64,000 nt of DNA from Paracoccaceae bacterium. Its GTDB lineage: Bacteria; Pseudomonadota; Alphaproteobacteria; Rhodobacterales; Rhodobacteraceae. This document shows positions 1 to 64,000 of this stretch, in pieces (the stretch's first letter is position 1; each line of letters begins with the position of its first letter). The notes under the pieces were generated by a model. It was not told the origin of the DNA and did not search any database. It saw only the letters and a program-made list of their open reading frames with translations. The translations under genes were made by a program, and so were the position numbers. Location of the stretch: positions 1 through 64,000 of the forward strand of contig SBGD01000014.1 in the NCBI GenBank assembly GCA_006226775.1. Reading direction: 5' to 3'.

Positions 1-1043
1 GCATCGCGCCGCCGGGGCAGACCCGGACGGTGCTGGCCCCGCTGCCGGTCGCGGCGCTGCGGCTCGAGGCGGAGGTGGTGGCGCAACTGGCCCGTCTTGG
101 CCTGCGCTGCATCGGCGATCTGGCCGGGCAGCCGCGCGCGGCGCTGGCGCGGCGCTTCGGCAAGGGGCTGGTGCTGCGGCTCGACCAGGCCTTCGGCGCG
201 GTGCCCGAGCCCTTGTCGCCCGCCGCGCCGCCGCCGAAATACGCGGTGCGGATGACCCTGCCCGATCCGATCGGGCTGGAAGAGGACATGCTGGCCGGGC
301 TGGACCGGCTGCTGCCGCGCCTGTCGCAGCTCTTGCAGGACAAGGGGCAGGGCGCGCGCACCCTGCGGTTGCAGGCCTATCGCACCGATCACACCATGCA
401 GGCCGTCGAGGTGCGGCTGGCGCGGGCCTCGCATGAGCCTGCGCGGCTGCGGCCGCTGCTGGCGATGAAGCTGGGCGAGATCGATGCCGGGTTCGGCGTC
501 GACATGCTGCGGCTGGAGGCGGTGCAGGTCGAGCCGGTGGCGCTGCGCACCGCTGTCGGTCACATGGCGGCGGGGGCGGCGGTCAATGCGCGGCTGGCGG
601 CCAATACCGCGCTCGACGACCTGATCGGGCGGCTGGGCGCGCGGGTCGGGATGGAGGCGATCACCCGGCGCCATCCCGGCGACAGCCATATCCCGGAAAA
701 GACCGAGACCGTGCTGGCCGCCGCCTGGTCCGAGCCTTCCGCCGCCTGGCCCCGGCCCGCCCGGCCCCGGCCGCTGATGCTCTGGCGCCCCGAGCCGGTG
801 ACGGCGCCGGAGTGCCCGGTGCCGCCGGCGCGCTTTCGCTGGCGCGGGCGCGCGCTGCATCTCGCGGCGGCTTCGGGGCCGGAGCGGATCGCGCCGGAAT
901 GGTGGCTGGACGATCCCGACTGGCGCTCGGGGCAGCGCGATTACTGGCGGGTGACCTGTGCCGAGGGCGATCGGCTGTGGCTGTTCTTTGCCCATGGCGC
1001 GGCGCTGTCGCCGGGCTGGTTCTGCCAGGGGAGTTTCGCGTGA
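1..1043 (+). CDS. imuB: ImuB, Y-family DNA polymerase-like protein (5' end outside window)
   Basis: This is the C-terminal part of ImuB, the catalytically inactive Y-family polymerase relative that bridges ImuA and the beta clamp to the error-prone polymerase DnaE2 in SOS mutagenesis. The frame is open from base 3, so the start lies upstream. Visible first is a thumb-like helical segment (RLGLRCIGDLAGQPRAALARR), then a little-finger-like region (about residues 75-190) and a Pro/Arg-rich tail ending in a W-rich stretch (WWLDDPDWRSGQRDYWRV). That tail is typical of ImuB and absent from DinB. dnaE2 would be expected just downstream, but the next gene is an unrelated aminotransferase on the other strand. 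The family call is confident; function is inferred from the family. Confidence 0.85.
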   Translation, partial: IAPPGQTRTVLAPLPVAALRLEAEVVAQLARLGLRCIGDLAGQPRAALARRFGKGLVLRLDQAFGAVPEPLSPAAPPPKYAVRMTLPDPIGLEEDMLAGLDRLLPRLSQLLQDKGQGARTLRLQAYRTDHTMQAVEVRLARASHEPARLRPLLAMKLGEIDAGFGVDMLRLEAVQVEPVALRTAVGHMAAGAAVNARLAANTALDDLIGRLGARVGMEAITRRHPGDSHIPEKTETVLAAAWSEPSAAWPRPARPRPLMLWRPEPVTAPECPVPPARFRWRGRALHLAAASGPERIAPEWWLDDPDWRSGQRDYWRVTCAEGDRLWLFFAHGAALSPGWFCQGSFA

Positions 1044-1084
1044 GGGGCTGAGCGCAAGCCGGGCATTGTCGGCGCGTGGGGGCG

Positions 1085-1116
1085 CGTCATGCCGAAGGCA
1101 TGCCTCTGGCATGACG
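1085..1116. terminator. Terminator-like hairpin after imuB
   Basis: A perfect 9-bp inverted repeat, CGTCATGCC (1085-1093) and GGCATGACG (1108-1116), encloses a loop that contains a second palindrome, GGCATGCC. It lies between the convergent ends of imuB and the leftward aminotransferase, so it could stop both transcripts. There is no T-tract, so the terminator reading is tentative. Confidence 0.4.
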
Positions 1117-1160
1117 ATGCGCGGCGGACTTCGGCCTTGAGTCCGAGCAGGCGCCAAGCC

Positions 1161-2402
1161 CTAGGCAATATCCTTCATTGCCGCCAGAAACGCCGTCACC
1201 TCCGCCAGGCTGTTGTAGTGGCACATCGACACCCTGATGCAGGAGGGCTGGCCCAGCGGGTCGAGGATATTGCCGGAGTAATGGTCGGCCTTGCGGGTAT
1301 GGGTGCGGATGCCCTGGGCATTGAGCCGCGCCACCACCTCCTCCGAGGCCATGCCGTCGACCCAGAAGCTCACCAGCCCCTCGCGCGCCGGGTTCTCGGC
1401 CCCGCCCACCACATGCACCCCCGGCAATTCCGCCAGCCCGGCCAGGTTGCCGCTGCCATGCAGCATCGCCTCGGTCAGCGCCTGCTCATGGGCGTGGATC
1501 GCATCCCCGGCAGCGAGGATGCGGGCGCGGGGATCGGTCTCGTCGGAGACCTCGCCGCCCAGCCAGTCGAAATAGGCTACCACGTCGGAAAAGGTCGCAT
1601 AGGCCCCGGTGTCGCGGGTGCCCATTTCCCAGTTTTCCTCCGGCCCGCCGATCAGCCCTTCAAGCCGCAGCTTCGACACCCGGTCCGAGACCCAGGCGAT
1701 GCCGTAGCCATGGCGCGAGAACACCTTGTAGGGCGAGATCACGTAGCCATCGATGCCGTAGCTGTCGATGTCGATCCGCCCGTGGCTGGCGTGCTGGATG
1801 CCGTCGACGAAGACCAGGCAGTCGGGCGCGGTGGCGCGGATCGCCGCGACGATCCCGGGCAGGTCCAGCCCCATGCCGGTCACCGGCGAGGTGTGCAGCA
1901 CGGTGGCCACCGCGGTCTCGGGGGTGACACGGGCGGCATAGGCCTCGGGCGTGGCCAGGCCTGCGGCGTCGTCATGCGGCACGGCGATGTAGGCGCGGCC
2001 GGCCACCTCGGCCCATTTGCGCGCGGCCGAGCGCGAGGCGGGATGTTCGACCGTCGAGCCCAGCACCGGGCCGGGCCGCGCGCCGAGGATCATCGCGCGC
2101 AGCAGCCGGAAGGTCAGCTCGGTGCCCGATTCGCCGACGAAGAACTGCCCCGAGGAGGCGCCGAAGAAGGTGCCCATGTCGGCCCTGGCCGTGGCGATGA
2201 CCTCCATCAGCGCATGGGCGGCGGGATTGTCGCGGCCCTGGTTGTCGGGGATGGCGGCGAAGCGAGCCGAGGTCTCGACCACCGCGTTCAGGGTCAGCGC
2301 GCCGCCGGCGTTCTCGAAAAAGATGCGCGGGCCCTGGAAGGGGCAGGTCTCGACATGGGCAAAGCGGCTGCGGATCTGGGCGAGGAGGGGGTCAGGGAAC
2401 AT
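1161..2402 (-). CDS. Aminotransferase class V-fold PLP enzyme
   Basis: This 413-residue PLP enzyme has the class V fold shared by cysteine desulfurases and isopenicillin N epimerases. The Schiff-base lysine is K226 (ISPYKVFSRHG) and the pyridine-nitrogen aspartate is D200 (VFVDGIQHASHG). There is no desulfurase active-site cysteine loop that I can see, so aminotransferase, lyase or epimerase activity are all possible and the substrate is unknown. I chose the ATG at 2402 because a GGAG ribosome-binding site lies 8 nt upstream. It overlaps the end of the upstream decarboxylase gene by 11 nt, so the two are translationally coupled and probably act in one pathway. Another possible start at 2435 lengthens the overlap. 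Confidence 0.8.
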   Translation of the reverse strand: MFPDPLLAQIRSRFAHVETCPFQGPRIFFENAGGALTLNAVVETSARFAAIPDNQGRDNPAAHALMEVIATARADMGTFFGASSGQFFVGESGTELTFRLLRAMILGARPGPVLGSTVEHPASRSAARKWAEVAGRAYIAVPHDDAAGLATPEAYAARVTPETAVATVLHTSPVTGMGLDLPGIVAAIRATAPDCLVFVDGIQHASHGRIDIDSYGIDGYVISPYKVFSRHGYGIAWVSDRVSKLRLEGLIGGPEENWEMGTRDTGAYATFSDVVAYFDWLGGEVSDETDPRARILAAGDAIHAHEQALTEAMLHGSGNLAGLAELPGVHVVGGAENPAREGLVSFWVDGMASEEVVARLNAQGIRTHTRKADHYSGNILDPLGQPSCIRVSMCHYNSLAEVTAFLAAMKDIA

Positions 2403-3858
2403 CTTGGTCTCCGTCGGTCTGAAGGGGCGGGGCACCGGCGGCGGTCAGCGCGCGGGCCTTGGCGGCAACCGCGGCGATGGCGGCATCGACATCCGCGGGC
2501 GTGGTGCGGTGATTGGTGATCGCGGCGCGCAGGCAGGTGATACCCTGCGCCTCGGTGGTGGAAAAGACCGCCGTGCCCTCCAGTTGCAGCGCCTCCGAGA
2601 TCTGCCGGTTGAGGGCGGATTGCGCCTCGGGCGGCAGGGTGGCATCGGCGGTAAAGACGCAGAGGTTGGAAATCACCGGCGCGCAAAGCGCCATGTGCGC
2701 GGAGGCCTCGACCGTCGCGCCCATCCGCGCGGCGGCACGGCAATTGCCGCTGATCGCGGCACCCAGCCCGGCGGCGCCATGGGTCTCGATGGCGGTCCAG
2801 ACCTTGAGCGCGCGCGCCCCGCGCGACAGGTCGGTGCCATAGTCGCAGAACCAGGGATCGCCCCCCGCCAACCCCTCGCCATGACCGGCGAGATAGGCGG
2901 GGCGGGCGGCGAAGGCGGCGTAATGCTCGGGCTCTTCGCGGATCAGGCAGAGGCCGCAATCGTAGGGCACGTAGATCCACTTGTGGTAGTCCAGCGCCAG
3001 GCTGTCGGCGCGCTCGATCCCGTCCGACAGCGCCCGCCAGGGGGGATCGGCCAGCCGGGTCCAGGCGCCGAAGGCACCGTCGACATGCAGCCAGAGCCCC
3101 TCGGCGCGGGCCGCGTCAGCCAGCCGGTCGAGATCGTCGAAGCGGCCGAAATCCACCGACCCGGCGGTGCCGATCACCGCGAAGGGCCGCGCGCCCTCGG
3201 CGCGGTCGGCCGCCACGGCGGCGCGCAGGGCGGCGAGGTCCATGCCGGCCTCGGTCTCGGGAATGCGGCGCAGGTTGTCGGCGCCGATGCCCAGCAGTTC
3301 GATCGCCTTGCGGGTGGCATTGTGGACGCCTTCGCCGGCATAGGCGGTGAGGCGGTGTTGCAACCCCTTGTGGCGCACCTCGGGGCCCAGGGCGCGGTGG
3401 CGCGCGGCGGCCAGCGCCAGGACCGTGGCCTGGGAGGTGCCGGTGACCAGCACGCCGGAGGCGGTTTCGGGGAAGCCCATGATGCGGCGGGTCCAGTCGA
3501 TCACCGCGCGCTCGACATGGATCATGCCGTGGTTGCGCCCGCCGCAATTGGCATTGACCGTGGCGGCGACCATTTCCGACAAAAGCCCCGAGGCCAGCCC
3601 GGTGCCATGCACCCAGCCCCAGAACCGCGGATGGGTATTGCCGGTGCCATGGGGCAGGACCTCGGCGATCAGCCGGGCGGCGGTTTCGGCCTCGCCATGG
3701 GCGGCGCCGGTCAGGGCATAGCCCGCTTTCACCGTCTCGGGCACCGGTTGCCAGGGGTGGGCGGCGGCGGATTCGAGCCGGTCGATGCAGGCGTCGAGCA
3801 GATCATGTGCGGTCGCCCGGAAGGCGCGCCAATCCTTTGGATCGAGGGTATCGGTCAT
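2392..3858 (-). CDS. PLP-dependent group II decarboxylase (aromatic amino acid/DABA decarboxylase family)
   Basis: This 488-residue protein belongs to the group II pyridoxal-dependent decarboxylases (DOPA, tyrosine, tryptophan, glutamate and diaminobutyrate decarboxylases). The PLP lysine is K293 in DYHKW and the ring-nitrogen aspartate is D260 in LHVDGAFGAW. An N-terminal motif, NTHPRFWGWVHG, near residue 74 matches the family's substrate-pocket segment. The product would be an amine, but the substrate cannot be read from the sequence. The start is ATG 3858; a second in-frame ATG at 3888 would add ten residues. The gene ends inside the start of the class V aminotransferase, forming a two-gene leftward unit. 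It is divergent from sitABCD. Confidence 0.85.
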   Translation of the reverse strand: MTDTLDPKDWRAFRATAHDLLDACIDRLESAAAHPWQPVPETVKAGYALTGAAHGEAETAARLIAEVLPHGTGNTHPRFWGWVHGTGLASGLLSEMVAATVNANCGGRNHGMIHVERAVIDWTRRIMGFPETASGVLVTGTSQATVLALAAARHRALGPEVRHKGLQHRLTAYAGEGVHNATRKAIELLGIGADNLRRIPETEAGMDLAALRAAVAADRAEGARPFAVIGTAGSVDFGRFDDLDRLADAARAEGLWLHVDGAFGAWTRLADPPWRALSDGIERADSLALDYHKWIYVPYDCGLCLIREEPEHYAAFAARPAYLAGHGEGLAGGDPWFCDYGTDLSRGARALKVWTAIETHGAAGLGAAISGNCRAAARMGATVEASAHMALCAPVISNLCVFTADATLPPEAQSALNRQISEALQLEGTAVFSTTEAQGITCLRAAITNHRTTPADVDAAIAAVAAKARALTAAGAPPLQTDGDQDVP

Positions 3859-3920
3859 TCTGGCAACCCCGGCGGTTTCGGCGAGCATATGCCTGCGGGC
3901 CGGGGGTGCAAGGGGGCACC

Positions 3921-3950
3921 TCATCCGGCCCTTGCGGGCCGTCTTCGGGG
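3921..3950. repeat. Intergenic palindromic repeat, family B
   Basis: This copy reads TCATCCGGCCCTTGCGGGCC followed by GTCTTCGGGG. The core GGCCC-TTGC-GGGCC is self-complementary. Similar copies lie in intergenic DNA at 28053-28080, 35011-35037 (opposite orientation) and 47838-47896. This one sits just upstream of the sitA operator, between divergent genes. Confidence 0.6.
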
Positions 3951-3966
3951 CGGTGGCGCGGTGATA

Positions 3967-3983
3967 TTGAGAATGGTTCTCAT
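3967..3983. promoter_or_regulatory. Fur/Mur-type operator upstream of sitA
   Basis: The sequence TTGAGAATGGTTCTCAT is a 7-3-7 inverted repeat with one mismatch. It ends 5 bp before the -35 element of the sitA promoter. Fur-family Mn- or Fe-responsive repressors (Mur in many alphaproteobacteria) recognise palindromes of this type ahead of sit/mnt importers. Binding would block RNA polymerase when metal is plentiful. Which family member binds is inferred. Confidence 0.65.
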
Positions 3984-3988
3984 TTTCA

Positions 3989-4016
3989 TTGACATCACCG
4001 GGCGGGGCCGCATATT
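3989..4016 (+). promoter_or_regulatory. Sigma-70-type promoter of sitABCD
   Basis: The -35 box is a consensus TTGACA (3989-3994) and the -10 box is CATATT (4011-4016), separated by 16 bp. The sitA ATG is 29 nt further on. The adjacent Fur/Mur-type palindrome supports regulated initiation here. Confidence 0.55.
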
Positions 4017-4045
4017 GGCGATGAGACCCGGATACGGAGACATTC

Positions 4046-4924
4046 ATGCTGAGACAGGTCATCACCGCCGCATTTCTTGCCCTCGCCGCGCCCGCGGCGG
4101 CGCAGGATTTCAAGGTCGTGACAACCTTTACCGTGATCGCCGACATGGCGCGCAATGTCGCCGGCGACGCCGCCGAGGTGGTCTCGGTCACCAAGCCGGG
4201 GGCCGAGATCCATGGCTACGAGCCGACGCCGCGCGACCTTGTCGGCGCGGTGGATGCCGACCTGGTGCTGTGGAACGGCATGAACCTCGAACTGTGGTTC
4301 GAGCAGTTCCTGCACAACCTGGGCGAAAAGCCCTCGGCGGTGGTCAGCGACGGGGTCGAGGAGATCCCGATCTCGGAAGGCGCCTACGAGGGCCAGCCCA
4401 ATCCGCATGCCTGGATGTCGCTGGAAAACGCGCTGATCTATGTCGACAATATCCGCGACGCGCTGGCCGCGCATGACCCGCAGAATGCGAAGGTCTATGC
4501 CGCCAACGCCGAGGCCTACAAGGCCGAGATCACCGCGGCGATTGCCCCGCTGCGCGACCTGATCGCCACGGTGCCGGAAGGCCAGCGCTGGCTGGCCACC
4601 TGCGAGGGGGCGTTTTCCTACCTGGCGCGGGATTTCGGGCTCAACGAGGTCTATCTCTGGCCGATGAACGCCGATCAGACCGGCACGCCGCAACAAGTGC
4701 GCCGGATGATCGACACCATCCGCGCGCGCAAAATCCCGGTGGTGTTCTGCGAAAGCACGGTCAATACCGATCCGGCCAGACAGGTCGCCCGCGAGACCGG
4801 CGCGCGCTATGGCGGCGAATTGTACGTCGACAGCCTGTCCGAGGCCGACGGGCCGGTGCCGACCTATCTCGACCTGCTCAGGGTGACGACCGAAACCGTG
4901 GTGAACGGATTGACCGGTGGCTAG
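4046..4924 (+). CDS. sitA: Mn/Fe ABC transporter, periplasmic metal-binding protein
   Basis: This 292-residue cluster A-I (ZnuA/SitA/PsaA type) binding protein captures Mn2+ or Fe2+ in the periplasm and hands it to the SitCD channel. A signal peptide runs to about residue 20 ([10 protein letters not shown]). The four metal ligands typical of Mn-binding members are visible: His in GAEIHGYEP, His in NPHAWM, Glu in CEGAFSY and Asp in VDSLSEADG. There is no histidine-rich loop of the kind seen in zinc-specific ZnuA, which favours Mn/Fe. It is the first gene of a four-gene overlapping operon and follows a Fur/Mur-like operator. Confidence 0.92.
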
Positions 4925-5804
4925 AATAGCGAGATCCGACTTCGACACCGCCGGCCTCTGGGTGCGCGACCTGGCGGTGACCTATCGCAATGGCGTCACC
5001 GCCCTGCGGCAGGCCACCTTTGCCGTGCCGCATGGCTCGATCGCCGCGCTGGTGGGGGTGAACGGCGCCGGGAAATCGACGCTCTTCAAGGCGATCATGG
5101 GGTTCCTGCCGGCCTCGGCGGGCGAGATCGGCATCCTCGGCGAAAGCGTCAGATCGGCGCTGAAACAGGGGCTGGTGGCCTATGTGCCCCAGGCCGAGGA
5201 GGTCGACTGGACCTTCCCGGTGCTGGTCGAGGACGTGGTGATGATGGGCCGCTATGGCCGGATGGGCCTTTTGCGCATCCCGTCGGCCAAGGACAAGGCG
5301 GCGGTGAAGGCGGCGCTGGAGCGGGTCGGCATGACACCCTACCGCAAGCGCCAGATCGGCGAATTGTCCGGCGGGCAGCGCAAGCGCGTCTTCCTGGCCC
5401 GCGCCCTGGCGCAGGAGGGCCGGGTGATCCTGCTCGACGAGCCCTTCACCGGCGTCGATGTCCAGACCGAGGAGGCGATCATCGCGCTTCTGCGCGAATT
5501 GCGCGCCGAGGGGCGGGTGATGCTGGTCTCGACCCACAACCTCGGCTCGGTGCCGGAGTTCTGCGACCAGGTGGTGCTGGTCAAGGGCACGGTGCTGAAC
5601 TACGGCCCGACCGAGGAGGTCTTCACCCGCGAGAACCTCGAAGCCGCTTTCGGCGGCGTGCTCAGGCACTTCGTGCTCGGCGGCGCCGACCTGCATGACG
5701 ACGAGGACGCGCGCGCCGTCACCATCCTGTCGGACGACGAGCGGCCCTTCGTGATGTACGACGACCAGGCGCGGACCCAGGCGGCGAAAGAGGGCGAGGA
5801 ATGA
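4917..5804 (+). CDS. sitB: Mn/Fe ABC transporter ATP-binding protein
   Basis: This 295-residue ABC ATPase powers the SitABCD importer at the inner face of the cytoplasmic membrane. It has Walker A (GVNGAGKST), a Q-loop segment ([10 protein letters not shown]), the signature [16 protein letters not shown], Walker B (VILLDEPF) and the H-loop (VSTHNLG). The residues after about 255 form an acidic and polar tail. The start is GTG 4917, overlapping sitA by 8 nt; no better start with a strong ribosome-binding site was seen, so coupling to sitA translation is likely. It overlaps sitC by 4 nt at its end. Confidence 0.92.
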
Positions 5805-6655
5805 ACCTGCTGCTCGAGCCCTTCTCCTATGCCTACATGACCAACGCCATGTGGGTCTCGGCGCTGGTCGGCGCGGTCTGTGCGTTCCTCTCGACCTACC
5901 TGATGCTCAAGGGCTGGTCGCTGATCGGCGACGCGCTTTCGCATTCCATCGTGCCGGGGGTGGCTGGAGCCTACATGCTGGGCCTGCCCTTCGCGCTGGG
6001 CGCGTTCCTGTCGGGCGGGCTGGCGGCGGGGGCGATGCTGTTTCTCAACCAGCGGACGGGGCTGAAGGAAGACGCCATCATCGGCATCATCTTCACCAGC
6101 TTCTTCGGGCTGGGGCTGTTCATGGTCTCGGTCTCGCCGGTTTCGGTGGACGTGCAGACCATCATCCTCGGCAATATCCTGGCGATCACGCCGGAGGATA
6201 CGCTGCAACTGGCGGTGATCGGCTTCGTCTCGCTGGCGGTGCTGCTGCTCAAGTGGAAGGACCTGATGGTCGCCTTCTTCGACGAAAACCACGCGCGCTC
6301 CATCGGGCTGCGCCCCGAGCGGCTGCGCTTCATCTTCTTCGTGCTGCTCAGCGCGTCCTGCGTCGCGGCCTTGCAGACAGTGGGGGCCTTCCTCGTCATC
6401 GCCATGGTGGTGACCCCCGGCGCGACGGCCTACCTGCTGGCCGACCGCTTCCCGGTGCTGCTGGTGATCAGCGTGAGCATCGGCACGCTGACCTCGTTTT
6501 TCGGCGCCTATGCCTCGTATTTCCTCGACGGGGCCACCGGCGGGATCATCATCACGCTACAGACGCTGGTCTTCCTGCTGGCCTTTGTCTTCGCGCCGAA
6601 ACACGGGCTGCTGGCGGCCAAGGCACGGGCGGCACGGGCCCTGCGGGAGGTGTGA
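5801..6655 (+). CDS. sitC: Mn/Fe ABC transporter permease (first subunit)
   Basis: This 284-residue ABC-3 family inner-membrane permease has about eight hydrophobic helices. The family signature is present near the N-terminus ([20 protein letters not shown]). It would pair with SitD to form the metal channel. The ATG overlaps the sitB stop in an ATGA arrangement, and its own stop overlaps the sitD start in TGATG. The two permeases are clear paralogues with the same KGWSL.GDA motif. The length is usual for the family. Confidence 0.9.
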
Positions 6656-7485
6656 TGGACCAGCTTCTGCTGCCCTTTCAGTTTCCCTTCATGCAGAACG
6701 CCTTCTGGGTGGTGCTGCTGCTGGCGGCGCCGACGGCGATCCTGAGCTGTTTCCTGGTGCTCAAGGGCTGGTCGCTGATGGGCGACGCGGTAAGCCATGC
6801 GGTGCTGCCCGGGGTGGTGCTGGCCTATATCGCGGGCATTCCGCTGATCGTCGGCGCCTTCGCGGCGGGCATGACCTGTGCGCTGGCCACCGGCTACCTG
6901 ACCGCCCATTCGCGAGTCAAGCAGGACACGGTGATGGGCGTGGTGTTCTCGGGCATGTTCGGATTCGGCATGGTGCTTTACGTCAAGGTCCAGACCAACG
7001 TGCACCTCGATCACATCCTGTTCGGCAACATGCTGGGGGTCGGTTCCGCCGATCTCTGGACCGCGGGTCTTGTCGGCGCCTTCGTCACGCTGGTGCTGGG
7101 GCTGAAATGGAAGGACCTGCTGCTGCACGCCTTCGACCCGGCCCAGGCCCAGGCCATCGGGCTGCCGGTGAAATGGCTGCACTACGGCATGCTGTCGATC
7201 CTGTCGCTGACCATCGTCGCGGTGCTGAGCGCGGTGGGGCTGATCCTTGCCATCGGGTTGCTGATCTCGCCCGGGGCGATCGCCTTCCTGCTGACGCGGG
7301 AATTCCGGCACATGCTGCTGGTGGCGGTGGGCGTGAACCTGACGGCGATGCTGGGCGGGGTCTATGCCAGTTTCTGGCTCGACAGCGCGCCGGCGCCGAC
7401 CATCATCCTGATGCTGACGCTCTGGTTCATCGCCGCCTTCCTCTGGCGCCAATGGCAGAACGCCCGGCGCGAGGCGGTGGGCTGA
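6655..7485 (+). CDS. sitD: Mn/Fe ABC transporter permease (second subunit)
   Basis: This 276-residue ABC-3 family permease is the partner of SitC. It shares the motif LVLKGWSLMGDAVSHAVLPG and has the same pattern of eight or so membrane helices. The ATG at 6655 lies in a TGATG overlap with the sitC stop and is preceded by GGGAGG, a strong ribosome-binding site. It is the last gene of the operon; the next gene starts 88 nt downstream with its own Shine-Dalgarno sequence. Confidence 0.9.
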   Translation: MDQLLLPFQFPFMQNAFWVVLLLAAPTAILSCFLVLKGWSLMGDAVSHAVLPGVVLAYIAGIPLIVGAFAAGMTCALATGYLTAHSRVKQDTVMGVVFSGMFGFGMVLYVKVQTNVHLDHILFGNMLGVGSADLWTAGLVGAFVTLVLGLKWKDLLLHAFDPAQAQAIGLPVKWLHYGMLSILSLTIVAVLSAVGLILAIGLLISPGAIAFLLTREFRHMLLVAVGVNLTAMLGGVYASFWLDSAPAPTIILMLTLWFIAAFLWRQWQNARREAVG

Positions 7486-7572
7486 TCGCGGGGTGCTCCG
7501 GCGATTGCGCTTTGACGGCGGGCCGGCAGACCCTAGGCTGACGCGCAACAGCCATCAGCGCCGGAGGTGGTC

Positions 7573-8316
7573 ATGACAAGGGTCGGGTTCATCGGAACGG
7601 GGCATATCTCGGCCCCCATGGCCCGGGCGCTGGCCCGGCGCAAACACCAGGTGACGGTCTCGCGCCGCAATGCCGAGGTTTCGGCCGCGCTCTCCGAGGC
7701 GGGCTTGGGCATCGCGGTGGCCGAGAACCAGGAGGTGGTCGACGCCTCGGAGGTGGTGTTCCTCTGCCTGCGCCCGGCGGTCTGGGAAGCGGCGGCGACG
7801 GCGCTCAGTTTCCGGCCCGATCAGCAGATCGTCTCGGTGATGGCCGGGGTGCCCTTGGCCGAGATCGCGCGGGTCTGCGCGCCGGTGACGCGGCTGTCGC
7901 TCACCATCCCCTATGCCTTTGTCGAGTTCGGCGGCTGTCCTTTGCCGGTGGCGGGCGATGCCGGGGCGGTAAGCGCGCTTTTCGGGCCGATGAACCCGGT
8001 CCTGCCGCAGCAGAGCGAGACTGCCATGGCGTCTTTCTTCGCCGCCTCGACCCTGGTGTCGGGGGCGCTGGGCTTGCTGGAGGCCGGGGCCGGATGGCTG
8101 GGCGCGCGGACCGGCGATGCCGACAGCGCCGAGGTCTATGTCGCGGCGCTGGTGGCCGGGTTCCTGCGCAACATGGATCTCGACCGCGCCGGGCGGCTGG
8201 CCGAGGCGAAATGGGCGCTGGCCACACCGCGCACCCTGAACCGGCAGATGGTCGAGGGGCTGGAATTCGACGGCCTGCCGGACCTGCTGGACCGGATCGA
8301 GCGCAGCATGGGCTAG
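7573..8316 (+). CDS. ProC-like NAD(P)-binding oxidoreductase
   Basis: This 247-residue protein has a Rossmann N-terminus (GFIGTGHISAPMARAL) and a helical C-terminal half with the general shape of pyrroline-5-carboxylate reductases. The C-terminal proline-site motif of true ProC is not obvious, so the substrate may differ. The ATG at 7573 has GGAGG 5 nt upstream and is preferred over the GTG at 7567. The gene lies 88 nt after sitD and converges with the CoA-transferase gene, whose stop codon overlaps its own by a few bases. Function as an imine or ketone reductase is inferred from family only. Confidence 0.7.
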   Translation: MTRVGFIGTGHISAPMARALARRKHQVTVSRRNAEVSAALSEAGLGIAVAENQEVVDASEVVFLCLRPAVWEAAATALSFRPDQQIVSVMAGVPLAEIARVCAPVTRLSLTIPYAFVEFGGCPLPVAGDAGAVSALFGPMNPVLPQQSETAMASFFAASTLVSGALGLLEAGAGWLGARTGDADSAEVYVAALVAGFLRNMDLDRAGRLAEAKWALATPRTLNRQMVEGLEFDGLPDLLDRIERSMG

Positions 8317-9659
8317 GTCTGCCAGCGCGCCGGATGGCGGCGCACCGGGCCGGAGGCGATGGTCCATGAGGGCGCGCGCCCGGCCACGCTCAGCGGCGGC
8401 AGGATGCGGCGGGCGGGGCCCCAGCCGGTGGCTTCGATCCCGGGCGCAAGGTCGGTGTCGCGCGCGGTGACGGGCACCTCGGGGGTCAGCGTGCCGGGGG
8501 CGGACATCAGGCAGCGCGCGCTGCGCGCCAGCGACAGCTCGGCGCTTGTGGTTCGTCCCTGCGCGCGCCGGGCCAGGCCACGCAGGACGGTTGCCGCCAG
8601 CAGATACCCCGTACCATGGTCCAGCGCCTGCACCGGCAGGGGCAGCGGACTGTCCTGCCCGGCGATCCGCGCGCCCTCGGCGGCGATGCCGCAGGACATC
8701 TGCACCAGCGAATCGAAGCCGCGCCGCGTGGCCCAGGGCCCGCTGCGGCCATAAGCCGACAGGCTGACGTCGATCAGCCCGGGGTTGCGCGTCCGGCGCG
8801 CCCCGGCGCCATAGCCCAAGCCTTCGAGCGCGCCGGGGCGGTAGCCGTGCAGAAGGACATCGGCGCTGTCCAGAAGATGCTCGAAGCGGGCGCGGTCCTG
8901 CGCGTCCCGCAGGTCCAGCCCGGCGCAGTGCTTGCCGAGGTTGACCTCGGCCTCCGCTGCCGGCTCGGTCCAGTGCGGCGGGTCGATGCGCAGCACATCG
9001 GCGCCGTACCCGGCCAGGAAGCGCGAGGCCACCGGCCCGGCCAGCACCCGCGTCAGGTCGAGCACCCGCAGGCCCGTCAAGACCCGTTCCGGCGGGCCGG
9101 GGGGCGGCGCTGGCGCGCAGTCCGGCGCCTCGTGCCAGCGCACCAGCGGTTCGGCGGCGACCGCCCGGCCTTGCGGATGGGCCTGCCAGTCTTCCGCGCT
9201 GCGCAGCGCGGCGGCGCAGCCCCTGGCGGCGACAATCGCCGTCTCCAGCGCCTCGGCGGACCAGCCGCGCACCGCCTCGGCCACGGCGTCCCGGTCTCCG
9301 GCGCACCCCAGCACCGCAAGCGCCGCGGCGCGGTGGTGCGGCGCATTGGTGTGCAGCCGGATGAAGCCGTCCCTGGTGGCATAGACCCCGGCGATCGGAT
9401 CCCAGATCGACGGCAGTTCCCACCCCAGAGGCCGCAGCGTCATGTCGAACCAGAGCGCGGCGCGGCGCCGGTCGACCGCCACCGCGCCCGCGTCCCGCCC
9501 GGTGAGTGCGGCCAGCGCCGCCCCGGCCGCGCCGATGGTGGCGCAGGCGAAATCGCCGACCGCAAAGACCGAAGGCAGATCGCCCTCGCCCGCTTCGGCA
9601 AAGGGTGTCTGCGGCAGGGCGAGTGCCGCGGTGATCTGCGGCCAAAGGGGCTGGGCCAT
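8313..9659 (-). CDS. CaiB/BaiF-type CoA-transferase with rearranged halves
   Basis: Class III CoA-transferases move CoA between carboxylic acids through an aspartyl anhydride. In this 448-residue protein the usual N-terminal motif (LRVLDLTRVLAGPVASRFL) appears only at residues 197-215, followed by ADVLLHGYRPGALEGLGYG and the catalytic-type aspartate D347 in LDHGTGYL. Residues 30-175 instead resemble the second half of a normal CaiB: a D36 segment (VGDFACATIGAAGAAL), then DGFIRLHTNAPHHR and a HPQG motif. The order is therefore back half first, front half second. The start is ATG 9659. It diverges from the citrate synthase-like gene, which could use the same acyl-CoA. The substrate is unknown. 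Confidence 0.75.
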   Translation of the reverse strand: MAQPLWPQITAALALPQTPFAEAGEGDLPSVFAVGDFACATIGAAGAALAALTGRDAGAVAVDRRRAALWFDMTLRPLGWELPSIWDPIAGVYATRDGFIRLHTNAPHHRAAALAVLGCAGDRDAVAEAVRGWSAEALETAIVAARGCAAALRSAEDWQAHPQGRAVAAEPLVRWHEAPDCAPAPPPGPPERVLTGLRVLDLTRVLAGPVASRFLAGYGADVLRIDPPHWTEPAAEAEVNLGKHCAGLDLRDAQDRARFEHLLDSADVLLHGYRPGALEGLGYGAGARRTRNPGLIDVSLSAYGRSGPWATRRGFDSLVQMSCGIAAEGARIAGQDSPLPLPVQALDHGTGYLLAATVLRGLARRAQGRTTSAELSLARSARCLMSAPGTLTPEVPVTARDTDLAPGIEATGWGPARRILPPLSVAGRAPSWTIASGPVRRHPARWQT

Positions 9660-9729
9660 GGGCGTCTCTCCGGGGGGGTGGCCGGGGGTCTGGTCGGGGG
9701 TCTGATCGGGGGGAAGTCTAGGGGCCGGA

Positions 9730-9760
9730 TTGACTGTGGCACAATCTTGATCAAGATAAT
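9730..9760 (+). promoter_or_regulatory. Candidate promoter with 14-bp palindromic operator
   Basis: TTGACT (9730-9735) and GATAAT (9755-9760) could be -35 and -10 boxes, although the 19-bp spacing is long. A perfect 14-bp palindrome, ATCTTGATCAAGAT (9744-9757), fills the spacer and runs into the -10. It lies between the divergent CoA-transferase and the DNA-binding citrate synthase genes, so it is a plausible operator. A start site about 7 nt downstream would make the ATG at 9765 nearly leaderless, which leaves the next ATG at 9786 as a possible start. Confidence 0.45.
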
Positions 9761-9764
9761 CAAC

Positions 9765-10856
9765 ATGAACTTTTCCGATCAGGACATGATGAGCGCCAAG
9801 GAGGTGCGCAAGCGGCTGGGGGTCAGTGCCCAGACGCTGTATTCCTATGTCAGCCGCGGCCATATCCGCGCCTTTCAAAGCCCGCGCGATGCCCGCAAGT
9901 CGCTGTACCTGCGCGAAGATGTCGAGCGCTGGGCGAAACGCAAGGCCAGCGGGCGGTCGCGCCGCTCGGTCGCGGCCTCGGCGCTGGACTGGGGCGAACC
10001 GGCGCTGGTGTCGGAGATCACCGAAATCCGCGACGGGCGGGTCTTCTACCGCGGCCAGGACGCGGTCGAGGTGTCGCGCGACTGGCTGCTCGAGGAGACC
10101 GCGGCGCTTCTGCTCGACCGCGACCTGGAAGCGCCCGCGCCCGACCGGATGCCGCTGCTGGCCGCCCCCGATCCGCTGCAGCGGATGCTGATGGCGCTGA
10201 CCCGCAAGGTGACCGACCCCGAGGTCAGGCCGCTCGACCTGGTCGAGGCCATGGTCCACGCGGTCACCCGCAAGCGCGGCGAAGGGCCGGTGCACGGGCA
10301 ATTGGCCGCGGCCTGGGACGTGTCCGAGGACGAGGCGGACGTGCTCCGCCGGGTGCTGGTGCTCTGCGCCGATCACGAGCTGAACGCCTCGACCTTTGCC
10401 TGCCGGGTCACCGCCTCGACCGGCGCCTGCCTGCCGGCCTGCCTTCTGACCGGCTTGTCGACGCTGTCGGGCCCGCGCCATGGCGGCATGGTGAGCCGCG
10501 CGCTGGCGTTCATGCAGGCCGCGGTCAAGGACGGCCGGGCGCCCGATCTCGACGACGGGCCGCCGCCGGGCTTCGGCCATCCGCTCTATCCCCGCGGCGA
10601 TCCGCGCGCAGCGGAAATCCTGCGGGTCCTGCCACTGGACCGGGCCTGGGCGCCGGTGGTCGCGGCCCTGCGCGAGCGGCAGGTGCACCCGAGCCTCGAT
10701 TTCGCGCTGGCGCATGTGGTGACGGTGCTGGACCTGCCGCGCGAGGCCGGGCTGGTGCTCTTTGCCGTGGGCCGCGCGGCGGGCTGGATGGCCCATGCCG
10801 AGGAACAGGCGCAGTCGGGTCACCTGATCCGTCCCCGGGCCGCGCAGCGGGAGTAG
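9765..10856 (+). CDS. Citrate synthase family protein with N-terminal helix-turn-helix domain
   Basis: This 363-residue protein joins a MerR/excisionase-like winged helix (residues 8-60, SAKEVRKRLGVSAQTLYSYV, then LYLREDVERW) to a citrate synthase fold (about 75-350). The catalytic triad of the family is intact: H239 in SGPRHGG, H272 in GFGHPLY and D312 in LDF. The usual GHRVY arginine is replaced by proline, so substrate preference may differ. Citrate synthases condense oxaloacetate with an acyl-CoA. The DNA-binding domain suggests that this one may also regulate transcription. Start ATG 9765; ATGs at 9786 and 9789 are alternatives. The neighbour is a divergent CoA-transferase. Confidence 0.8.
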   Translation: MNFSDQDMMSAKEVRKRLGVSAQTLYSYVSRGHIRAFQSPRDARKSLYLREDVERWAKRKASGRSRRSVAASALDWGEPALVSEITEIRDGRVFYRGQDAVEVSRDWLLEETAALLLDRDLEAPAPDRMPLLAAPDPLQRMLMALTRKVTDPEVRPLDLVEAMVHAVTRKRGEGPVHGQLAAAWDVSEDEADVLRRVLVLCADHELNASTFACRVTASTGACLPACLLTGLSTLSGPRHGGMVSRALAFMQAAVKDGRAPDLDDGPPPGFGHPLYPRGDPRAAEILRVLPLDRAWAPVVAALRERQVHPSLDFALAHVVTVLDLPREAGLVLFAVGRAAGWMAHAEEQAQSGHLIRPRAAQRE

Positions 10857-10866
10857 GCCGACCCCG

Positions 10867-10940
10867 CCGCAGTCCCGGACCTGATCCGGGACCTCTTTTC
10901 ACGCCTGCCATGAGGTCCCGGATCAGGTCCGGGACTGCGG
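10867..10940. repeat. Long perfect inverted repeat, family A, between convergent genes
   Basis: Two perfect 29-nt arms (10867-10895 and 10912-10940) flank a 16-nt loop. Each arm contains GTCCCGGACCTGATCCGGGA or its complement, itself nearly palindromic. The repeat fills the gap between the ends of the citrate synthase-like gene and hisE, 10 and 4 nt from their stops. It could form a very stable hairpin on either strand and act as a bidirectional terminator. A close relative lies at 54250-54319. Confidence 0.85.
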
Positions 10941-10944
10941 GGCG

Positions 10945-11256
10945 CTAACCTCGGGCGGCTTTTTCCGCGAGGCCCGAGGTGCCCTGGCGGCGGGCGAGTT
11001 CGGCCAGCACGTCATCCAGCGCGATGCCGCGCGCGGCCAGCAACACCAGCAGGTGATAGAGCACGTCCGCGGCCTCGTAGGTCAGGTTCTCGGTGTCGCC
11101 CTTGGCCGCGGCGATGATCGCCTCGATCGCCTCTTCGCCGAATTTCTCGGCGCATTTCTCCGGCCCCCTGGCCAGCAGTTTGGCGGTCCAGGAGCTTTCG
11201 GGATCGGCGCCCTTGCGCGCCGCGATCACCGTTTCGAGATCGTGCAGCACGCTCAT
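10945..11256 (-). CDS. hisE: Phosphoribosyl-ATP pyrophosphatase
   Basis: This 103-residue MazG-like protein hydrolyses phosphoribosyl-ATP to phosphoribosyl-AMP and pyrophosphate, the second step of histidine synthesis, in the cytoplasm. The motif [14 protein letters not shown] and a later [13 protein letters not shown] give the metal-binding acidic helices of the family. It is a stand-alone HisE, not fused to HisI. Its ATG overlaps the hisF stop (ATGA), so it is translated from the hisF message. The long inverted repeat lies 4 nt beyond its stop. Confidence 0.93.
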
Positions 11257-12014
11257 GTCAGCCTCATCGGGATGCCGGCGGCGGCCATGTGGCGCTTGGC
11301 CTCGGCGATGGTGTAATCGCCGAAATGGAAGATCGAGGCGGCCAGCACCGCCGAAGCGCCGCCCTCGGTCACGCCCTCGACCAGGTGGTCGAGCGTGCCG
11401 ACCCCGCCCGAGGCAATGACCGGCACCGAAACCGCATCGGAAATCGCGCGGGTCAGCGGCAGGTTGAAGCCCGCGCGCGTGCCGTCGCGGTCCATCGAGG
11501 TCAGCAGGATCTCGCCTGCGCCTTTCGCCGTCACCAGCCTGGCAAACTCCACCGCGTCGATGCCGGTGGGCTTGCGGCCGCCATGGGTGAAGATCTCCCA
11601 TTTTCCGGGGGCCACGGTCTTGGCGTCGATGGCGCAGACGATGCACTGGCTGCCGAACTGGTCGGCGGCCTCGGCGATCACGTCGGGGTTGGCGACCGCC
11701 GCGGAATTGAAGCTGACCTTGTCGGCCCCGGCGAGCAGCAGGTTGCGCACGTCCTGAACCGTGCGCACGCCGCCGCCGACGGTAAGCGGGATGAAGCACT
11801 GCTCGGCGGTGCGCCGCACCACGTCCATCATCACGCCGCGGTTTTCATGGGTGGCATGGATGTCGAGGAAACAGAGCTCGTCCGCCCCCGCCGCGTCATA
11901 GGCGCGGGCCGATTCCACCGGGTCGCCGGCATCGCGCAGGTCGACGAAGTTCACGCCTTTGACAACGCGGCCATCGGCAACGTCGAGGCAGGGGATGATG
12001 CGGATCTTGAGCAT
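11253..12014 (-). CDS. hisF: Imidazole glycerol phosphate synthase cyclase subunit
   Basis: This 253-residue TIM barrel receives ammonia from HisH and converts PRFAR to imidazole glycerol phosphate and AICAR. The two catalytic aspartates are seen in [14 protein letters not shown] (about residue 11) and CAIDAK (about residue 130). The phosphate-binding loops GGGVRT and [11 protein letters not shown] are present. Length and start are canonical. It forms a two-gene unit with hisE. Its partner hisH lies 2.8 kb away on the opposite strand. Confidence 0.95.
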
Positions 12015-12104
12015 GGGGCTGTCATAGGCCGCGGCGCGCAGGGGGGCAATTGCAATTTCCGCGCGCCCGGGGAATGCTGTGCCAAACCAGCCGGAGAGCG
12101 CCGC

Positions 12105-12860
12105 ATGACGCAGCAATTCGCCACCTATCCCAGCCTGAAGGGCCGCAGCGTCCTTGTCACCGGCGGCGCCTCGGGGATCGGCGCCGCGATCGTCCGCGGC
12201 TTTGCCGAACAGGGCGCCAAGGTGGGCTTTGTCGATCTGGATGCCGAGGCCGGGGCGGCGCTGGCCGCGCACCTGCCGGGGGCCGCCTTCGAGGCCTGCG
12301 ACCTGCGCGACATCGCGGCTTTGCGCAGCGCTTTCGCGGCGCTCGAGCGCAAGCTGGGGCCCGCGACGGTGCTGGTCAACAATGCCGCGCGGGACGACCG
12401 TCACGACTGGCGCGAGGTGACGCCGGAATATTGGGACGAACGCCAGGCCACCAACCTGCGCCACCAGTTCTTTGCCATCCAGGCCGCAGCACCCGGCATG
12501 ATCGCGGCGGGCGGCGGCGCGATCATCAACATGGGCTCGAGCAGCTGGTGGCTGGGCATGGGCGGGATGCCTGCCTATACGACGGCGAAAGCGGCGGTGC
12601 ATGGCCTCACCCGCAGCTTTGCCGCCGACCTGGGGCCGCATGGCATCCGGGTCAACTGCGTGGTGCCGGGCTGGGTGATGACCGAGCGGCAGAAAGCGCT
12701 TTGGGCGACGCCGGAGGCGCTGGAGAAGAACCTGGAGAACCAGTGCCTGAAGGAATTGATCCAGCCCGAGGATCTCGCGCGGATGGTGCTCTTCCTGGCC
12801 TCCGACGATGCGCGGATGTGCACCGGCCAGAGCTTTTTCGTCGAGGCGGGCGTGGTCTAG
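12105..12860 (+). CDS. SDR family oxidoreductase
   Basis: This 251-residue classical short-chain dehydrogenase has the NAD(P)-binding motif TGGASGIG, the structural motif VNNAA, and the catalytic Tyr and Lys of YTTAK preceded by serines in NMGSSSWW. An aspartate at the end of the second strand (FVDLDAEAG) favours NAD over NADP. The C-terminal FVEAGVV resembles sugar or 3-oxoacyl dehydrogenases, but the substrate is not clear. GGAGAG lies 7 nt before the ATG at 12105. It is divergent from hisF and 99 nt upstream of a GFA gene. Confidence 0.85.
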
Positions 12861-12959
12861 CGTCGTGGCGGCCTGTCGGGTCGGTGCTGCGCCGGCCATT
12901 GTACGGATCGCCTTGACATGCAACGCTGTGGCCAGACCCAACCTGACAAGGACCCCGCC

Positions 12960-13442
12960 ATGACCCGGCACACAGGTGGCTGCCTCTGCGGCGCGCTGCG
13001 CTTTCATGTCACCGCGCCGCCGCTCTGGGTGACGATCTGTTTCTGTCGTTTCTGCCAGCGCGCCACCGGGGCGCAGGGCATGATCGAGCCGATCTTTGAC
13101 CGGCCCGGGTTTGCCATCACCCAAGGGGTGCCGAAGGTCTATGACCATCTGTCCGAAGGCAGCGGGCAAACGGTGCATGTGCATTTCTGCGAAAGCTGCG
13201 GCACCAAGACCCATCTGACCTTCGACCGCTGGCCCGACCGGCTGGGCGTCTGCGCGGGCGCTTTTGACGATCCCGGCTGGTTCGATGTCACGCCTGACAA
13301 CAGCAAGTTCATTTTCCTCGACAGCGCCCCGCGCGGCGCGATGGTGCCCGCGGGTTTCAGGACCTACCGACAGCATGCGGCGACCGCCGAGGGCACGCCG
13401 CTGGAGCCGGAGATCTTCGATCACGTCCTGCACCTGGGCTGA
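12960..13442 (+). CDS. GFA (glutathione-dependent formaldehyde-activating) family protein
   Basis: This 160-residue CENP-V/GFA fold protein has the zinc cysteines spaced as in the family: CLCGA near residue 8, CFCRFC near residue 28 and CESCGT near residue 77. The prototype was linked to S-hydroxymethylglutathione formation, but most members have no proven role. The ATG at 12960 has AAGGA 9 nt upstream; another start at 12918 adds 14 residues without support. It sits between an SDR and a convergent DUF2306 gene. Confidence 0.8.
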
Positions 13443-13453
13443 CAGCGGCGCGG

Positions 13454-14086
13454 TCAGGCCGGCATCGGCAGCGCCCTGTTCCGGCGGATCAGCCATTCCG
13501 CCACGATCAGGTTCGGCACCCAGCAGGTCCAGGCGACGATCGGATAGCCGGTCTCGAAACCCAGCGTCACCTCCAGCAGCGGCAATTGCAGCCGCAGGGT
13601 GACGGCGGCAAAGGTCAGCGCCGCCGAGCGGATCATCCAGACCCGGTGGTCGGCGATCCGCCGCCCCATGGCCAGCCACAGCGCCCGCGCCGTCAGCGCG
13701 ATCCAGAGCACCGCCAGAAGCGCGAAGCCCAGCCCCGCAAACGGCCCCGCCACGGTATTCACCGCCAGCGACAGGGCGGCCACCCCCGAGACCAGAACCC
13801 CCAGCGCATAGACCCGCCCCGTCCAGCGATGCAACCGCGGACGCCGGGCGCGCAGCCGGGGGCTGAACTGGACCGGCAGCAGCGCCAGCACCAGCGGCGC
13901 GATCGCGATATGCGCGTAAAGCGCCAGCGCCCGCTCATCCAGATGATGGGCCATGAAGGGCATCGAGACCGGCACCCCCAGCGGAATGAACCGCCACGAC
14001 AGCAGCGCAATGCCCAGCGTAAGCCCCCAGAACAGCCAGCCGCGGGCCTTTGCCCTCCGATCTCCTACCATGCGATTCCCGGCCAT
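13454..14086 (-). CDS. DUF2306 family membrane protein
   Basis: This 210-residue inner-membrane protein has about six hydrophobic segments and the family's conserved loops ([49 protein letters not shown]). The histidine placement recalls cytochrome-like membrane proteins, but the function is unknown. GGGAGG lies 8 nt before the ATG at 14086. The gene is divergent from a TetR regulator, and the 94-bp gap between them holds two palindromes, so it is very likely that regulator's target. Confidence 0.75.
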
Positions 14087-14105
14087 CCCGATCCCTCCCG
14101 CAATC

Positions 14106-14132
14106 TTGACGCTGTAAACTTTACACTGTCAA
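14106..14132. promoter_or_regulatory. Imperfect palindromic operator (TetR site 1)
   Basis: A 27-bp inverted repeat of TTGACgcTGTAAA and TTTACACTGTCAA around a central C matches at 11 of 13 arm positions. It lies in the divergent promoter region of the DUF2306 and TetR genes and shares the half-site ACTGTCAA with site 2. Confidence 0.6.
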
Positions 14133-14143
14133 ATATGCGAGTC

Positions 14144-14160
14144 GCTTGACACTGTCAAGC
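14144..14160. promoter_or_regulatory. Perfect palindromic operator (TetR site 2)
   Basis: GCTTGACACTGTCAAGC is a perfect 8-1-8 palindrome ending 20 bp before the tetR-type ATG. The core TTGACA-C-TGTCAA recurs in site 1. TetR-family repressors usually bind such sites to control themselves and a divergent gene. Confidence 0.65.
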
Positions 14161-14180
14161 CGTTTGCCTATCCGGGCTGC

Positions 14181-14768
14181 ATGACCTCCGCCGACGACCC
14201 CCCGCGCCACCATCACGGCAACCTGCGCCAGGCGCTTGTCGAGGCCGGTATCGCGCTGCTCAAGGACGGCGGGCTCGAGGCCCTGAGCCTGCGCAAATGT
14301 GCCGCCCGTGCCGGTGTGTCCCACGCCGCCCCGGCGCATCATTTCGACGGGGTCGACGGGCTGCGCGTGGCCATTGCCGAGGAGGGTTTCGTCCGGTTTC
14401 GCCAGCGGATGCTGGATTTCGCCGATGCCGGCGCGCAGACGCCGCGCGGGCGGTTGCACGGGATCTGCAAGGGCTACCTCGCCTTTGCCCGCGAAGACCC
14501 GGCGCTTTACGACCTGATCTTCAGCTTCCGCGCGACCTCGCGGCTGATCAAGGAGGTCGAGCTGAATGCTGACCCGGCCTACCAGGTACTGCGCGACACC
14601 TGTGCGCCGCTGGTGCCGCCGGGCACCGACCCGGTGGTGATCGAGACCCAGGTCTGGTCGCTGGTCCACGGGTTCGCGCTGCTGATCCTGACCGGGCGCT
14701 TCGGCCCCGACCCTGTGCCCGAGGACGCGGTGCTGGCCCTGCTTGACCGGATCGGCACCGACCCTTGA
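14181..14768 (+). CDS. TetR/AcrR family transcriptional regulator
   Basis: This 195-residue protein has a TetR helix-turn-helix at residues 13-60 (ALSLRKCAARAGVSHAAPAH) and a C-terminal ligand domain of the WHG type (FAREDPALYDLIF; VWSLVHGFALLIL). It probably represses itself and the divergent DUF2306 membrane gene through the two palindromes at 14106-14160. The ligand is unknown. The start ATG 14181 is the first in frame after the operators. hisH follows 55 nt downstream in the same direction. Confidence 0.85.
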   Translation: MTSADDPPRHHHGNLRQALVEAGIALLKDGGLEALSLRKCAARAGVSHAAPAHHFDGVDGLRVAIAEEGFVRFRQRMLDFADAGAQTPRGRLHGICKGYLAFAREDPALYDLIFSFRATSRLIKEVELNADPAYQVLRDTCAPLVPPGTDPVVIETQVWSLVHGFALLILTGRFGPDPVPEDAVLALLDRIGTDP

Positions 14769-14823
14769 CCCGGGCCGCGTTTTGCGCGACCCCTCACGCC
14801 GATCCAGCCGAAAGTGCTCGCCC

Positions 14824-15462
14824 ATGCTCACCGCCCTCATCGATTACGAATCCGGCAATCTCCATTCCGCCGAGAAAGCCTTTCAGCGCATGGCGGCCGA
14901 GGTTGGCGGCGGCGAGGTGGTGGTGACCGGCGATGCCGAGGTGGTGGCGCGCGCCGACCGCGTGGTGCTGCCCGGCGATGGCGCCTTTCCGGCCTGCATG
15001 CGCGCGCTGAAAGGCCACTCGGGGCTTTACGACGCGCTGGTCGAGGCGGTCGAGGTGAAAGCCCGCCCCTTCATGGGCATCTGCGTCGGGATGCAGCTCA
15101 TGGCGTCCTGGGGGCGGGAGTACGAGGATACCGCCGGCCTCGGCTGGGTGCCGGGCGAGGTGGTGAAGATCACGCCGTCGGATGCCGCGCTCAAGGTGCC
15201 GCACATGGGCTGGAACGACCTGGTGATCGACCGCCCGCATCCGCTTCTGGCGGGGATCGAAACCGGGGCCCATGCCTATTTCGTGCATTCCTATCACGTC
15301 GAGGTCGATACCCCGGCGGACCGGATCGCCTATGTCGACTATGGCGGCGATGTCACCGCGGTGATCGGCCGGGGCACCATGGTGGGCACCCAGTTCCATC
15401 CCGAAAAGAGCCAGGCCAACGGGCTGCGCATGATCGCCAATTTCCTGACCTGGCGGCCGTAG
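14824..15462 (+). CDS. hisH: Imidazole glycerol phosphate synthase glutamine amidotransferase subunit
   Basis: This 212-residue class I glutamine amidotransferase releases ammonia from glutamine for HisF. The catalytic Cys is in GICVGMQLM and the His/Glu pair in GTQFHPEKS; the oxyanion strand LPGDGAF is present. Length and start are canonical. In many relatives hisH lies in a hisB-hisH-hisA-hisF-hisE operon. Here it stands behind a TetR gene, faces the glycan operon, and is separated from hisF-hisE by four unrelated genes. Confidence 0.94.
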   Translation: MLTALIDYESGNLHSAEKAFQRMAAEVGGGEVVVTGDAEVVARADRVVLPGDGAFPACMRALKGHSGLYDALVEAVEVKARPFMGICVGMQLMASWGREYEDTAGLGWVPGEVVKITPSDAALKVPHMGWNDLVIDRPHPLLAGIETGAHAYFVHSYHVEVDTPADRIAYVDYGGDVTAVIGRGTMVGTQFHPEKSQANGLRMIANFLTWRP

Positions 15463-15505
15463 ACCACCGGCTTTCGGTTGCAACCGCCCGCGTTCCGGCG
15501 GGGCG

Positions 15506-16927
15506 TCACGCGCTTTCCGCCCGCCAGTCGCCGAACCCCAGCATGAGGTAGTCGCGGGGATAGGCGGCGCGGGCCCTGGCTTCCAGGTCGGCGTCGTAAA
15601 TCTCGCTCAGCGCGAAGGGCACCTCTGCCGCCGGATCCGGCATCTCCGGCACCTCGGCCACGCCCAGTTGCTGCGCCACGGCGGGCAGGAAGGCCGCCAT
15701 TTCTTCCTCCCGCAGCACCAGGTCGGGCAAGCTCAACTCGCCCATGCCCTGCAGGATCGCCGCCTGGCTGGCCCAATGCGGATCGACCCGCAGGTTGGTC
15801 TGCCCGGCGAGGTTGGCGCGGATGAAATCGAGAAACCCGCCGAAGGCCGCGCGATGGGTGTCGCGGTCATAACCGGCATCGGGCCAGCGCTCGGGGATCG
15901 GCAGGTCATGGCGGTTGACCAGCACCCGGCGAATCCGGCCAAAGGTGTCCGGCCCCTTGGGCAGGATCCGCGTGCAGAAGACGTGATGCGCCCGCGCCAG
16001 CGGATGGCGCAGCACGGTAAAGCGCCGGTGGCCGGGGTGCTTGCGCAGCCAGTGCCGCAGCGCTTTCTGGTTGAAATCGCCCTTTACCTCACCGCCCAAT
16101 TGCGCCAGCCAGCCGGTGACTTCGGCCTCAGGCCCGCCCTTGATCGGCATGTAGAGCAGGGGCGCCGCCCCCGCCGCGACGTAGCCCGGCACCGCCGCGC
16201 CGCGCCGCGGTTCGAAATTCGGGGTGCGCGACAGGTCGAAACGGTCCAGTTGCGCCAGCGCGCGCTCCATCTCGTCGAAATTCTCGACCTTTTCGGCAAT
16301 GGCGCTGGGGTTCTGGCGCTTGAGGTTGTGATCGAACCCCTCCAGCCGCGCCGTAGAGCCCAGCCAGGCCGCCAGCCCGTTCATGATGCCGACGTCCTGC
16401 ACATCCTCGTAGGCGACGTAGAAGGCGGTCTGCCCGCGCCGCTGCAACCCGTTCAGCAGGCGGACCTGGAAGCCCTGCAATGTCTCCAGATGCGCCTCGA
16501 ACTCCGCCCGGTCAAAGCGCGCCCGGGCATCCTTGCGTTTCGCCACATTGGTCAGCTTCCACTGGTCGGTGGCCTGGGCGATCTTCCAGCTGACGTAGCT
16601 GTCGACCGGGTTGCGGGTCAGCACGATCTTGGCGCAGCGCGCATCGTCGAGCAGCGGCTCGAACACCCGTGGGTCGTGATCGTGAAAATAGCGGAAACCG
16701 CCCAGGCCTTCGGCGTCGCGGATCGCGCGCAGCAGGACAGACGGGTCGGCATCGCGCGCCGCCTGATCGACGCCGAGGATCTCGGTCTTGTTGGGGTAGC
16801 CGATGAAATGCGGATTGAAGGCCTCGCCGTGACAGGTGATGCCGTCATAGAGGTTCAGGTTCGCTTCGAGCAGGTTGGAGCCTGTGCGCATCTCGGCAAA
16901 GACCACGAAGGTATCGAAGGGCGCCAT
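15506..16927 (-). CDS. Two-domain sulfotransferase
   Basis: This 473-residue protein looks like two PAPS-dependent sulfotransferase modules in tandem. The first has a 5'-phosphosulfate loop (residues 13-19, MRTGSNL) and a 3'-phosphate motif (LTRNPVDSYVSW, about 103-114), as in the Stf0 type. The second half has a weaker loop (YMPIKGGPEAEV, about 259) and a clear RHPLARAHHVF segment (about 307) typical of carbohydrate sulfotransferase family 2. Its loop has lost the usual Gly/Ser, so it may bind poorly. It is the last gene of the galU-galE operon, 3 nt after the GT14 gene. It probably sulfates the glycan made there; cysQ nearby would remove the PAP product. Confidence 0.75.
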   Translation of the reverse strand: MAPFDTFVVFAEMRTGSNLLEANLNLYDGITCHGEAFNPHFIGYPNKTEILGVDQAARDADPSVLLRAIRDAEGLGGFRYFHDHDPRVFEPLLDDARCAKIVLTRNPVDSYVSWKIAQATDQWKLTNVAKRKDARARFDRAEFEAHLETLQGFQVRLLNGLQRRGQTAFYVAYEDVQDVGIMNGLAAWLGSTARLEGFDHNLKRQNPSAIAEKVENFDEMERALAQLDRFDLSRTPNFEPRRGAAVPGYVAAGAAPLLYMPIKGGPEAEVTGWLAQLGGEVKGDFNQKALRHWLRKHPGHRRFTVLRHPLARAHHVFCTRILPKGPDTFGRIRRVLVNRHDLPIPERWPDAGYDRDTHRAAFGGFLDFIRANLAGQTNLRVDPHWASQAAILQGMGELSLPDLVLREEEMAAFLPAVAQQLGVAEVPEMPDPAAEVPFALSEIYDADLEARARAAYPRDYLMLGFGDWRAESA

Positions 16928-16930
16928 GTC

Positions 16931-18631
16931 TTACCTCACCAGATAGGGTTTGCGGGCCTGCGGGCGTTGGCCCAGTTCTCGGCCCTCGACGGGGAAATCG
17001 CCCATCAGATAGGGGTGCATCCCCTGGTTCTTGAGGTTCTGCAGGAACTGGCCGAAGCCGGTCAGGTCCTGCATCTTGGGCACCTCGGCCAGCCGGCGCC
17101 CCGAGCGTATGCCGATCTCGTCGATGACGCTTTGCAGGGGCTCCATCGGCGCCTCGATGAATTCCGCCATGGTCCAGATCTTGATCCGCGCCTTGGCATA
17201 GGGCGACCGGTAGGCATCCAGCGCCTCGGCCTCGATCTTCTGCAGCTTGGCGGCGGCGCGGCGGATGGTGGCGAAATCGAGGTTGGACTGGAACAGCGGC
17301 ACCGCCCAGGCGCCCGAGACCACCGAGATCTGGGCATTGGGGTCCTTGGCCATCGGCCAGACCACGTTCTCTTGCGTGTCGAGCGGGCCGAACTGGAAAC
17401 ACTGCCGCTCGCCCCGGGTGTTCCACAGCAGGCTGGTCAGAAAGCTCCAGGGGTCGGCATCGCGGATCGCGGCGCTGTCGGAAATGCCGCCCTGCACCAC
17501 CTTCTCGCCATCGGCAAACTGCGCCTCTTCCGGCCCGAAGAGGTGGCCATGCACCCGCGTGCCGGTGGTGCGCGCGAGCCAGGGCTCGAAATCCTCGAAA
17601 AGCTCGGTAAAGCCCTGGAACACCGAATAGGGCCCCGCCGTCACGCCGTTTTCCCAGTTCTCGTTGGGAAAGCGCGAATGCATGTAAAGCCCCGGCCGCC
17701 CGCGCGTCCGCCGGTCGACCGCCTTGGCAAAGATACGGTCGATCTTGCCGGGGTTGGGCTCCGTGCGGCTCATCGCGCCGGCCTTGTCGGTCAGGAAGGC
17801 GCGATAGAGCAGGTCGGCATGCGGCCAGATCTTGCGCGCCACGAAACAGTCCGAGCGGCGCAGAAGTTGCAGGTGATCGTCGTAGAAGATATGCGGCTTG
17901 CCCTGGAAGTCGAACTTCGACAGCGTCAGCGACCGGCTCTCCATGTCGCGCGAATAGAGCCGCGCGAGGGTCTGGTAGTAGCTTTCGTCGGGAATCCAGA
18001 CGCGCTTGAAATAGCGGTCATAGGTGGCGCGGTCGGGATCCTGCAGGATCGCCGAGAGGGTCTGGCGCGTCAGGCACCACCACTGGCTGCCCATATGCGG
18101 CTTCAACCCGTTGGGAATGCGCCGTTTCAACCCGATGGAGCGCTGGACCTGCACGAACTTGTCGAACAGGAACCGGTGCTGGCGCCAGGAAAACGGGAAG
18201 TGCAGGGTAAAGCGTTCCTCGTCGAGCCCGCCGACCGTCCAGGGCACGTCCACCGTGGTGGCGCTTTCGATGAAATCGGTGCGTGGGCGGGCGGCGAGGT
18301 AGTCGACCAGCTCCTCCACGGGCCGCAGCGGCAGGCAGGACCCGGAGGCGAGGTAGACGTGGCGCACGTCGGGAAACTCCGACAGCATCACCTCGCTCGC
18401 CGCCTGGCTGGCCGCGACGATGCCCCAGGTGCCCCATTCGCAACGGTAGCGTTTCGAGAAGGTCACATGCTCCACATCCGCCAGCGAGGCGGCGAAATCG
18501 CGATAGGCGCGTGCGGGCACCTTGCGGTCGACATGGATCACCACCGGGCAGCCCGCATTGGCCCAATGCCGCGCCACCTGTTCCGCGCGCCAGAAGGCGG
18601 TGTGGACCAGCATGACGACCCCGACGCTCAT
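16931..18631 (-). CDS. Core-2/I-branching (GT14-type) glycosyltransferase with DUF5927-like C-terminal domain
   Basis: This 566-residue protein starts with a GT14 domain (residues 1-260) like the animal beta-1,6-N-acetylglucosaminyltransferases: HVDRKVP, the YRCEWGTWGIV segment, YLASGSCLPLR and MGSQWWCLTR, followed by IPDESYYQTL. The remaining 300 residues have no clear catalytic motif and fit the bacterial extension called DUF5927. It would add a branch to a polysaccharide from a UDP-sugar donor. Its ATG overlaps the stop of the preceding GT2 gene (ATGA), and the sulfotransferase starts 3 nt after its own stop. Confidence 0.78.
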   Translation of the reverse strand: MSVGVVMLVHTAFWRAEQVARHWANAGCPVVIHVDRKVPARAYRDFAASLADVEHVTFSKRYRCEWGTWGIVAASQAASEVMLSEFPDVRHVYLASGSCLPLRPVEELVDYLAARPRTDFIESATTVDVPWTVGGLDEERFTLHFPFSWRQHRFLFDKFVQVQRSIGLKRRIPNGLKPHMGSQWWCLTRQTLSAILQDPDRATYDRYFKRVWIPDESYYQTLARLYSRDMESRSLTLSKFDFQGKPHIFYDDHLQLLRRSDCFVARKIWPHADLLYRAFLTDKAGAMSRTEPNPGKIDRIFAKAVDRRTRGRPGLYMHSRFPNENWENGVTAGPYSVFQGFTELFEDFEPWLARTTGTRVHGHLFGPEEAQFADGEKVVQGGISDSAAIRDADPWSFLTSLLWNTRGERQCFQFGPLDTQENVVWPMAKDPNAQISVVSGAWAVPLFQSNLDFATIRRAAAKLQKIEAEALDAYRSPYAKARIKIWTMAEFIEAPMEPLQSVIDEIGIRSGRRLAEVPKMQDLTGFGQFLQNLKNQGMHPYLMGDFPVEGRELGQRPQARKPYLVR

Positions 18632-19638
18632 GCCCAGTTGCCCTTGGACATCAGCCCGAGGATCTCCAGCTGCCGCCAGTTGATGTATTTCTCGGACCAC
18701 TTGCACCAGAGGTCCGGGTTGTCCTCCATCGTCCTGGCATAGGCCTTGTATTCGACCGAGGCCGAGTAATGCTGCTTGCGTTCGAGTTCCTCGGCCGCCT
18801 TGGCGGTGAACGTATCGAGAAACTTGGTATGGAGCAGGATGCCGCTGGCCTTTTCCCCGCCCCATTCGTCGTAAACGAGGTTCAGCCCGCGCGGCAGAAG
18901 CATGTGCGTGGAGCTGACATAGGTGTATTTCCGGTCCCATTTGACCAGCGGTATCTTGTTGAGCGCCGGGGCCTTGGCGGGCATGTCCGGAAAGAACACA
19001 CGCCTGCGCGGCCCGCCCTGGATCCACAGGTTGCCGTAGACCGGGTTGCGGTCGATGGCGTAATTGCCGCTGTCGAACCAGCAGGCAATGTCGAGCGGGT
19101 TGTCGCCGGGCAGATAGGGCTGCGCGTTGATCGGCCCCTTGGGGTACATGTCCAGCAGCATCGCCGAAAACGACCGGATCGACGAGGCATCCAGCCAGTC
19201 GGTCAGCGCGCGCAGGGGCCGCGTGTCGCAAAACGGAAACAGGAAGAACTCATCCGGGTCGACGGTCAGCGCCCAATGCCCATGCGCGTGCTTGCGCGCC
19301 AGCCAGTTGAGCCAGTCGACGCCGAACCGCGACCGCTTGTAACTGGCGCGGCTGTGCCAGAGCGAGACATCGGGCTGCTCCATCAGGTATTCATAGCCGC
19401 CATCGGTGCTGTCATTGTCGACCATCAGGAAATGGTTGACGCCCAGGTCGCGGTAATAGCGCAGGAAATAGGGCAGGCGGACATGTTCGTTGCGGAAGGT
19501 GGACAGCACCAGCAGATCGCCGGGCCGGATGTTGTCGGTCCGGTCCGAGGCGGCGCGCAATTCCCGGCGCTTGCGCAGGGCGCGCACGCGCCAGCGCTTG
19601 CGCTGAAGCCGCAGGCGGTATGATTGCCAGGCGCCCAA
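18628..19638 (-). CDS. Glycosyltransferase family 2-like protein
   Basis: This 336-residue protein belongs to the GT2-like group with a single compact GT-A domain. NHFLMVDNDSTDGG (about residue 70) is the nucleotide-binding strand, and VDPDEFF (about 125) is the DxD metal site. An HxxxH-like STHMLLPRG follows. The only usable start is TTG 19638: an in-frame TAA lies just upstream and GAGGGA gives a ribosome-binding site. It is the fourth gene of the leftward galU operon and overlaps the GT14 gene by 4 nt. Donor and acceptor are unknown. Confidence 0.78.
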   Translation of the reverse strand: MGAWQSYRLRLQRKRWRVRALRKRRELRAASDRTDNIRPGDLLVLSTFRNEHVRLPYFLRYYRDLGVNHFLMVDNDSTDGGYEYLMEQPDVSLWHSRASYKRSRFGVDWLNWLARKHAHGHWALTVDPDEFFLFPFCDTRPLRALTDWLDASSIRSFSAMLLDMYPKGPINAQPYLPGDNPLDIACWFDSGNYAIDRNPVYGNLWIQGGPRRRVFFPDMPAKAPALNKIPLVKWDRKYTYVSSTHMLLPRGLNLVYDEWGGEKASGILLHTKFLDTFTAKAAEELERKQHYSASVEYKAYARTMEDNPDLWCKWSEKYINWRQLEILGLMSKGNWA

Positions 19639-19680
19639 TCCCGTCCCTCGTTAACCGTCACGTGATCCGAGCTGTCGTTA

Positions 19681-20898
19681 TCAAACCGAACTTAAGACAA
19701 GGTTGAAATGCTCGTCCCAGCTTGGCGGCACAAAGGCGGTCGCCGGAGGTTTCTGCTCAGTCAATTGTACTATTTTCTTGCGCCAAGAATAGACATCCCC
19801 GCTGGCCAGGTAAATGGGAATGTCTCCAAGGGTTTCGCGATAGATGTCGAGATCACGCACCATGACCGGCACACCCAGCGCCGCGGCCTCGACCGGGGGC
19901 AACCCGTAGCCCTCGGCATGGCTGGGAAACAGCAGCCCCCGCGATCCGCGCAGCAGCGCGGCGATCTGCGCGTCGGACAGGCCCGCGCGTTCCTCGACCA
20001 GCGGGTTGCCGGCGTCGAGCCGGGCAAAGACCGCGTCATTGTTCCAGCCCCGACCGCCGCAGATCAGCAGGCGCGGCGCCGTGGCGCCCTCGGCCGCAAA
20101 CTGATCCCAGACATCCAGCAGCAGCGCATGGTTCTTGCGCGGCTCGATGGTGCCGAGGGTGACGAAATAGGGCGCGGCGGGCAGGGGGCATCGCGGGTCC
20201 GGCGTCACCGCATCGATCCCCAGCGGGGCAACGATGCCGCCGGGAATGCGCCCGAAGGCCTCCATGTGGCGCTGGCAATCGGCCAGGGTGACCTGCGAAT
20301 TGGCGATCACCAGATCGGAGCCTTGCGCTGTACGCGACAGGAAGTGCTTGAACTTGCGCAGGGTTTCGGGGCGCTGGTACTGCGGGAAATCCAGCGGGAT
20401 GGTGTCATGCACCAGCACCGCGATGCGCGCGCCGGGCACGCGGCCAAGCCCGCTCAGCACCCGGTCGGTCAGGTTGGAATGGCCGGTGTTGAGATAGCTG
20501 ACCCCCTCGGGCAGATGCCGCCGCAGCATCGCGCCCAGCCCCTGGGGCAGGCAGCGCGCCCGCGCGTGGCGGCGCAGCGCGGCCTCGGCCTGGCGCCGCG
20601 CCAAGGGACCGCGCGGCACGATCCGGCCCAGCGCATCCAGCGGGCCCCAGTCCTCGGCGCGGGCGCAGGCGAGGATCGCCGCGGCGCCGTCGGGCCCGAG
20701 CAGCACATAGCCGATCCGCGTCCGGGCCAGCGCAAACAGCGGCACCGCATCGGCCACCAGCGCCCGCAGATAGGCGAACTCCACCCGGTCGACCCCGGTC
20801 ATCGGCCGCCCGGCCCGCCGGATCAGCCGCGTGATGTCGAGACAGCGCGCGGGGGGATCAGCGCTCGTAATGGCCGCTCTGGTGCCAGCGCCAGGCAT
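19681..20898 (-). CDS. Glycosyltransferase family 4 (GT-B fold)
   Basis: This 405-residue glycosyltransferase has the C-terminal GT4 motifs FVTLGTIEPRKNHALLLDV and FPSHAEGYGLPPVEAAALGV, where the second holds the donor-binding E-x7-E. The N-terminal region has VHDTIPLDFPQY, often seen in mannosyl- and rhamnosyltransferases. A rare CLDITRLIRRAG start with TGVDRVE matches similar enzymes. The ATG at 20898 lies 41 nt inside galE, so the two are coupled. The ribosome-binding site is weak, so the start may be slightly different. Confidence 0.82.
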   Translation of the reverse strand: MPGAGTRAAITSADPPARCLDITRLIRRAGRPMTGVDRVEFAYLRALVADAVPLFALARTRIGYVLLGPDGAAAILACARAEDWGPLDALGRIVPRGPLARRQAEAALRRHARARCLPQGLGAMLRRHLPEGVSYLNTGHSNLTDRVLSGLGRVPGARIAVLVHDTIPLDFPQYQRPETLRKFKHFLSRTAQGSDLVIANSQVTLADCQRHMEAFGRIPGGIVAPLGIDAVTPDPRCPLPAAPYFVTLGTIEPRKNHALLLDVWDQFAAEGATAPRLLICGGRGWNNDAVFARLDAGNPLVEERAGLSDAQIAALLRGSRGLLFPSHAEGYGLPPVEAAALGVPVMVRDLDIYRETLGDIPIYLASGDVYSWRKKIVQLTEQKPPATAFVPPSWDEHFNLVLSSV

Positions 20899-21847
20899 CG
20901 CGGATCATCGCCTCCATGTTCGACCGGGAGGGCCGCCAGCCCAGCTCCTGCACCGCGCGCGACGAACCGGAGACCAGTTTCGTGGCATCGCCCGCCCGCC
21001 GCTCGCCGATCTGGTGCGGCACCTCGCGGTTGGTGACATTGTGCGACTGGGCAATCACCTCGAAGACCGAAAACCCGGTGCCGGTGCCCAGGTTGAACAC
21101 CCGGCTGCCCTTGCCCGCCTCGAGCCATTTCAGCCCCAGCACATGAGCATCCACCAGGTCGCAGACATGCACATAGTCGCGGATGCAGGTGCCGTCGGGC
21201 GTGTCGTAATCGGTGCCGAAGACGGTCAGCGCGGCGCGCTTGCCGTCGATGGCGTCCAGCATCAGCGGGATCAGGTGCGTCTCGGGACGGTGGAACTCGC
21301 CCACCTCGCCCTCGGGATCGGCGCCGGCGACGTTGAAATAGCGGAAGATGACGTGCCGCAGCCCGTGGCTGGCACCGAAGTCCTCCAGCATGTCTTCGAT
21401 GGCGCGCTTGGATTTTCCATAGGAATTCAGCGGCTTTTGCGTCGTGTCCTCGTCCAGCACCACGTTGTCATGATCGCCATAGGTCGCACAGGTCGAGGAA
21501 AAGACGAAGTCGAGACACCCGGCGTCGACCGCCGCCTCGATCAGGTTGAGCGAGCCCGCGACATTGTTGCGCCAGTAGAGCCCGGGGTTGGCCATCGCCT
21601 CGCCCACGAGGCTGAGCGCGGCAAAATGCATCACCGCCTGTGGCCGGACCTCGGCAAAGACCGCGTCCAGCCGCGCGCGATCCAGCAGGTCGCCGCGGGC
21701 CAGCGGGCCGAACCGGACCGCCTGTTCCCAGCCGGTCGAGATATTGTCGAAGGTGACGGGGGTATAGCCCGCCGCGCGCAGCGCCTTGCAGGCGTGCGAC
21801 CCGATGTATCCGGCGCCGCCGGTGACGAGAATATTGCCCCTGGACAT
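20858..21847 (-). CDS. galE: UDP-glucose 4-epimerase
   Basis: This 329-residue extended SDR interconverts UDP-glucose and UDP-galactose using bound NAD. The cofactor motif TGGAGYIGSHACKAL is at the N-terminus, the catalytic Tyr/Lys in SYGKSKRAIED and the Ser/Thr in FSSTCATYG. It follows galU after 6 nt and overlaps the GT4 gene. Together these two supply nucleotide sugars to the downstream glycosyltransferases. Confidence 0.93.
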   Translation of the reverse strand: MSRGNILVTGGAGYIGSHACKALRAAGYTPVTFDNISTGWEQAVRFGPLARGDLLDRARLDAVFAEVRPQAVMHFAALSLVGEAMANPGLYWRNNVAGSLNLIEAAVDAGCLDFVFSSTCATYGDHDNVVLDEDTTQKPLNSYGKSKRAIEDMLEDFGASHGLRHVIFRYFNVAGADPEGEVGEFHRPETHLIPLMLDAIDGKRAALTVFGTDYDTPDGTCIRDYVHVCDLVDAHVLGLKWLEAGKGSRVFNLGTGTGFSVFEVIAQSHNVTNREVPHQIGERRAGDATKLVSGSSRAVQELGWRPSRSNMEAMIRDAWRWHQSGHYER

Positions 21848-21853
21848 GCGGCT

Positions 21854-22750
21854 CTACTGCGCTGCCTTTTCTTGCGACATCAACTGCTGGAGATAGCCGT
21901 AGAGGTCGTCGCGCAATTCCTCGCGCGCCAGCCCGAAGGACACGGTGGCCTGCAGGAACCCGGCCTTCGAGCCGCAATCGAAGCGCTGGCCGCGGAAACG
22001 ATAGCCCGAGACCTTGCGGCCTTCCTCGATCTCCTGGGCGATGGCGTCGGTCAACTGGATCTCGCCACCCGCGCCCTGTTTCATCTTGTGCAGGTTCTTC
22101 AGCACGTCCGGCGTGATGATGTAGCGCCCGATCACGGCGAGGTTCGACGGCGCTGCCTCGACCTCCGGCTTTTCGACCATGCCCTTGACCGAGATCAGGT
22201 TGCCCTCTTCGCCCGCCACGTCGAGGATGCCGTAGGACGAGGTCTTGTCATGCGGCACTTCCATCGCGGCGACCATCGAGCCGCCGACTTCCTCGTAGGC
22301 CTCCACCATCTGTTGCAGACAGGGCTTTTCCGCCGCGATCACGTCATCGGGCAGCATCACCGCGAAAGGCTCGTTGCCGATCAGCCGCCGGGCGCACCAG
22401 ACCGCGTGACCCAGGCCCATCGCCTTGTGCTGGCGGATATAGGCAATCGCGCCGCTTTCCATGTTGGTGGACTTGAGGATTTCCAGAAGCTCGGTCTTGC
22501 CCTTCTTCTTCAACTCCTGCTCGAGCGCGGGCGCGAGGTCGAAGTAATCCTCCAGCGCGCCCTTGCCGCGCGAGGTGACGAAGATGAATTCCTTGATCCC
22601 CGCGGCGCGGGCCTCGTCGATGGCGTATTGGATCAGAGGGCGGTCGACTAGGGTCATGATTTCCTTGGGCACCGATTTGGTCGCCGGAAGAAACCGTGTG
22701 CCCAGCCCTGCGACCGGAAAAATCGCCTTTGTCACTTTGTTACGCATCAC
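21854..22750 (-). CDS. galU: UTP-glucose-1-phosphate uridylyltransferase
   Basis: This 298-residue nucleotidyltransferase makes UDP-glucose from UTP and glucose-1-phosphate. The N-terminal signature VAGLGTRFLPATKSVPKEIM and later VMLPDDVIAA are typical; FDCGSKAGFLQA near the C-terminus matches GalU. It is the first gene of a six-gene leftward operon ending with the sulfotransferase at 15506. The 91-bp gap upstream should hold its promoter, but I could not pick convincing boxes. Confidence 0.94.
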   Translation of the reverse strand: MMRNKVTKAIFPVAGLGTRFLPATKSVPKEIMTLVDRPLIQYAIDEARAAGIKEFIFVTSRGKGALEDYFDLAPALEQELKKKGKTELLEILKSTNMESGAIAYIRQHKAMGLGHAVWCARRLIGNEPFAVMLPDDVIAAEKPCLQQMVEAYEEVGGSMVAAMEVPHDKTSSYGILDVAGEEGNLISVKGMVEKPEVEAAPSNLAVIGRYIITPDVLKNLHKMKQGAGGEIQLTDAIAQEIEEGRKVSGYRFRGQRFDCGSKAGFLQATVSFGLAREELRDDLYGYLQQLMSQEKAAQ

Positions 22751-22778
22751 TTGTCCTCAAATCATGGTCGCGGTCCTG

Positions 22779-22814
22779 CCGTTCCCTTGACCATGCCGGG
22801 CACGGGGGGAACGG
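22779..22814. terminator. Hairpin between two glycosyltransferase units
   Basis: CCGTTCCC (22779-22786) and GGGAACGG (22807-22814) form a perfect 8-bp stem with a 20-nt loop. It lies just beyond the stop of the leftward GT2 gene at 22842 and just before galU. It may end the cysQ-GT2 transcript or sit in the galU leader. There is no T-tract. Confidence 0.4.
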
Positions 22815-22841
22815 GCAAGGGGGATCGGCGCAGTTGGTTGC

Positions 22842-24077
22842 CTACTGTGGCGCGGTCAATCCACGCACCCGCTTCACCCGCTCAAGCTCGGCGCGGCATT
22901 TGTCGCGCAACCGGCGCAGGCGAAACAGCGGCTCGCCGCGCTCCATCCGGCCGAATTGCCCGCCGCGATGCTCCCAGAAGCCCTGGTCGGTGAACCGCAC
23001 GCGGCCATAGAGCGCGGTGAAGGAAAAGAGCAGCACGGTCGTGCCATGCCCCGCCGCCACATCATGTGCGGCGATCTGCCGGAGCTTCGCGCGATGGCGC
23101 CAGCGCCCGGTATGCACCCGCGGGGCCAGGCGCGGCTTTTGCGGGCGCGGGGCAAAGGCAGCCGCGGCATGGCCCAGCGCCGGCATCGGCGTGGGCGCGC
23201 GGCCGCGGCCCTCGGCAAAGCCGGCCTGCAGCCGCGCCAGCAGGCGGCGCACCTCGCCCGGCTCCAGCCGCCCCGCCACCATGTGCCGCAAAAGGCGGCG
23301 GCGCTGTTCCTCGGCGAACGCGGCCTCAAATCCTTCGCGCTGCGGCGCCGGGCAATGGCGCAGCAGGAATGCCGCATGGCTCGCCCCGATCTCGAACAGA
23401 TCGCGCGGCACCCGGTCAGCCCTGCGCCGGGCGCTTTCGGCAAAGCCGTGATGCACCTCGGCGCGCGGCACGATGGCGGTGGCATGGCCGGCCCGCGCCA
23501 GCCGCATGTTCAGATCGGTCTCGTCGAGAAAGAAGCGGAAGGCCGGGTCGAAACCGCCCAGCCCGCAAAGCACCTCGCGCCGGAAGGCCATGTTGGTGCC
23601 CTCGGTCTTGATCGCGCGGCCCTTGGCCGGATGCAGCACCGCGGGCAGGGGGCTGGCCCAGTTCAGATCATGGCGCCGCCCGGCGCAATCGACGGTGGCG
23701 GCGCGCCATTGCCAGCCGATGCCGTTGCGCCCGCGCACGAAGCCGCCGGCGGCGGCAACCTCGTCATCGTCGAAAGCGGCGGCAAGATGGCGCAGCCAGG
23801 TCGGTTCGGGCACCGCGTCATCGTCGATGAAGGCCAGCACATCGCCCGCCGCCAGGCCGATGCCGATATTGCGCGCCAGGCTGATGTTCTCGGTGTCGCA
23901 GGCCGCGGTCTTCAGCCCGTTGCCCAGCGGCGCGGCGGCAAGCCGCTTGAGGCCCGGGCTGTCGGCGACGACCACCACCTCGTAATTCGGGTAATCGATC
24001 TGGCCCACCGCCACGAGGCAGCGTCTGAGCGCCTCGGGTCGGCGGTGCGAGACGATGATGACGCTGACCGGTCGCAT
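22842..24077 (-). CDS. Glycosyltransferase family 2
   Basis: This 411-residue protein begins with a GT2 domain: VSVIIVSHRRPEALRRCL, the donor-site aspartates in LAFIDDDAVPEP (about residue 100) and FFLDETDLNMRL (about 190), where ED/ET is the usual catalytic base region. The last 150 residues are Arg-rich, with no membrane helix. cysQ lies 13 nt upstream on the same strand, so the two are probably one transcript. It likely contributes to the same surface glycan as the downstream galU operon. Confidence 0.8.
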   Translation of the reverse strand: MRPVSVIIVSHRRPEALRRCLVAVGQIDYPNYEVVVVADSPGLKRLAAAPLGNGLKTAACDTENISLARNIGIGLAAGDVLAFIDDDAVPEPTWLRHLAAAFDDDEVAAAGGFVRGRNGIGWQWRAATVDCAGRRHDLNWASPLPAVLHPAKGRAIKTEGTNMAFRREVLCGLGGFDPAFRFFLDETDLNMRLARAGHATAIVPRAEVHHGFAESARRRADRVPRDLFEIGASHAAFLLRHCPAPQREGFEAAFAEEQRRRLLRHMVAGRLEPGEVRRLLARLQAGFAEGRGRAPTPMPALGHAAAAFAPRPQKPRLAPRVHTGRWRHRAKLRQIAAHDVAAGHGTTVLLFSFTALYGRVRFTDQGFWEHRGGQFGRMERGEPLFRLRRLRDKCRAELERVKRVRGLTAPQ

Positions 24078-24090
24078 CGCGGGCGCGCGA

Positions 24091-24897
24091 TCAGGCCGGT
24101 TTCAGATCGACGCCGGGCGCATAGGCGATGAAGAACGGGTTGGCATAGCCCTCCTTGCCATAGGCCAGCGCGGTGTGATCGTCAAAGCGCACCACATGGC
24201 CGCCCGCGCCGCCCAGCACCGCGTGACCGGCGGCAGTGTCCCATTCCATCGTCCGGCCCAGCCGCGGATAGAGATCGGCCTCGCCGGTCGCCAGAAGGCA
24301 GAACTTCAGCGAGGATCCGGCGCTTTTCATGTCGGCGACCTCGTATTTGGCGATATAGTCGTCAGTGGCCTCGTCCCGGTGCGATTTCGACGCCACCACC
24401 ATCAGCCTGGCATTGTCCGGCTCGTTGACCCGGATCGGCGTGGTCTCACCGGGCGTGTCCTTGCTGAAGGGGCCGGTTTCCTCGACCGAATGGCCGACGC
24501 CATTGGTATAGAACAGCCGCCCCCGGGCCGGGGCATAGACCACGCCCCGGGTCGGCACGCCGCTTTCGACGTAGGCGATATTGACGGTGAAATCGCCGCG
24601 CCGCTTGATGAATTCCTTGGTGCCGTCCAGCGGATCGACGATCAGGAAGGTGCCGGCGCGATTCTCGTGGCTGTCGGCCTGTTCCTCGGTCACCAGCGTC
24701 ACGTCGGGAAAGGCCTCGCGCAGCCCGGCCGAGATCAGCGCATCCGCGGCCTCGTCGGCGGCGGTCACCGGGCTGGCGTCGGATTTGGTCTTCACCTCGA
24801 ATTCAGCGAAATCCTTGGAGTCGTAGATCTCCATGATCGCATCCCCGGCCTCGAGCGCCAGTTTCCGCATCACCCGGGTCAGGTCACTGTAGTTCAT
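24091..24897 (-). CDS. cysQ: 3'(2'),5'-bisphosphate nucleotidase
   Basis: This 268-residue inositol monophosphatase-fold enzyme removes the 3'-phosphate of PAP, the by-product of PAPS-dependent sulfation and sulfate reduction. The metal-binding motifs are VTEEQAD, IVDPLDGTKEF and WDTAAGHAVL. The ATG at 24897 has GGAG about 8 nt upstream. Its position beside a glycosyltransferase and close to a sulfotransferase gene suggests that it clears PAP during glycan sulfation. Confidence 0.9.
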   Translation of the reverse strand: MNYSDLTRVMRKLALEAGDAIMEIYDSKDFAEFEVKTKSDASPVTAADEAADALISAGLREAFPDVTLVTEEQADSHENRAGTFLIVDPLDGTKEFIKRRGDFTVNIAYVESGVPTRGVVYAPARGRLFYTNGVGHSVEETGPFSKDTPGETTPIRVNEPDNARLMVVASKSHRDEATDDYIAKYEVADMKSAGSSLKFCLLATGEADLYPRLGRTMEWDTAAGHAVLGGAGGHVVRFDDHTALAYGKEGYANPFFIAYAPGVDLKPA

Positions 24898-25049
24898 CTT
24901 TCGCTCCTTGCGCGGGGCCACGCAGGTGTGTTCATCCGCGGGGCCGCGCTGTTTTGTTGTCAGACCGATCGCCAGCGGTTATGCTCTTCTGCAAACGGAA
25001 CGGCAAGATTTCCGTGCCACAAAGGCAAGAAACAGGCGGAGCAGGCCTC

Positions 25050-25871
25050 ATGTTCGTTCAAAGGCGTCCCAAGACCGCGCTGGAAAGCTTCCTTGCGACG
25101 GTCGAGCTGATCTATCACGGCGCGGTGCGCAACGTGCGCAAGACCCACGGCAATGCCTTCATGTCGATCCTGATGAACGTGCTGCAGACCATCATAATGG
25201 TCATGGTCTTCTATGTCATGTTCACCGTTCTGGGCCTGCGCGGCATGAAGCTGCGCGGCGATTTCATGATCTACATCATGTCCGGCATCTTCCTTTACAT
25301 GACCCATATCAAGACGATGAGCGCGGTGGTCGGCGCCGAGGGGCCGACCTCGCCGATGATGCAGCACGCGCCGATGAACACCATCGTGGCGATCCTGTCG
25401 GGGATGCTCTCGACGCTCTACATCCAGTTCCTGTCAGTGCTGATCGTGCTGTTCATCTATGACGTGGGCTTCGTCGACGTCGAGATCCACGATCCCATCG
25501 GCTGCATCGGCATGATCCTCCTGGCCTGGTTCACCGGGGCGGCGGTGGGCATGGTGTTTCTCGCCCTCAAGCCCTGGTTTCCGACGCCGGTCAGCATCGC
25601 CTCCTCGATCTATCAGCGTGCCAACATGATCGCCTCGGGCAAGATGTTCGTGGCCAATACCCTGCCCAGCTACCTGCTGGTGATGTTCGACTGGAACCCG
25701 CTGTTTCACGCCATCGACCAGGCGCGCGGCTATGCCTTCGTCAACTACTTCCCGCGCAACTCTAACCTGGAATACCCGATCTGGCTGGGCATCGCGCTGA
25801 TCACCATCGGGCTGATGGGCGAATTCTATACCCGCCGCCATGCCTCGGCCAGCTGGTCGGCCCGGCGCTGA
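25050..25871 (+). CDS. ABC-2 type permease (polysaccharide export type)
   Basis: This 273-residue inner-membrane protein has about six helices and the general layout of KpsM/Wzm-type polysaccharide export permeases. The C-terminal NPLFHAIDQARGYAFVNY segment resembles the conserved NP..H..E..R motif of that family. It is divergent from cysQ. No ATPase partner (KpsT/Wzt) is present in the window, so it must pair with a subunit encoded elsewhere or have another role. The ATG at 25050 follows GGCGGAGCAGG. Confidence 0.75.
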   Translation: MFVQRRPKTALESFLATVELIYHGAVRNVRKTHGNAFMSILMNVLQTIIMVMVFYVMFTVLGLRGMKLRGDFMIYIMSGIFLYMTHIKTMSAVVGAEGPTSPMMQHAPMNTIVAILSGMLSTLYIQFLSVLIVLFIYDVGFVDVEIHDPIGCIGMILLAWFTGAAVGMVFLALKPWFPTPVSIASSIYQRANMIASGKMFVANTLPSYLLVMFDWNPLFHAIDQARGYAFVNYFPRNSNLEYPIWLGIALITIGLMGEFYTRRHASASWSARR

Positions 25872-25921
25872 CCCGTCCTGGCCGGGCGTCGCGGTGGCGC
25901 TTGTGCAACCCCCCCCTGTGT

Positions 25922-25958
25922 TCCGTTGCCGCAGGCCCTGACACGCTGCGGCACGGAC
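25922..25958. terminator. Hairpin between ABC permease and mltB-like gene
   Basis: GCCGCAG (25928-25934) and CTGCGGC (25946-25952) form a 7-bp stem that can be extended by TCCG/CGGA. It lies in the 107-nt gap after the ABC permease and upstream of the transglycosylase. It could be a weak terminator or an attenuator; no T-tract follows. Confidence 0.35.
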
Positions 25959-25978
25959 CGACGATCCGAGGTCCTGCA

Positions 25979-27241
25979 ATGTCCGTGAAATCCCTTGTCC
26001 TGAGCCTTGCGCTGCTTGCCGGTGCCACGCCGCTGGCGGCGCAGGATGTCACCAGCAGCCTGCGCCCGAAGCCGCGCCCGGCGGCAATCACCGTGGCGGC
26101 AGAGCGCGAGGCCCGGGCGCGAGACGCGCGGTTCCGGGCCTGGATCGCGGCCTTTCGCCCCCGCGCCATGGCGGCGGGCATTCCCGCGCGCGTCCTCGAC
26201 CTGGCGTTGCGCGACCTGGCCTATAACGACCATGTCATCGCGCGCGACCGCAGGCAGACCGAGTTCACCAAGTCCGCCGGAGACTACCTCGAGATCGCGG
26301 CCTCGGACCAACGCATCGAGAACGGGCGCGCCGCCTTTGCCCGCCATTCCGCCACGCTGGAGCGGATCGAGGCGCATTACGGCGTCGACAAGCAGGTGGT
26401 GACGGCGATCTGGGGGCTGGAAAGCGCCTATGGCGAGAGGCGCGGCGAGATCGGCGTGATCGAGGCGCTGGCGACGCTGGCCTTCGACGGGCGGCGCGGG
26501 CCGTTCTTCGAGGCGCAGCTGATCGAGGCGCTGCGCATCCTCGACCGCGGCGACACCACGCCCGCGCGGATGACCGGAAGCTGGGCCGGGGCGATGGGCC
26601 ATACCCAGTTCATCCCCACCTCCTACCAGGCCTATGCGGTGGATTTCACCGGCGATGGCCGCCGCGACATCTGGGACGAGGACCCCAGCGATGCGCTGGC
26701 CTCGACCGCCGCCTACCTGGCGACCTTCGGCTGGATCAAGGGGATGCCCTGGGGCGTGGAGGTCACGCTGCCCGCAGGCTTCGACTATGGCCAGGTCGGC
26801 AGCAAGACCCGGCGGATGCCGTCGGATTGGGCGCGCGCCGGGGTGCTGGGCCTGGAGGGCCGCCCGGTGCCCGATCATGGCGCGGCCTATGTGCTCTTGC
26901 CCGCGGGGGCGCGGGGGGCGGCGTTCCTGGCCTTCAAGAACTTCGACGTGATCAAGCGCTACAACAACTCCGATCTCTACGCGCTGGGCGTCGGGCACCT
27001 GTCGGACCGGATCACCGGCGGCGGGCCGATCCAAGGGGGCTGGCCCAAGGACGACCGCGCCCTGACCCGCGACGAGCGCGAGGAATTGCAGCGCCGGCTG
27101 ACCGCGCAAGGTTTCGACACGCGGGGCATCGACGGCAGGGTCGGGCCGGCCACCACCGCGGCGCTGCAGGCCTATCAGCGCAGCATCGGCGAGGTGCCGG
27201 ACGGCAATGCCTCGTTCCACATCCTGACCAGGCTGCGCTAA
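25979..27241 (+). CDS. Lytic murein transglycosylase, MltB family
   Basis: This 420-residue periplasmic enzyme cleaves peptidoglycan glycan strands with formation of 1,6-anhydromuramic acid. A signal peptide ends near residue 22 (TPLAAQD). The catalytic glutamate is in [10 protein letters not shown], and the family motif [13 protein letters not shown] is intact. The last 60 residues form a peptidoglycan-binding type 1 domain ([20 protein letters not shown]). There is no lipobox, so it is probably soluble. It converges with radC with a 4-nt overlap. Confidence 0.9.
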
Positions 27242-28005
27242 AGCAGGCCCTCGGCCCGGAAGCTGAGTTCGCGGCTCTTGCCGATGATGATGTGGTCATG
27301 CAGCGTGAGCCCCAGCGCCTGGGCCGCGCGCTCGACCTGGGCGGTCATGTCGATATCCTCGTGGCTGGGCGTGGGGTCGCCCGAGGGGTGGTTGTGCACC
27401 AGGATCAGCGCCGAGGCGTTGAGTTCCAGCGCCCGTTTGACCACCTCGCGCGGATAGACCGGGACATGATCGACGGTGCCGCGGGCCTGGGCTTCGTCGG
27501 CGATCAGGATGTTCTTGCGGTCGAGGTAGAGCACGCGAAACTGCTCGGTCTCGCGATGCGCCATGGCGGCGTGGCAATAGGCGATGAGCTGGTCCCAGGA
27601 GGACACCACCGGCCGTTCGATCACCCGGGAGCGGGCCAGGCGCTGGGCGGCGGCCTCGATCAGTTTCAACTCGCAGATCACCGCATCCCCGACGCCCTTG
27701 ATCTCGCCCAGCCGTGCGACGGGGGCCGAGATCACCCGGTTGAAATCGCCGAAGGCGTCCAGCAGGCTGCGGGCCAGCGGCTTGACGTCCTGCCGGGGGA
27801 TGGCGCGGAACAGGACGAGTTCCAGCATTTCGTAGTCGGGCAGGGCATCGGCGCCGCCGCTCATGAACCGCTCGCGCAGGCGTTTGCGATGGTCGCGGAT
27901 GTAGGAGGGCAGGCGGGTGCCGGCCCCCAGCGGTGCGGGATCGGCGCTTTCATCGCCGTGAAAGAGCGGCAGGGGAGCTTCTGCGAAGGAACGGGTCCGG
28001 GCCAT
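27238..28005 (-). CDS. radC: RadC/JAB-domain protein
   Basis: This 255-residue protein has an N-terminal helix-hairpin-helix-like region (residues 60-120, [13 protein letters not shown]) and a C-terminal RadC domain with the zinc metalloprotease-like motif [14 protein letters not shown]. Despite the name, a role in DNA repair is not established for this family. The function is uncertain. Its stop overlaps the end of the mltB-like gene by 4 nt. Confidence 0.88.
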
Positions 28006-28052
28006 GAGACGATCATGGCCCGGATAGGTGAATCACCGGTTAACGCCGGCGC

Positions 28053-28080
28053 TCATCCGGGCCCTTGCGGGCCGTCTTCG
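28053..28080. repeat. Intergenic palindromic repeat, family B
   Basis: TCATCCGGGCCCTTGCGGGC followed by CGTCTTCG closely matches the copy at 3921-3950. It lies between the start of radC and the end of dnaJ. The following GGGCTGCAAGGCCC (28087-28100) adds another short hairpin. Confidence 0.6.
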
Positions 28081-28120
28081 CGAGGAGGGCTGCAAGGCCC
28101 GAGGAGCGGGGCCATGAAGC

Positions 28121-29266
28121 CTAGCCCTTCATCGAATCCCAGAACCCCTTGACCGAGGAGAAGAAGCTCTTGGATTCCGGGTTGTTGTCCTCGCTCAGCG
28201 CCTCGAATTCGCGCAGCAGTTCCTTCTGCTTCGAGGTCAGGTTGACCGGCGTTTCCACCGCGAGCTCGATGAACATGTCGCCTGCGCCCGCGCCGCGCAG
28301 CGCCGGCATCCCCTTGCCGCGCAAGCGCATCTGACGCCCGGACTGTGACCCGGCGGGGATCTTCACGCGCGAGCGGCCGCCGTCGATCGTCGGCACCTCG
28401 ATATCGCCGCCAAGCGCGGCCGCCGACATCGACACCGGCACCCGGCAATGCAGGTCCAGCGCCTCACGCTCGAAAATCTTGTGCGGCATCACCTCGATGA
28501 AGATGTAGAGATCGCCCGGCGGTCCGCCGCGCATCCCGGCCTCGCCTTCCCCGGCCAGCCGGATCCGGGTGCCGGTTTCCACGCCTTTCGGGATGTTCAC
28601 CGACAGTGCCCGGTCCTTTTCGACCCGGCCCGCGCCATGGCAGGTCTTGCAGGGGTTCTTGATCGTCTGGCCGAGGCCGGAACAGGTGGGACAGGTCCGC
28701 TCGACCGTGAAGAACCCCTGTTGCGCGCGCACCTTGCCCATGCCCGAGCAGGTCGGACAGGTGGTCGGTTCCGCGCCGCCTTCGGCGCCCGAGCCGTTGC
28801 ACGAGCCGCATTGCACCGAGGTCGGCACGGTGATCGTCTTCTGCAGGCCGTTGAAGGCCTCTTCCAGCGTCACCCGCAGGTTGTAGCGCAGGTCGGCGCC
28901 GCGCGCTGCGCGCTGGCGCCCGCCCTGCCGGCCGCCCATGAAATCGCCGAAGAGATCGTCGAAGACATCGGAAAAGGCGCTGGCGAAATCGCCGTGCTGG
29001 CCGGGATGGCCGCCGGGACGTGCGCCGCCGCCCATGCCGCCCTCGAAGGCCGCATGGCCGTAGCGGTCATAGGCTGCCTTCTTGTCGGCGTCCTTGAGGA
29101 CCTCGTATGCTTCGCCCGCCTCCTTGAACTCTGCCTCGGCCTTCGGATTGTCCGAGTTCCGGTCGGGGTGGAGTTCCTTGGCCTTCTTGCGATAGGCCTT
29201 CTTGATCTCGTCGGCGGAGGCGGTCCGGGCGACCCCCAGAACCTCGTAATAGTCACGTTTGGACAT
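28121..29266 (-). CDS. dnaJ: Chaperone DnaJ
   Basis: This 381-residue type I Hsp40 stimulates the DnaK ATPase and delivers unfolded clients. The J domain has the HPD motif (ELHPDRNSD), then a Gly/Phe-rich stretch, then four CxxCxGxG zinc repeats ([32 protein letters not shown]), and the C-terminal client-binding domains. AGGAGG precedes the ATG at 29266. It lies 91 nt after dnaK, with a strong hairpin between the two. Confidence 0.97.
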
Positions 29267-29291
29267 GCGTCCATCCTCCTTTCGGGAACGT

Positions 29292-29326
29292 GCGAAGGCC
29301 GGCCCGGTGTCCGGACCGGCCTTCGC
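29292..29326. terminator. Hairpin in the dnaK-dnaJ intergenic region
   Basis: GCGAAGGCCGG (29292-29302) and CCGGCCTTCGC (29316-29326) form a perfect 11-bp stem, with an inner CCGG-TGT-CCGG. No T-tract follows. It may act as a partial terminator or an RNA stability element that keeps DnaJ below DnaK. Confidence 0.55.
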
Positions 29327-29357
29327 AGTGGTTCCGACGCGCGATCGTCACGGGTGA

Positions 29358-31271
29358 TCAGGCGCGCTTGTCGTCGTCAAGATCCTCGAAGTCGGCGTCG
29401 ACGATGGTGTCGTCTTCCGCCGGGCCGTCCGCCTGTGCGGGGGCCTCTTCGCCGGCCTCTTCCTGCGATGCCTTGTAGATCGCCTCACCCAGCTTCATGG
29501 AAGCTTCCATGACGTTCTGGATGCCGGACTTGATCTTGTCGGCATTGTCGGTCTCGACCTCGTCCTTGAGCGCGGCCACGGCCAGTTCGATCGCCTCGAC
29601 GGTGGTCGGATCGACCTTTTCGCCATGCTCTTCGAGCGATTTCTCGGTCGAATGGATGAGGCTCTCGGCCTGGTTCTTGGCTTCCACCAGCTCCTTGCGG
29701 GCCTTGTCGGCTTCGGCGTTCTCTTCCGCCTCCTTGACCATCTTCTCGATGTCCTCGTCCGAGAGGCCACCGGAGGCCTGAATGGTGATCTTCTGCTCCT
29801 TGCCGGTGCCCTTGTCCTTGGCCTGGACCGAGACGATGCCGTTGGCGTCGATGTCGAAGGTCACCTCGATCTGCGGCATGCCGCGCGGGGCGGGCGGGAT
29901 GTTTTCAAGGTTGAACTGGCCCAACATCTTGTTGTCGGCGGCCATTTCGCGTTCACCCTGGAAGACCCGGATGGTCACCGCGTTCTGGTTGTCCTCGGCG
30001 GTCGAGAAAATCTGCGACTTCTTGGTCGGGATCGTGGTGTTGCGGTCGATCAGGCGGGTGAAGACACCGCCCAGCGTTTCAATGCCCAGCGAAAGCGGGG
30101 TCACGTCGAGCAGGACCACGTCCTTGACGTCCCCTTGCAGGACACCGGCCTGGATGGCCGCACCCATGGCGACCACCTCGTCGGGGTTCACGCCCTTGTG
30201 CGGCTCCTTGCCGAAGAACTTGGTCACCTCTTCGATGACCTTCGGCATCCGGGTCATACCGCCGACCAGGACGACTTCGTCGATGTCCGCGGCCGTCAGA
30301 CCGGCATCCTTCAGCGCGGCCTTGCAGGGCACCAGCGACTTCTTGATGAAGTCCCCGACCAGCGATTCCAGCTTGGCACGGGTCAGCTTCATGACCATGT
30401 GCAGCGGCTGACCGCCGTTGGGATCCATCGAGATGAACGGCTGGTTGATCTCGGTCTGGCTCGAGGACGACAGTTCGATCTTGGCCTTTTCAGCGGCTTC
30501 TTTCAGACGCTGCAGGGCCATCTTGTCCTTGGTCAGGTCGACGCCGTGCTCTTTCTTGAACTCGTCGGCCAGGTACTGGACGATCCGCATGTCGAAGTCT
30601 TCACCGCCGAGGAAGGTGTCGCCGTTGGTGGACTTCACCTCGAACAGGCCATCGTCGATCTCGAGGATGGTGATGTCGAAGGTGCCGCCGCCGAGGTCAT
30701 AGACCGCGATGGTATGGGTGTTTTCCTTGTCGAGGCCATAGGCCAGCGCCGCCGCGGTCGGCTCGTTGATGATGCGCAGCACTTCGAGGCCGGCGATCTT
30801 GCCGGCGTCCTTGGTGGCCTGACGCTGGGCGTCGTTGAAATACGCCGGGACGGTGATGACCGCCTGCGTGACGTCCTCGCCGAGGTAGGACTCGGCGGTT
30901 TCCTTCATCTTGCCGAGGATGAAGGCAGAGATTTGGCTCGGCGAGTATTTCTCGCCCTTGGCTTCGACCCATGCGTCGCCATTGCCGCCGTCAACGATGT
31001 TGTACGGCACGATCTTCCGGTCCTTTTCGACCGCTTCGTCGCCGACGCGACGGCCGATCAGGCGCTTGACCGCAAAGATGGTGGCTTCGGGGTTGGTGAC
31101 GGCCTGGCGCTTGGCCGGCTGGCCCACCAGACGCTCATTGTCGGTGAAGGCGACGATGGACGGCGTGGTCCGCGCGCCTTCGGAGTTTTCGATGACCCGG
31201 GCCTGGCTGCCGTCCATGATGGCGACACAGCTGTTGGTGGTCCCGAGGTCAATACCGATGACTTTACCCAT
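29358..31271 (-). CDS. dnaK: Chaperone DnaK (Hsp70)
   Basis: This 637-residue Hsp70 has the N-terminal phosphate loop [16 protein letters not shown], the [14 protein letters not shown] strand and the linker [21 protein letters not shown], followed by the substrate-binding domain. The C-terminus DDDKRA is acidic, as usual. It binds exposed hydrophobic segments in an ATP-driven cycle with DnaJ and GrpE. The start is ATG 31271; an upstream in-frame start at 31328 is not needed. A sigma-32-type promoter is seen upstream. Confidence 0.98.
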
Positions 31272-31388
31272 TGTTTCGATCCCTCTTTTCTTCAAGGCGA
31301 TGACACGAGGCGGAACCCATGGCGGCATCCCGTCCCCGAACTGTTAAGCGGCCGGTCCTCATGAGGTCCGTTCCGCGTTTCGGCGTTT

Positions 31389-31417
31389 ATATAGGGACCG
31401 GGTTTGGGGGCTGCAAG
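31389..31417 (-). promoter_or_regulatory. Sigma-32 (RpoH) type promoter of dnaK
   Basis: On the minus strand CTTGCAG (31417-31411) and CCCTATAT (31396-31389) are separated by 14 bp. This matches the heat-shock consensus CTTGAAA-N13/14-CCCCATNT well. Transcription would start near 31382, about 110 nt before the dnaK ATG. Confidence 0.7.
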
Positions 31418-31483
31418 CGGTGCAGGGAGCGGTATTGTGCAAATGCGGCGCGATTTCTTCAGGTTTCGGGAAGGGAACGAGAG

Positions 31484-32086
31484 ATGACGGCACTGGTGCT
31501 GCGCGGGGTCAAGGTGTTCAAGGGGCATCTGTCATCCGAGCAACAGGTTGATTTGCTGGACGCAATCCGCGCCGTTGCGCGCGCGGCGCCGTTCTGTCGC
31601 CCGGTCACGCCGGGCGGGCGGCAGATGTCGGTGCGCATGACCTCGGCCGGGGCGTTCGGCTGGGTCACCGACCGCACGGGCTATCGCTACGAGCGGCGCC
31701 ACCCGCAGGGCATGGACTGGCCGCCGATCCCGGATCCGGTGCGGGCGATCTGGGACGAGTTGGCGCCCGGGGCCCGCGCGCCCGAGTGCTGCCTGGTGAA
31801 CTACTACGGCGAGGGCGCGCGCATGGGCCTGCACCAGGACCGCGACGAGGCGGATTTCGCGCAGCCCGTGGTCTCGGTCTCGCTGGGCGATGCGGGGCTG
31901 TTCCGCATTGGCAATGTCGAGAAGGGCGGGCGGACCGAGTCGGTCTGGCTGGAGTCCGGCGACGCGGTGGTGCTGGGCGGGGCAGCGCGGCTGGTGCATC
32001 ACGGGGTGGACCGGATCCGCTTTGGCTCGTCGTCGCTCTTGCCGGATGGCGGGCGGATCAATTTGACGCTGCGGGTGGTGACCTGA
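31484..32086 (+). CDS. alkB: AlkB-type 2-oxoglutarate/Fe(II) dioxygenase
   Basis: This 200-residue protein repairs N-alkylated bases such as 1-methyladenine and 3-methylcytosine by oxidative demethylation. Iron ligands are the His and Asp of LHQDRDE and the His in LVHHGVDRI; the 2-oxoglutarate-binding arginine is in GRINLTLR. The conserved CLVNYYGEGARMGLHQD is present. The ATG at 31484 is preferred, with GGGAACGAG upstream; the frame runs back to 31319 over the dnaK promoter. It is divergent from dnaK. Confidence 0.88.
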   Translation: MTALVLRGVKVFKGHLSSEQQVDLLDAIRAVARAAPFCRPVTPGGRQMSVRMTSAGAFGWVTDRTGYRYERRHPQGMDWPPIPDPVRAIWDELAPGARAPECCLVNYYGEGARMGLHQDRDEADFAQPVVSVSLGDAGLFRIGNVEKGGRTESVWLESGDAVVLGGAARLVHHGVDRIRFGSSSLLPDGGRINLTLRVVT

Positions 32087-32102
32087 GGACGGCCATCGGC
32101 GG

Positions 32103-32355
32103 GGCTTCAGGGCCGAGGTCGAGGTCCCGGCGCGGAGGCCGGGACGCGGGGGGAAGGCCCGAGGGTGCCGCTCTTGTGCTCCGCGCCCCGGGCCTGATCC
32201 GGGGCCTCGTGGCCGAGGTCGAGGTCCCGGCGCGGGGGCCGGGACGCGGGGGGAAAGGCCGGAGGGTGCCACTCTTGTGCTCCGCGCCCCGGACCTGATC
32301 CGGGGCCTCATGGCCGACATGGAGGTCCCGGCGCGGGGCCGGGACGGGGGGCTCC
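32103..32355. repeat. Tandem repeat of about 100 bp (2.5 copies)
   Basis: Two full units and a partial third repeat with a period of 100-101 bp; the marker GGCCGAGGTC is at 32111 and 32211, and GGCCGACATG follows at 32312. Each unit contains GAGGTCCCGGCGCGG and GCCCCGGxCCTGATCCGGGG, a relative of the family A palindrome. The array fills the gap between the convergent alkB and rnr genes. Confidence 0.75.
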
Positions 32356-32367
32356 AGCGGCGCGCGT

Positions 32368-34635
32368 TCAGCCGCCGGTCTGGCGGCGCTTGCGGCTGAC
32401 CTTGGCGGCTTTCTTCTTCGCCCGCGCGAGCTTGCGCCTGGCTGGACCGCCTGCGCCCTTGCCGCGCCCGCGTCCGCCGTTGCCCCGCGGCGGCTTCTCG
32501 CCGTCGATCTCCAGCAGTTCCAGCGCGATGCCGCCGGTGACCGGCGCGGCCTCGGCCAGGCGCACGGTGACGCGCTGGCCGATGGTGATGGTCAGGCCGG
32601 TATCGGCGCCGCGCAGCGAGGCGGTGTCGCGGTCGAAATGGAAATACTCGGACCCGAGGCTGCGCATCGGGATCAGCCCGTCGGCGCCGGTCTCGTCGAG
32701 CTTTACGAAGGCACCGAAGCGCGCGATCCCCGAGATGCGGCCGGTGAAATCGCTGCCCACCCGTTCCGACAGGAAGGCGGCGAGGTAGCGGTCAGTGGTG
32801 TCGCGCTCGGCGATCATCGAGCGGCGCTCGGTGTCGGAGATATGCGCGGCGGTGGGCTCGAGCTTGTCGATGTCCTCGGGGCTCAGCCCGTCGTCGCCCC
32901 AGCCATGCGCCGAGATCAGCCCGCGGTGCACGATCAGGTCGGAATAGCGCCGGATCGGCGAGGTGAAATGCGCGTAGTTCTTCAGCGCCAGGCCGAAATG
33001 GCTGAAGTTCTTCGGGCTGTAATAGGCCTGGGTCATCGAGCGCAGGGTGGCGAGGTTGATCAGCTCGGCCTCGTCGGTCCCGGCGGCGTCATGCAGCAGC
33101 TTGTTGAGATGCTGGGTCTTCAGCACCTGACCCTTGGCCAGCGTCAGCCCGGCGGCCTCGGCGGTGTCGCGTAAGGACTCGAGCTTGTCGGGCGGCGGTT
33201 CCTCGTGGACGCGAAACAGCAGCGGGGTCCTGCGGGCGATCAGCGTCTCGGCGGCGGCGACATTGGCGAGGATCATGAATTCCTCGATCAGCCGATGGGC
33301 GTCGAGCCGGTCCTTGAAGTTGACCGATTTGACCTTGCCCTCCTCGGTCAGCTCGATCCGCCGCTCGGGCAGGTCGAGGTCGAGCGGCTGGCGGGCATTG
33401 CGCGCCTTCACCAGCGCGCCGTAGGCGGCATAGAGCGGGCGGATCACGTCCTCCATCAGCGGCGCGAGCCTGTCGCTCGGCGCGCCGTCCATCGCCTCCT
33501 GCACCTCCTGGTAATTCAGCGAGGCGGGCGAGCGCATCAGCCCGCGGACAAAGCGATGCGACAGCATCTCGCCATGGGCGTTGATCTGCATCCGGACGGC
33601 GATACAGGCGCGCGGCACGCCCTCGTGCAGCGAACACAGGTCGCCCGACAGCCGGTCGGGCAGCATCGGCACCACCCGGTCGGGGAAATAGCTGGAGTTG
33701 CCGCGCTTGCGCGCCTCGCGGTCGAGCGCCGAGCCGGGCGTGACGTAATGCGCGACATCGGCGATGGCGACCCAGATGATATGGCCGCTTTCGTTCTTGG
33801 GGTCGTCGTCGGGCTCGGCGAAACAGGCGTCGTCATGGTCGCGCGCATCGGACGGATCGATGGTGATCAGCGGCAGATCGCGCAGATCCTCGCGGCCCGC
33901 CAGACCCGCAGGCTTCATCGCATCGGCCTCGGCGATCACCTTGTCGGGGAAATCGTCGGGGATGCCGTGCTGGTGAATGGCGATGAGCGAGACGGCTTTC
34001 GGTGCCGAAGGATCGCCCAGCCGGTCGGTGATGCGCGCCCTGGGCAGGCCCATGCGGGCCTTGGGCCCGACCAGTTCCGCCTCGACCAGCTCGCCCTCCC
34101 TGGCGCCGTTCACGTCCCCGGCGGCGACCTGCCATTCCTTGTCGGCGCCCTTGTCGACCGGCTTGATCCGCCCGCCCTCGGCGCGTTTCGAGAAGATGCC
34201 GAGGATCTTGTGCGGATTGGTGCCGATGCGCCGGATCAGCCGGGCCTCGTAATTGTGATCCGCTTCCTGCACCAGTTGCAGCCGCGCCAGGATGCGGTCG
34301 CCTTCGCCTAGCGCCGGGTCGGTGGCGCGCGGCACCACCAGCACGATGGGCTCGATGCCCTCGCCATGCCATTCCAGCGGCCGGGCAAAGAGATCGCCAT
34401 CGGGATTGGGCGCCTCGACCTGCAGCACCGAAACCGGCGGCAGGCGGTCGGGATCGCGGTAGGTCTTCTTGCGCTTTTCGAGGTGGCCTTCGTCCTCGAG
34501 CTCCTTGAGCAGGCGCTTGAGGTCGATGCGGGCCGCGCCCTTGATGCCGAAGGCCTTGGCGATGTCGCGCTTGGCGGTCAGGGTCGGGTTGGCGGCGATC
34601 CAGTCGAGGATCTGGGATTTGCTGGGCAGGGTCAT
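32368..34635 (-). CDS. rnr: Ribonuclease R
   Basis: This 755-residue RNase II-family exonuclease degrades structured RNA from the 3' end. It has an N-terminal helix-turn-helix-like region (residues 1-65), cold-shock domains, the RNB catalytic domain with IDPSDARDHDDACF, an S1 domain (DFTGRISGIARFGAFVKL), and a Lys/Arg-rich tail (about 50 residues) typical of RNase R rather than RNase II. ATG 34635 is preferred. It converges with alkB across the tandem repeat. Confidence 0.95.
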   Translation of the reverse strand: MTLPSKSQILDWIAANPTLTAKRDIAKAFGIKGAARIDLKRLLKELEDEGHLEKRKKTYRDPDRLPPVSVLQVEAPNPDGDLFARPLEWHGEGIEPIVLVVPRATDPALGEGDRILARLQLVQEADHNYEARLIRRIGTNPHKILGIFSKRAEGGRIKPVDKGADKEWQVAAGDVNGAREGELVEAELVGPKARMGLPRARITDRLGDPSAPKAVSLIAIHQHGIPDDFPDKVIAEADAMKPAGLAGREDLRDLPLITIDPSDARDHDDACFAEPDDDPKNESGHIIWVAIADVAHYVTPGSALDREARKRGNSSYFPDRVVPMLPDRLSGDLCSLHEGVPRACIAVRMQINAHGEMLSHRFVRGLMRSPASLNYQEVQEAMDGAPSDRLAPLMEDVIRPLYAAYGALVKARNARQPLDLDLPERRIELTEEGKVKSVNFKDRLDAHRLIEEFMILANVAAAETLIARRTPLLFRVHEEPPPDKLESLRDTAEAAGLTLAKGQVLKTQHLNKLLHDAAGTDEAELINLATLRSMTQAYYSPKNFSHFGLALKNYAHFTSPIRRYSDLIVHRGLISAHGWGDDGLSPEDIDKLEPTAAHISDTERRSMIAERDTTDRYLAAFLSERVGSDFTGRISGIARFGAFVKLDETGADGLIPMRSLGSEYFHFDRDTASLRGADTGLTITIGQRVTVRLAEAAPVTGGIALELLEIDGEKPPRGNGGRGRGKGAGGPARRKLARAKKKAAKVSRKRRQTGG

Positions 34636-34666
34636 GGCGCTTGGGTAGCACGGGGTTGGGGCGGCG

Positions 34667-34948
34667 TCACTTGCCAAACCTCTCGGCCAATGTGTCGTCG
34701 TCGCCGGCGGCGGCCAGCCGGATTTCGCGCGCCAGCCGCAGGGTGGGCTTGGCGGCAAAGAGCAGCGATCCGACCAGGAAAAGCCAGGTGCCGGGGGTCT
34801 TCCAGGCCTCGGAAAAGAACATCACCGATCCGGCGACGAAACACAGCGCGGCGGCGAAGTCGACCAGGGTATAGACCACCTCGAAGAGCGCATAGAGACG
34901 GCGGGTTTCGGCGGTGCGTTGGCGATTCTCGTGTTGAAAGAGCGGCAT
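34667..34948 (-). CDS. YrhK-like small membrane protein
   Basis: This 93-residue protein has two hydrophobic helices (FEVVYTLVDFAAALCFVAGSVMFF and TPGTWLFLVGSLLFAAKPTLRL, about residues 23-46 and 53-74), which fit the YrhK domain. The function is unknown. Start ATG 34948; the frame is open further but no ribosome-binding site supports a longer form. It lies 31 nt upstream of rnr on the same strand. Confidence 0.6.
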   Translation of the reverse strand: MPLFQHENRQRTAETRRLYALFEVVYTLVDFAAALCFVAGSVMFFSEAWKTPGTWLFLVGSLLFAAKPTLRLAREIRLAAAGDDDTLAERFGK

Positions 34949-35010
34949 GGGTCTCCGGGGGCTGTAGGACGTCGCGGCAAAGGTAGGGCGCGGCGGGCGT
35001 GCGGCCAACC

Positions 35011-35070
35011 CGAAGACGGCCCGCAAGGGGCGGATGAGGGGCTCGTCAAGCCCGTGCGGGCATTCCTCGC
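35011..35070. repeat. Composite intergenic repeat, family B (inverted copy)
   Basis: CGAAGACGGCCCGCAAGGGG (35011-35030) plus CGGATGA is the reverse complement of the copies at 3921 and 28053. It is followed by TCAAGCCCGTGCGGGCATTC (35045-35064), which also occurs, nearly identical, in the composite at 47838-47896. It lies between the YrhK-like and GNAT genes. Confidence 0.6.
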
Positions 35071-35086
35071 CCCGGGGCCGGGCGCT

Positions 35087-35509
35087 TCAGACCTTGCGTT
35101 CCATCATCCGGTGCGGGATGCCGCCGTCCTCGAATTCCGCGCCATAGGCGGCAAAGCCCAGCTTTTCGTAGAACGGGATGGCGTAGAGCTGCGAGCCCAG
35201 CGCTGCCCTGGAAAACCGCCCGTCGGCGCGCATCTCGTCCAGCGCCGCGCGGATCAGCGCCGCGCCGAGGCCCTTGCCCCGCGCGCGTTTGATCACGCAG
35301 ACCCGGCCGATCTTGCCGATATCACCATTGGGCAGGATGCGCGCGGTGCCCAGCGCCTCGCCGTCCTGCCGGGCCAGCAGGTGGATGGCGATCTCGTCAT
35401 AGGCGTCGCGCTCGACCTCGGGCGGCACGCCCTGTTCATCGACGAAGACCTCGAAACGCAGCTTGAGACAGGTCTCGAAATCGTCGGTCCGGATGATCTC
35501 GGCACTCAT
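35087..35509 (-). CDS. GNAT family N-acetyltransferase
   Basis: This 140-residue acetyltransferase has the acetyl-CoA loop [16 protein letters not shown] and the upstream strand [10 protein letters not shown]. The C-terminal [18 protein letters not shown] is typical of GNAT and ElaA-like enzymes. The substrate is unknown. The ATG at 35509 overlaps the dapE stop (ATGA), so it is probably translated with dapE. Confidence 0.8.
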
Positions 35510-36651
35510 GCGAAATACTCCCTGAGGATTCGGCTGTAGATCGATTTGAGCTGATGCACCTGCTCCACCGCAACCCTTTCGTCGACCTGGTGCATGGTGC
35601 GCCCGACAAGGCCGAATTCCACCACCGGGCAATGATCCTTGACGAAGCGCGCATCCGAGGTGCCGCCGGTGGTCGACAACTCCGGCGTCACCCCGGTTTC
35701 CGCCGCCACCGCGCGCGTCACCAGGTCCGACAGCGGCCCCGGCGGGGTCAGGAAGCTTTCGCCCGAGATCTTCACCTTCAGCGCGATCTTCACGTCGAAC
35801 GCCTCTGCCACCGCATCGGCCTCGGCGTGCAGCCAGTCGGTCAGCACAGCGCCGGAATGGGCGTCGTTGAAGCGGATGTTGACGGTGGCGCGGCTCTGCG
35901 CCGGGATCACGTTGGTCGCCGGGTTGCCGGTGTCGATGGTCACCACCGCCAGCGTCGAGGCGTCGAAATGCGCGGTGCCGCGGTCCAGCTTGTGCGAGGC
36001 CAGCCGGTCCATCAGCCGCGCCATGGCGGGCAGCGGGTTCTTCGCCCGGTGCGGATAGGCGGAATGGCCCTGCACCCCGGTCACCGTGATCCAGGCCGAG
36101 AGCGACCCGCGCCGCCCGATCTTGATCATCTCGCCCATGCGGTCGGGGCAGGTGGGCTCACCCACCAGGCAGACCGACATCCGCTCGCCCTCGGCCTTCA
36201 TGTGATCGAGCAGCGCGGCGGTGCCATGTTCGGCGTCGCCTTCCTCGTCGCCGGTGATGGCGAGGATCACGGCGCCCTCGGGCGGCGTGTCGCGGACGAA
36301 ATCCACCGCCGCGGCGGCAAAGGCGGCGACGCCGGATTTCATGTCGGTCGCGCCGCGGCCATAGAGGAAACCGTCGCGGATCTCGGCGCCGAAGGGATCG
36401 GCGCTCCAGTCCTCGGGATTGCCCACCGGCACCACGTCGGTATGGCCGTTGAAGCCGAAGGTCTTCGCATGGCCCTTCTCGCCCCAGCGGGCAAGGAGGT
36501 TGCTGATCCCGCCCCGGTCCACCCGGGTGCAGGCAAAGCCCGCATCTTCCAGCAGGTCCTGCAAGAGCACGAGCGCGCCGCCCTCGTCCGGCGTGACCGA
36601 GGGGCAGCGGACCAGTTTCGCGGTAAGGTCGAGCGGATCAGTCGTTGGCAT
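35506..36651 (-). CDS. dapE: Succinyl-diaminopimelate desuccinylase
   Basis: This 381-residue M20 family zinc enzyme hydrolyses N-succinyl-LL-2,6-diaminopimelate in lysine and peptidoglycan precursor synthesis. Zinc ligands and the catalytic glutamate are seen in [34 protein letters not shown] and the C-terminal GRTMHQVDE. The inserted dimerisation domain with [13 protein letters not shown] is present. Start ATG 36651; 22 extra residues are possible upstream. It overlaps a GNAT gene at its end. Confidence 0.93.
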
Positions 36652-36914
36652 GGCTGGGGCCTTCACGTTTCGGAATTGTGACCTATTTGCAGCGGCTTGC
36701 AGTGCCGCGCGACACATTCGCTTAACAGATGGCGGGCGCTGGTGCTAGGCTCGCGCGCAAGAATAAGCGTCGCCCATGGCGCGAAATCCAGGCGTCGCCG
36801 GAGACCTCCGGCACAGGATGTCGCGTCCATGGGTCTGAAAGACGCAACTTGTTGGAGCAGTACCATGGTTTTTCGGATTTGTTTTTCCCCGACGCCCGTC
36901 CCCCCGGGGGCCGG

Positions 36915-37976
36915 ATGAGCTGGGTCGCGGCCTGTTCCGCCACCGGCGCGCGCCAGGTCTTTCCGCCGTTCGACCGGGTGGCGCCACGCGGCGCGCTGCG
37001 GCGCGGCACGGTGCTGCTGGAGTGCCGGGTGACCGGGGTCGACCGGGCCGAGGCGATCCTGCGGATGCCCTTGCAGGCCCATGCCGCCGGGCATCTGTCG
37101 ATCCTTGCCCTGCCGAAGGGATGTTTCGCGCTGGTGGTGGCGCAGGGGCGGCAGATGGTGCACCGCACCCTGCGGCTGGCCGAGAGCGAGGGGGCGGCGC
37201 GCGTCCGGCTGAGTTTCGCCTGGGACTGCGATGCCGGCCTCGCCCGCTTCGCGGTGGAAGAGACCGAAGGCCCGGCCTTTGTCACCGGCCTGCTGGACGT
37301 GCCCGCGCCGCTGGCGATCAACAGCCTGACCGCCTTCGAGGCGATGGACCTCTGCGCCTGTCCGCAGGTCGACCTGGGGTTCCTCGCGATCTCCAACCGG
37401 GTCGAGCCGGTCGGCCCCCTGCCGGGGATGGCGGCGCGCACCCTGGTCGAGACGCCCTTCGGCGCGCGCGAACTCTCTGCGCTGCGCTGCGGCGACCAGG
37501 TGGTGACGCGCAATGGCGCGCCCGAACCGGTGCTGCACGTGGCGCAGCGGGTGGTGCCGGGGCTGGGATCCTTCGCGCCGATCCGGCTGCGCGCGCCCTA
37601 TTTCGGCTTGCAGCGCGACATCGTGGTGGCGCCGCACCAGAAGATTTTCCTCAGCGGCGCGGCGGTCGACTACACCTTCGGCTGCGAGGGCGTGCTGGTG
37701 CCCGCCGGCTACCTGGTCAACGGGGTGTCGGCGCTGGCCGAGCCCGACCTGCCGCTGGTGCATTACGCCCAGGCGCTGCTGCCCGGCCATGCGGTCATGG
37801 AGGCCAGCGGGATTTGGGCCGAAAGCCTCTATGTCGGGCGGCTCCGGCGCGATGGCGCGCGGCTGGCGGCGACCCTGCTGGCCGAGGTCAACCCGACGCT
37901 GCTGCCGGAACAGGCCCGGATGCCGCTGCCGGTGCTCAAGCGCTACGAGGCGCAGGCCCTGGCCGAGGTGGCCTGA
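36915..37976 (+). CDS. Hint (Hedgehog/intein) domain protein
   Basis: This roughly 353-residue protein has a long beta-rich N-terminal region and a Hint_2 domain at about 175-330: RTLVETPFGARELSALRCGD, then IVVAPHQKIFLSG and the LLPGHAVMEASGIW segment. The Cys or Ser that normally starts a self-splicing Hint domain is an alanine here (MAARTLVE), so autoprocessing is doubtful. Similar genes are common in Roseobacters; the role is unknown. The start is uncertain: the frame is open from ATG 36729, and I prefer MSWV at 36915. Confidence 0.65.
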   Translation: MSWVAACSATGARQVFPPFDRVAPRGALRRGTVLLECRVTGVDRAEAILRMPLQAHAAGHLSILALPKGCFALVVAQGRQMVHRTLRLAESEGAARVRLSFAWDCDAGLARFAVEETEGPAFVTGLLDVPAPLAINSLTAFEAMDLCACPQVDLGFLAISNRVEPVGPLPGMAARTLVETPFGARELSALRCGDQVVTRNGAPEPVLHVAQRVVPGLGSFAPIRLRAPYFGLQRDIVVAPHQKIFLSGAAVDYTFGCEGVLVPAGYLVNGVSALAEPDLPLVHYAQALLPGHAVMEASGIWAESLYVGRLRRDGARLAATLLAEVNPTLLPEQARMPLPVLKRYEAQALAEVA

Positions 37977-37985
37977 GCCACCGGG

Positions 37986-38339
37986 TCAGTCGCCCTCGAC
38001 CAGCGGGTCGAAGAACGGCGTCATCTGCGCCACGATGACCGAATTCTCGTCCAGCGCGCGCTGCATCAGCGCTTCTTCCTCGGCGTCGATCTCGTCGCCC
38101 GCCCTGCGCCTTTCGTCCAGCGTGCCATGGCCGGTGACGTCCAGCGGCGCGAGATCGGCCTGCTTCAGGATCGCCACGGTCTCGCGCACCGCCTCGGCCT
38201 CGTCGACGCCGGAGGCGTAGCAGATCAGCCCGGCGCCGGTTGCGCCCTCGGGCAGCCCGTCGCCGGACTTGCGCCCGACCTGGACCACGAGGGTATAGAC
38301 CTGCTGGCGCTGGGGTTTGGGGGTCTTCGGCTCGGGCAT
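37986..38339 (-). CDS. Conserved hypothetical protein (117 aa)
   Basis: I do not recognise this protein. It starts with a basic stretch (KTPKPQRQQ), then has two beta-like strands (YTLVVQVGR; GAGLICYASG) and an acidic helical C-terminus (DEIDAEEEALMQRALDEN). There is no signal peptide or membrane helix. It lies 79 nt after the DUF1244 gene on the same strand. The clean start and codon use suggest it is real. Confidence 0.6.
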   Translation of the reverse strand: MPEPKTPKPQRQQVYTLVVQVGRKSGDGLPEGATGAGLICYASGVDEAEAVRETVAILKQADLAPLDVTGHGTLDERRRAGDEIDAEEEALMQRALDENSVIVAQMTPFFDPLVEGD

Positions 38340-38418
38340 CGCGCTCTCCTGTCGGGCCGAGAGGTGCGGCAGCGCCTGCGCGATGTCAAGCGCCCGGCGG
38401 CCTCAGCCCCCGATGCGC

Positions 38419-38733
38419 TCAGCCCTTGTTGCCGACGTTCTCGGCAAAGGCCGTGTCGAAGGCCTTTTGCTTCTCCGGCCCGGCCTCGGTCTGGTGCTCG
38501 GCCTTCCAGCGGTCATAGGGCATGCCGTAGAAGATCTCGCGCGCCTGGTCCTTGTCCATCTCGATGCCGCGGTCGTTGGCGGCTTCCTGGTACCAGCGCG
38601 ACAGGCAGTTGCGGCAGAACCCGGCGAGGTTCATCAGGTCGATGTTCTGCACGTCGGTGCGCTTTTCCATCAGGTGGGCGCGCAGGGTGCGGAACGCCGC
38701 GGCTTCCAACTCGATACGTGTCTGGTCGTCCAT
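38419..38733 (-). CDS. DUF1244 family protein
   Basis: This 104-residue protein matches the small DUF1244 family of alphaproteobacteria: FRTLRAHLMEKRTDVQNIDL, then GFCRNCLSRWYQEAA with a paired CxxC, and YGMPYDRWKAEHQ. It is cytoplasmic by sequence, and the two cysteines could bind metal. The function is unknown. It lies 60 nt after the transglycosylase lipoprotein gene. Confidence 0.85.
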   Translation of the reverse strand: MDDQTRIELEAAAFRTLRAHLMEKRTDVQNIDLMNLAGFCRNCLSRWYQEAANDRGIEMDKDQAREIFYGMPYDRWKAEHQTEAGPEKQKAFDTAFAENVGNKG

Positions 38734-38793
38734 GTCAGTCTCCCTTGTCCAAACGCCAATATGGGCCTTCCGGCGGGGCCGGGGAAGGGCCTC

Positions 38794-39381
38794 TCAGCGG
38801 GCGTGGCGGCAGGAGGCCAGCTGGACCTGGTAGGTGATCGCACGCGTGCCGACCTCGTCGGCCACCCGCAACAGCCAGGCCTTGTCGTTGTAGGAGGCGC
38901 GAGCAAAGCCGGTATGGCCCTCGTGATAGGCCAGGTACTGGTTGCGCGCGTCATGCAGCGACAGCCCGTTGCGATCGCGGGTCTTGTTCATGTACCAGCC
39001 CATGAAATCGGTGGCATCGGTGATCTGGTCGCGCTTGGCCCGGCGCTTGCCGGTCTCCTTGCGGTACTCGTCCCAGGTGGCATCCAGCGCCTGCGAATAG
39101 CCATAGGCCGAGCTTTGCCGGCCCATGGGAATCACCCCCAGCTTGTAGCGCAGCGGCGTGCGGGCATTGCCGATGAACTTGCTCTCCTGGTAGATGGTGG
39201 CCATCTGGACATGCACCGGCACGCCCCAGCGCCTTTCGGTGGCGCGGAAGGCCTTGATGTATTTCGGACGCTGCTTCAGGATCGCACAGGCGTCATCAAG
39301 ATTGCGCGGCGCAGAGTGATTGCCACCGCCACAGGATGCGACGGCAAGCACGATCACCAATGCGCGAAGGACTCTGCTCAT
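38794..39381 (-). CDS. Transglycosylase SLT-domain lipoprotein
   Basis: This 195-residue lipoprotein has a lipobox LAVASC near residue 16, so it is lipid-anchored. The domain contains IYQESKFIGNAR (with the candidate catalytic Glu) and SSAYGYSQALDATWDEYR, as in soluble lytic transglycosylases. I chose ATG 39381 because GAGAGG lies just upstream; starts at 39396 and 39423 lack a ribosome-binding site. It is divergent from hspQ. Confidence 0.8.
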   Translation of the reverse strand: MSRVLRALVIVLAVASCGGGNHSAPRNLDDACAILKQRPKYIKAFRATERRWGVPVHVQMATIYQESKFIGNARTPLRYKLGVIPMGRQSSAYGYSQALDATWDEYRKETGKRRAKRDQITDATDFMGWYMNKTRDRNGLSLHDARNQYLAYHEGHTGFARASYNDKAWLLRVADEVGTRAITYQVQLASCRHAR

Positions 39382-39579
39382 CTGCCTCTCGCTCATGTTT
39401 TTTATCGTCTTGTTTTGTGGCATCCTAGCCGAAAGCGGGGCGCAGGGAAATCACGTTTTGGCAGATCGGCGGGGGACTGTTGATTCGCGGTTCACAGACT
39501 GTTTCTGGGAAAATGCGTGTCTAAATTGGACAATTACCCCTTGATGGCGCTACCCTGCGGAAATATGAGGTCTCTCCGA

Positions 39580-39906
39580 ATGCATACGTCGCGGGCAAAA
39601 TATCACTTGGGCCAGGTGGTCCGGCACCGAAAGCACCCCTTTCGCGGGGTGGTCTTCGATGTCGACCCGGAGTTCAGCAATACCGAGGAATGGTACAACG
39701 CCATCCCCGAGGACAGCCGACCCGCGCGCGAACAACCGTTCTATCATCTGCTGGCCGAGAACGATCAGAGCTTCTACGTGGCCTACGTCTCGGAGCAGAA
39801 TCTGGTGGCGGATTACTCCGGTCGCCCGGTGGAACATCCCGATATCCCCGACCTCTTCGGAGAGTTCGAGGACGGTGCCTATCCGCTGCATTTCCAGTTG
39901 AACTGA
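39580..39906 (+). CDS. hspQ: Heat shock protein HspQ
   Basis: This 108-residue HspQ/YccV family protein binds hemimethylated DNA and is reported in E. coli as a specificity enhancer for Lon protease. The motif KYHLGQVVRHRKHPFRGVVFDVDP at residues 7-30 and QPFYHLLAEN are characteristic. The start MHTSRAKYHLG was chosen because it matches family N-termini; ATG 39565 would add five residues. The C-terminus FQLN is usual. A structured intergenic stretch follows. Confidence 0.88.
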   Translation: MHTSRAKYHLGQVVRHRKHPFRGVVFDVDPEFSNTEEWYNAIPEDSRPAREQPFYHLLAENDQSFYVAYVSEQNLVADYSGRPVEHPDIPDLFGEFEDGAYPLHFQLN

Positions 39907-40255
39907 GCCGGTGGGCGGGGTGAACCGGGGGGCTGAGGCCGCGCCCGACACCTGAAGGCATCGCGGCCTTTCGTCGCATCCACAGGGTGGGTTCCCAACC
40001 CACGATCCCCCTTCGAAACCCCAGGAAACAGCCGTTCCTGCGCAGGTCCGATGCCGCGTGATGCACTGGCGATCTGGGAAGAAACCTCGGTACCGCGCAC
40101 TGGGTGGGGGCTATGAATACGCGGCACCGAGGTGAAGCTATATGCAGCTACCCCACCTGTATCGCCCTGCAATCTGACGCGGTTGCGATGTCATTGCGGC
40201 GGTTTTGCGGCATTTGCCCCCGCCACCCGGAAAGGCGCGGCGGATGTGCGCAATA
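39907..40255. other. Intergenic stretch of 349 nt after hspQ
   Basis: I see no credible coding frame here. The stretch holds several inverted repeats described separately (39957-40133). The remainder, 40134-40255, shows nothing recognisable. It separates hspQ from the end of the leftward RsbW-like gene. Confidence 0.6.
39957..40133. ncRNA. Candidate structured RNA region
   Basis: Three helices can form a three-way junction: GGCATCG/CGATGCC (39957-39963 with 40049-40055) encloses GTGGGTT-CCC-AACCCAC (39987-40003) and CAGGAA/TTCCTG (40022-40027 with 40035-40040). Downstream, ACCTCGGT-a-CCGCG (40084-40097) pairs with CGCGG-c-ACCGAGGT (40120-40133). The strand is not determined. It could be an sRNA, a 3' regulatory element or a set of terminators. 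This is inferred from sequence pairing only. Confidence 0.35.
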
Positions 40256-40708
40256 TCACACAACCGCAAAGCGCAAGGTCAGGGCGTTGCACCCGTCGGC
40301 ATGATCGTAGGCCAGATCCTCGGTCAGCTTGCGGATCATGAACCAGCCGAATCCGCCCTCGGGCAGGCTCTCTGTCGGGCCGTCGAGCGCGACCGCATCG
40401 CCATCGGGCGGGGTGCCTTCGGGAAAGGGGGTGCCGTGATCGCGCACGACACAGGTCAGCCGGCCGTCCTCGAGCGTCATGTCGAGCGAGAACCGACCGC
40501 CATCGCGGAACCCGTAGGCATGTTCGGCCACGTTGTTGAGCGCTTCGGCGAGGACGATGTGCACATTGCCGATACAGGCAATCGGCAGGCGCCATTCCGC
40601 CAGCACGGCCAATGCGCGGTCGAGAACCGCGCGCACCGCGAAGGTGCCGGTCTCTGCCTCGATCAGGATGCGGCGGTCTGCCATGCGGGTGGTGACGGCC
40701 TGGTCCAC
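40256..40708 (-). CDS. RsbW-like ATP-binding anti-sigma factor/serine kinase
   Basis: This 150-residue GHKL ATPase of the SpoIIAB/RsbW type would bind a sigma factor or effector and phosphorylate an STAS antagonist. The N box is AEALNNVAEHAY, the G1 box VRDHGTPF, and the G2-like box PEGGFGWFMIRKL. The start is GTG 40708 with GGAG 11 nt upstream. The STAS gene lies 25 nt upstream on the same strand, which supports partner switching. No sigma factor or phosphatase gene is nearby. Confidence 0.8.
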   Translation of the reverse strand: MDQAVTTRMADRRILIEAETGTFAVRAVLDRALAVLAEWRLPIACIGNVHIVLAEALNNVAEHAYGFRDGGRFSLDMTLEDGRLTCVVRDHGTPFPEGTPPDGDAVALDGPTESLPEGGFGWFMIRKLTEDLAYDHADGCNALTLRFAVV

Positions 40709-40733
40709 GTCGAACGGCGCTCCTGCACAGGGA

Positions 40734-41084
40734 TCAGTCGGCCTGCGCCATCAGCGCGGCGTCAAGCGTCGGAAACAGCGAAAAGACGGTGTCCATCCGG
40801 GTCAGCCGGAACACGCTTTCCACCGTGGGGGTCAGCCCGGCCAGATCGAGCCTGCGGCCCGCGCCCAGTTGTTTCATCGCCGCGACAATGGCGCCGAGCC
40901 CGCTGGAATCGATGAAGTCGACCTGGCGCAGGTCGAGAATCACCCGCCGCGCGCTGCCCTCGGTCTCGGCCCGCATCAGATCCTTGAACTGGATGGCCAC
41001 CGCGGCGTCGATCCGCCGGGCGTTCACCGTGACGATCTGAAGCGCGCCTTCCGATCTGCTGCTCATGTCCATGGCTTCGCTCAC
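40734..41084 (-). CDS. STAS-domain anti-sigma factor antagonist
   Basis: This 116-residue STAS protein has the phosphorylation motif VDFIDSSGLGAIVAAMKQL, with the target serine in the DSSGLG loop. In its unphosphorylated form it would bind the downstream RsbW-like kinase and free that kinase's partner. It is the first gene of a two-gene leftward unit and diverges from the thiolase gene. Confidence 0.85.
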   Translation of the reverse strand: MSEAMDMSSRSEGALQIVTVNARRIDAAVAIQFKDLMRAETEGSARRVILDLRQVDFIDSSGLGAIVAAMKQLGAGRRLDLAGLTPTVESVFRLTRMDTVFSLFPTLDAALMAQAD

Positions 41085-41165
41085 CTTGCGTTACGATTTC
41101 TCCAGCACGCTAGACGGCAAACCTTACTATTCGGTATGCAGAACTCGGAATTCAGGGAGAGCGAC

Positions 41166-42338
41166 ATGAAAGACGTGATGATCCTCGGCGCGGCCCGGAC
41201 CCCCATGGGCGGGTTTCAGGGCGAGTTCGAAGGCGTGCCCGCGGCGCAACTGGGCGGCGTGGCCATCGCCTCGGCCTTTCACGAGGCCGGCAGGCCCGCG
41301 GTCGACGAGGTGATCATGGGCTGCGTCCTGCCCGCAGGCCAGGGCCAGGCGCCGGCGCGGCAGGCGGGCTTTGCCGCCGGGCTGGGCGATACGGTGCCGG
41401 CCACCACGCTCAACAAGATGTGCGGCTCGGGCATGAAGGCGGCGATGATCGCCTGCGATCAGATTGCCCTGGGCCGGGCCGAGGCCATCGTCGCGGGCGG
41501 CATGGAGAGCATGACCGAAGCGCCCTACATGCTGCCGAAGATGCGCGGCGGCGCGCGCATCGGGCATGGACAGGTGGTCGATCACATGTTCCTCGACGGG
41601 CTGGAGGATGCCTATGACAAGGGCCGCCTGATGGGCACCTTCGCCGAGGATTGCGCCGCGCACTACCAGTTCACCCGCGAGGCGCAGGATCAATATGCCA
41701 TCGCCTCGCTCGACAATGCGCTGGAGGCCGAGCGCACCGGCGCCTTCACCGACGAGATCGCGCCGGTCACCCTGCACCAGCGGCACGGCGAGGAGATCAT
41801 CACCTGCGACGAACAGCCCGGCAAGGCGCGGCCCGAGAAGATCCCGATGCTGAAACCCGCCTTCCGCAAGGATGGCACGGTGACGGCGGCCAATTCCTCG
41901 TCGATCTCCGACGGGGCGGCGGCGCTGCTTCTGGGCACGATGGACCTGGCCGAGGCGCAGGGTGTGACGCCGCGGGCGCGCATCCTGGGCCATGCCACCC
42001 ATGCCCAGGCGCCGGGCTGGTTCACCACCGCGCCGGTGCCCGCGGCGCAGAAGCTGCTGGAGCGGATCGGCTGGAAGAAATCCGACGTCGATCTCTGGGA
42101 GGTCAACGAGGCCTTTGCCGTGGTGCCCATGGCCTTCATGCAGGAAATGGGCCTGCCGCGCGACATCATGAACGTCAACGGCGGCGCCTGTGCGCTGGGC
42201 CACCCGATCGGCGCCTCGGGCGCGCGGATCATGGTGACGCTGCTCAACGCGCTGGAAAAGCGCGGGCTCAAGCGCGGCGTGGCGGCGATCTGCATCGGCG
42301 GCGGCGAAGGCACGGCGATTGCCATCGAGCTGGTGTGA
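41166..42338 (+). CDS. Acetyl-CoA C-acyltransferase (thiolase)
   Basis: This 390-residue type II thiolase either condenses two acetyl-CoA or cleaves acetoacetyl-CoA. The nucleophilic Cys is in NKMCGSGMKA (about residue 87), followed by GGMESMTEAPYML, the His in GHPIGASGA (about 346) and the C-terminal CIGGGEG. The motifs are those of degradative or biosynthetic acetoacetyl-CoA thiolases. GGGAGAG lies 8 nt before ATG 41166; no partner genes are adjacent, so its pathway is not fixed by context. Confidence 0.88.
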   Translation: MKDVMILGAARTPMGGFQGEFEGVPAAQLGGVAIASAFHEAGRPAVDEVIMGCVLPAGQGQAPARQAGFAAGLGDTVPATTLNKMCGSGMKAAMIACDQIALGRAEAIVAGGMESMTEAPYMLPKMRGGARIGHGQVVDHMFLDGLEDAYDKGRLMGTFAEDCAAHYQFTREAQDQYAIASLDNALEAERTGAFTDEIAPVTLHQRHGEEIITCDEQPGKARPEKIPMLKPAFRKDGTVTAANSSSISDGAAALLLGTMDLAEAQGVTPRARILGHATHAQAPGWFTTAPVPAAQKLLERIGWKKSDVDLWEVNEAFAVVPMAFMQEMGLPRDIMNVNGGACALGHPIGASGARIMVTLLNALEKRGLKRGVAAICIGGGEGTAIAIELV

Positions 42339-42461
42339 GCGTGCAGGAACGGGCCGGGCCCGGGTGGTCCGGCGCGACAGCGCCTCGACATCGGGGCGGC
42401 GCGGACTAGCTGATCCGGCTCCGGTGCTCGTCGCCGTGAGCCTGCGCAGGAAAGAGGGCGG

Positions 42462-43103
42462 ATGAGCGACAGCACCGCAACACCATCGGCCCAGCCACGG
42501 GTGCGCACCGGGTTTGTCACCGGGCTGAGCCTTTATGCCTGCCTCGGCTGCGGGATCCTTGCGCTCAGCATCCTGATTGCCGATTTCGTGGTGCCGGGTC
42601 ACGACTGGATCGCCGACACGATCAGCGATCTCGGCGCCGGCCGCTACGAGTTCATCGTCGATATCGGCATCTATGCCTTTTCCGCCGCTCTCGTCGCCAC
42701 CGCGCTGGGCGCGGCGCATCTGCATCTGGGCGGTTGGGACTGGAGCCTCGGGGTGATCGGCCTCGCGCTGGCGGGGCTGATCGTCTTTCTTGTCGGCGCC
42801 CGCAACGAATATGGCGACAACGATCACGACGGCGTCGTGATCCACGTCTACCTTGTCTATGCGCTGGGGCTGTTGTTCACCCTCGTGCCGCTGGGCCTTG
42901 CCCGGGGCGCTGCGGGGGCCGGGGGGCGGCATGGCCGGGGGCTGGTCGGGCTGGCGCTGCTCTGGGTGGTCGCGGCACCGGTGTTCTTCTTTCTGCCGAC
43001 CGGGATCGACGGGGTCTATGAGCGCGGTCTCGGGCTGATTGCCATGGCGATGGTGGTGACGCTGGCGCATCTGTTCCGCCAGTGCTGCCGTCGTCGGGGG
43101 TGA
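42462..43103 (+). CDS. DUF998 family membrane protein
   Basis: This 213-residue protein has six hydrophobic segments and the family's early loop motif HDWIADTISDLGAGRYEFIVD. DUF998 proteins are integral membrane proteins of unknown function. GAAAGAGGGCGG lies just before ATG 42462. It stands alone between the thiolase gene and trmB on the same strand. Confidence 0.75.
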   Translation: MSDSTATPSAQPRVRTGFVTGLSLYACLGCGILALSILIADFVVPGHDWIADTISDLGAGRYEFIVDIGIYAFSAALVATALGAAHLHLGGWDWSLGVIGLALAGLIVFLVGARNEYGDNDHDGVVIHVYLVYALGLLFTLVPLGLARGAAGAGGRHGRGLVGLALLWVVAAPVFFFLPTGIDGVYERGLGLIAMAMVVTLAHLFRQCCRRRG

Positions 43104-43167
43104 TCCGTGCCGCGCCGGGCCGCTGTCGCGTTGCACCCATGGGCGCACCCGGCTAAACCCGCGCATC

Positions 43168-43881
43168 ATGAGCGACAAGACACATCCTTCCGGCGCCCCC
43201 TGGCGCAATTTCTATGGCCGGTTCAAGGGCAAGGGGCTGCGCAAGTCCCAGGAACGCTATCTCGACGAGGACCTCGACGCGCTCTCGCCCGGGCCGGTGG
43301 GCTGGGAGGTGAACCCCGAGCGCGCGCCGCTGGATATCGCGGCGCTCTTTGGCGGGCGGGATCTCTGGGTCGAGATCGGTTTCGGCGGTGGCGAGCACCT
43401 GGTGCATCAGGCGGCGGCCAACCCCGGCGTCGGGATCATCGGGGCGGAGCCTTACATCAACGGGGTCGCCATGCTCCTGGGCAAGGTGCGCGAGGCCGGG
43501 GTGAGCAACCTGCGCATCCATCCCGGCGATGCGCGCGATCTGTTCGATGTCTTGCCCGAAGGCTCGGTGTCCAAGGCCTTCCTGCTCTATCCCGACCCCT
43601 GGCCCAAGACCCGCCATCACCGGCGGCGCTTCGTGACGCCCGAGCATCTGGAGCCGTTGTCACGGCTCATGAAGCCGGGGGCCGAGTTCCGCGTCGCCAC
43701 CGACATTCCCGATTACGTGCGCCAGACGCTGATCGAGGTGCCGCGGCATGGCTTCGACTGGCTGGCGGAAGGGCCGGGGGACTGGCGGAATCCCTGGGCG
43801 GACTGGATTTCGACGCGCTACGAGCAGAAGGCGCTGCGCGAGGGGCGGGTGCCGCATTACCTGACGTTTCGGAAGCGGTAG
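43168..43881 (+). CDS. trmB: tRNA (guanine-N7)-methyltransferase
   Basis: This 237-residue SAM-dependent enzyme methylates G46 in the variable loop of tRNAs. The SAM-binding motif is WVEIGFGGGEHL, and the family's catalytic segment FLLYPDPWPKTRHHRRRF is intact. The N-terminal FYGRFKGKGL and the C-terminal WISTRYEQKAL are typical. Length is normal. A palindrome lies 36 nt after the stop. Confidence 0.93.
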   Translation: MSDKTHPSGAPWRNFYGRFKGKGLRKSQERYLDEDLDALSPGPVGWEVNPERAPLDIAALFGGRDLWVEIGFGGGEHLVHQAAANPGVGIIGAEPYINGVAMLLGKVREAGVSNLRIHPGDARDLFDVLPEGSVSKAFLLYPDPWPKTRHHRRRFVTPEHLEPLSRLMKPGAEFRVATDIPDYVRQTLIEVPRHGFDWLAEGPGDWRNPWADWISTRYEQKALREGRVPHYLTFRKR

Positions 43882-44205
43882 GGGTCTTTCTGCCTCAAGC
43901 GCAACACCAGCCGGGCCAGCGGCTGCCCGCGGGATGCCGCTGCAACGGTTGTGCGGGGAACTTTATGCCGGCCAAGCCCCTCCGACCCCAGAGCGACGCG
44001 CCAGGATCAGAGGTAGCGGCAGCCCGGGGGGCGGGCGGCCGCTGGCCTGGCGGGCTACGCCCTTGATTCCGGGCCGGGACGGGCGCAACCGGGTCTTGCA
44101 CACGCGTCCCGCCGCCGATGCTTCAGCCGCCTGACCCCGCATCGGGATGGACCCCCCCTAGTCCGCTTGCTAAGAGACCCGCAACTGTTAGCGAAGGAAC
44201 CCGCC
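43882..44205. other. Intergenic stretch of 324 nt before aroA
   Basis: No believable gene is visible on either strand. It contains a near-perfect palindrome at 43917-43942 and a GC-rich stretch; the last 10 nt carry the aroA ribosome-binding site AAGGA. No tRNA-like pattern was seen. Confidence 0.55.
43917..43942. terminator. Terminator-like palindrome after trmB
   Basis: CAGCGGC (43917-43923) pairs with GCCGCTG (43936-43942), and the centre CCCGCGGG is itself a palindrome; only TG/AT are unpaired. It lies 36 nt after the trmB stop. There is no T-tract, so termination would be unusual or Rho-assisted. Confidence 0.45.
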
Positions 44206-45555
44206 ATGTCCGGACACGGCACGCCCATCCCGATGATCTCCTCCCCCTGCGGGCCGCTGTCGGGCACGGCAGAGGTGCCGGGGGACAAGTCGATCTCGCA
44301 CCGGTCGCTGATCCTCGGCGCCATGGCGGTGGGCGAGACGGTGGTGACCGGCCTGCTGGAAGGCGAGGATGTGCTCGACACCGCCAAGGCCATGCGCGCC
44401 TTCGGGGCCGAGGTGACGCGCGATGACGATGGCACCTGGCACATCCACGGTGTCGGCACCGGCGGTTTTGCCGAGCCGGACCAGGTGATCGATTGCGGCA
44501 ATTCCGGCACCGGCGTGCGGTTGATCATGGGGGCGGCAGCGACCTCGCCGATCTCGGTGACCTATACCGGCGACGCCAGCCTCAACAAGCGCCCCATGGC
44601 GCGGGTGACCGATCCGCTGGCGCTGTTCGGCTGCCAGGCGGTGGGCCGCTCCGGCGGGCGGTTGCCGATGACGCTGGTGGGTGCCGCGGACCCGGTGCCG
44701 GTGCGCTACACGGTGCCGGTGCCCTCGGCGCAGGTGAAATCGGCGGTGCTGCTGGCGGGGCTGAACGCGCCGGGCCAGACCGTGGTGATCGAGAAGGAAG
44801 CCACCCGCGACCATACCGAGCGGATGCTGGCGGGCTTCGGAGCGGAAATATCCACCGAAGAGACCGGTGAGGGCCGGGTCATCACCCTGACCGGCCAGCC
44901 GGAGTTGAAACCGCAGGTGATTGCCGTGCCGCGCGACCCGTCCTCGGCGGCCTTCCCGGTCTGCGCGGCGCTGATCACGCCCGGCTCGGACGTGCTGGTG
45001 CCCGGCATCGGCCTCAACCCGACGCGGGCGGGGCTGTTCACCACGCTCAAGGAGATGGGCGCGGATCTGACCTACGAGAACCTGCGCGAGGAAGGCGGCG
45101 AGCCGGTGGCCGATCTGCGCGCGAAATATTCGCCCGACATGAAGGGTATCAAGGTGCCGCCCGCGCGTGCGGCGAGCATGATCGACGAATACCCGGTGCT
45201 CTCGGTGGTGGCGGCGAATGCCATGGGCGTCACCGAGATGACCGGCGTCAAGGAATTGCGCGTCAAGGAGAGCGACCGGATCGAGGCCATGGCCAGCGGC
45301 CTGCGCGCCTGTGGCGTTGCGGTCGAGGACGGGCCGGACTGGTGGGCTGTCACCGGGCAGGGGCCGGGGACGGTCAAGGGCGGGGCGACCTGTGCCAGCC
45401 ATCTGGATCACCGGATCGCCATGTCCTTCATGGTGCTGGGCATGGCGACCCAAGAACCGGTGCGCATCGACGACGGCACGCCGATTGCGACCTCCTTCCC
45501 GATCTTCGAGCCGCTGATGGCGCAATTGGGCGCCAAGATCACCCGTGAGGCATGA
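44206..45555 (+). CDS. aroA: 3-phosphoshikimate 1-carboxyvinyltransferase (class II EPSP synthase)
   Basis: This 449-residue enzyme joins shikimate-3-phosphate and phosphoenolpyruvate in aromatic amino acid synthesis. It resembles the CP4-type class II enzymes: [47 protein letters not shown] and [12 protein letters not shown]. In the loop [15 protein letters not shown], residue 101 is glycine where CP4 has alanine 100. AAGGA lies 8 nt before ATG 44206. cmk follows in the same direction. Confidence 0.95.
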
Positions 45556-45700
45556 CGGGCGGCCCGATGTTTGCGGCTGCTTTTCCTCCCGGCGTCCTTT
45601 GGGTAGCTTGGGGCGGATGACGGAAGGGCTGATCCGGTCGCAGGGCGGCTTCGGGACGGGCTGAATTCACCCTGCGGGGCAGGCAAGAGAAGAGGATCAG

Positions 45701-46315
45701 ATGGCATTTACCATAGCAGTCGACGGCCCCGCGGCCTCGGGCAAGGGCACGATTTCCAAGCGGCTGGCGCAGGAGCTGGGCTTTGCCCATCTCGACACCG
45801 GGCTGATCTATCGCGCCGTCGGCAAGCGGGTGCTGACCGGGCAGGAGCCGCTGGCGGCGGCGCAGACCCTGCAGGCCGAGCACCTGGAAGATGACAGCCT
45901 GCGGACCCCAGAAGTGGCGCTGGCGGCATCGAAAGTGGCGGTGCTGAGCGAGGTGCGCGCGGCGCTGACCGATTTCCAGCGCGCCTTTTCGCGGCGCGAC
46001 GGTGGCGCGGTGCTGGACGGGCGCGACATCGGCACGGTGATCTGCCCCGAGGCGGAGGTGAAGCTCTTTGTTACCGCCAGCGCCGAGGCGCGGGCCGAGC
46101 GTCGCTTCAAGGAATTGGCCGGCAAGGGGATCGAGACCACCTTCGAGGAGGTCTTTGCCGATATCCGCGCCCGCGACGAGCGTGACATGGGCCGCGCCGA
46201 GGCGCCGCTGAAACCGGCGCCGGATGCGGTGCATATCGACACCACCGACATGTCCATCGAGGATGCCTTTGCCGCCGCCATGGCGCGGGTGCGCGCCCGG
46301 CAGGAGAGCGCATGA
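45701..46315 (+). CDS. cmk: Cytidylate kinase
   Basis: This 204-residue kinase phosphorylates CMP and dCMP with ATP. The P-loop [12 protein letters not shown], the CMP-binding segment DTGLIYRAV and [12 protein letters not shown] are all present; the [14 protein letters not shown] lid is normal. GAGGATC precedes ATG 45701. It belongs to the conserved aroA-cmk-rpsA block, here interrupted by two genes. Its stop overlaps the ATG of the aldo-keto reductase remnant. Confidence 0.94.
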
Positions 46316-46731
46316 CCCTGCCGCAACGCAGGATCGCCGGGGCAGAGGTCTCGGCCATGGGCGTGGGCGCAATGTCCTTCGCCGGGTTCTACGGGCCGAC
46401 CACCGAGGAAACCTCCCGGGCGGTGCTGGATGCGGCGCGCGCGCTGGGGGTGAGCCATATCGACACCTCCAATGTCCATGGCATGGGGCGGTCGGAAAAC
46501 ACGATCGGCGCCTCCCTCAAGCAGCATCCCGAGGCGCGGGAGTTCTTTCACATCGCCACCAAGGCCGGGATCACCAGGGACGCCGCGGGCAACCGCTGTT
46601 TCCGCAATGACCCGGCGCATCTGGACGGCAGCCTGGCGCGCATGGGGATCGAGGCGGTGCTGCCGGTCGGCTGGGCGCATGGCGCGCGTTACAGCCCCGG
46701 GCAATACGTCGGCCCGGAACGCTATTGCTGA
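46312..46731 (+). pseudogene. Truncated aldo/keto reductase
   Basis: The first 115 residues match the start of an aldo-keto reductase: MGVGAMSFAGFYGP, the catalytic-type Asp in HIDTSNVHGMG and the Lys in HIATKAGI, then RNDPAHLDGSLARMGIEAV. Full-length family members are about 320 residues and continue with DLYYVH or similar. Here the reading changes at about 46672 into an unrelated tail (LPVGWAHGARYSPGQYVG) and ends at 139 residues. The C-terminal two thirds are missing, so this looks like a deletion remnant. It overlaps cmk by 4 nt. Confidence 0.7.
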
Positions 46732-46741
46732 CCCGTCGCGG

Positions 46742-47830
46742 ATGACCGAGCGTTTCAACCCCGTGATCCTGCCCGCCGACCTGCGGCGCGAGTCGATCCT
46801 GCAGGCGAAGTTCCGGCCCGAGGGCTATCTCGAGGCGCTGGACCGCGAAACGCTCTGGTACGATGCCTTCTGGTCCGAGGGGCGGGTGACGGTGATCGGC
46901 CCGCCGCTCAACAACCTGCGCGGCGCGTTCCGGCAGGCCGAGGTCCGGCTGGACGGCAGGCCGGTCAAGCTCTGGCGGATGCGGCGCTACAAGCGGCATT
47001 TCGTGGCGCAGTTCCTGGCCGAGACCGCGCCGGAACGGATTGCCGTCACCCTGCAGGGCTGGACCGGCGAGGGCGCGGTGGCCAGGGCGGCGCCCGAGCT
47101 TTTCGACGGGCTGAACTCGGCGCTTTATGTCAACAAGAACAACGACCTGGAATGGCTGAAGGATCACGCCGCCTGGCACAAGCAGGAGCATGGGCTTCAG
47201 GCGCTGGCGGTGGTGGACAACATGTCCACGGCTTACAGGGCGGAGGAGATCGCGGCGGCGCTGGCGCCGGTTGGGCTCGCGCGCATCGAGGTGCTGCGCG
47301 CGCCGTTCAAATACGGGCCGATGGGGCTGAAACCCTATCGCCGGACCGAGAAATACATGCAGACCGCGCTGTTCAACGTGATGCGCCTGCGGTTTTTCGG
47401 CGCGGCCCGGGCGGTGCTGAGCTGCGACGTGGACGAGTTGATCCTGCGCCGGGGCGCGCGCGGCGTGTTCGACGCGGCGCAGGCCAGCCGGATCGGCTTT
47501 GTGCAGGTGCCGGGGTTCTGGGTCCATGCCGCGGCGGGCAGCGAAGGGCCCTGGCGGCATGGCGATCACCTTTATGCGCACCAGCCGCCGCGCCCCTCGC
47601 CGCCGAAGTTCTGCGTCGTGCCCTCGGGGCCGCTGGGCGGGTGCAGCTGGGATATCCACGGGTTCGAGCGGCTGCCGTTCCTGCGCTCGCGCGTTCACAA
47701 GGATTTCGTCTTCATGCATTGCCGGGGGGTGTCGACGGCGTGGAAATCTTCCGGTCGGCTGACCATGCCGCGCGACACCGTGATCAACGACGAGGTCGCG
47801 GCGGCGATGGCGCGGATGCCGCAGCGCTGA
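46742..47830 (+). CDS. Glycosyltransferase family 2-like protein
   Basis: This 362-residue protein has a GT2-type core with LQALAVVDNMSTAY and a DxD-like LSCDVDELILRRG (about residue 222), followed by HxxxH-type loops (HGDHLYAHQ; MHCRGVSTAWKSS). It resembles the single-domain glycosyltransferase at 18628-19638 in pattern. No strong ribosome-binding site precedes ATG 46742. It lies between the truncated reductase and rpsA, so it may have arrived with the same rearrangement. Donor and acceptor are unknown. Confidence 0.7.
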   Translation: MTERFNPVILPADLRRESILQAKFRPEGYLEALDRETLWYDAFWSEGRVTVIGPPLNNLRGAFRQAEVRLDGRPVKLWRMRRYKRHFVAQFLAETAPERIAVTLQGWTGEGAVARAAPELFDGLNSALYVNKNNDLEWLKDHAAWHKQEHGLQALAVVDNMSTAYRAEEIAAALAPVGLARIEVLRAPFKYGPMGLKPYRRTEKYMQTALFNVMRLRFFGAARAVLSCDVDELILRRGARGVFDAAQASRIGFVQVPGFWVHAAAGSEGPWRHGDHLYAHQPPRPSPPKFCVVPSGPLGGCSWDIHGFERLPFLRSRVHKDFVFMHCRGVSTAWKSSGRLTMPRDTVINDEVAAAMARMPQR

Positions 47831-47837
47831 CCGGGGC

Positions 47838-47896
47838 GAGGACAGCCCGCAAGGGCTGGAGGAGCGGCTCTTCAAGCCCTTGCGGGCATTCATCGC
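47838..47896. repeat. Composite intergenic repeat, family B
   Basis: AGCCCGCAAGGGCT (47844-47857) and AGCCCTTGCGGGCATTCATC (47875-47894) form two inverted units joined by GGAGGAGCGGCTCTTCA. The second part closely matches 35045-35064. It lies between the glycosyltransferase stop and the rpsA leader, and could form a long hairpin. Confidence 0.6.
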
Positions 47897-48128
47897 CTTG
47901 CGCCGGAAACCGCTTGAAACAAGGGCAAGGGAGGCGTATAGACGCCCCGTCGACAAGGCGAAGAACGCCGCGAACAGAAGATCGGGCAGGGTCGGAAAAC
48001 CACCGGCCCTCTTTCGTTTTGCGGATCACCTCGTGACCAATCCGTCCGCCGCAGGCGGGCAGCAATCAAGACCGGTGGAGACAACCGCCTGGCCAGACAA
48101 AGCGTATGTAAAAGGAACAAACCGCCAC

Positions 48129-49811
48129 ATGGCAAACACATCGATGGAGGAATTCGAAGCCCTCCTGAACGAAAGCTTCGAAATGGACACCCCCGACGAG
48201 GGGACTGTCGTCAAGGGCAAGGTCATCGCGATCGAGGCGGGACAGGCCATCATCGACGTCGGCTACAAGATGGAAGGCCGCGTCGAGCTCAAGGAATTCG
48301 CAAATCCCGGCGAACAGCCCGACATCAGCGTCGGCGACGAAGTCGAGGTCTTCCTCCGCTCCGCCGAGAACGCCCGTGGCGAAGCCGTCATTTCCCGCGA
48401 AATGGCCCGCCGCGAGGAAGCCTGGGACCGCCTGGAAAAAGCCTATGCCGACGACCAGCGCGTCGAAGGCGCGATCTTTGGCCGCGTCAAGGGTGGCTTT
48501 ACCGTCGATCTCGGCGGTGCCGTGGCCTTCCTGCCCGGCTCTCAGGTTGACGTGCGCCCCGTGCGCGACGCCGGCCCGCTGATGGGTCTGAAGCAGCCGT
48601 TCCAGATTCTCAAGATGGACCGTCGCCGTGGCAACATCGTTGTCTCGCGCCGTGCGATCCTCGAAGAGAGCCGCGCCGAACAGCGTGCCGAAGTCATCGC
48701 CAACCTGGCCGAAGGTCAGGCGGTCGACGGCGTGGTCAAGAACATCACCGAATACGGCGCCTTCGTCGACCTCGGCGGTGTCGATGGCCTGCTGCACGTC
48801 ACCGACATGGCATGGCGCCGCGTCAACCACCCCTCGGAGATCCTGTCGATCGGCGAGACCGTGAAGGTCCAGGTCATCAAGATCAACAAGGAAACCCACC
48901 GTATCTCCCTCGGCATGAAGCAGCTGCAGGAAGACCCGTGGGATCTGGTGGCGGCCAAGTACCCGCTGGAATCGACCCACCAGGGCCGCGTCACCAACAT
49001 CACCGACTACGGTGCGTTCGTTGAGCTGGAGCCGGGTGTCGAAGGTCTCGTTCACGTCTCGGAAATGTCCTGGACCAAGAAGAACGTGCACCCCGGCAAG
49101 ATCGTCTCCACCTCGCAAGAGGTCGAGGTCATGGTGCTGGAGATCGACCAGGCGAAACGCCGCGTCTCGCTTGGCCTCAAGCAGACCATGCGCAACCCCT
49201 GGGAGGTCTTTGCCGAGACCCATCCCGAGGGCACCGTCGTCGAGGGCGAGGTCAAGAACATCACCGAATTCGGTCTGTTCGTCGGCCTGCCCGGCGAGAT
49301 CGACGGCATGGTTCACCTCTCGGACCTGTCGTGGGACGAGCGTGGCGAAGATGCGATCCAGAACTACCGCAAGGGCGATGTCGTCCAGGCCGTGGTGTCG
49401 GAAGTCGACATCGACAAGGAGCGCATTTCGCTCTCGATCAAGAACGTCGGCGGCGACAAGTTTGCCGAAGCTGTTGGCGGCGTGAAGCGCGGCTCGGTCA
49501 TCACGGTCGAAGTGACCGCGATCGAGGATGGCGGCATCGAGGTGGAATACGAAGGCATGAAATCCTTCATCCGCCGCTCCGACCTGGCGCGTGACCGGTC
49601 CGACCAGCGCCCCGAGCGTTTCTCGGTCGGCAACAAGGTCGACGTCCGCGTCACCAACGTCGACAGCAAGACCCGCCGTCTGGGCCTGTCGATCAAGGCG
49701 CGCGAGATCGCCGAAGAGAAAGAGGCCGTGCAGCAGTATGGCTCGTCGGACTCGGGTGCATCGCTGGGCGATATCCTTGGCGCGGCCCTGAAGGGCGGCG
49801 ACGACGACTGA
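48129..49811 (+). CDS. rpsA: 30S ribosomal protein S1
   Basis: This 560-residue S1 protein carries six S1 RNA-binding repeats (for example VDGVVKNITEYGAFVDLGGV and HQGRVTNITDYGAFVELEPG). It helps the 30S subunit bind structured messages. The N-terminus MANTSMEEFEALLNESFEM is canonical; AAGGA lies 12 nt upstream, which is long but usable. A good terminator follows at 49841. The frame is open upstream but lacks family homology there. Confidence 0.97.
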   Translation: MANTSMEEFEALLNESFEMDTPDEGTVVKGKVIAIEAGQAIIDVGYKMEGRVELKEFANPGEQPDISVGDEVEVFLRSAENARGEAVISREMARREEAWDRLEKAYADDQRVEGAIFGRVKGGFTVDLGGAVAFLPGSQVDVRPVRDAGPLMGLKQPFQILKMDRRRGNIVVSRRAILEESRAEQRAEVIANLAEGQAVDGVVKNITEYGAFVDLGGVDGLLHVTDMAWRRVNHPSEILSIGETVKVQVIKINKETHRISLGMKQLQEDPWDLVAAKYPLESTHQGRVTNITDYGAFVELEPGVEGLVHVSEMSWTKKNVHPGKIVSTSQEVEVMVLEIDQAKRRVSLGLKQTMRNPWEVFAETHPEGTVVEGEVKNITEFGLFVGLPGEIDGMVHLSDLSWDERGEDAIQNYRKGDVVQAVVSEVDIDKERISLSIKNVGGDKFAEAVGGVKRGSVITVEVTAIEDGGIEVEYEGMKSFIRRSDLARDRSDQRPERFSVGNKVDVRVTNVDSKTRRLGLSIKAREIAEEKEAVQQYGSSDSGASLGDILGAALKGGDDD

Positions 49812-49840
49812 TTTCTGTCAGTCTTCCGATCCAGAAAATC

Positions 49841-49879
49841 GAAGGCCTCCGCCGCGCGCGGGGGCCTTCTTCATTTTGC
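49841..49879 (+). terminator. Rho-independent terminator of rpsA
   Basis: GAAGGCCTCCGC (49841-49852) pairs with GCGGGGGCCTTC (49858-49869), one G-T wobble, then TTCATTTT follows. It lies 29 nt after the rpsA stop. Confidence 0.8.
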
Positions 49880-49944
49880 AGCCGGGGCGCCATGTTTCGG
49901 CCAGGTCCATCCGCCACGGTCGCCGTCATCACGAAGGATGCGCG

Positions 49945-50394
49945 ATGACAGACCCAGACGACCGCCGGCGCCGGATCGAGGCCGCAGAAGACATGCTGGG
50001 CGCGCGCCTGCCGCCGCTCTGCCGCAGCGCGCTGATCGCGGACGGGCAGGCGTCGTTCGACCTCGGGGATGGGCAATTCCTGGATCTCTGGCTCGCCCCG
50101 GAGGGGCAGGGCACGCATATCTTTGCCCATTGTGACGGGGTGCCGATCACCGAAATGGGCGGCTGGGACGGTTACGCCGAGAACTGGCATTTGCAGGAGA
50201 ATGCCTTTCTCGTCGCCTTCAATGGCTGTGGCGACTATTTCCTGCTCTTGCCGGACGAGGCGGGCATCGCGCGCCGGGTGGTCTTTGCCGATCACGAGAT
50301 CGGCGAGCTCAGCGTGATCTGCGCCGACCTGGAGGCCCATGGCCTCGGGGCATCGCCGCAACGGCGAGATGCCCGCGCCGCGCTTCTCGCTTAG
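49945..50394 (+). CDS. SMI1/KNR4 (SUKH)-like protein
   Basis: This 149-residue protein looks like the SUKH fold: an N-terminal helix pair with E..LG..LP (IEAAEDMLGARLPPLCRSALI), then strands with FLDLWLA, HLQENAFLVAFNGCGDYFLLLPDE and ARRVVFADHEIGELSVICADL. Several SUKH proteins act as immunity proteins against toxins, but no toxin gene is visible nearby. AAGGA lies 6 nt before ATG 49945. It sits between rpsA and ihfB, which are often adjacent in relatives. Confidence 0.6.
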   Translation: MTDPDDRRRRIEAAEDMLGARLPPLCRSALIADGQASFDLGDGQFLDLWLAPEGQGTHIFAHCDGVPITEMGGWDGYAENWHLQENAFLVAFNGCGDYFLLLPDEAGIARRVVFADHEIGELSVICADLEAHGLGASPQRRDARAALLA

Positions 50395-50406
50395 GCCCAT
50401 CTGCAG

Positions 50407-50829
50407 GTGCCGCGCGCCGGCAGGCGCTCCAACCCCGAACCGGGCGAAAAAGCCCCCGGGCCGGATCGGCTGCGCTGCATCAAGCCGGCCTTTACCGGGG
50501 CGCTTTGTGCCGCGGGCACCGTGACGGTCGTTTCGATCTTCCTCGGGGTCTTGCTTGCCTATGCCTGGCGGCGAAAGGACCCGGCCAACCAGCGCCACTA
50601 TTCCCGCCAGATCCGCTATTTTTGGCGTCTGACGGCGGCCTGGGGGGTGGGATTCGCGCTGCTCGTGCTGGCGATCTATCTCAAGAGTATTGCCGCGGGG
50701 CCAGAGACCGGCCACGTCATGGTGATCTTCGGGATCGGGCTTTTGATTGCCGGTCTGGGGCAGATCTGGTTCACCGCGATCACGCTCTTTCAATCGCTGC
50801 GTCTGACCTGGTGGCCCGGGTCCGCGTGA
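50407..50829 (+). CDS. DUF4870-like small membrane protein
   Basis: This 140-residue protein has three hydrophobic helices: TVVSIFLGVLLAYAW, AWGVGFALLVLAIYL and IFGIGLLIAGLGQIWF. The segment RHYSRQIRYFWRL followed by a membrane helix resembles DUF4870/YjcZ-type proteins. The start GTG 50407 is 12 nt after the SUKH-like stop; the ribosome-binding site is weak and a later start is possible. It lies next to the SUKH-like gene and may be co-transcribed. Confidence 0.5.
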   Translation: MPRAGRRSNPEPGEKAPGPDRLRCIKPAFTGALCAAGTVTVVSIFLGVLLAYAWRRKDPANQRHYSRQIRYFWRLTAAWGVGFALLVLAIYLKSIAAGPETGHVMVIFGIGLLIAGLGQIWFTAITLFQSLRLTWWPGSA

Positions 50830-50993
50830 CGCGACCGGGGCGGAAGGGCCGGGCCGAATCGGCGGTATCCGCGCCGAAGCGGGACCGGGCCCAATTGCGC
50901 CGCCCGCCCCCGGATCGGGCGGGCCGCGGCGGGTGCAAGCAAAAAAATCACTAATTCTCAGGTGGTTTGCTCGATTCAGGCGGGCATGGGATG

Positions 50994-51022
50994 TTCCCGA
51001 ATGCCGACATTCTTTCTATAGT
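50994..51022 (+). promoter_or_regulatory. Candidate promoter of ihfB
   Basis: TATAGT (51017-51022) is a good -10 box. The matching -35 at 17 bp, TTCCCG (50994-50999), is poor, so an activator or another sigma factor may be involved. The leader to the ihfB ATG is about 55 nt. Confidence 0.4.
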
Positions 51023-51084
51023 CCTCTCAGAGTCGGGGACGCTCGCCGGTAAGAGCCCGGACCGTTTCAGGGGGGATGGCGCAG

Positions 51085-51366
51085 ATGATCAGATCGGAAC
51101 TGATCCAGAAACTTGCAGATGAAAACCCGCACCTTTATCAACGCGATGTAGAGCGCATCGTGAACACGATCTTCGAAGAGATCACCAGTGCCATGGCACG
51201 CGGGGACCGGGTCGAACTTCGTGGCTTCGGTGCGTTTTCGGTGAAGAAACGCGATGCGCGCACGGGCCGGAACCCGCGCACTGGCGAGGCCGTCGAAGTC
51301 GAGGAAAAGCATGTGCCATTTTTCAAGACCGGCAAGCTTCTGCGCGATCGCCTGAACGGAAAGTAG
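51085..51366 (+). CDS. ihfB: Integration host factor subunit beta
   Basis: This 93-residue HU/IHF family protein bends DNA as a dimer with IhfA. The arm motif [22 protein letters not shown] and the C-terminal [16 protein letters not shown] are diagnostic. ATG 51085 ([10 protein letters not shown]) is chosen because it fits family N-termini and has GGGGGG about 9 nt upstream; the ATG at 51076 would touch the ribosome-binding site. It is followed closely by lapA. Confidence 0.94.
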
Positions 51367-51375
51367 ATCGGACCC

Positions 51376-51726
51376 ATGCGTTACATCAAATACGCGTTTC
51401 TGGCGATCGTCGCGATCGCCCTGGTTGCGGTGGCCGTGGCCAACCGCGAGCTTGTCACCCTGACCCTGCTGCCTTCCGGTCTTGCCGCGCTGGCCGGGAT
51501 GAACCAGTCGATCCAGATGCCGCTGTTCGCGGTGATCATCGCCGGGGTCGCCATCGGCCTGCTGGTCGGTTTCGTCTGGGAATGGCTGCGCGAGTTTCGC
51601 CAGCGCGCCGAAAGCGCCCGCAAGGACGCCGAGATCAAGGCGCTCAAGCGCGACCTGCGGCGTCTGAAGGTCGAAAAGCACCAGGGCAAGGACGAGGTCC
51701 TGGCGATCCTCGAAGACGCGCGCTGA
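51376..51726 (+). CDS. lapA: LapA-domain (DUF1049) membrane protein
   Basis: This 116-residue protein has two membrane helices (residues 5-22 and about 50-70) and a charged coiled-coil C-terminus ([20 protein letters not shown]). It fits the LapA domain family, whose E. coli member works with LapB in lipopolysaccharide control. It lies 9 nt after ihfB and 10 nt before trpF, so the three are likely co-transcribed. Confidence 0.8.
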
Positions 51727-51736
51727 GCGTGGTGCC

Positions 51737-52405
51737 ATGACCGGCGTTCGCACCAAGATCTGCGGCTTGAACCGCCCCGAGGATGTCGCCGCCGTCGCCG
51801 CGGCCGGCGGCTCCTATGTCGGGTTCAACTTCTTTCCCCGCTCGCCGCGCTATGTCGATTTCGCGCAGGCCCGGTCGCTGGCGCTCGAGGTGCCGCTGGG
51901 GCTGGCCAAGGTGGGCCTCGTGGTGAATGCCGATGACGCCCTGCTGGATGCGCTGACCGAGACGGTGCCGCTGGATTTCCTGCAACTCCATGGCAGCGAG
52001 AGCCCCGAGCGCGTGGCCGAGGTGCGCGCGCGCTATGGCCTGCCGGTGATCAAGGTGGTGGGGGTGGCCGATGCGGATGACCTGCCGCTGCTGGACGTGC
52101 ATGGCCGGGTGGCCGACCAGGTGCTGGTCGATGCCAAGCCGCCGAAGGATGCGGTGCTGCCCGGCGGCAACGGGCTGACCTTTGACTGGCGGTTGATTTC
52201 CGGGCGGCGCTGGACGGTGCCCTGGATGCTCGCCGGGGGGCTGACGCCCGAGAACGTGGGCGAGGCGATCGCCCGCACCGGCGCGAGGCAGGTCGATGTC
52301 TCCTCGGGCGTGGAATCGGCGCCGGGCAGGAAGGATGGCGCCAGGATCGCCGCTTTCGTCGCTGCCGCCAACCGGCTGGACGCGCCGCCGCCGCTGCTCA
52401 AGTAG
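51737..52405 (+). CDS. trpF: Phosphoribosylanthranilate isomerase
   Basis: This 222-residue TIM-barrel enzyme converts phosphoribosylanthranilate to CdRP in tryptophan synthesis. The catalytic Cys is in [12 protein letters not shown] and the Asp in VLVDAKPP; the phosphate-binding loop AGGLTPENV and VDVSSGVE are present. It ends 38 nt before a bidirectional terminator, and trpB/trpA are not next to it in this window. Confidence 0.94.
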
Positions 52406-52443
52406 GGCGGCAGCGAGGCCCCATTTCCGTCGTATCAAATGAA

Positions 52444-52471
52444 AAAGGGCGCGCGGCGTGACGCGCCCTTT
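52444..52471. terminator. Bidirectional terminator between trpF and prs
   Basis: AAAGGGCGCG (52444-52453) and CGCGCCCTTT (52462-52471) form a perfect 10-bp stem. On the minus strand it runs into TTTTTCATTT, a good tail for prs; on the plus strand TTTGGCTTT follows. Confidence 0.8.
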
Positions 52472-52495
52472 GGCTTTGCGAAAGGCGAGAAAGGC

Positions 52496-53515
52496 TCAGG
52501 CCTGCGCGTACATGCCTTCGTAGATCGGCTCCAGCGTTTCGTGATCGAACAGCGAGGAGACCGAGGTGCCGTTCCAGATGTTCAGGATCGCCTGGGCAAA
52601 GATCGGCGCGGTGGGCACGATGCGGATGTTCTTGGTCTTGCGCACCTCGTCGGTCGGCGCGATGGAATCGGTAATCACCAGCGATTTCATCACCGACTTG
52701 CTGATCCGCTCGACCGCAGGGCCCGACAGCACGCCGTGGGTGATGTAGGAATGCACCTCGGTCGCCCCGGCCTTGATCAGCACTTCCGCCGCCTTGCACA
52801 GGGTGCCCGCGGTGTCGCAGATGTCGTCGACGATGATGCACTTCTTGCCGCTCACGTCGCCGATCACCGTCATCTCGGCCACTTCGCCGGCCTTCTCGCG
52901 GCGCTTGTCGACGATCGACAGCGGCGCGTCGATCCGCTTGGCCAGTTCGCGGGCGCGGGCGACGCCGCCGACATCGGGCGAGACCACCATGATGTCCTTC
53001 ATCCGGCCCTTGAACTGGTGCTTGATGTCCAGCGCGAAGACCGGGCTGGCATAGAGGTTGTCGACCGGGATGTCGAAGAAGCCCTGGATCTGGGCGGCAT
53101 GCAGGTCCAGCGTCAGCACCCGCTCGATGCCCGCCTCGACGATCATGTTCGACACCAGCTTGGCCGAGATCGGCGTGCGCGCCTTGGAGCGGCGGTCCTG
53201 GCGGGCATAGCCGAAATAGGGGATCACCGCGGTGATCCGCGCCGCCGAGGACCGGCGCAGCGCGTCGGCCATGATCAGCAGTTCCATCAGGTTGTCATTG
53301 GCCGGGTTCGAGGTCGGCTGGATGATGAACATGTCCTCGCCGCGGACGTTCTCGAAGACCTCGACGAAGATCTCCTGGTCGTTGAAACGCTCGACCCGTG
53401 CATCGACCAGTCCGACGTTCATGCCACGGTGCATGGACATGCGCCGCGCGATCGAGCGCGCCAGCGGCAGGTTGGCATTGCCGGACATCAGTTTGGGTTC
53501 GAGGATCTGGGGCAT
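52496..53515 (-). CDS. prs: Ribose-phosphate pyrophosphokinase
   Basis: This 339-residue enzyme makes PRPP from ribose-5-phosphate and ATP, feeding purines, pyrimidines, His and Trp synthesis. Diagnostic motifs: [36 protein letters not shown] and the PRPP loop [14 protein letters not shown]. Length is slightly longer than the usual 315, as in alphaproteobacterial members. It converges with trpF across the terminator. Confidence 0.95.
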
Positions 53516-53614
53516 GAGGGGGTCCTGAGCGAAGACATGAAGGATTCGTTAAGTTGACTTCGCTTAGCACGCAGCTACCCTGCGCAAAAGAATACCGACG
53601 CGAGGGAACGGCGC

Positions 53615-54211
53615 ATGGGACAAATTGATTACTACTTCTCGACAATCTCGCCCTATACCTACCTCGCCGGCACGCGGCTGGAAGAGATCGCGGCGCGTCA
53701 CGGGGCGGAGATCGCCTACAAGCCCTTCGACATCGCCGCCTGTTTCGCCCGCACCGGCGGCCAGCCGCCCAAGGACCGCCACCCCAACCGGCAGGCCTAT
53801 CGCCTGCAGGACCTGGCGCGCCAGGCCCGCAAGCTGGACCTGCCGCTGACTGTCAAGCCCGCGCATTTCCCGACCAACCCGGCGCCCTCGTCCTATGCCT
53901 TCATCGCGGCGGCGCGGGCCGGGGGCGGCGATCCGGGCGCGCTGGCGCATGGGTTCACCCGCGCGGTCTGGGCCGAGGAGCGCGACATTGCCGAGGACGC
54001 GGTGATCCGCGACGTGCTGGAAGCGGCGGGCTTCGATCCGGCGCTGGCCGACAGCGGGTTGCTGGCGGGCGCCGAGACCTATTCCGCCAACCTCGAGGAG
54101 GCGGTCGAGCGCGGCGTCTTCGGCGCGCCCTTCTACATCGTCGGCGATCAGCGGTTCTGGGGACAGGATCGGCTGGCGGATCTCGAGCTGCACCTGGCGG
54201 GCAAGCTCTGA
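53615..54211 (+). CDS. DsbA-family 2-hydroxychromene-2-carboxylate isomerase-like protein
   Basis: This 198-residue thioredoxin-fold protein starts with IDYYFSTISPYTYLAG, the family form that has a serine (S-P-Y) where DsbA has CPHC. The C-terminal FGAPFYIVGDQRFWGQDRL is typical of the isomerase (HCCA isomerase/kappa-GST-like) group. It probably uses glutathione; the physiological substrate is unknown. It is divergent from prs and ends before a family A repeat. Confidence 0.82.
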   Translation: MGQIDYYFSTISPYTYLAGTRLEEIAARHGAEIAYKPFDIAACFARTGGQPPKDRHPNRQAYRLQDLARQARKLDLPLTVKPAHFPTNPAPSSYAFIAAARAGGGDPGALAHGFTRAVWAEERDIAEDAVIRDVLEAAGFDPALADSGLLAGAETYSANLEEAVERGVFGAPFYIVGDQRFWGQDRLADLELHLAGKL

Positions 54212-54249
54212 GTCACCTTCGGCAGCGCCACGACAGCCGCCGCGCGCGC

Positions 54250-54319
54250 CCGTCCCGGACTTGATCCGGGACCTCCTGGCAAACGCCGGCGATGAGGTCC
54301 CGGATCAAGTCCGGGACGG
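54250..54319. repeat. Long perfect inverted repeat, family A, between convergent genes
   Basis: Two 26-nt arms (54250-54275 and 54294-54319) are perfect complements around an 18-nt loop. The core GTCCCGGACTTGATCCGGGA differs from the 10867 copy by one base pair (CTTGATC for CCTGATC). It lies between the convergent isomerase and trcR genes, the same kind of position. Confidence 0.85.
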
Positions 54320-54367
54320 CGGGGCGCAGAGCAGTCCCCTATCCGCTCCGGGCCGATGCGGCGCCTT

Positions 54368-55123
54368 TCAGGGCTGTTCGTCTTCCTCGTCGTCGTCGCC
54401 CGAGGGCAGGTTGAAGAAGCTCTCGGCGTCGAGGATGTCTTCCTTCTTGTCGTCCTCGTCGTCGTCGCTGCCCGACAGCGAAAAGGTCTCGAGCCCCTCG
54501 ATGGCGGTGGGAATGCGCGGCTCGGCGGGCATGTCGAGGCTCTGTTCGGTCGAGAGCAGCTTGCGGCGCTCGTCGTCCGACATCGCCTCGCCGGCGGCGG
54601 CGCGCTTGGAGGCGGCCTTCTGGACCGCGGCGTCAAGCTCGGTCTGCTTGCACAGGCCCAGCGCCACCGGGTCGATCGGCTGCATGTTGGCGATGTTCCA
54701 GTGGGTGCGCTCGCGAATCGACTGGATCGTCGGCTTGGTGGTGCCCACCAGCCGGGCGATCTGGCTGTCGGCCAGCTCGGGGTGGAACTTCACCAGCCAG
54801 AGGATCGAGTTCGGCCGATCCTGGCGCTTGGACAGCGGTGTGTAGCGCGGCCCGCGGCGCTTTTCCTCGTCATGGGCGGCGGGGTTGAACTTGAGCTTCA
54901 GCCGGGCCATCGGGTCCTGCTCGGCGCGGTCGATGTCGGCCTGGGTCAGCTGGTTGTTGGCAACCGGGTCGAAGCCCTTGACGCCGGCGGCCACGTCGCC
55001 ATCGGCAATCCCCTGGATTTCCAGCTCGTGCATCCCGGTGAAATCCGCGACCTGCTTGAAGGTCAGCGTCGTGTTGTCCACCAGCCAGACAGCGGTTGCC
55101 TTGGGGTGCAGCAGTTTGGCCAT
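54368..55123 (-). CDS. trcR: Cell cycle transcriptional regulator TrcR (DUF1013)
   Basis: This 251-residue protein matches the DUF1013 family of alphaproteobacteria. The N-terminal half has two helix-turn-helix-like segments (LTFKQVADFTGMHELEIQGI and DSQIARLVGTTKPTIQSIRERTHW); the C-terminus is highly acidic (SGSDDDEDDKKEDILD). In Caulobacter the family was described as a cell-cycle regulator. AAGGAG lies 8 nt before ATG 55123. Confidence 0.88.
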   Translation of the reverse strand: MAKLLHPKATAVWLVDNTTLTFKQVADFTGMHELEIQGIADGDVAAGVKGFDPVANNQLTQADIDRAEQDPMARLKLKFNPAAHDEEKRRGPRYTPLSKRQDRPNSILWLVKFHPELADSQIARLVGTTKPTIQSIRERTHWNIANMQPIDPVALGLCKQTELDAAVQKAASKRAAAGEAMSDDERRKLLSTEQSLDMPAEPRIPTAIEGLETFSLSGSDDDEDDKKEDILDAESFFNLPSGDDDEEDEQP

Positions 55124-55194
55124 GGGTCGGTCTCCTTGGAACATATCTTTCCCGTCGCCTGGAAGGGCGGTCCCGGGGGCCGGGACGGTTTCCG

Positions 55195-55222
55195 TTGTCG
55201 GGGAACTGACGGGGTATATAGT
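55195..55222 (+). promoter_or_regulatory. Candidate promoter of the RNase T2 gene
   Basis: TTGTCG (55195-55200) and TATAGT (55217-55222) are spaced by 16 bp. The leader to the ATG is about 20 nt. Confidence 0.5.
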
Positions 55223-55249
55223 GGCGCCAAGGCCGAATTGGAAGTAAAA

Positions 55250-55885
55250 ATGCGTGTGATCGTGATCTGTGTGCTGCTCTGCCTGCCCGTTGCGGGCCGG
55301 GCGAAGGGCGAGAAATCGGGACACTTCGACTATTGGGTGATGGCGCTGTCCTGGTCGCCCAACTGGTGCGAGATCGAAGGCGATGCCCGCGGCGCCGAGC
55401 AATGCGCGGCGCGGCAGGATGTCGGCTGGGTGCTGCATGGGCTCTGGCCGCAATACCACCGTGGCTGGCCCTCCTTCTGCCCCACTCTCGAGCGTCCGCC
55501 GTCGCGCGTGATGACCGGGCAGATGGCCGATATCATGGGCTCGTCCGGGCTGGCCTGGTACCAGTGGAACAAGCACGGGGTCTGCTCGGGGCTGTCCGCG
55601 GCGGGCTATTTCCGGGCCGCGCGGCAGGCCTATGACAGCATCGCGCGGCCGGCGGTGTTCCGCAAGCTGGACAAGGTGGTGACATTGCCGGCCTCGGTGG
55701 TCGAGGCGGCGTTCCTGAAGGCCAATCCGGGGCTCGAGGCGGACATGATCACCATCACCTGCAAGGGCGGCCACATCCAGGAAGCGCGGATCTGCCTGTC
55801 GCTCGACCTGGAGCCGGTGCCCTGCGGGCGCGACGTGATCCGCGACTGCACGCTGAAGGACGCGCTTTTCACCCCGCTGCGGTGA
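55250..55885 (+). CDS. Secreted ribonuclease T2
   Basis: This 211-residue enzyme has a short signal peptide (MRVIVICVLLCLPVAGRAKG). The two active-site motifs CAS I (VLHGLWPQ) and CAS II (WNKHGVCSG) are intact, so it should cleave single-stranded RNA in the periplasm or outside. Six or more cysteines suggest disulfides. GGAAG lies 8 nt before ATG 55250. It is divergent from trcR. Confidence 0.9.
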   Translation: MRVIVICVLLCLPVAGRAKGEKSGHFDYWVMALSWSPNWCEIEGDARGAEQCAARQDVGWVLHGLWPQYHRGWPSFCPTLERPPSRVMTGQMADIMGSSGLAWYQWNKHGVCSGLSAAGYFRAARQAYDSIARPAVFRKLDKVVTLPASVVEAAFLKANPGLEADMITITCKGGHIQEARICLSLDLEPVPCGRDVIRDCTLKDALFTPLR

Positions 55886-56061
55886 GGCGCGCCGCGCTGG
55901 AAAGGGGGCAGGTCGGGGATTCCATACCGTATGGTTTCCCGGACTTATGCCGAGCGGGCAAGATGTCGCATGATCCCTGCATGGGCATCGCGCCAAGATC
56001 TCCCCGGACCCGGTCCGATTGAAGCGGTCGCGCGGGGTGCCCTCCAACATCGAGGTGATCC

Positions 56062-56679
56062 ATGCGACATATTTTCAGCACCAGGAAGGCAGCCGAGCGC
56101 AAGGCGCGCCTGGCCGTCGAACGCAAATTGCTTTCCGAAGATTTTCCCGGCCTGCGCCCCCTGAACGGCGATATCGTGCGACACAGCGAAAGCTGGGTCC
56201 GGATGTGGGTCGACAATTCCTGGGCGGTCCGCTCGCGCTGCGGCAGGATGTATGCCCGCCGGGGCATGACCGACGATGGCCAGCTGATCTGGCTGGTCCG
56301 GCATGTCGACCGCAAACTGGCCTATCATACCGTGGGCCATACCCCCGACATGGCCTTTCGCCGCGCCCAGGAGGGCTGGCAGCGCTGCGACGCGATGAAG
56401 GCGCATCGGCGCGAGGCGCGCGGGCTGATCCGCGACCTGCTCCTCGGGCGCGCGCGCTTCGACGTCAGCGTCGTCGATGCCGCCGAGGCGCCGCTCTCGC
56501 CGGTCGAGGTGCGCGGGTTCCTGGCGCGCATGAAGATTGACCGGAAGTACCGGATCTCCGGGCGCATGGCGGCGCTGATGGCGCTGATCGAGCCGCAGAT
56601 GGGCCTGATCATCTGGATCGCCCACCAGCGCCGCGCCCGCCGCCCGGCGACAGCCGCGCCGCGGGCGGCGCTGGCCTGA
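56062..56679 (+). CDS. Hypothetical protein (205 aa)
   Basis: I do not recognise this protein. It is basic, Arg-rich and has no signal peptide. The core (ESWVRMWVDNSWAVRSRCGR; IWLVRHVDRKLAYHTVGHTP) has several Trp and His residues, and a weakly hydrophobic helix lies near the C-terminus (ALMALIEPQMGLIIWIAHQ). Codon use matches neighbours. A very small open frame with a hydrophobic helix begins 2 nt after its stop. Confidence 0.5.
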   Translation: MRHIFSTRKAAERKARLAVERKLLSEDFPGLRPLNGDIVRHSESWVRMWVDNSWAVRSRCGRMYARRGMTDDGQLIWLVRHVDRKLAYHTVGHTPDMAFRRAQEGWQRCDAMKAHRREARGLIRDLLLGRARFDVSVVDAAEAPLSPVEVRGFLARMKIDRKYRISGRMAALMALIEPQMGLIIWIAHQRRARRPATAAPRAALA

Positions 56680-56681
56680 AG

Positions 56682-56792
56682 ATGCGCCTGCGCGCCAAGC
56701 TGCCGGCGCTGCGCCAGGCCCTGATCCTGGTCTCGGCGCTGCGCGGGCTCACCGTGGTGATCTGGGCCGACCAGGCGCTGCGCTGGATCTGA
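56682..56792 (+). CDS. Possible 36-residue hydrophobic peptide
   Basis: The frame starts with ATG 56682, 2 nt after the stop of the hypothetical gene, and ends 3 nt before the end of the convergent oxidoreductase gene. The product would be basic at the N-terminus, MRLRAKLPALRQ, with a membrane-like middle, ALILVSALRGLTVVIWA. The ribosome-binding site is weak (GAAG). It may be a small membrane protein or chance. Confidence 0.25.
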   Translation: MRLRAKLPALRQALILVSALRGLTVVIWADQALRWI

Positions 56793-56795
56793 GGC

Positions 56796-57782
56796 TCAGC
56801 CGCCGACCCTGAGGACGATCTTGCCGATATGGTCGCCCGCCTCCATCCGCGCATGGGCCTGCGCGGCCTCGGCCAGGGGGAACTCGCTGTCCATCACCGG
56901 GCCGATTCGCCCGGCATCGAGCAGCGGCCAGACGTGTTCGCGCAGGCTTTCGGCGATTCGCGCCTTGGCGAGGTCGGATTGCGGCCGCAGGGTCGAGCCG
57001 GTGAAGGTCAGCCGCCGCGACATCAGCGGGGCAAAGTTCACCGCGGCCTTCGGCCCTTGCAGAAAGGCGATCTGCACCAGCCGCCCGTCATCGGCCAGGG
57101 TCCGGAGGTTGCGCACGATATAGTCGCCGCCCACCATGTCGAGGATCAGGTCGGCGCCGCCCTCGGCGCGCAGCACCTCGACGAAATCCTCCTCGCGGTA
57201 GTTGATCGCACGCTCGGCGCCGAGATCGGTGCAGGTCTTGCATTTCTCGGGCGAGCCTGCGGTGGCAAAGACCCGTGCGCCGAAATGATGCGCCAGCTGG
57301 ATCGCGGTGGTGCCGATCCCGGACGAGCCGCCATGCAGCAGGAACCGCTCTCCGGCCTGCAATCCGCCGCGCTGGAAGACGTTGGACCAGACGGTGAAAT
57401 AGGTCTCGGGCAGGCAGGCGGCTTCCTTCATCCCCATGCCCGCAGGCACCGGCAGGCAATGCGCCGCCGGGGTGGCGACGTAGTCCGCATAGCCGCCGCC
57501 GGGCAGGAGCGCGCAGACCGTGTCGCCCACGGCCCAGGTGCTGACGTTGGCGCCGATCGCCACGATCTCGCCCGAGGCTTCCAGCCCGGGCAGGTCGGAG
57601 GCGGTGGGCGGCGGCGCGTAGCTGCCCGCGCGTTGCAGCGCATCGGGGCGGTTCACCCCGGCCCAGGCGACGCGGATCACCACCTCCGCCGGGCCCGGTT
57701 CGGGCACCGGGCGTTCGGTCACTTGCAGCACATCCGGCCCGCCGGGGGCGGTGATCTCAACCGCCTGCATGGTCTTGGTCAT
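56796..57782 (-). CDS. NAD(P)H quinone oxidoreductase (zinc-free MDR family)
   Basis: This 328-residue protein belongs to the quinone oxidoreductase/PIG3 branch of the medium-chain dehydrogenases. It has GVNRPDALQRAGSYAPP and the cofactor loop GGSSGIGTTAIQLAHHFG; the zinc-binding residues of alcohol dehydrogenases are absent. It probably reduces quinones or enones with NADPH. It lies 10 nt after the COQ9 gene on the same strand, which suggests a link to quinone metabolism. Confidence 0.85.
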   Translation of the reverse strand: MTKTMQAVEITAPGGPDVLQVTERPVPEPGPAEVVIRVAWAGVNRPDALQRAGSYAPPPTASDLPGLEASGEIVAIGANVSTWAVGDTVCALLPGGGYADYVATPAAHCLPVPAGMGMKEAACLPETYFTVWSNVFQRGGLQAGERFLLHGGSSGIGTTAIQLAHHFGARVFATAGSPEKCKTCTDLGAERAINYREEDFVEVLRAEGGADLILDMVGGDYIVRNLRTLADDGRLVQIAFLQGPKAAVNFAPLMSRRLTFTGSTLRPQSDLAKARIAESLREHVWPLLDAGRIGPVMDSEFPLAEAAQAHARMEAGDHIGKIVLRVGG

Positions 57783-57792
57783 GGAATATCCT

Positions 57793-58479
57793 TCAGTTTT
57801 CAGTGTCTTGTGCGCGCAACTGGCCGGGCAGGTCGTCGCGTTTGCGCGGCGCCCGGATCTGCGACAGCAGCGCATTCGGCCCGGCCATCAGCTTTGACAG
57901 GACCGGGTTCTCGCGCACCTGGGCCTTGGCCTTCTCGATCTGCATCACGTTGTCGATGCGCCGGTCGAGGAAGTCCCAGGTCGCCTGGCTGCCCGGCGTC
58001 TCGTCGCCCAGCCAGTAGAGCACCGTCGCGCCGTAGACCGCGCTCAGCGTGGCGCGTTTGGTGTACCAGTTCACGTCGTCCGAGGTATCGCCCAGCGTGC
58101 TCCAGATCGCATCGCAGGTGTCCCAGATGGCGCGCGCGCCATCGGCGGCGTGATGCGGCAGGGAAAACAGCGTGGTGCCGCGGCGCACCGCTTCCTTGTC
58201 CTCCACCGCCTCGAGCCGGGCCCGCACGGCAAAGGCGATCCGGTCGCGAAACCGCATCCCGCCAAGATCGGCGGCCTGGAGCCGTTTGACCATGGCGGCA
58301 TCGCCGCGCTTGTGAAAGGCCAGCGCCAGGTCCACCGCGCCGCGCGGACAGAGCGCGCGGGCCACGGTCTCGTTGACGCCGCTTTCGGAAACCGCGGCGC
58401 GAAAGGTCGCGTCGCTCCAGCCATCGAAGGCCACGTGGGCCAAAGCCGCGTCGAGCAATTGCGCCTTGGGGTCGGTCAT
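57793..58479 (-). CDS. COQ9 family protein
   Basis: This 228-residue protein matches the COQ9 family, required for ubiquinone synthesis in eukaryotes and common in alphaproteobacteria. The N-terminal TetR-like helices (LLDAALAHVAFDGWSDATF) and the lipid-binding core TKRATLSAVYGATVLYWLGD are present. It is the first gene of a two-gene unit with the quinone oxidoreductase, and diverges from rpsU. Confidence 0.88.
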   Translation of the reverse strand: MTDPKAQLLDAALAHVAFDGWSDATFRAAVSESGVNETVARALCPRGAVDLALAFHKRGDAAMVKRLQAADLGGMRFRDRIAFAVRARLEAVEDKEAVRRGTTLFSLPHHAADGARAIWDTCDAIWSTLGDTSDDVNWYTKRATLSAVYGATVLYWLGDETPGSQATWDFLDRRIDNVMQIEKAKAQVRENPVLSKLMAGPNALLSQIRAPRKRDDLPGQLRAQDTEN

Positions 58480-58511
58480 GTCACATCCCTCCTGAGGGGT
58501 TGGGCGGATAC

Positions 58512-58540
58512 TGGACAAATAGCCCGGCACTTGCTATATG
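58512..58540 (+). promoter_or_regulatory. Sigma-70-type promoter of rpsU
   Basis: TGGACA (58512-58517) and TATATG (58535-58540) are spaced by 17 bp. The rpsU ATG is 52 nt after the -10 box. Confidence 0.6.
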
Positions 58541-58578
58541 GCCACCTCCTGCAAATCCTTGCAACTCAACTTAGAAAG

Positions 58579-58592
58579 GTGGTGAAAACCAC
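58579..58592 (+). promoter_or_regulatory. Hairpin over the rpsU ribosome-binding site
   Basis: GTGGT-GAAA-ACCAC forms a 5-bp stem with a GNRA tetraloop ending one base before the ATG. The stem overlaps the 3' part of the Shine-Dalgarno sequence AAAGGTGG (58575-58582). It could limit initiation until melted or bound by a protein such as S21 itself. Confidence 0.5.
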
Positions 58593-58799
58593 ATGCAGGT
58601 TAGTGTTCGCGACAACAATGTCGATCAGGCGCTTCGTGCCCTGAAGAAAAAGCTGCAACGTGAAGGCGTCTTCCGCGAAATGAAGCTCAAGCAACATTTC
58701 GAGAAGCCGTCCGAGAAGAAAGCGCGCGAGAAAGCTGAAGCGATCCGCCGTGCTCGTAAACTGGCACGCAAGAAAGCCCAGCGCGAAGGGATGCTCTGA
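58593..58799 (+). CDS. rpsU: 30S ribosomal protein S21
   Basis: This 68-residue basic ribosomal protein binds near the anti-Shine-Dalgarno end of 16S rRNA and influences initiation. [20 protein letters not shown] and [16 protein letters not shown] are diagnostic. The gene stands alone with its own promoter, a leader hairpin and a terminator. Confidence 0.97.
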
Positions 58800-58835
58800 G
58801 CACCCTTTCCGGCTTTGGACACGAAAGATCAGACG

Positions 58836-58870
58836 ACCCCCGGGCCTTGCTTCGGGGGTTTGTCGTTTTT
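58836..58870 (+). terminator. Rho-independent terminator of rpsU
   Basis: ACCCCCG (58836-58842) pairs with CGGGGGT (58853-58859), followed by TTGTCGTTTTT. It lies 36 nt after the rpsU stop. Confidence 0.75.
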
Positions 58871-58913
58871 GGGGGTGGGCTAAACCCCCAGCGCGTTAAT
58901 AGCGGCAAAGCCG

Positions 58914-59052
58914 CCGCGCATCGCCGGGCCGCCCCCACGGCACGGCGATTTGTCTGCCGCCTGCGCTCCGCTCGGAGCTTCTTCGGATGTGGCTGGTATA
59001 AAGCGCTTTGCATTTACGTCGGATCGCCGCACCGCGGCCCGACGATGCGCGG
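58914..59052. repeat. Distant inverted repeat pair between rpsU and yaiI
   Basis: CCGCGCATCGCCGGGCCGC (58914-58932) and its near complement GCGGCCCGACGATGCGCGG (59034-59052) match at 18 of 19 positions, 101 bp apart. The DNA between shows no gene. A long-range hairpin or a small mobile remnant are both possible. Confidence 0.4.
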
Positions 59053-59096
59053 CTTGCGCTTGGCACATACGGCACTCCAGGTGAAAGGGCGCACCC

Positions 59097-59546
59097 CTAC
59101 GCCGTTTTCGCCATCCGCAACGCCCGCTCCAGCGCATCGAGAAACCGCGAGCGATCCGCCCGGGTGAACCCCTTGCCGCCACCCTGGCGGAACGGATCGG
59201 CGGCGCGCAGGTCGGCCATCAGGTCGCGCATCGCCAGTTGCTGGCCGATATTGGCCTCAGTGAAGGCCTCGCCGGTGTGGCGCAGCACCTGTGCCCCCGC
59301 CGCCACGCATTTCGCCGCCAGCGGGATGTCGCCGGTCACCACCACGTCGCCCGGACCCGCGCGCTCGGCAATCCAGATGTCGGCCAGATCCGGGCCGTCG
59401 GGCACGATCACCACCTCGACCAGCGGATTGGCCGACAGCCGCAGCCCGCCGTTCGACACCAGGTACATCTGCACCCGGTGCCGCGTCGCGACCTTTTCCG
59501 CCTCGGATTTCACCGGGCAGGCATCGGCGTCGATGTAGAGCGCCAC
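59097..59546 (-). CDS. YaiI/YqxD family (DUF188) protein
   Basis: This 149-residue protein has the PIN-like nuclease-fold signature [18 protein letters not shown] and [32 protein letters not shown] completes the acidic site. It may be a nuclease, but this is not shown for the family. The start is GTG 59546, 4 nt after the fghA stop, because family members begin at this point; the frame is open further back into fghA. Confidence 0.82.
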
Positions 59547-59550
59547 CGCG

Positions 59551-60378
59551 TCAGCCCCAGAGCGCCTCGGCGTGAAAGGCGACATGGTCCTCCATGAAGG
59601 TGGAGACGAAGAAATAGCTGTGGTCATAGCCTTTCTGCATCCGCAGGGTATGGGCCACGCGTTTCTCGGCCATCGCCTTGGCCAGCGCCTCGGTCTTCAG
59701 CAGGTCGCCGAACTGGTCGTCGGTGCCGGTATCGATCAGCACCGGCACGTCGATCCCGTCGACTCGCATCAGGCAGGAGGCGTCGTGATCCTCCCAATCG
59801 GCATTCTCGCCGAGGTAGGCGGTGAACTGCTTGCGGCCCCAGTCGCTGTCCGAAGGATTGCAGATCGGCGAGAAGGCCGAGACGCTGCTGAACCGCCCCG
59901 GCGCCTTCATCGCAAGGGTCAGCGCGCCGTGCCCGCCCATGGAATGGCCGGTGATCGATTGCAGCTCTTCCTCCAGCGGGAAGTTGTTGAACAGCACCCG
60001 GGGCAATTCGTCGAGAATGTAGCTCTGCATCCGGAAGTTGGGCGCCCAGGGCTCCTCGGTGGCATCGACGTAGAACCCGGCGCCCTGGCCCAGGTCATAG
60101 GCCTCGTCGTCGGCCACCCCTTCGCCGCGCGGCGAGGTGTCGGGAAAGACCATTGCGACGCCATAATCGGCGCACCAGCCCTGGGCGGCGGCCTTGGTCA
60201 TGGCGTTTTCATGGGTGCAGGTCAGCCCGGCAAGGAACCAGATCAGCGGCACCGGCCCGTCCGCGGCCTGCGGCGGCAGGTAGAGCCCGAAGGTCATGTT
60301 GCAGTCGCAGACCCGTGACGGATGGCTGGCCACGATCTGGCGGCCGCCGAAGGCGCGATTTTCCGATATGATGTTCAT
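59551..60378 (-). CDS. fghA: S-formylglutathione hydrolase
   Basis: This 275-residue alpha/beta hydrolase (esterase D family) splits S-formylglutathione to formate and glutathione in formaldehyde detoxification. The nucleophile is the Ser of GHSMGGHGA; the Asp (DQFGDLL region) and the His (YDHSYFF) complete the triad. AAGGAG lies 8 nt before ATG 60378. The usual partner, a class III alcohol dehydrogenase, is not in the window. Confidence 0.9.
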
Positions 60379-60435
60379 GATGACTCCTTGCGACATGCGT
60401 GTTGCGGGCCAGAAGAGGCCCTGCGCCGCCCGAGG

Positions 60436-61365
60436 TCAAGCGCCCGAGATCCAGGCGATGACCCAAGGCAGGGTCAGGATCGAGGCAGCGGTCGAGAACA
60501 GGATTGCCGCCGAGACCCGGTGCGGCGCGACGCCGTAATGCTGGGCAAGGATATAGACATTGCCCGCCACCGGCAATGCCGCCGCCGAGACGATGACCGT
60601 GGCGGTGAAGGGATCGACCGGAAACAGCACCAGCGCGGCAAAGGCCACCGCCGCGGGATGCAGCACCAGCTTGCAGAAGGTGAGCCAGCCCGCGACGCTC
60701 ACCCGTTCGGCCGATTTCGACGCCAGCGAGGCGCCGATGGCAAACAGCGCGCCCGGCGTGGCCGCGCCGCCCAGGATCACCACGAATTCATTGACCGGCT
60801 CGGGCAGCGGCACACCGGTCGCGGCCCAGGCCAGGCCCAGCACCATCGACACGATCATCGGGTTCTTGAGCAGGCCAAGCCCCACGGTGCGCAGCACGCC
60901 GAGGCGCATCCGCCCGTCGCGCGCGCCGGTGATCAGGATCACGATCAGCGAGGAAAAGACGATCAGGTCCACCGCCAGCACCAGCATGACCGGGCCGATC
61001 GCCGCCGCGCCGAACAGCAGGACGAACATCGGCACGCCGAGAAAGCCGGTATTGCCGATCACCGCGCATTGCGCCTCGACCGCGGTTTCCTCGATGCCGA
61101 TGCCGCGGAGCAGGCCGACCGCGGTGGCGACGACATAGATCGCCGTGGTGCCGGTAAGATAGGCCAGCACCAGCTGGAGGTTCCAGATCTCGCCAAGCGA
61201 CAGGTTGGCCGAAAACCGGAACAGCATCGCCGAGAGCGCGAAGTAGAAGACGAACTTGGTCAGATAGGCCGTGGCCTCCTGGGAAAAGAACCTCTGTCGC
61301 CCGGCAATATAGCCCAGGGCGATGATCGCGAAGAACGGCAGGGTCTTGAGAAAGATGGCCAGCAT
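60436..61365 (-). CDS. AEC family transporter (auxin efflux carrier-like)
   Basis: This 309-residue protein has about ten membrane helices in two five-helix halves, as in AEC (malonate/auxin carrier) transporters. Typical segments are GNTGFLGVPMFVLLFG and LKNPMIVSMVLGL, followed by PGALFAIGASLA. The substrate is unknown. ATG 61365 is preferred to the TTG two codons earlier. It is on the same strand as fghA, 57 nt upstream of it. Confidence 0.82.
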   Translation of the reverse strand: MLAIFLKTLPFFAIIALGYIAGRQRFFSQEATAYLTKFVFYFALSAMLFRFSANLSLGEIWNLQLVLAYLTGTTAIYVVATAVGLLRGIGIEETAVEAQCAVIGNTGFLGVPMFVLLFGAAAIGPVMLVLAVDLIVFSSLIVILITGARDGRMRLGVLRTVGLGLLKNPMIVSMVLGLAWAATGVPLPEPVNEFVVILGGAATPGALFAIGASLASKSAERVSVAGWLTFCKLVLHPAAVAFAALVLFPVDPFTATVIVSAAALPVAGNVYILAQHYGVAPHRVSAAILFSTAASILTLPWVIAWISGA

Positions 61366-61425
61366 CCGCAACCGATAGCATCCTGCGGCCCGGGGTCAAT
61401 TCCAACCGGCCCCCGGCCCGCGGCT

Positions 61426-62112
61426 TCAGCCGAGAATGGCGACGCCGATCACGTAAGGATGCAGTCCCAGAAGGGCCCCGTAGAGCAGCAGGCCCGCCCC
61501 CAGCCGCAGCGCCATTTGGCCGCGCGACATCGCCGGATCGAAAAGCCGACGGGAGAGCGGGCGCGCCGAAGCGCTGCGGGTCTTTTGCCAGAGCCTGTGC
61601 CACTCCGCCCCCATCTCGCGCTGCCTGCGCCGGTCGAGGATGCTTCCGCCCAGCAGGGCGAAAAGCGCGAAACTGCCGAAGACAAGCACATGGGCGAGGT
61701 CGCCATTGGCCAGGGTATGCGCGCCGGCCCAGAGCGCCAGCACGATCAGCAGCGGGTGGCGGATCACCCGGACCATGCCGGGGCGGGCGGGATCGAAGCC
61801 CGCCGCCGGGCCGCCGAAGGAAAACGGGTTGGGCCGGCCCAGCGCCAGCGCCAGGATCAGGCAGGCCGGCAGCATCAGCGTCATTGCCGCGGTGACCTGC
61901 CATTCGGCCCAGTCCCAGAGCGGCAGGTAAGGCGCGCGCCCGGCGGCCCGGAGCAGCCAGATCAGCACCCCCAGCGACAGCAGCGAATAGGCGACGATGA
62001 AGCCGCGCGCGCCCAGGCGGGCCACCAGCCAGGGCTTGACCGGCGGGCGCACCGGAATCGCGTGCGTCAGGAAAAACGCCGCGAAGGCGGCAATGAATTC
62101 GATCCAGCCCAT
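61426..62112 (-). CDS. NnrU family membrane protein
   Basis: This 228-residue protein has about six membrane helices and the NnrU-type loops AFFLTHAIPVRPPVKPWLV and MVRVIRHPLLIVLALWAGAH. NnrU was first linked to denitrification in Rhodobacter, but most members have no proven role; relatives include isoprenylcysteine methyltransferase-like proteins. ATG 62112 is chosen over TTG 62124. No denitrification gene is adjacent. Confidence 0.78.
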   Translation of the reverse strand: MGWIEFIAAFAAFFLTHAIPVRPPVKPWLVARLGARGFIVAYSLLSLGVLIWLLRAAGRAPYLPLWDWAEWQVTAAMTLMLPACLILALALGRPNPFSFGGPAAGFDPARPGMVRVIRHPLLIVLALWAGAHTLANGDLAHVLVFGSFALFALLGGSILDRRRQREMGAEWHRLWQKTRSASARPLSRRLFDPAMSRGQMALRLGAGLLLYGALLGLHPYVIGVAILG

Positions 62113-62139
62113 GTCTCGGCCCAAGTCTCAGCCCATGTT

Positions 62140-63114
62140 TCAGCCGGACCCTATCAGCACCCCCGCGGCAAAGACCAGAGCCCCGCCCAGCACGACCTGG
62201 AAGGCGGCGCGCAGCATCGGGGTTTCCATGAACTTGTTCTGGATCCAGGCGATGGCCCAGAGCTCGATGAAGACCACGACGAAGGCGATGGTCGTCGCGG
62301 TCCAGAAGTCGGGGATCAGGTAGGGCAGGGCATGGCCCAGCCCGCCGACCGTGGTCATCACGCCCGAGGCGACGCCGCGCTTGATCGGCGAGCCGCGCCC
62401 CGAAAGTTGCCCGTCGTCCGAGGCCGCTTCGGTGAACCCCATGGAAATCCCCGCCCCGACCGAGGCGGCAAGACCGACAAGAAAGGTGGTCCAGGTGTCG
62501 TGGGTGGCAAAGGCCACCGCAAAGATCGGCGCCAGCGTCGAGACCGACCCATCCATCAGCCCGGCCAGCCCCGGCTGGACCCAGGTCAGCACGAACTGCC
62601 GGTGGGCGCTGCGGTTCTCCTGGGCCTTGGTATCTTCATCGAGGTGCGCGGCCTGCAGTTCCTCGGCGCTGTCCTGATGCCCGGCCTCCGCCGCGGCGAG
62701 ATCGCCCAGCAGCTTGCGGGTATCCGCGTCGCTGCTGCGCTTGGCGGCGGCGAGGTAGAAACGCTCGGCATCGCGCTCCATCGCCGCGGCTTCCTCGCGG
62801 ATGCGCTCGAGCCCGAGGTTTTCCACCAGCCAGACCGGCCGGCGCGCGTAATAGCCCGCCACATGCTCGCGGCGGATCAGCGGAATGACCTCGCCGAAGC
62901 GGCGCCGGTGCATCTCGATCAGCCGGTGCCGGTGTTCGTCCTCCTCGGCGGCCATGCCGTCGAAGACCCGGGCGCTGTCGGGGAAATCCGGGCGCAGGCG
63001 TTCGGCATACATCCGGTAGATGCGGGCGTCGTCCTCTTCCGAGGAGATCGCCAGCGCGAGGACCTCCTGCTCGGACAGATCGGTGAAGCGGCGTCTCTGG
63101 GTGATGAAGCGCAT
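62140..63114 (-). CDS. mbfA: Membrane-bound ferritin MbfA (rubrerythrin-VIT1 fusion)
   Basis: This 324-residue protein joins an N-terminal ferritin-like domain (residues 15-160: SSEEDDARIYRMYAERL, EEDEHRHRLIEMH, MERDAERFYLAAA and AAEAGHQDSAEEL give E and ExxH iron ligands) to a C-terminal VIT1/CCC1 membrane domain (GLMDGSVSTLAPIFAVAF). Family members export iron and protect against peroxide. A perfect Irr-type box lies 12 bp upstream, and GGAGAG precedes the ATG. Confidence 0.9.
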   Translation of the reverse strand: MRFITQRRRFTDLSEQEVLALAISSEEDDARIYRMYAERLRPDFPDSARVFDGMAAEEDEHRHRLIEMHRRRFGEVIPLIRREHVAGYYARRPVWLVENLGLERIREEAAAMERDAERFYLAAAKRSSDADTRKLLGDLAAAEAGHQDSAEELQAAHLDEDTKAQENRSAHRQFVLTWVQPGLAGLMDGSVSTLAPIFAVAFATHDTWTTFLVGLAASVGAGISMGFTEAASDDGQLSGRGSPIKRGVASGVMTTVGGLGHALPYLIPDFWTATTIAFVVVFIELWAIAWIQNKFMETPMLRAAFQVVLGGALVFAAGVLIGSG

Positions 63115-63125
63115 GGGCTCTCCAG

Positions 63126-63142
63126 TTTAGAATTGTTCTAAA
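63126..63142. promoter_or_regulatory. Irr-type iron control element upstream of mbfA
   Basis: TTTAGAATTGTTCTAAA is a perfect 7-3-7 palindrome and matches the consensus TTTAGAA-N3-TTCTAAA bound by Irr in alphaproteobacteria. Its nearest edge is 12 bp before the mbfA ATG, so Irr would repress mbfA when iron is low. Confidence 0.8.
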
Positions 63143-63251
63143 CATACCGATTCAGACGCGGCTGACAAGGGGGCTGCGCGTGACGTCGCGGGCGCGCTTG
63201 TTGAAACTGAACCGCCCGGTCTATAGTTGCCCGGTCAAGGGGAGACGGGGC

Positions 63252-63899
63252 ATGGGCGCGAAAGCGAAGCCGGTCGCGGCCGGGGATGCAGGGCAGATCC
63301 GCCGTGGCCGAAAGTTCGACCAGGTTCTGGCCGGGGCGCGCGAGGTGTTTCTGGCCCAGGGGTACGAGGGCGCATCGGTCGACGATATCGCCCGCGCGGC
63401 GGGGGTGTCGAAGGCCACGCTCTACAGCTATTTCCCCGACAAGCGGCTGCTGTTCACCGAGGTCGCCTCGCGCGAGTGCAGCCGCCAGGCGGATCACGCG
63501 CTGACGGTGATCGACATGACCGGCCCGCCGCCGCAGGTGCTCGAACAATGCGCGCGGCATTTCCTCGGCTTCATCCTGTCGGATTTCGGCCAGTCTATCT
63601 TTCGCATCTGCGTCGCCGAGGGCGACCGTTTCCCCGATCTCGGGCGGCAGTTCTACAATTCCGGCCCGGCGGTGATGCACCGCGCGATGGTGGGCTATAT
63701 AGAACAGGCGGTGGCGCGCGGCGAGCTGGCGGTGCCGGATTGCGCCCTGGCCGCCGACCAGTTCGCCGAATTGTGCAAGGCCGATCTCTGGCCGCGGATG
63801 ATCTTCAACATCTCGGCCCGGTTCCGCCCCGACGAGATCGACCGGGTGATCCACGGCGCCATCGACACCTTCCTCGCCCGCTACGGCGCAAAGCCCTAG
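63252..63899 (+). CDS. TetR/AcrR family transcriptional regulator
   Basis: This 215-residue regulator has a TetR helix-turn-helix at about residues 30-65 (ASVDDIARAAGVSKATLYSY) and a C-terminal region like the AefR-type group (FRICVAEGDRFPDLGRQFYN). ATG 63252 has GGAGACGGGG upstream. TTGAAA (63201-63206) and TATAGT (63222-63227) could be a promoter, though the spacing is only 15 bp. The stop overlaps the stop of the convergent transporter gene. Targets are unknown. Confidence 0.83.
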   Translation: MGAKAKPVAAGDAGQIRRGRKFDQVLAGAREVFLAQGYEGASVDDIARAAGVSKATLYSYFPDKRLLFTEVASRECSRQADHALTVIDMTGPPPQVLEQCARHFLGFILSDFGQSIFRICVAEGDRFPDLGRQFYNSGPAVMHRAMVGYIEQAVARGELAVPDCALAADQFAELCKADLWPRMIFNISARFRPDEIDRVIHGAIDTFLARYGAKP

Positions 63900-64000
63900 C
63901 GCGCCGCGGGCACCGGTCGGCGCACGCGGCCGCGGACCCGGCGCTCGCGCTGCCAGATATAGAGGCCGGAGGCGATGATGATCAGCCCGCCGCCCAGCGT
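63896..64000 (-). CDS. C-terminus of an EamA/DMT-type transporter (start outside window)
   Basis: Only the last 34 residues and the TAG stop are visible: a membrane helix (LGGGLIIIASGLYIWQRER) and a basic tail. This pattern fits the last helix of EamA-family permeases, but the fragment is too short to be sure. It overlaps the TetR gene end by 4 nt. Confidence 0.5.
   Translation of the reverse strand, partial: TLGGGLIIIASGLYIWQRERRVRGRVRRPVPAAR

Follow-up and report, generated by a model that had tools for sequence, protein, structure and literature searches.

A compact glycan locus in a member of the Rhodobacteraceae and a set of kps genes located elsewhere in the same genome probably constitute a dispersed system for a Kdo-linked, ABC-exported sulfated capsule. 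The window, as we call the whole stretch of 64,000 nucleotides that was analysed, would contribute the glycan-building enzymes and the permease, the remaining capsule parts being encoded elsewhere. This proposal is based on gene content, protein families and folds, gene order and co-occurrence across the family. No prior description of the cluster was found in the literature searched, most subscription papers being outside its scope.

Organization of the glycan locus

Eight leftward genes (15506–24897) lie opposite a divergent gene for a KpsM/VexB-like permease (25050–25871, forward strand). An earlier note on this DNA had described the gene set of a compact glycan locus, and every gene that it named was recovered in place. 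In the direction of transcription, the unit on the reverse strand comprises cysQ (24091–24897), encoding a 3′(2′),5′-bisphosphate nucleotidase for PAP removal (TIGR01331, 251.6 bits for a cut-off of 228.8); the GT2 glycosyltransferase gene GT2b (22842–24077; PF13641 and PF00535); galU, for UTP-glucose-1-phosphate uridylyltransferase (21854–22747; TIGR01099, 343.1 bits, cut-off 326.8); galE, for UDP-glucose 4-epimerase (20858–21847; TIGR01179, 409 bits, cut-off 262.3); a GT4 glycosyltransferase gene (19681–20898; PF00534 and PF13692); a second GT2 gene, GT2a (18628–19638; Glyco_tranf_2_4, PF13704, 115.9 bits); BR (16931–18631), whose 566-residue product fuses a GT14 (Branch) glycosyltransferase (PF02485, 66.4 bits) to DUF5927 (PF19349, 526.9 bits); and the gene of a 473-residue sulfotransferase (ST, 15506–16927) with a Stf0/NodH-like N-half and a Sulfotransfer_2-like C-half. 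The divergent gene encodes a KpsM-type ABC-2 capsule permease (PF01061, 28.5 bits, cut-off 26.9). On one side the cluster is flanked by TetR and hisH genes, on the other by MltB and radC genes.

The leftward unit had originally been drawn from galU to the sulfotransferase, with cysQ and a GT2 gene placed next to it. Those six genes are present, but the unit also takes in cysQ and GT2b, which are members of the conserved unit: they share its strand, are separated by 13 nt and precede galU by about 91–94 nt. The likely starts of galU, cysQ and the permease gene are 22747, 24897 and 25050. Only with its first ATG as start would the GT4 ORF share 41 nt with galE, and translation may in fact begin downstream of 20898. 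The other junctions of the unit show a 4-nt overlap between BR and GT2a and gaps of 3 nt from BR to the sulfotransferase, 6 nt from galU to galE and 42 nt from GT4 to GT2a. The corresponding medians in relatives are 5.5 nt (BR/GT2a) and −4 nt (sulfotransferase/BR; n = 60 each, two gaps in the latter set exceeding 60 nt), 10.5 nt (galU to galE, n = 36) and 48 nt (GT4 to GT2a, n = 39).

The N-terminal domain of BR is predicted from its structural model to have the GT14 catalytic fold. In a fold search that covered mainly residues 1–290, residues 1–285 aligned best with the core-2 GlcNAc-transferase 2gam (Z 23.2, 265 residues, 2.8 Å) and next with xylosyltransferase 1 (6eja; Z 20.4, 264 residues, 3.4 Å), whereas the sequence profile favours xylosyltransferase. 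A GT14 fold is thus found, as the earlier note had supposed, but its term ‘branched’ for the polysaccharide derives from the GT14 label, and the fold fits a xylosyltransferase too. Known GT14 enzymes of these two types share the fold of the N-domain; the fusion to DUF5927 is a difference. Profile comparison, made with alignments of low diversity, matched DUF5927 neither to the two halves of the sulfotransferase nor to the GT14 domain and so gave no sign of common ancestry.

Conservation of the cluster within the family

Of the 295 genomes examined in the family, 246 contain the DUF5927 marker domain, which is spread over more than 240 genera and nearly always present in one copy. DUF5927-like proteins also turn up outside the family, as Shinella and Rhizobium plasmids carry matches of 31–35% identity that extend into DUF5927. 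A plasmid search with the GT14 protein returned 17 records, all below 60% identity and none above 80% coverage, so that no plasmid copy of the locus itself came to light in this search.

Co-conservation of the gene set, which the earlier note had proposed to check in other genomes, was observed. The order of detected homologues is kept in 60/60 well-matching relatives, hand-picked on long contigs from the listed better-scoring places of the DUF5927 search. Within about 20 kb around the cluster, the genes for ST, BR, GT2a, galU, cysQ and the permease occur in 57–60 of these 60 loci (GT2a in all, galU in 57, cysQ and the permease in 59, one contig being cut). The window's own flank genes hisH, TetR, MltB and radC are found near the cluster in 0, 2 or 6 relatives only (0, 0, 2 and 6, respectively), and since they rarely accompany it whereas the cluster genes nearly always do, conservation exceeds chance. 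In a further 20 lower-scoring loci, picked from 30 genomes and mixing weak with moderate matches, the core set (BR, GT2a, galU, cysQ and permease) is present and keeps its order in 17, whereas L246, L247 and L261 lack part of it.

The cluster exists in two main versions, one with GT4 and GT2b, always together (39/60 loci), the other with a second GT2a-type enzyme (21/60). The galE gene is at its usual position in 37/60, and two loci show only a weak galE-like match, located on the opposite side of galU. A kdsB gene lies inside the cluster in 38/60 relatives and is not present at the window locus. The cluster ends beside lptC-lptA-lptB-hpf-ptsN in 50–52 of the 60. Two single loci deviate: L222 has a different KpsM/E/T set nearby, and in L210 the cluster is interrupted by a KpsD-like gene.

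It is extremely unlikely that plain synteny of a slowly evolving chromosome region, without common function, has kept this order. The flank genes ptsN, hpf, lpt and dnaK are indeed also often syntenic, in 47–52 of 60 relatives, but the cluster is intact between the different flanks of the window, and the unlinked kps genes described below track it across genomes.

The control region from which the cysQ-led unit and kpsM diverge (24898–25049) is itself conserved: in 59 loci, as in the window, 117–214 nt separate the ends of the matches. It contains the motif ACGGAACGGCAAGATTTCCGT (24995–25015, forward strand), whose pattern ACGGAA-N9-TTCCGT, chosen after enriched words had been seen, occurs with at most two mismatches in 25/60 divergent regions against 0.6 expected in shuffles. 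Two-mismatch matches elsewhere are scattered (window 2394, L106 8623, L110 1528), and the motif was not found upstream of the kps genes on contigs C92 and C35, described below. A sigma70-like TTGTCA-N17-TATGCT facing kpsM was picked out by eye. CtrA-like and LuxR-box patterns, searched as consensus strings, were not above shuffles in this region.

Candidate export genes outside the locus

No ATPase gene lies beside the permease of the window. The other export parts are on two contigs separate from that of the locus (C56): an 11-kb contig (C92) with a KpsT–KpsE pair, among whose ORFs no permease was recognised, and a third contig (C35) with kpsS, kpsC and, between them, a Poly_export gene for a KpsD/Wza-like outer-membrane exporter. 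Pfam cut-offs are passed in this genome by the Kdo-transferase families KpsS and KpsC (Capsule_synth, PF05159, 160.9 and 227.7 bits, the latter repeated; cut-off 20) and by the exporter (PF02563, 53.1 bits, cut-off 28). In NCBIfam the window permease matches only VexB (41.5 bits) and KpsM (32.6 bits), with scores that fall far short of the curated cut-offs; VexC is the best match for the C92 ATPase (107.3 bits) and BexC_CtrB_KpsE for the C92 KpsE (189.1 bits). The best matches to KpsM/VexB, VexC and BexC_CtrB_KpsE all stay below their curated cut-offs (297–437.5), as does KpsS against NF050054 (229.7 bits, cut-off 600). The subfamilies pair, the window permease scoring higher with VexB than with KpsM and the C92 ATPase best with VexC; a separate set on another contig (C17) combines a permease closer to KpsM than to VexB with a TagH-type ATPase. 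The KpsT of the unlinked pair probably supplies the ATPase that the locus lacks. It had previously been stated that no export ATPase or polymerase is present. At the locus this is correct, and neither Wzx nor Wzy was found among the nine proteins of 15506–25871; however, a candidate ATPase lies on C92, and a separate polymerase is not expected because the route would be ABC-dependent, with chain growth in the cytoplasm. Such a route requires no Wzy polymerase, according to sections of PMC11041684.

In E. coli all capsule genes form one contiguous block. No such block exists here: the three contigs are separate, and the three loci are also far apart in relatives assembled as a single contig, at 4.15, 3.33 and 2.95 Mb in G141 and at 0.20, 0.91 and 1.42 Mb in G055. 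A single block is an arrangement only, not a mechanistic requirement. Among the 30 best-match loci, a KpsT match adjoins KpsE on the same strand in 29, kdsA follows kpsE in 18, and a window-type KpsM lies within 1.5 kb in none. The lack of a locus joining the window-type permease with KpsT–KpsE, together with the scores of KpsM, KpsT, KpsE and KpsS under NCBIfam cut-offs, speaks against the capsule reading.

Co-occurrence speaks for it. DUF5927, KpsE and KpsC are all present in 239/295 genomes and all absent from 35, counts uncorrected for shared ancestry; the 35 may represent few clades. With cut-offs of 1e-50 and 1e-60 that were set after the scores had been seen, DUF5927 and KpsE occur together in 243 genomes, DUF5927 only in 3, KpsE only in 11 and neither in 38; for DUF5927 and KpsC the corresponding numbers are 242, 4, 14 and 35. 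Relaxed to 1e-20, the cut-off of the search itself, the tables read 245, 1, 22 and 27 for KpsE and 242, 4, 16 and 33 for KpsC. Absence lists were obtained from these tables by subtraction. The permease was found in 7 of the 49 genomes without DUF5927, six of which keep KpsE and KpsC, the seventh being a weak match of 25%.

Could the locus instead make or decorate LPS core or O-antigen, its permease being a Wzm with an unlinked Wzt? This seems unlikely to us, as does the accompanying idea that LPS biology explains the kdsB, kpsF-like and lptCAB genes next to the cluster in relatives. The frequent lpt border is in favour of LPS, Kdo genes also serve LPS, and a solved relative of the sulfotransferase, 9vki, is titled LPS sulfotransferase NodH. 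Nevertheless, the strong co-occurrence is with the capsule proteins KpsC and KpsE, the NCBIfam matches of the permease are VexB and KpsM alone, and the window itself has no lpt neighbours, which are therefore not obligatory.

Proposed sulfation and capsule assembly

Taken alone, the window sulfotransferase has no Pfam match at E ≤ 0.01; the best, to Sulfotransfer_2 in its C-half, reaches E = 0.014 and 15.9 bits, below the cut-off of 22. Its identity is confirmed by relatives and fold. Sulfotransfer_2 exceeds the Pfam cut-off in the C-half of 5/10 relatives scanned singly, from which we infer a second sulfotransferase-like half; the two halves gave no mutual match by profile comparison of low-diversity alignments. 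A PDB profile links the protein to 9vki (E = 5e-11), residues 2–229 of its model align with Stf0 1tex (Z 13.2, 191 residues, 3.5 Å), and all eight Foldseek matches at E ≤ 0.001 are sulfotransferases. The N-half thus resembles NodH/LPS sulfotransferases and Stf0, whereas the Sulfotransfer_2-like half is extra. A11, M13–N18, K100, L103, R105 and S113 are invariant in 49/49 orthologues; we take R14-T15-G16-S17-N18 to be the 5′-phosphosulfate loop and R105 and S113 to be the 3′-phosphate motif. The fold and these invariant PAPS motifs agree with the PAPS-dependent sulfotransferase proposed earlier. APS kinase, the PAPS source, was considered as an independent test of sulfation and dropped because it is near-ubiquitous (276/295 genomes; no match in 10 of the 246 with DUF5927) and only weakly associated (p 0.001, shared ancestry ignored).

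The sulfotransferase is absent from the locus in 4 of the 80 named loci (the best 80 of at least 596, several cut by contig ends) and in 2 of the 20 lower-scoring ones, and sulfation may therefore come late and be optional. The same absences would suit two overlapping systems, in which the transferases and the sulfotransferase either produce a small sulfated glycolipid or modify a different polymer, and kpsM, although conserved next to them, belongs to an unrelated capsule. One genome (G237) keeps KpsM, KpsE, KpsC, cysQ and galU while BR, GT2a and ST are absent at the locus, hence the exporter can persist without these three; in another (G148) they are disrupted there. We nonetheless regard two systems as quite improbable, given that the divergent kpsM heads the unit in 59/60 loci, with a conserved control region, and that, at the stricter of the cut-offs given above, only 3 and 4 of the 246 genomes with DUF5927 lack KpsE and KpsC, respectively.

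A single pathway is supported by the conserved order, the conserved divergent region and the co-occurring export genes; this part of the earlier proposal of a sulfated, branched polysaccharide stands, whereas branching is a possibility only. We infer that the proteins would act jointly as follows. GalU and GalE would provide UDP-Glc and UDP-Gal, and KpsS and KpsC would build a Kdo primer on lipid, on which GT2b, GT4, GT2a and GT14-DUF5927 would extend the chain in the cytoplasm. The two-domain sulfotransferase would transfer sulfate from PAPS to the glycan, CysQ clearing PAP. The window KpsM with the unlinked KpsT would move the chain across the inner membrane, and KpsE and KpsD would bring it to the cell surface.

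The genome shares with the E. coli K1/K5 group 2 capsules (KpsC-S-M-T-E-D) a KpsM-type permease, a KpsT-type ATPase, a KpsE-like protein, a KpsD-like exporter, KpsS and KpsC. It differs in that its genes occupy three contigs and form no single block, in a transferase set that is near-constant across many genera and not serotype-variable, and in carrying a sulfotransferase and cysQ. The Vi antigen exporter VexABCD provides top NCBIfam matches (VexB for the permease, VexC for the ATPase) and the second one (VexA) for the C35 outer-membrane protein, but all lie below curated cut-offs, the glycan genes differ and KpsS and KpsC are present here. The sulfated capsule of Vibrio sp. KMM 8419, in the part of its description available, likewise combines ABC-dependent export, sulfotransferases, UDP-Glc supply and PAPS logic; its 80-gene locus, placed in group 3 with a WecA start, differs in having rhamnose genes and cysNDC and in varying between strains of one species (PMC11641403). 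Rhodobacter capsulatus also has a Rhodobacteraceae surface capsule, the gene transfer agent (GTA) receptor of rcc01081–01086, missing in strain 37b4; in the excerpted description it is grouped with wzc, wzb and wza and would therefore be Wzy-type, and identity with our locus was set aside (PMC10218006).

Capsules are known to vary from strain to strain. A capsule-type cluster whose marker is so widespread in an abundant, mostly marine family, with near-constant order wherever mapped, is unusual. If its product is sulfated, sulfated glycan of bacterial origin would be widespread at sea through this cluster, and phages and GTAs would probably meet the polymer when they contact the cell; with mostly single-copy genes and natural relatives lacking the sulfotransferase at the locus, it is a simple genetic target. 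A bolder idea, whose chances we put slightly below even, is a Rhodobacteraceae ‘common capsule’: one sulfated, Kdo-linked polymer made by near-invariant enzymes in two glycotypes, with an exporter split over three loci. Such a capsule, if real, would be for this dominant marine family what the common antigen is for enterobacteria, and it could offer phages and GTAs a conserved receptor. The system would be defined by its DUF5927-type transferase, and the losable two-domain sulfotransferase would give rise to natural unsulfated variants.

Organization of the glycan cluster

The earlier note's gene list and tight spacing for 15506-25871 proved correct: eight genes are read leftward, and one permease gene diverges from them. 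In transcription order, the leftward unit (minus strand) comprises cysQ (24091-24897), the glycosyltransferase gene GT2b (22842-24077), galU (21854-22747), galE (20858-21847), GT4 (19681-20898), GT2a (18628-19638), BR, which encodes a GT14 (Branch) domain followed by DUF5927 (16931-18631), and finally the sulfotransferase gene ST (15506-16927). The products of cysQ, galU and galE pass curated cut-offs. CysQ and GT2b, previously set beside the leftward unit, are indeed present but are both part of it. The divergent ABC-2 permease gene, kpsM, lies at 25050-25871.

Separating cysQ from kpsM are 152 nt that contain a sigma70-like TTGTCA-N17-TATGCT sequence directed at kpsM (identified by eye). Just after it lies a conserved 21-nt motif, ACGGAACGGCAAGATTTCCGT (24995-25015), whose ends form an inverted repeat and whose CAAG loop hardly varies. 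The pattern ACGGAA-N9-TTCCGT, picked after enriched words had been seen, occurs within two mismatches in 25 of 60 regions versus 0.6 expected by shuffling. The motif may represent an operator, or else an overlapping promoter that reads leftward. The shared divergent promoter region would fit a putative joint expression of the permease and the operon.

Taken alone, the window sulfotransferase has no Pfam match at E 0.01. In a profile search with 49 orthologues, positions 7-151 match a solved structure of NodH, an LPS sulfotransferase (9vki), at E 5e-11, and residues 2-229 of the predicted model (mean pLDDT 88.9, pTM 0.57) align with Stf0 (Z 13.2, 191 aligned, 3.5 A). The predicted PAPS-binding residues are invariant across the 49 orthologues. 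Sulfotransfer_2 is matched by 41 members of this set of 49 at E<=1, in the second half of the protein wherever the stretch is displayed; it exceeds the Pfam cut-off in five of ten members scanned singly, the window protein falling below. Because the NodH and Stf0 matches cover the N-terminal half and those to Sulfotransfer_2 the second, the likeliest reading of the protein is two sulfotransferase-like domains in tandem, the activity of the second being putative.

For the GT14 half of BR, the best fold match is a core-2 GlcNAc-transferase, xylosyltransferase being less close, and xylosyltransferase is the first match of the sequence profile. The whole model has a pLDDT of 76.1, with the DUF5927 half less well modelled. 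DUF5927 is a Pfam family of unknown function, and no published work on it was found in the literature searched.

Conservation and variation among relatives

The marker DUF5927 is present in 246/295 genomes (245/294 genera) of the Rhodobacteraceae, as a single copy in nearly all of them. It was found in none of 14 control genomes and, in a class-wide draw, in 4/289, all four from this family. Outside the family, BR-related proteins occur on Shinella and Rhizobium plasmids (31-35% matches across about 70% of the protein). The best 80 of at least 596 named relatives belong to the Rhodobacteraceae (e.g. Roseovarius, Sulfitobacter, Ruegeria, Tateyamaria, Salipiger), the closest among them being Marinovum algicola (86% identity).

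We mapped 60 loci, one per genome, chosen among the better-scoring matches listed and situated on long contigs. All 60 keep the order ST-BR-GT2a; 59 have cysQ and the divergent permease (the remaining locus ends at a contig edge), 57 have galU, and 37 have galE at its usual position. The segment from GT2a to cysQ exists in two versions, carrying either GT4 and GT2b, neither ever alone (39/60), or a second GT2a-type enzyme (21/60); a mixture of the latter with GT2b appears in two of the best 80 of at least 596 named loci. Among lower-scoring genomes, BR and GT2a accompany galU, cysQ and the permease in 17/20 loci (exceptions L246, L247 and L261). One metagenome-assembled relative carries a gene pair inserted between GT2b and galU (L210 2272-5630), one of them KpsD-like (30% identity). 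Small ORFs past kpsM in some relatives were judged by eye as SH3-like (L032 17437-18030) or AlkB-like (L151 391-1017; L152 11060-11689; L153 5082-5693).

The sulfotransferase gene is missing, at the score cut-offs used, from four of the best 80 of at least 596 named loci and from 2/20 lower-scoring ones. Five such loci (L180, L184, L220, L258, L259) keep GT14-DUF5927 and provide natural comparison strains; on close reading, ptsN directly follows BR in four and another gene does so in one. Since some loci keep BR without the sulfotransferase gene, its absence being judged at the locus only, sulfation may be a late decoration of a polymer able to exist unsulfated.

Within about 20 kb, the window's flanking genes are rare beside the cluster in relatives (hisH 0, TetR 0, MltB 2 and radC 6 of 60), and the cluster has thus remained intact despite the rearranged surroundings in the window. 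The usual neighbours are lptC-lptA-lptB-hpf-ptsN on one side (50-52/60) and dnaK on the other (47/60). These lpt genes point to the main rival explanation, namely that the cluster makes LPS core or O-antigen.

A probably dispersed export apparatus

The tie of the cluster to KpsC and KpsE speaks against an LPS product. When the cut-off is set at 1e-50 for KpsE and 1e-60 for KpsC, 243 of the 295 family genomes have DUF5927 together with KpsE and 38 have neither (single in 3 and 11); for KpsC, the figures are 242 and 35 (single in 4 and 14). All three occur in 239/295 genomes and none in 35/295. At 1e-20, 245 genomes have DUF5927 together with KpsE and 27 have neither (DUF5927 only, 1; KpsE only, 22), the corresponding figures for KpsC being 242 and 33 (DUF5927 only, 4; KpsC only, 16). 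The p-values (1e-23 to 1e-34) were computed ignoring shared ancestry and therefore indicate a strong association only. Seven of the 49 DUF5927-less genomes have the permease; six of these retain KpsE and KpsC, and the seventh, lacking all three, has a weak match (25% identity). Among the exceptions, genome G148 is a natural disruption of the cluster, with mobile-element-like genes (recombinase- and transposase-like, named by eye) between galE and a leftover sulfotransferase half (L151 6830-16243). In G237, ptsN directly follows galU, the transferases and sulfotransferase being gone from the locus.

The earlier claim that no export ATPase is present holds in that none adjoins the window permease, but a candidate KpsT is encoded elsewhere in the same genome, in a kpsT-kpsE pair on the 11-kb contig C92 that has no recognised permease. 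Contig C35 carries a kpsS-kpsD-kpsC set and contig C17 a separate KpsM-KpsE-KpsT set (L107 1212-4012), a second capsule-type exporter of another subfamily with a TagH-like ATPase. In profile matches, all below curated equivalog cut-offs, the window permease resembles VexB more than KpsM and VexC is the closest match of the C92 ATPase, while the C17 pair is nearer KpsM and TagH-type ATPases; this sorting agrees with pairing the window permease and the C92 ATPase, apart from the C17 pair. Two more Poly_export genes (L109 on contig C67, L110 on contig C1) suggest other exopolysaccharide systems in this genome.

KpsT and KpsE are same-strand neighbours in 29 of the 30 loci with the best matches, and in none of the 30 is a window-type KpsM within 1.5 kb of the pair. 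The three loci, represented here by the window cluster, C92 and C35, are far apart in single-contig genomes (for example 4.15, 3.33 and 2.95 Mb in G141; 0.20, 0.91 and 1.42 Mb in G055). The KpsE protein at L106 1124-2929 has 601 aa, its BexC/CtrB/KpsE match beginning at residue 246 after a long N-terminal extension; many relatives have a KpsE of similar length.

A Kdo-linked sulfated capsule as the proposed product

In the ABC route, chain synthesis is intracellular: KpsS and KpsC add Kdo to the lipid on which the chain is made, and KpsMT then exports it with KpsE and KpsD (PMC11041684). The window's genome encodes a relative of each of these components, and for this reason a Kdo-linked sulfated capsule, with its genes split across three loci, is the best explanation. 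The gene for activated Kdo, kdsB, lies inside the glycan cluster in 38/60 relatives and is absent from the window cluster. Behind kpsE, kdsA is found in 18 and a phosphohexomutase gene in 19 of the 30 best-match loci (L156 5978-10133; L114-L141). In many relatives Kdo supply is in this way joined to the exporter genes, an arrangement not seen on C92.

The literature searched, judged mostly from search listings, yielded no published description of this locus. Taken singly, the parts are of familiar types. Their combination, a proposed ABC-type capsule that is sulfated, has dispersed genes and uses a transferase set found family-wide, is a new variation on these.
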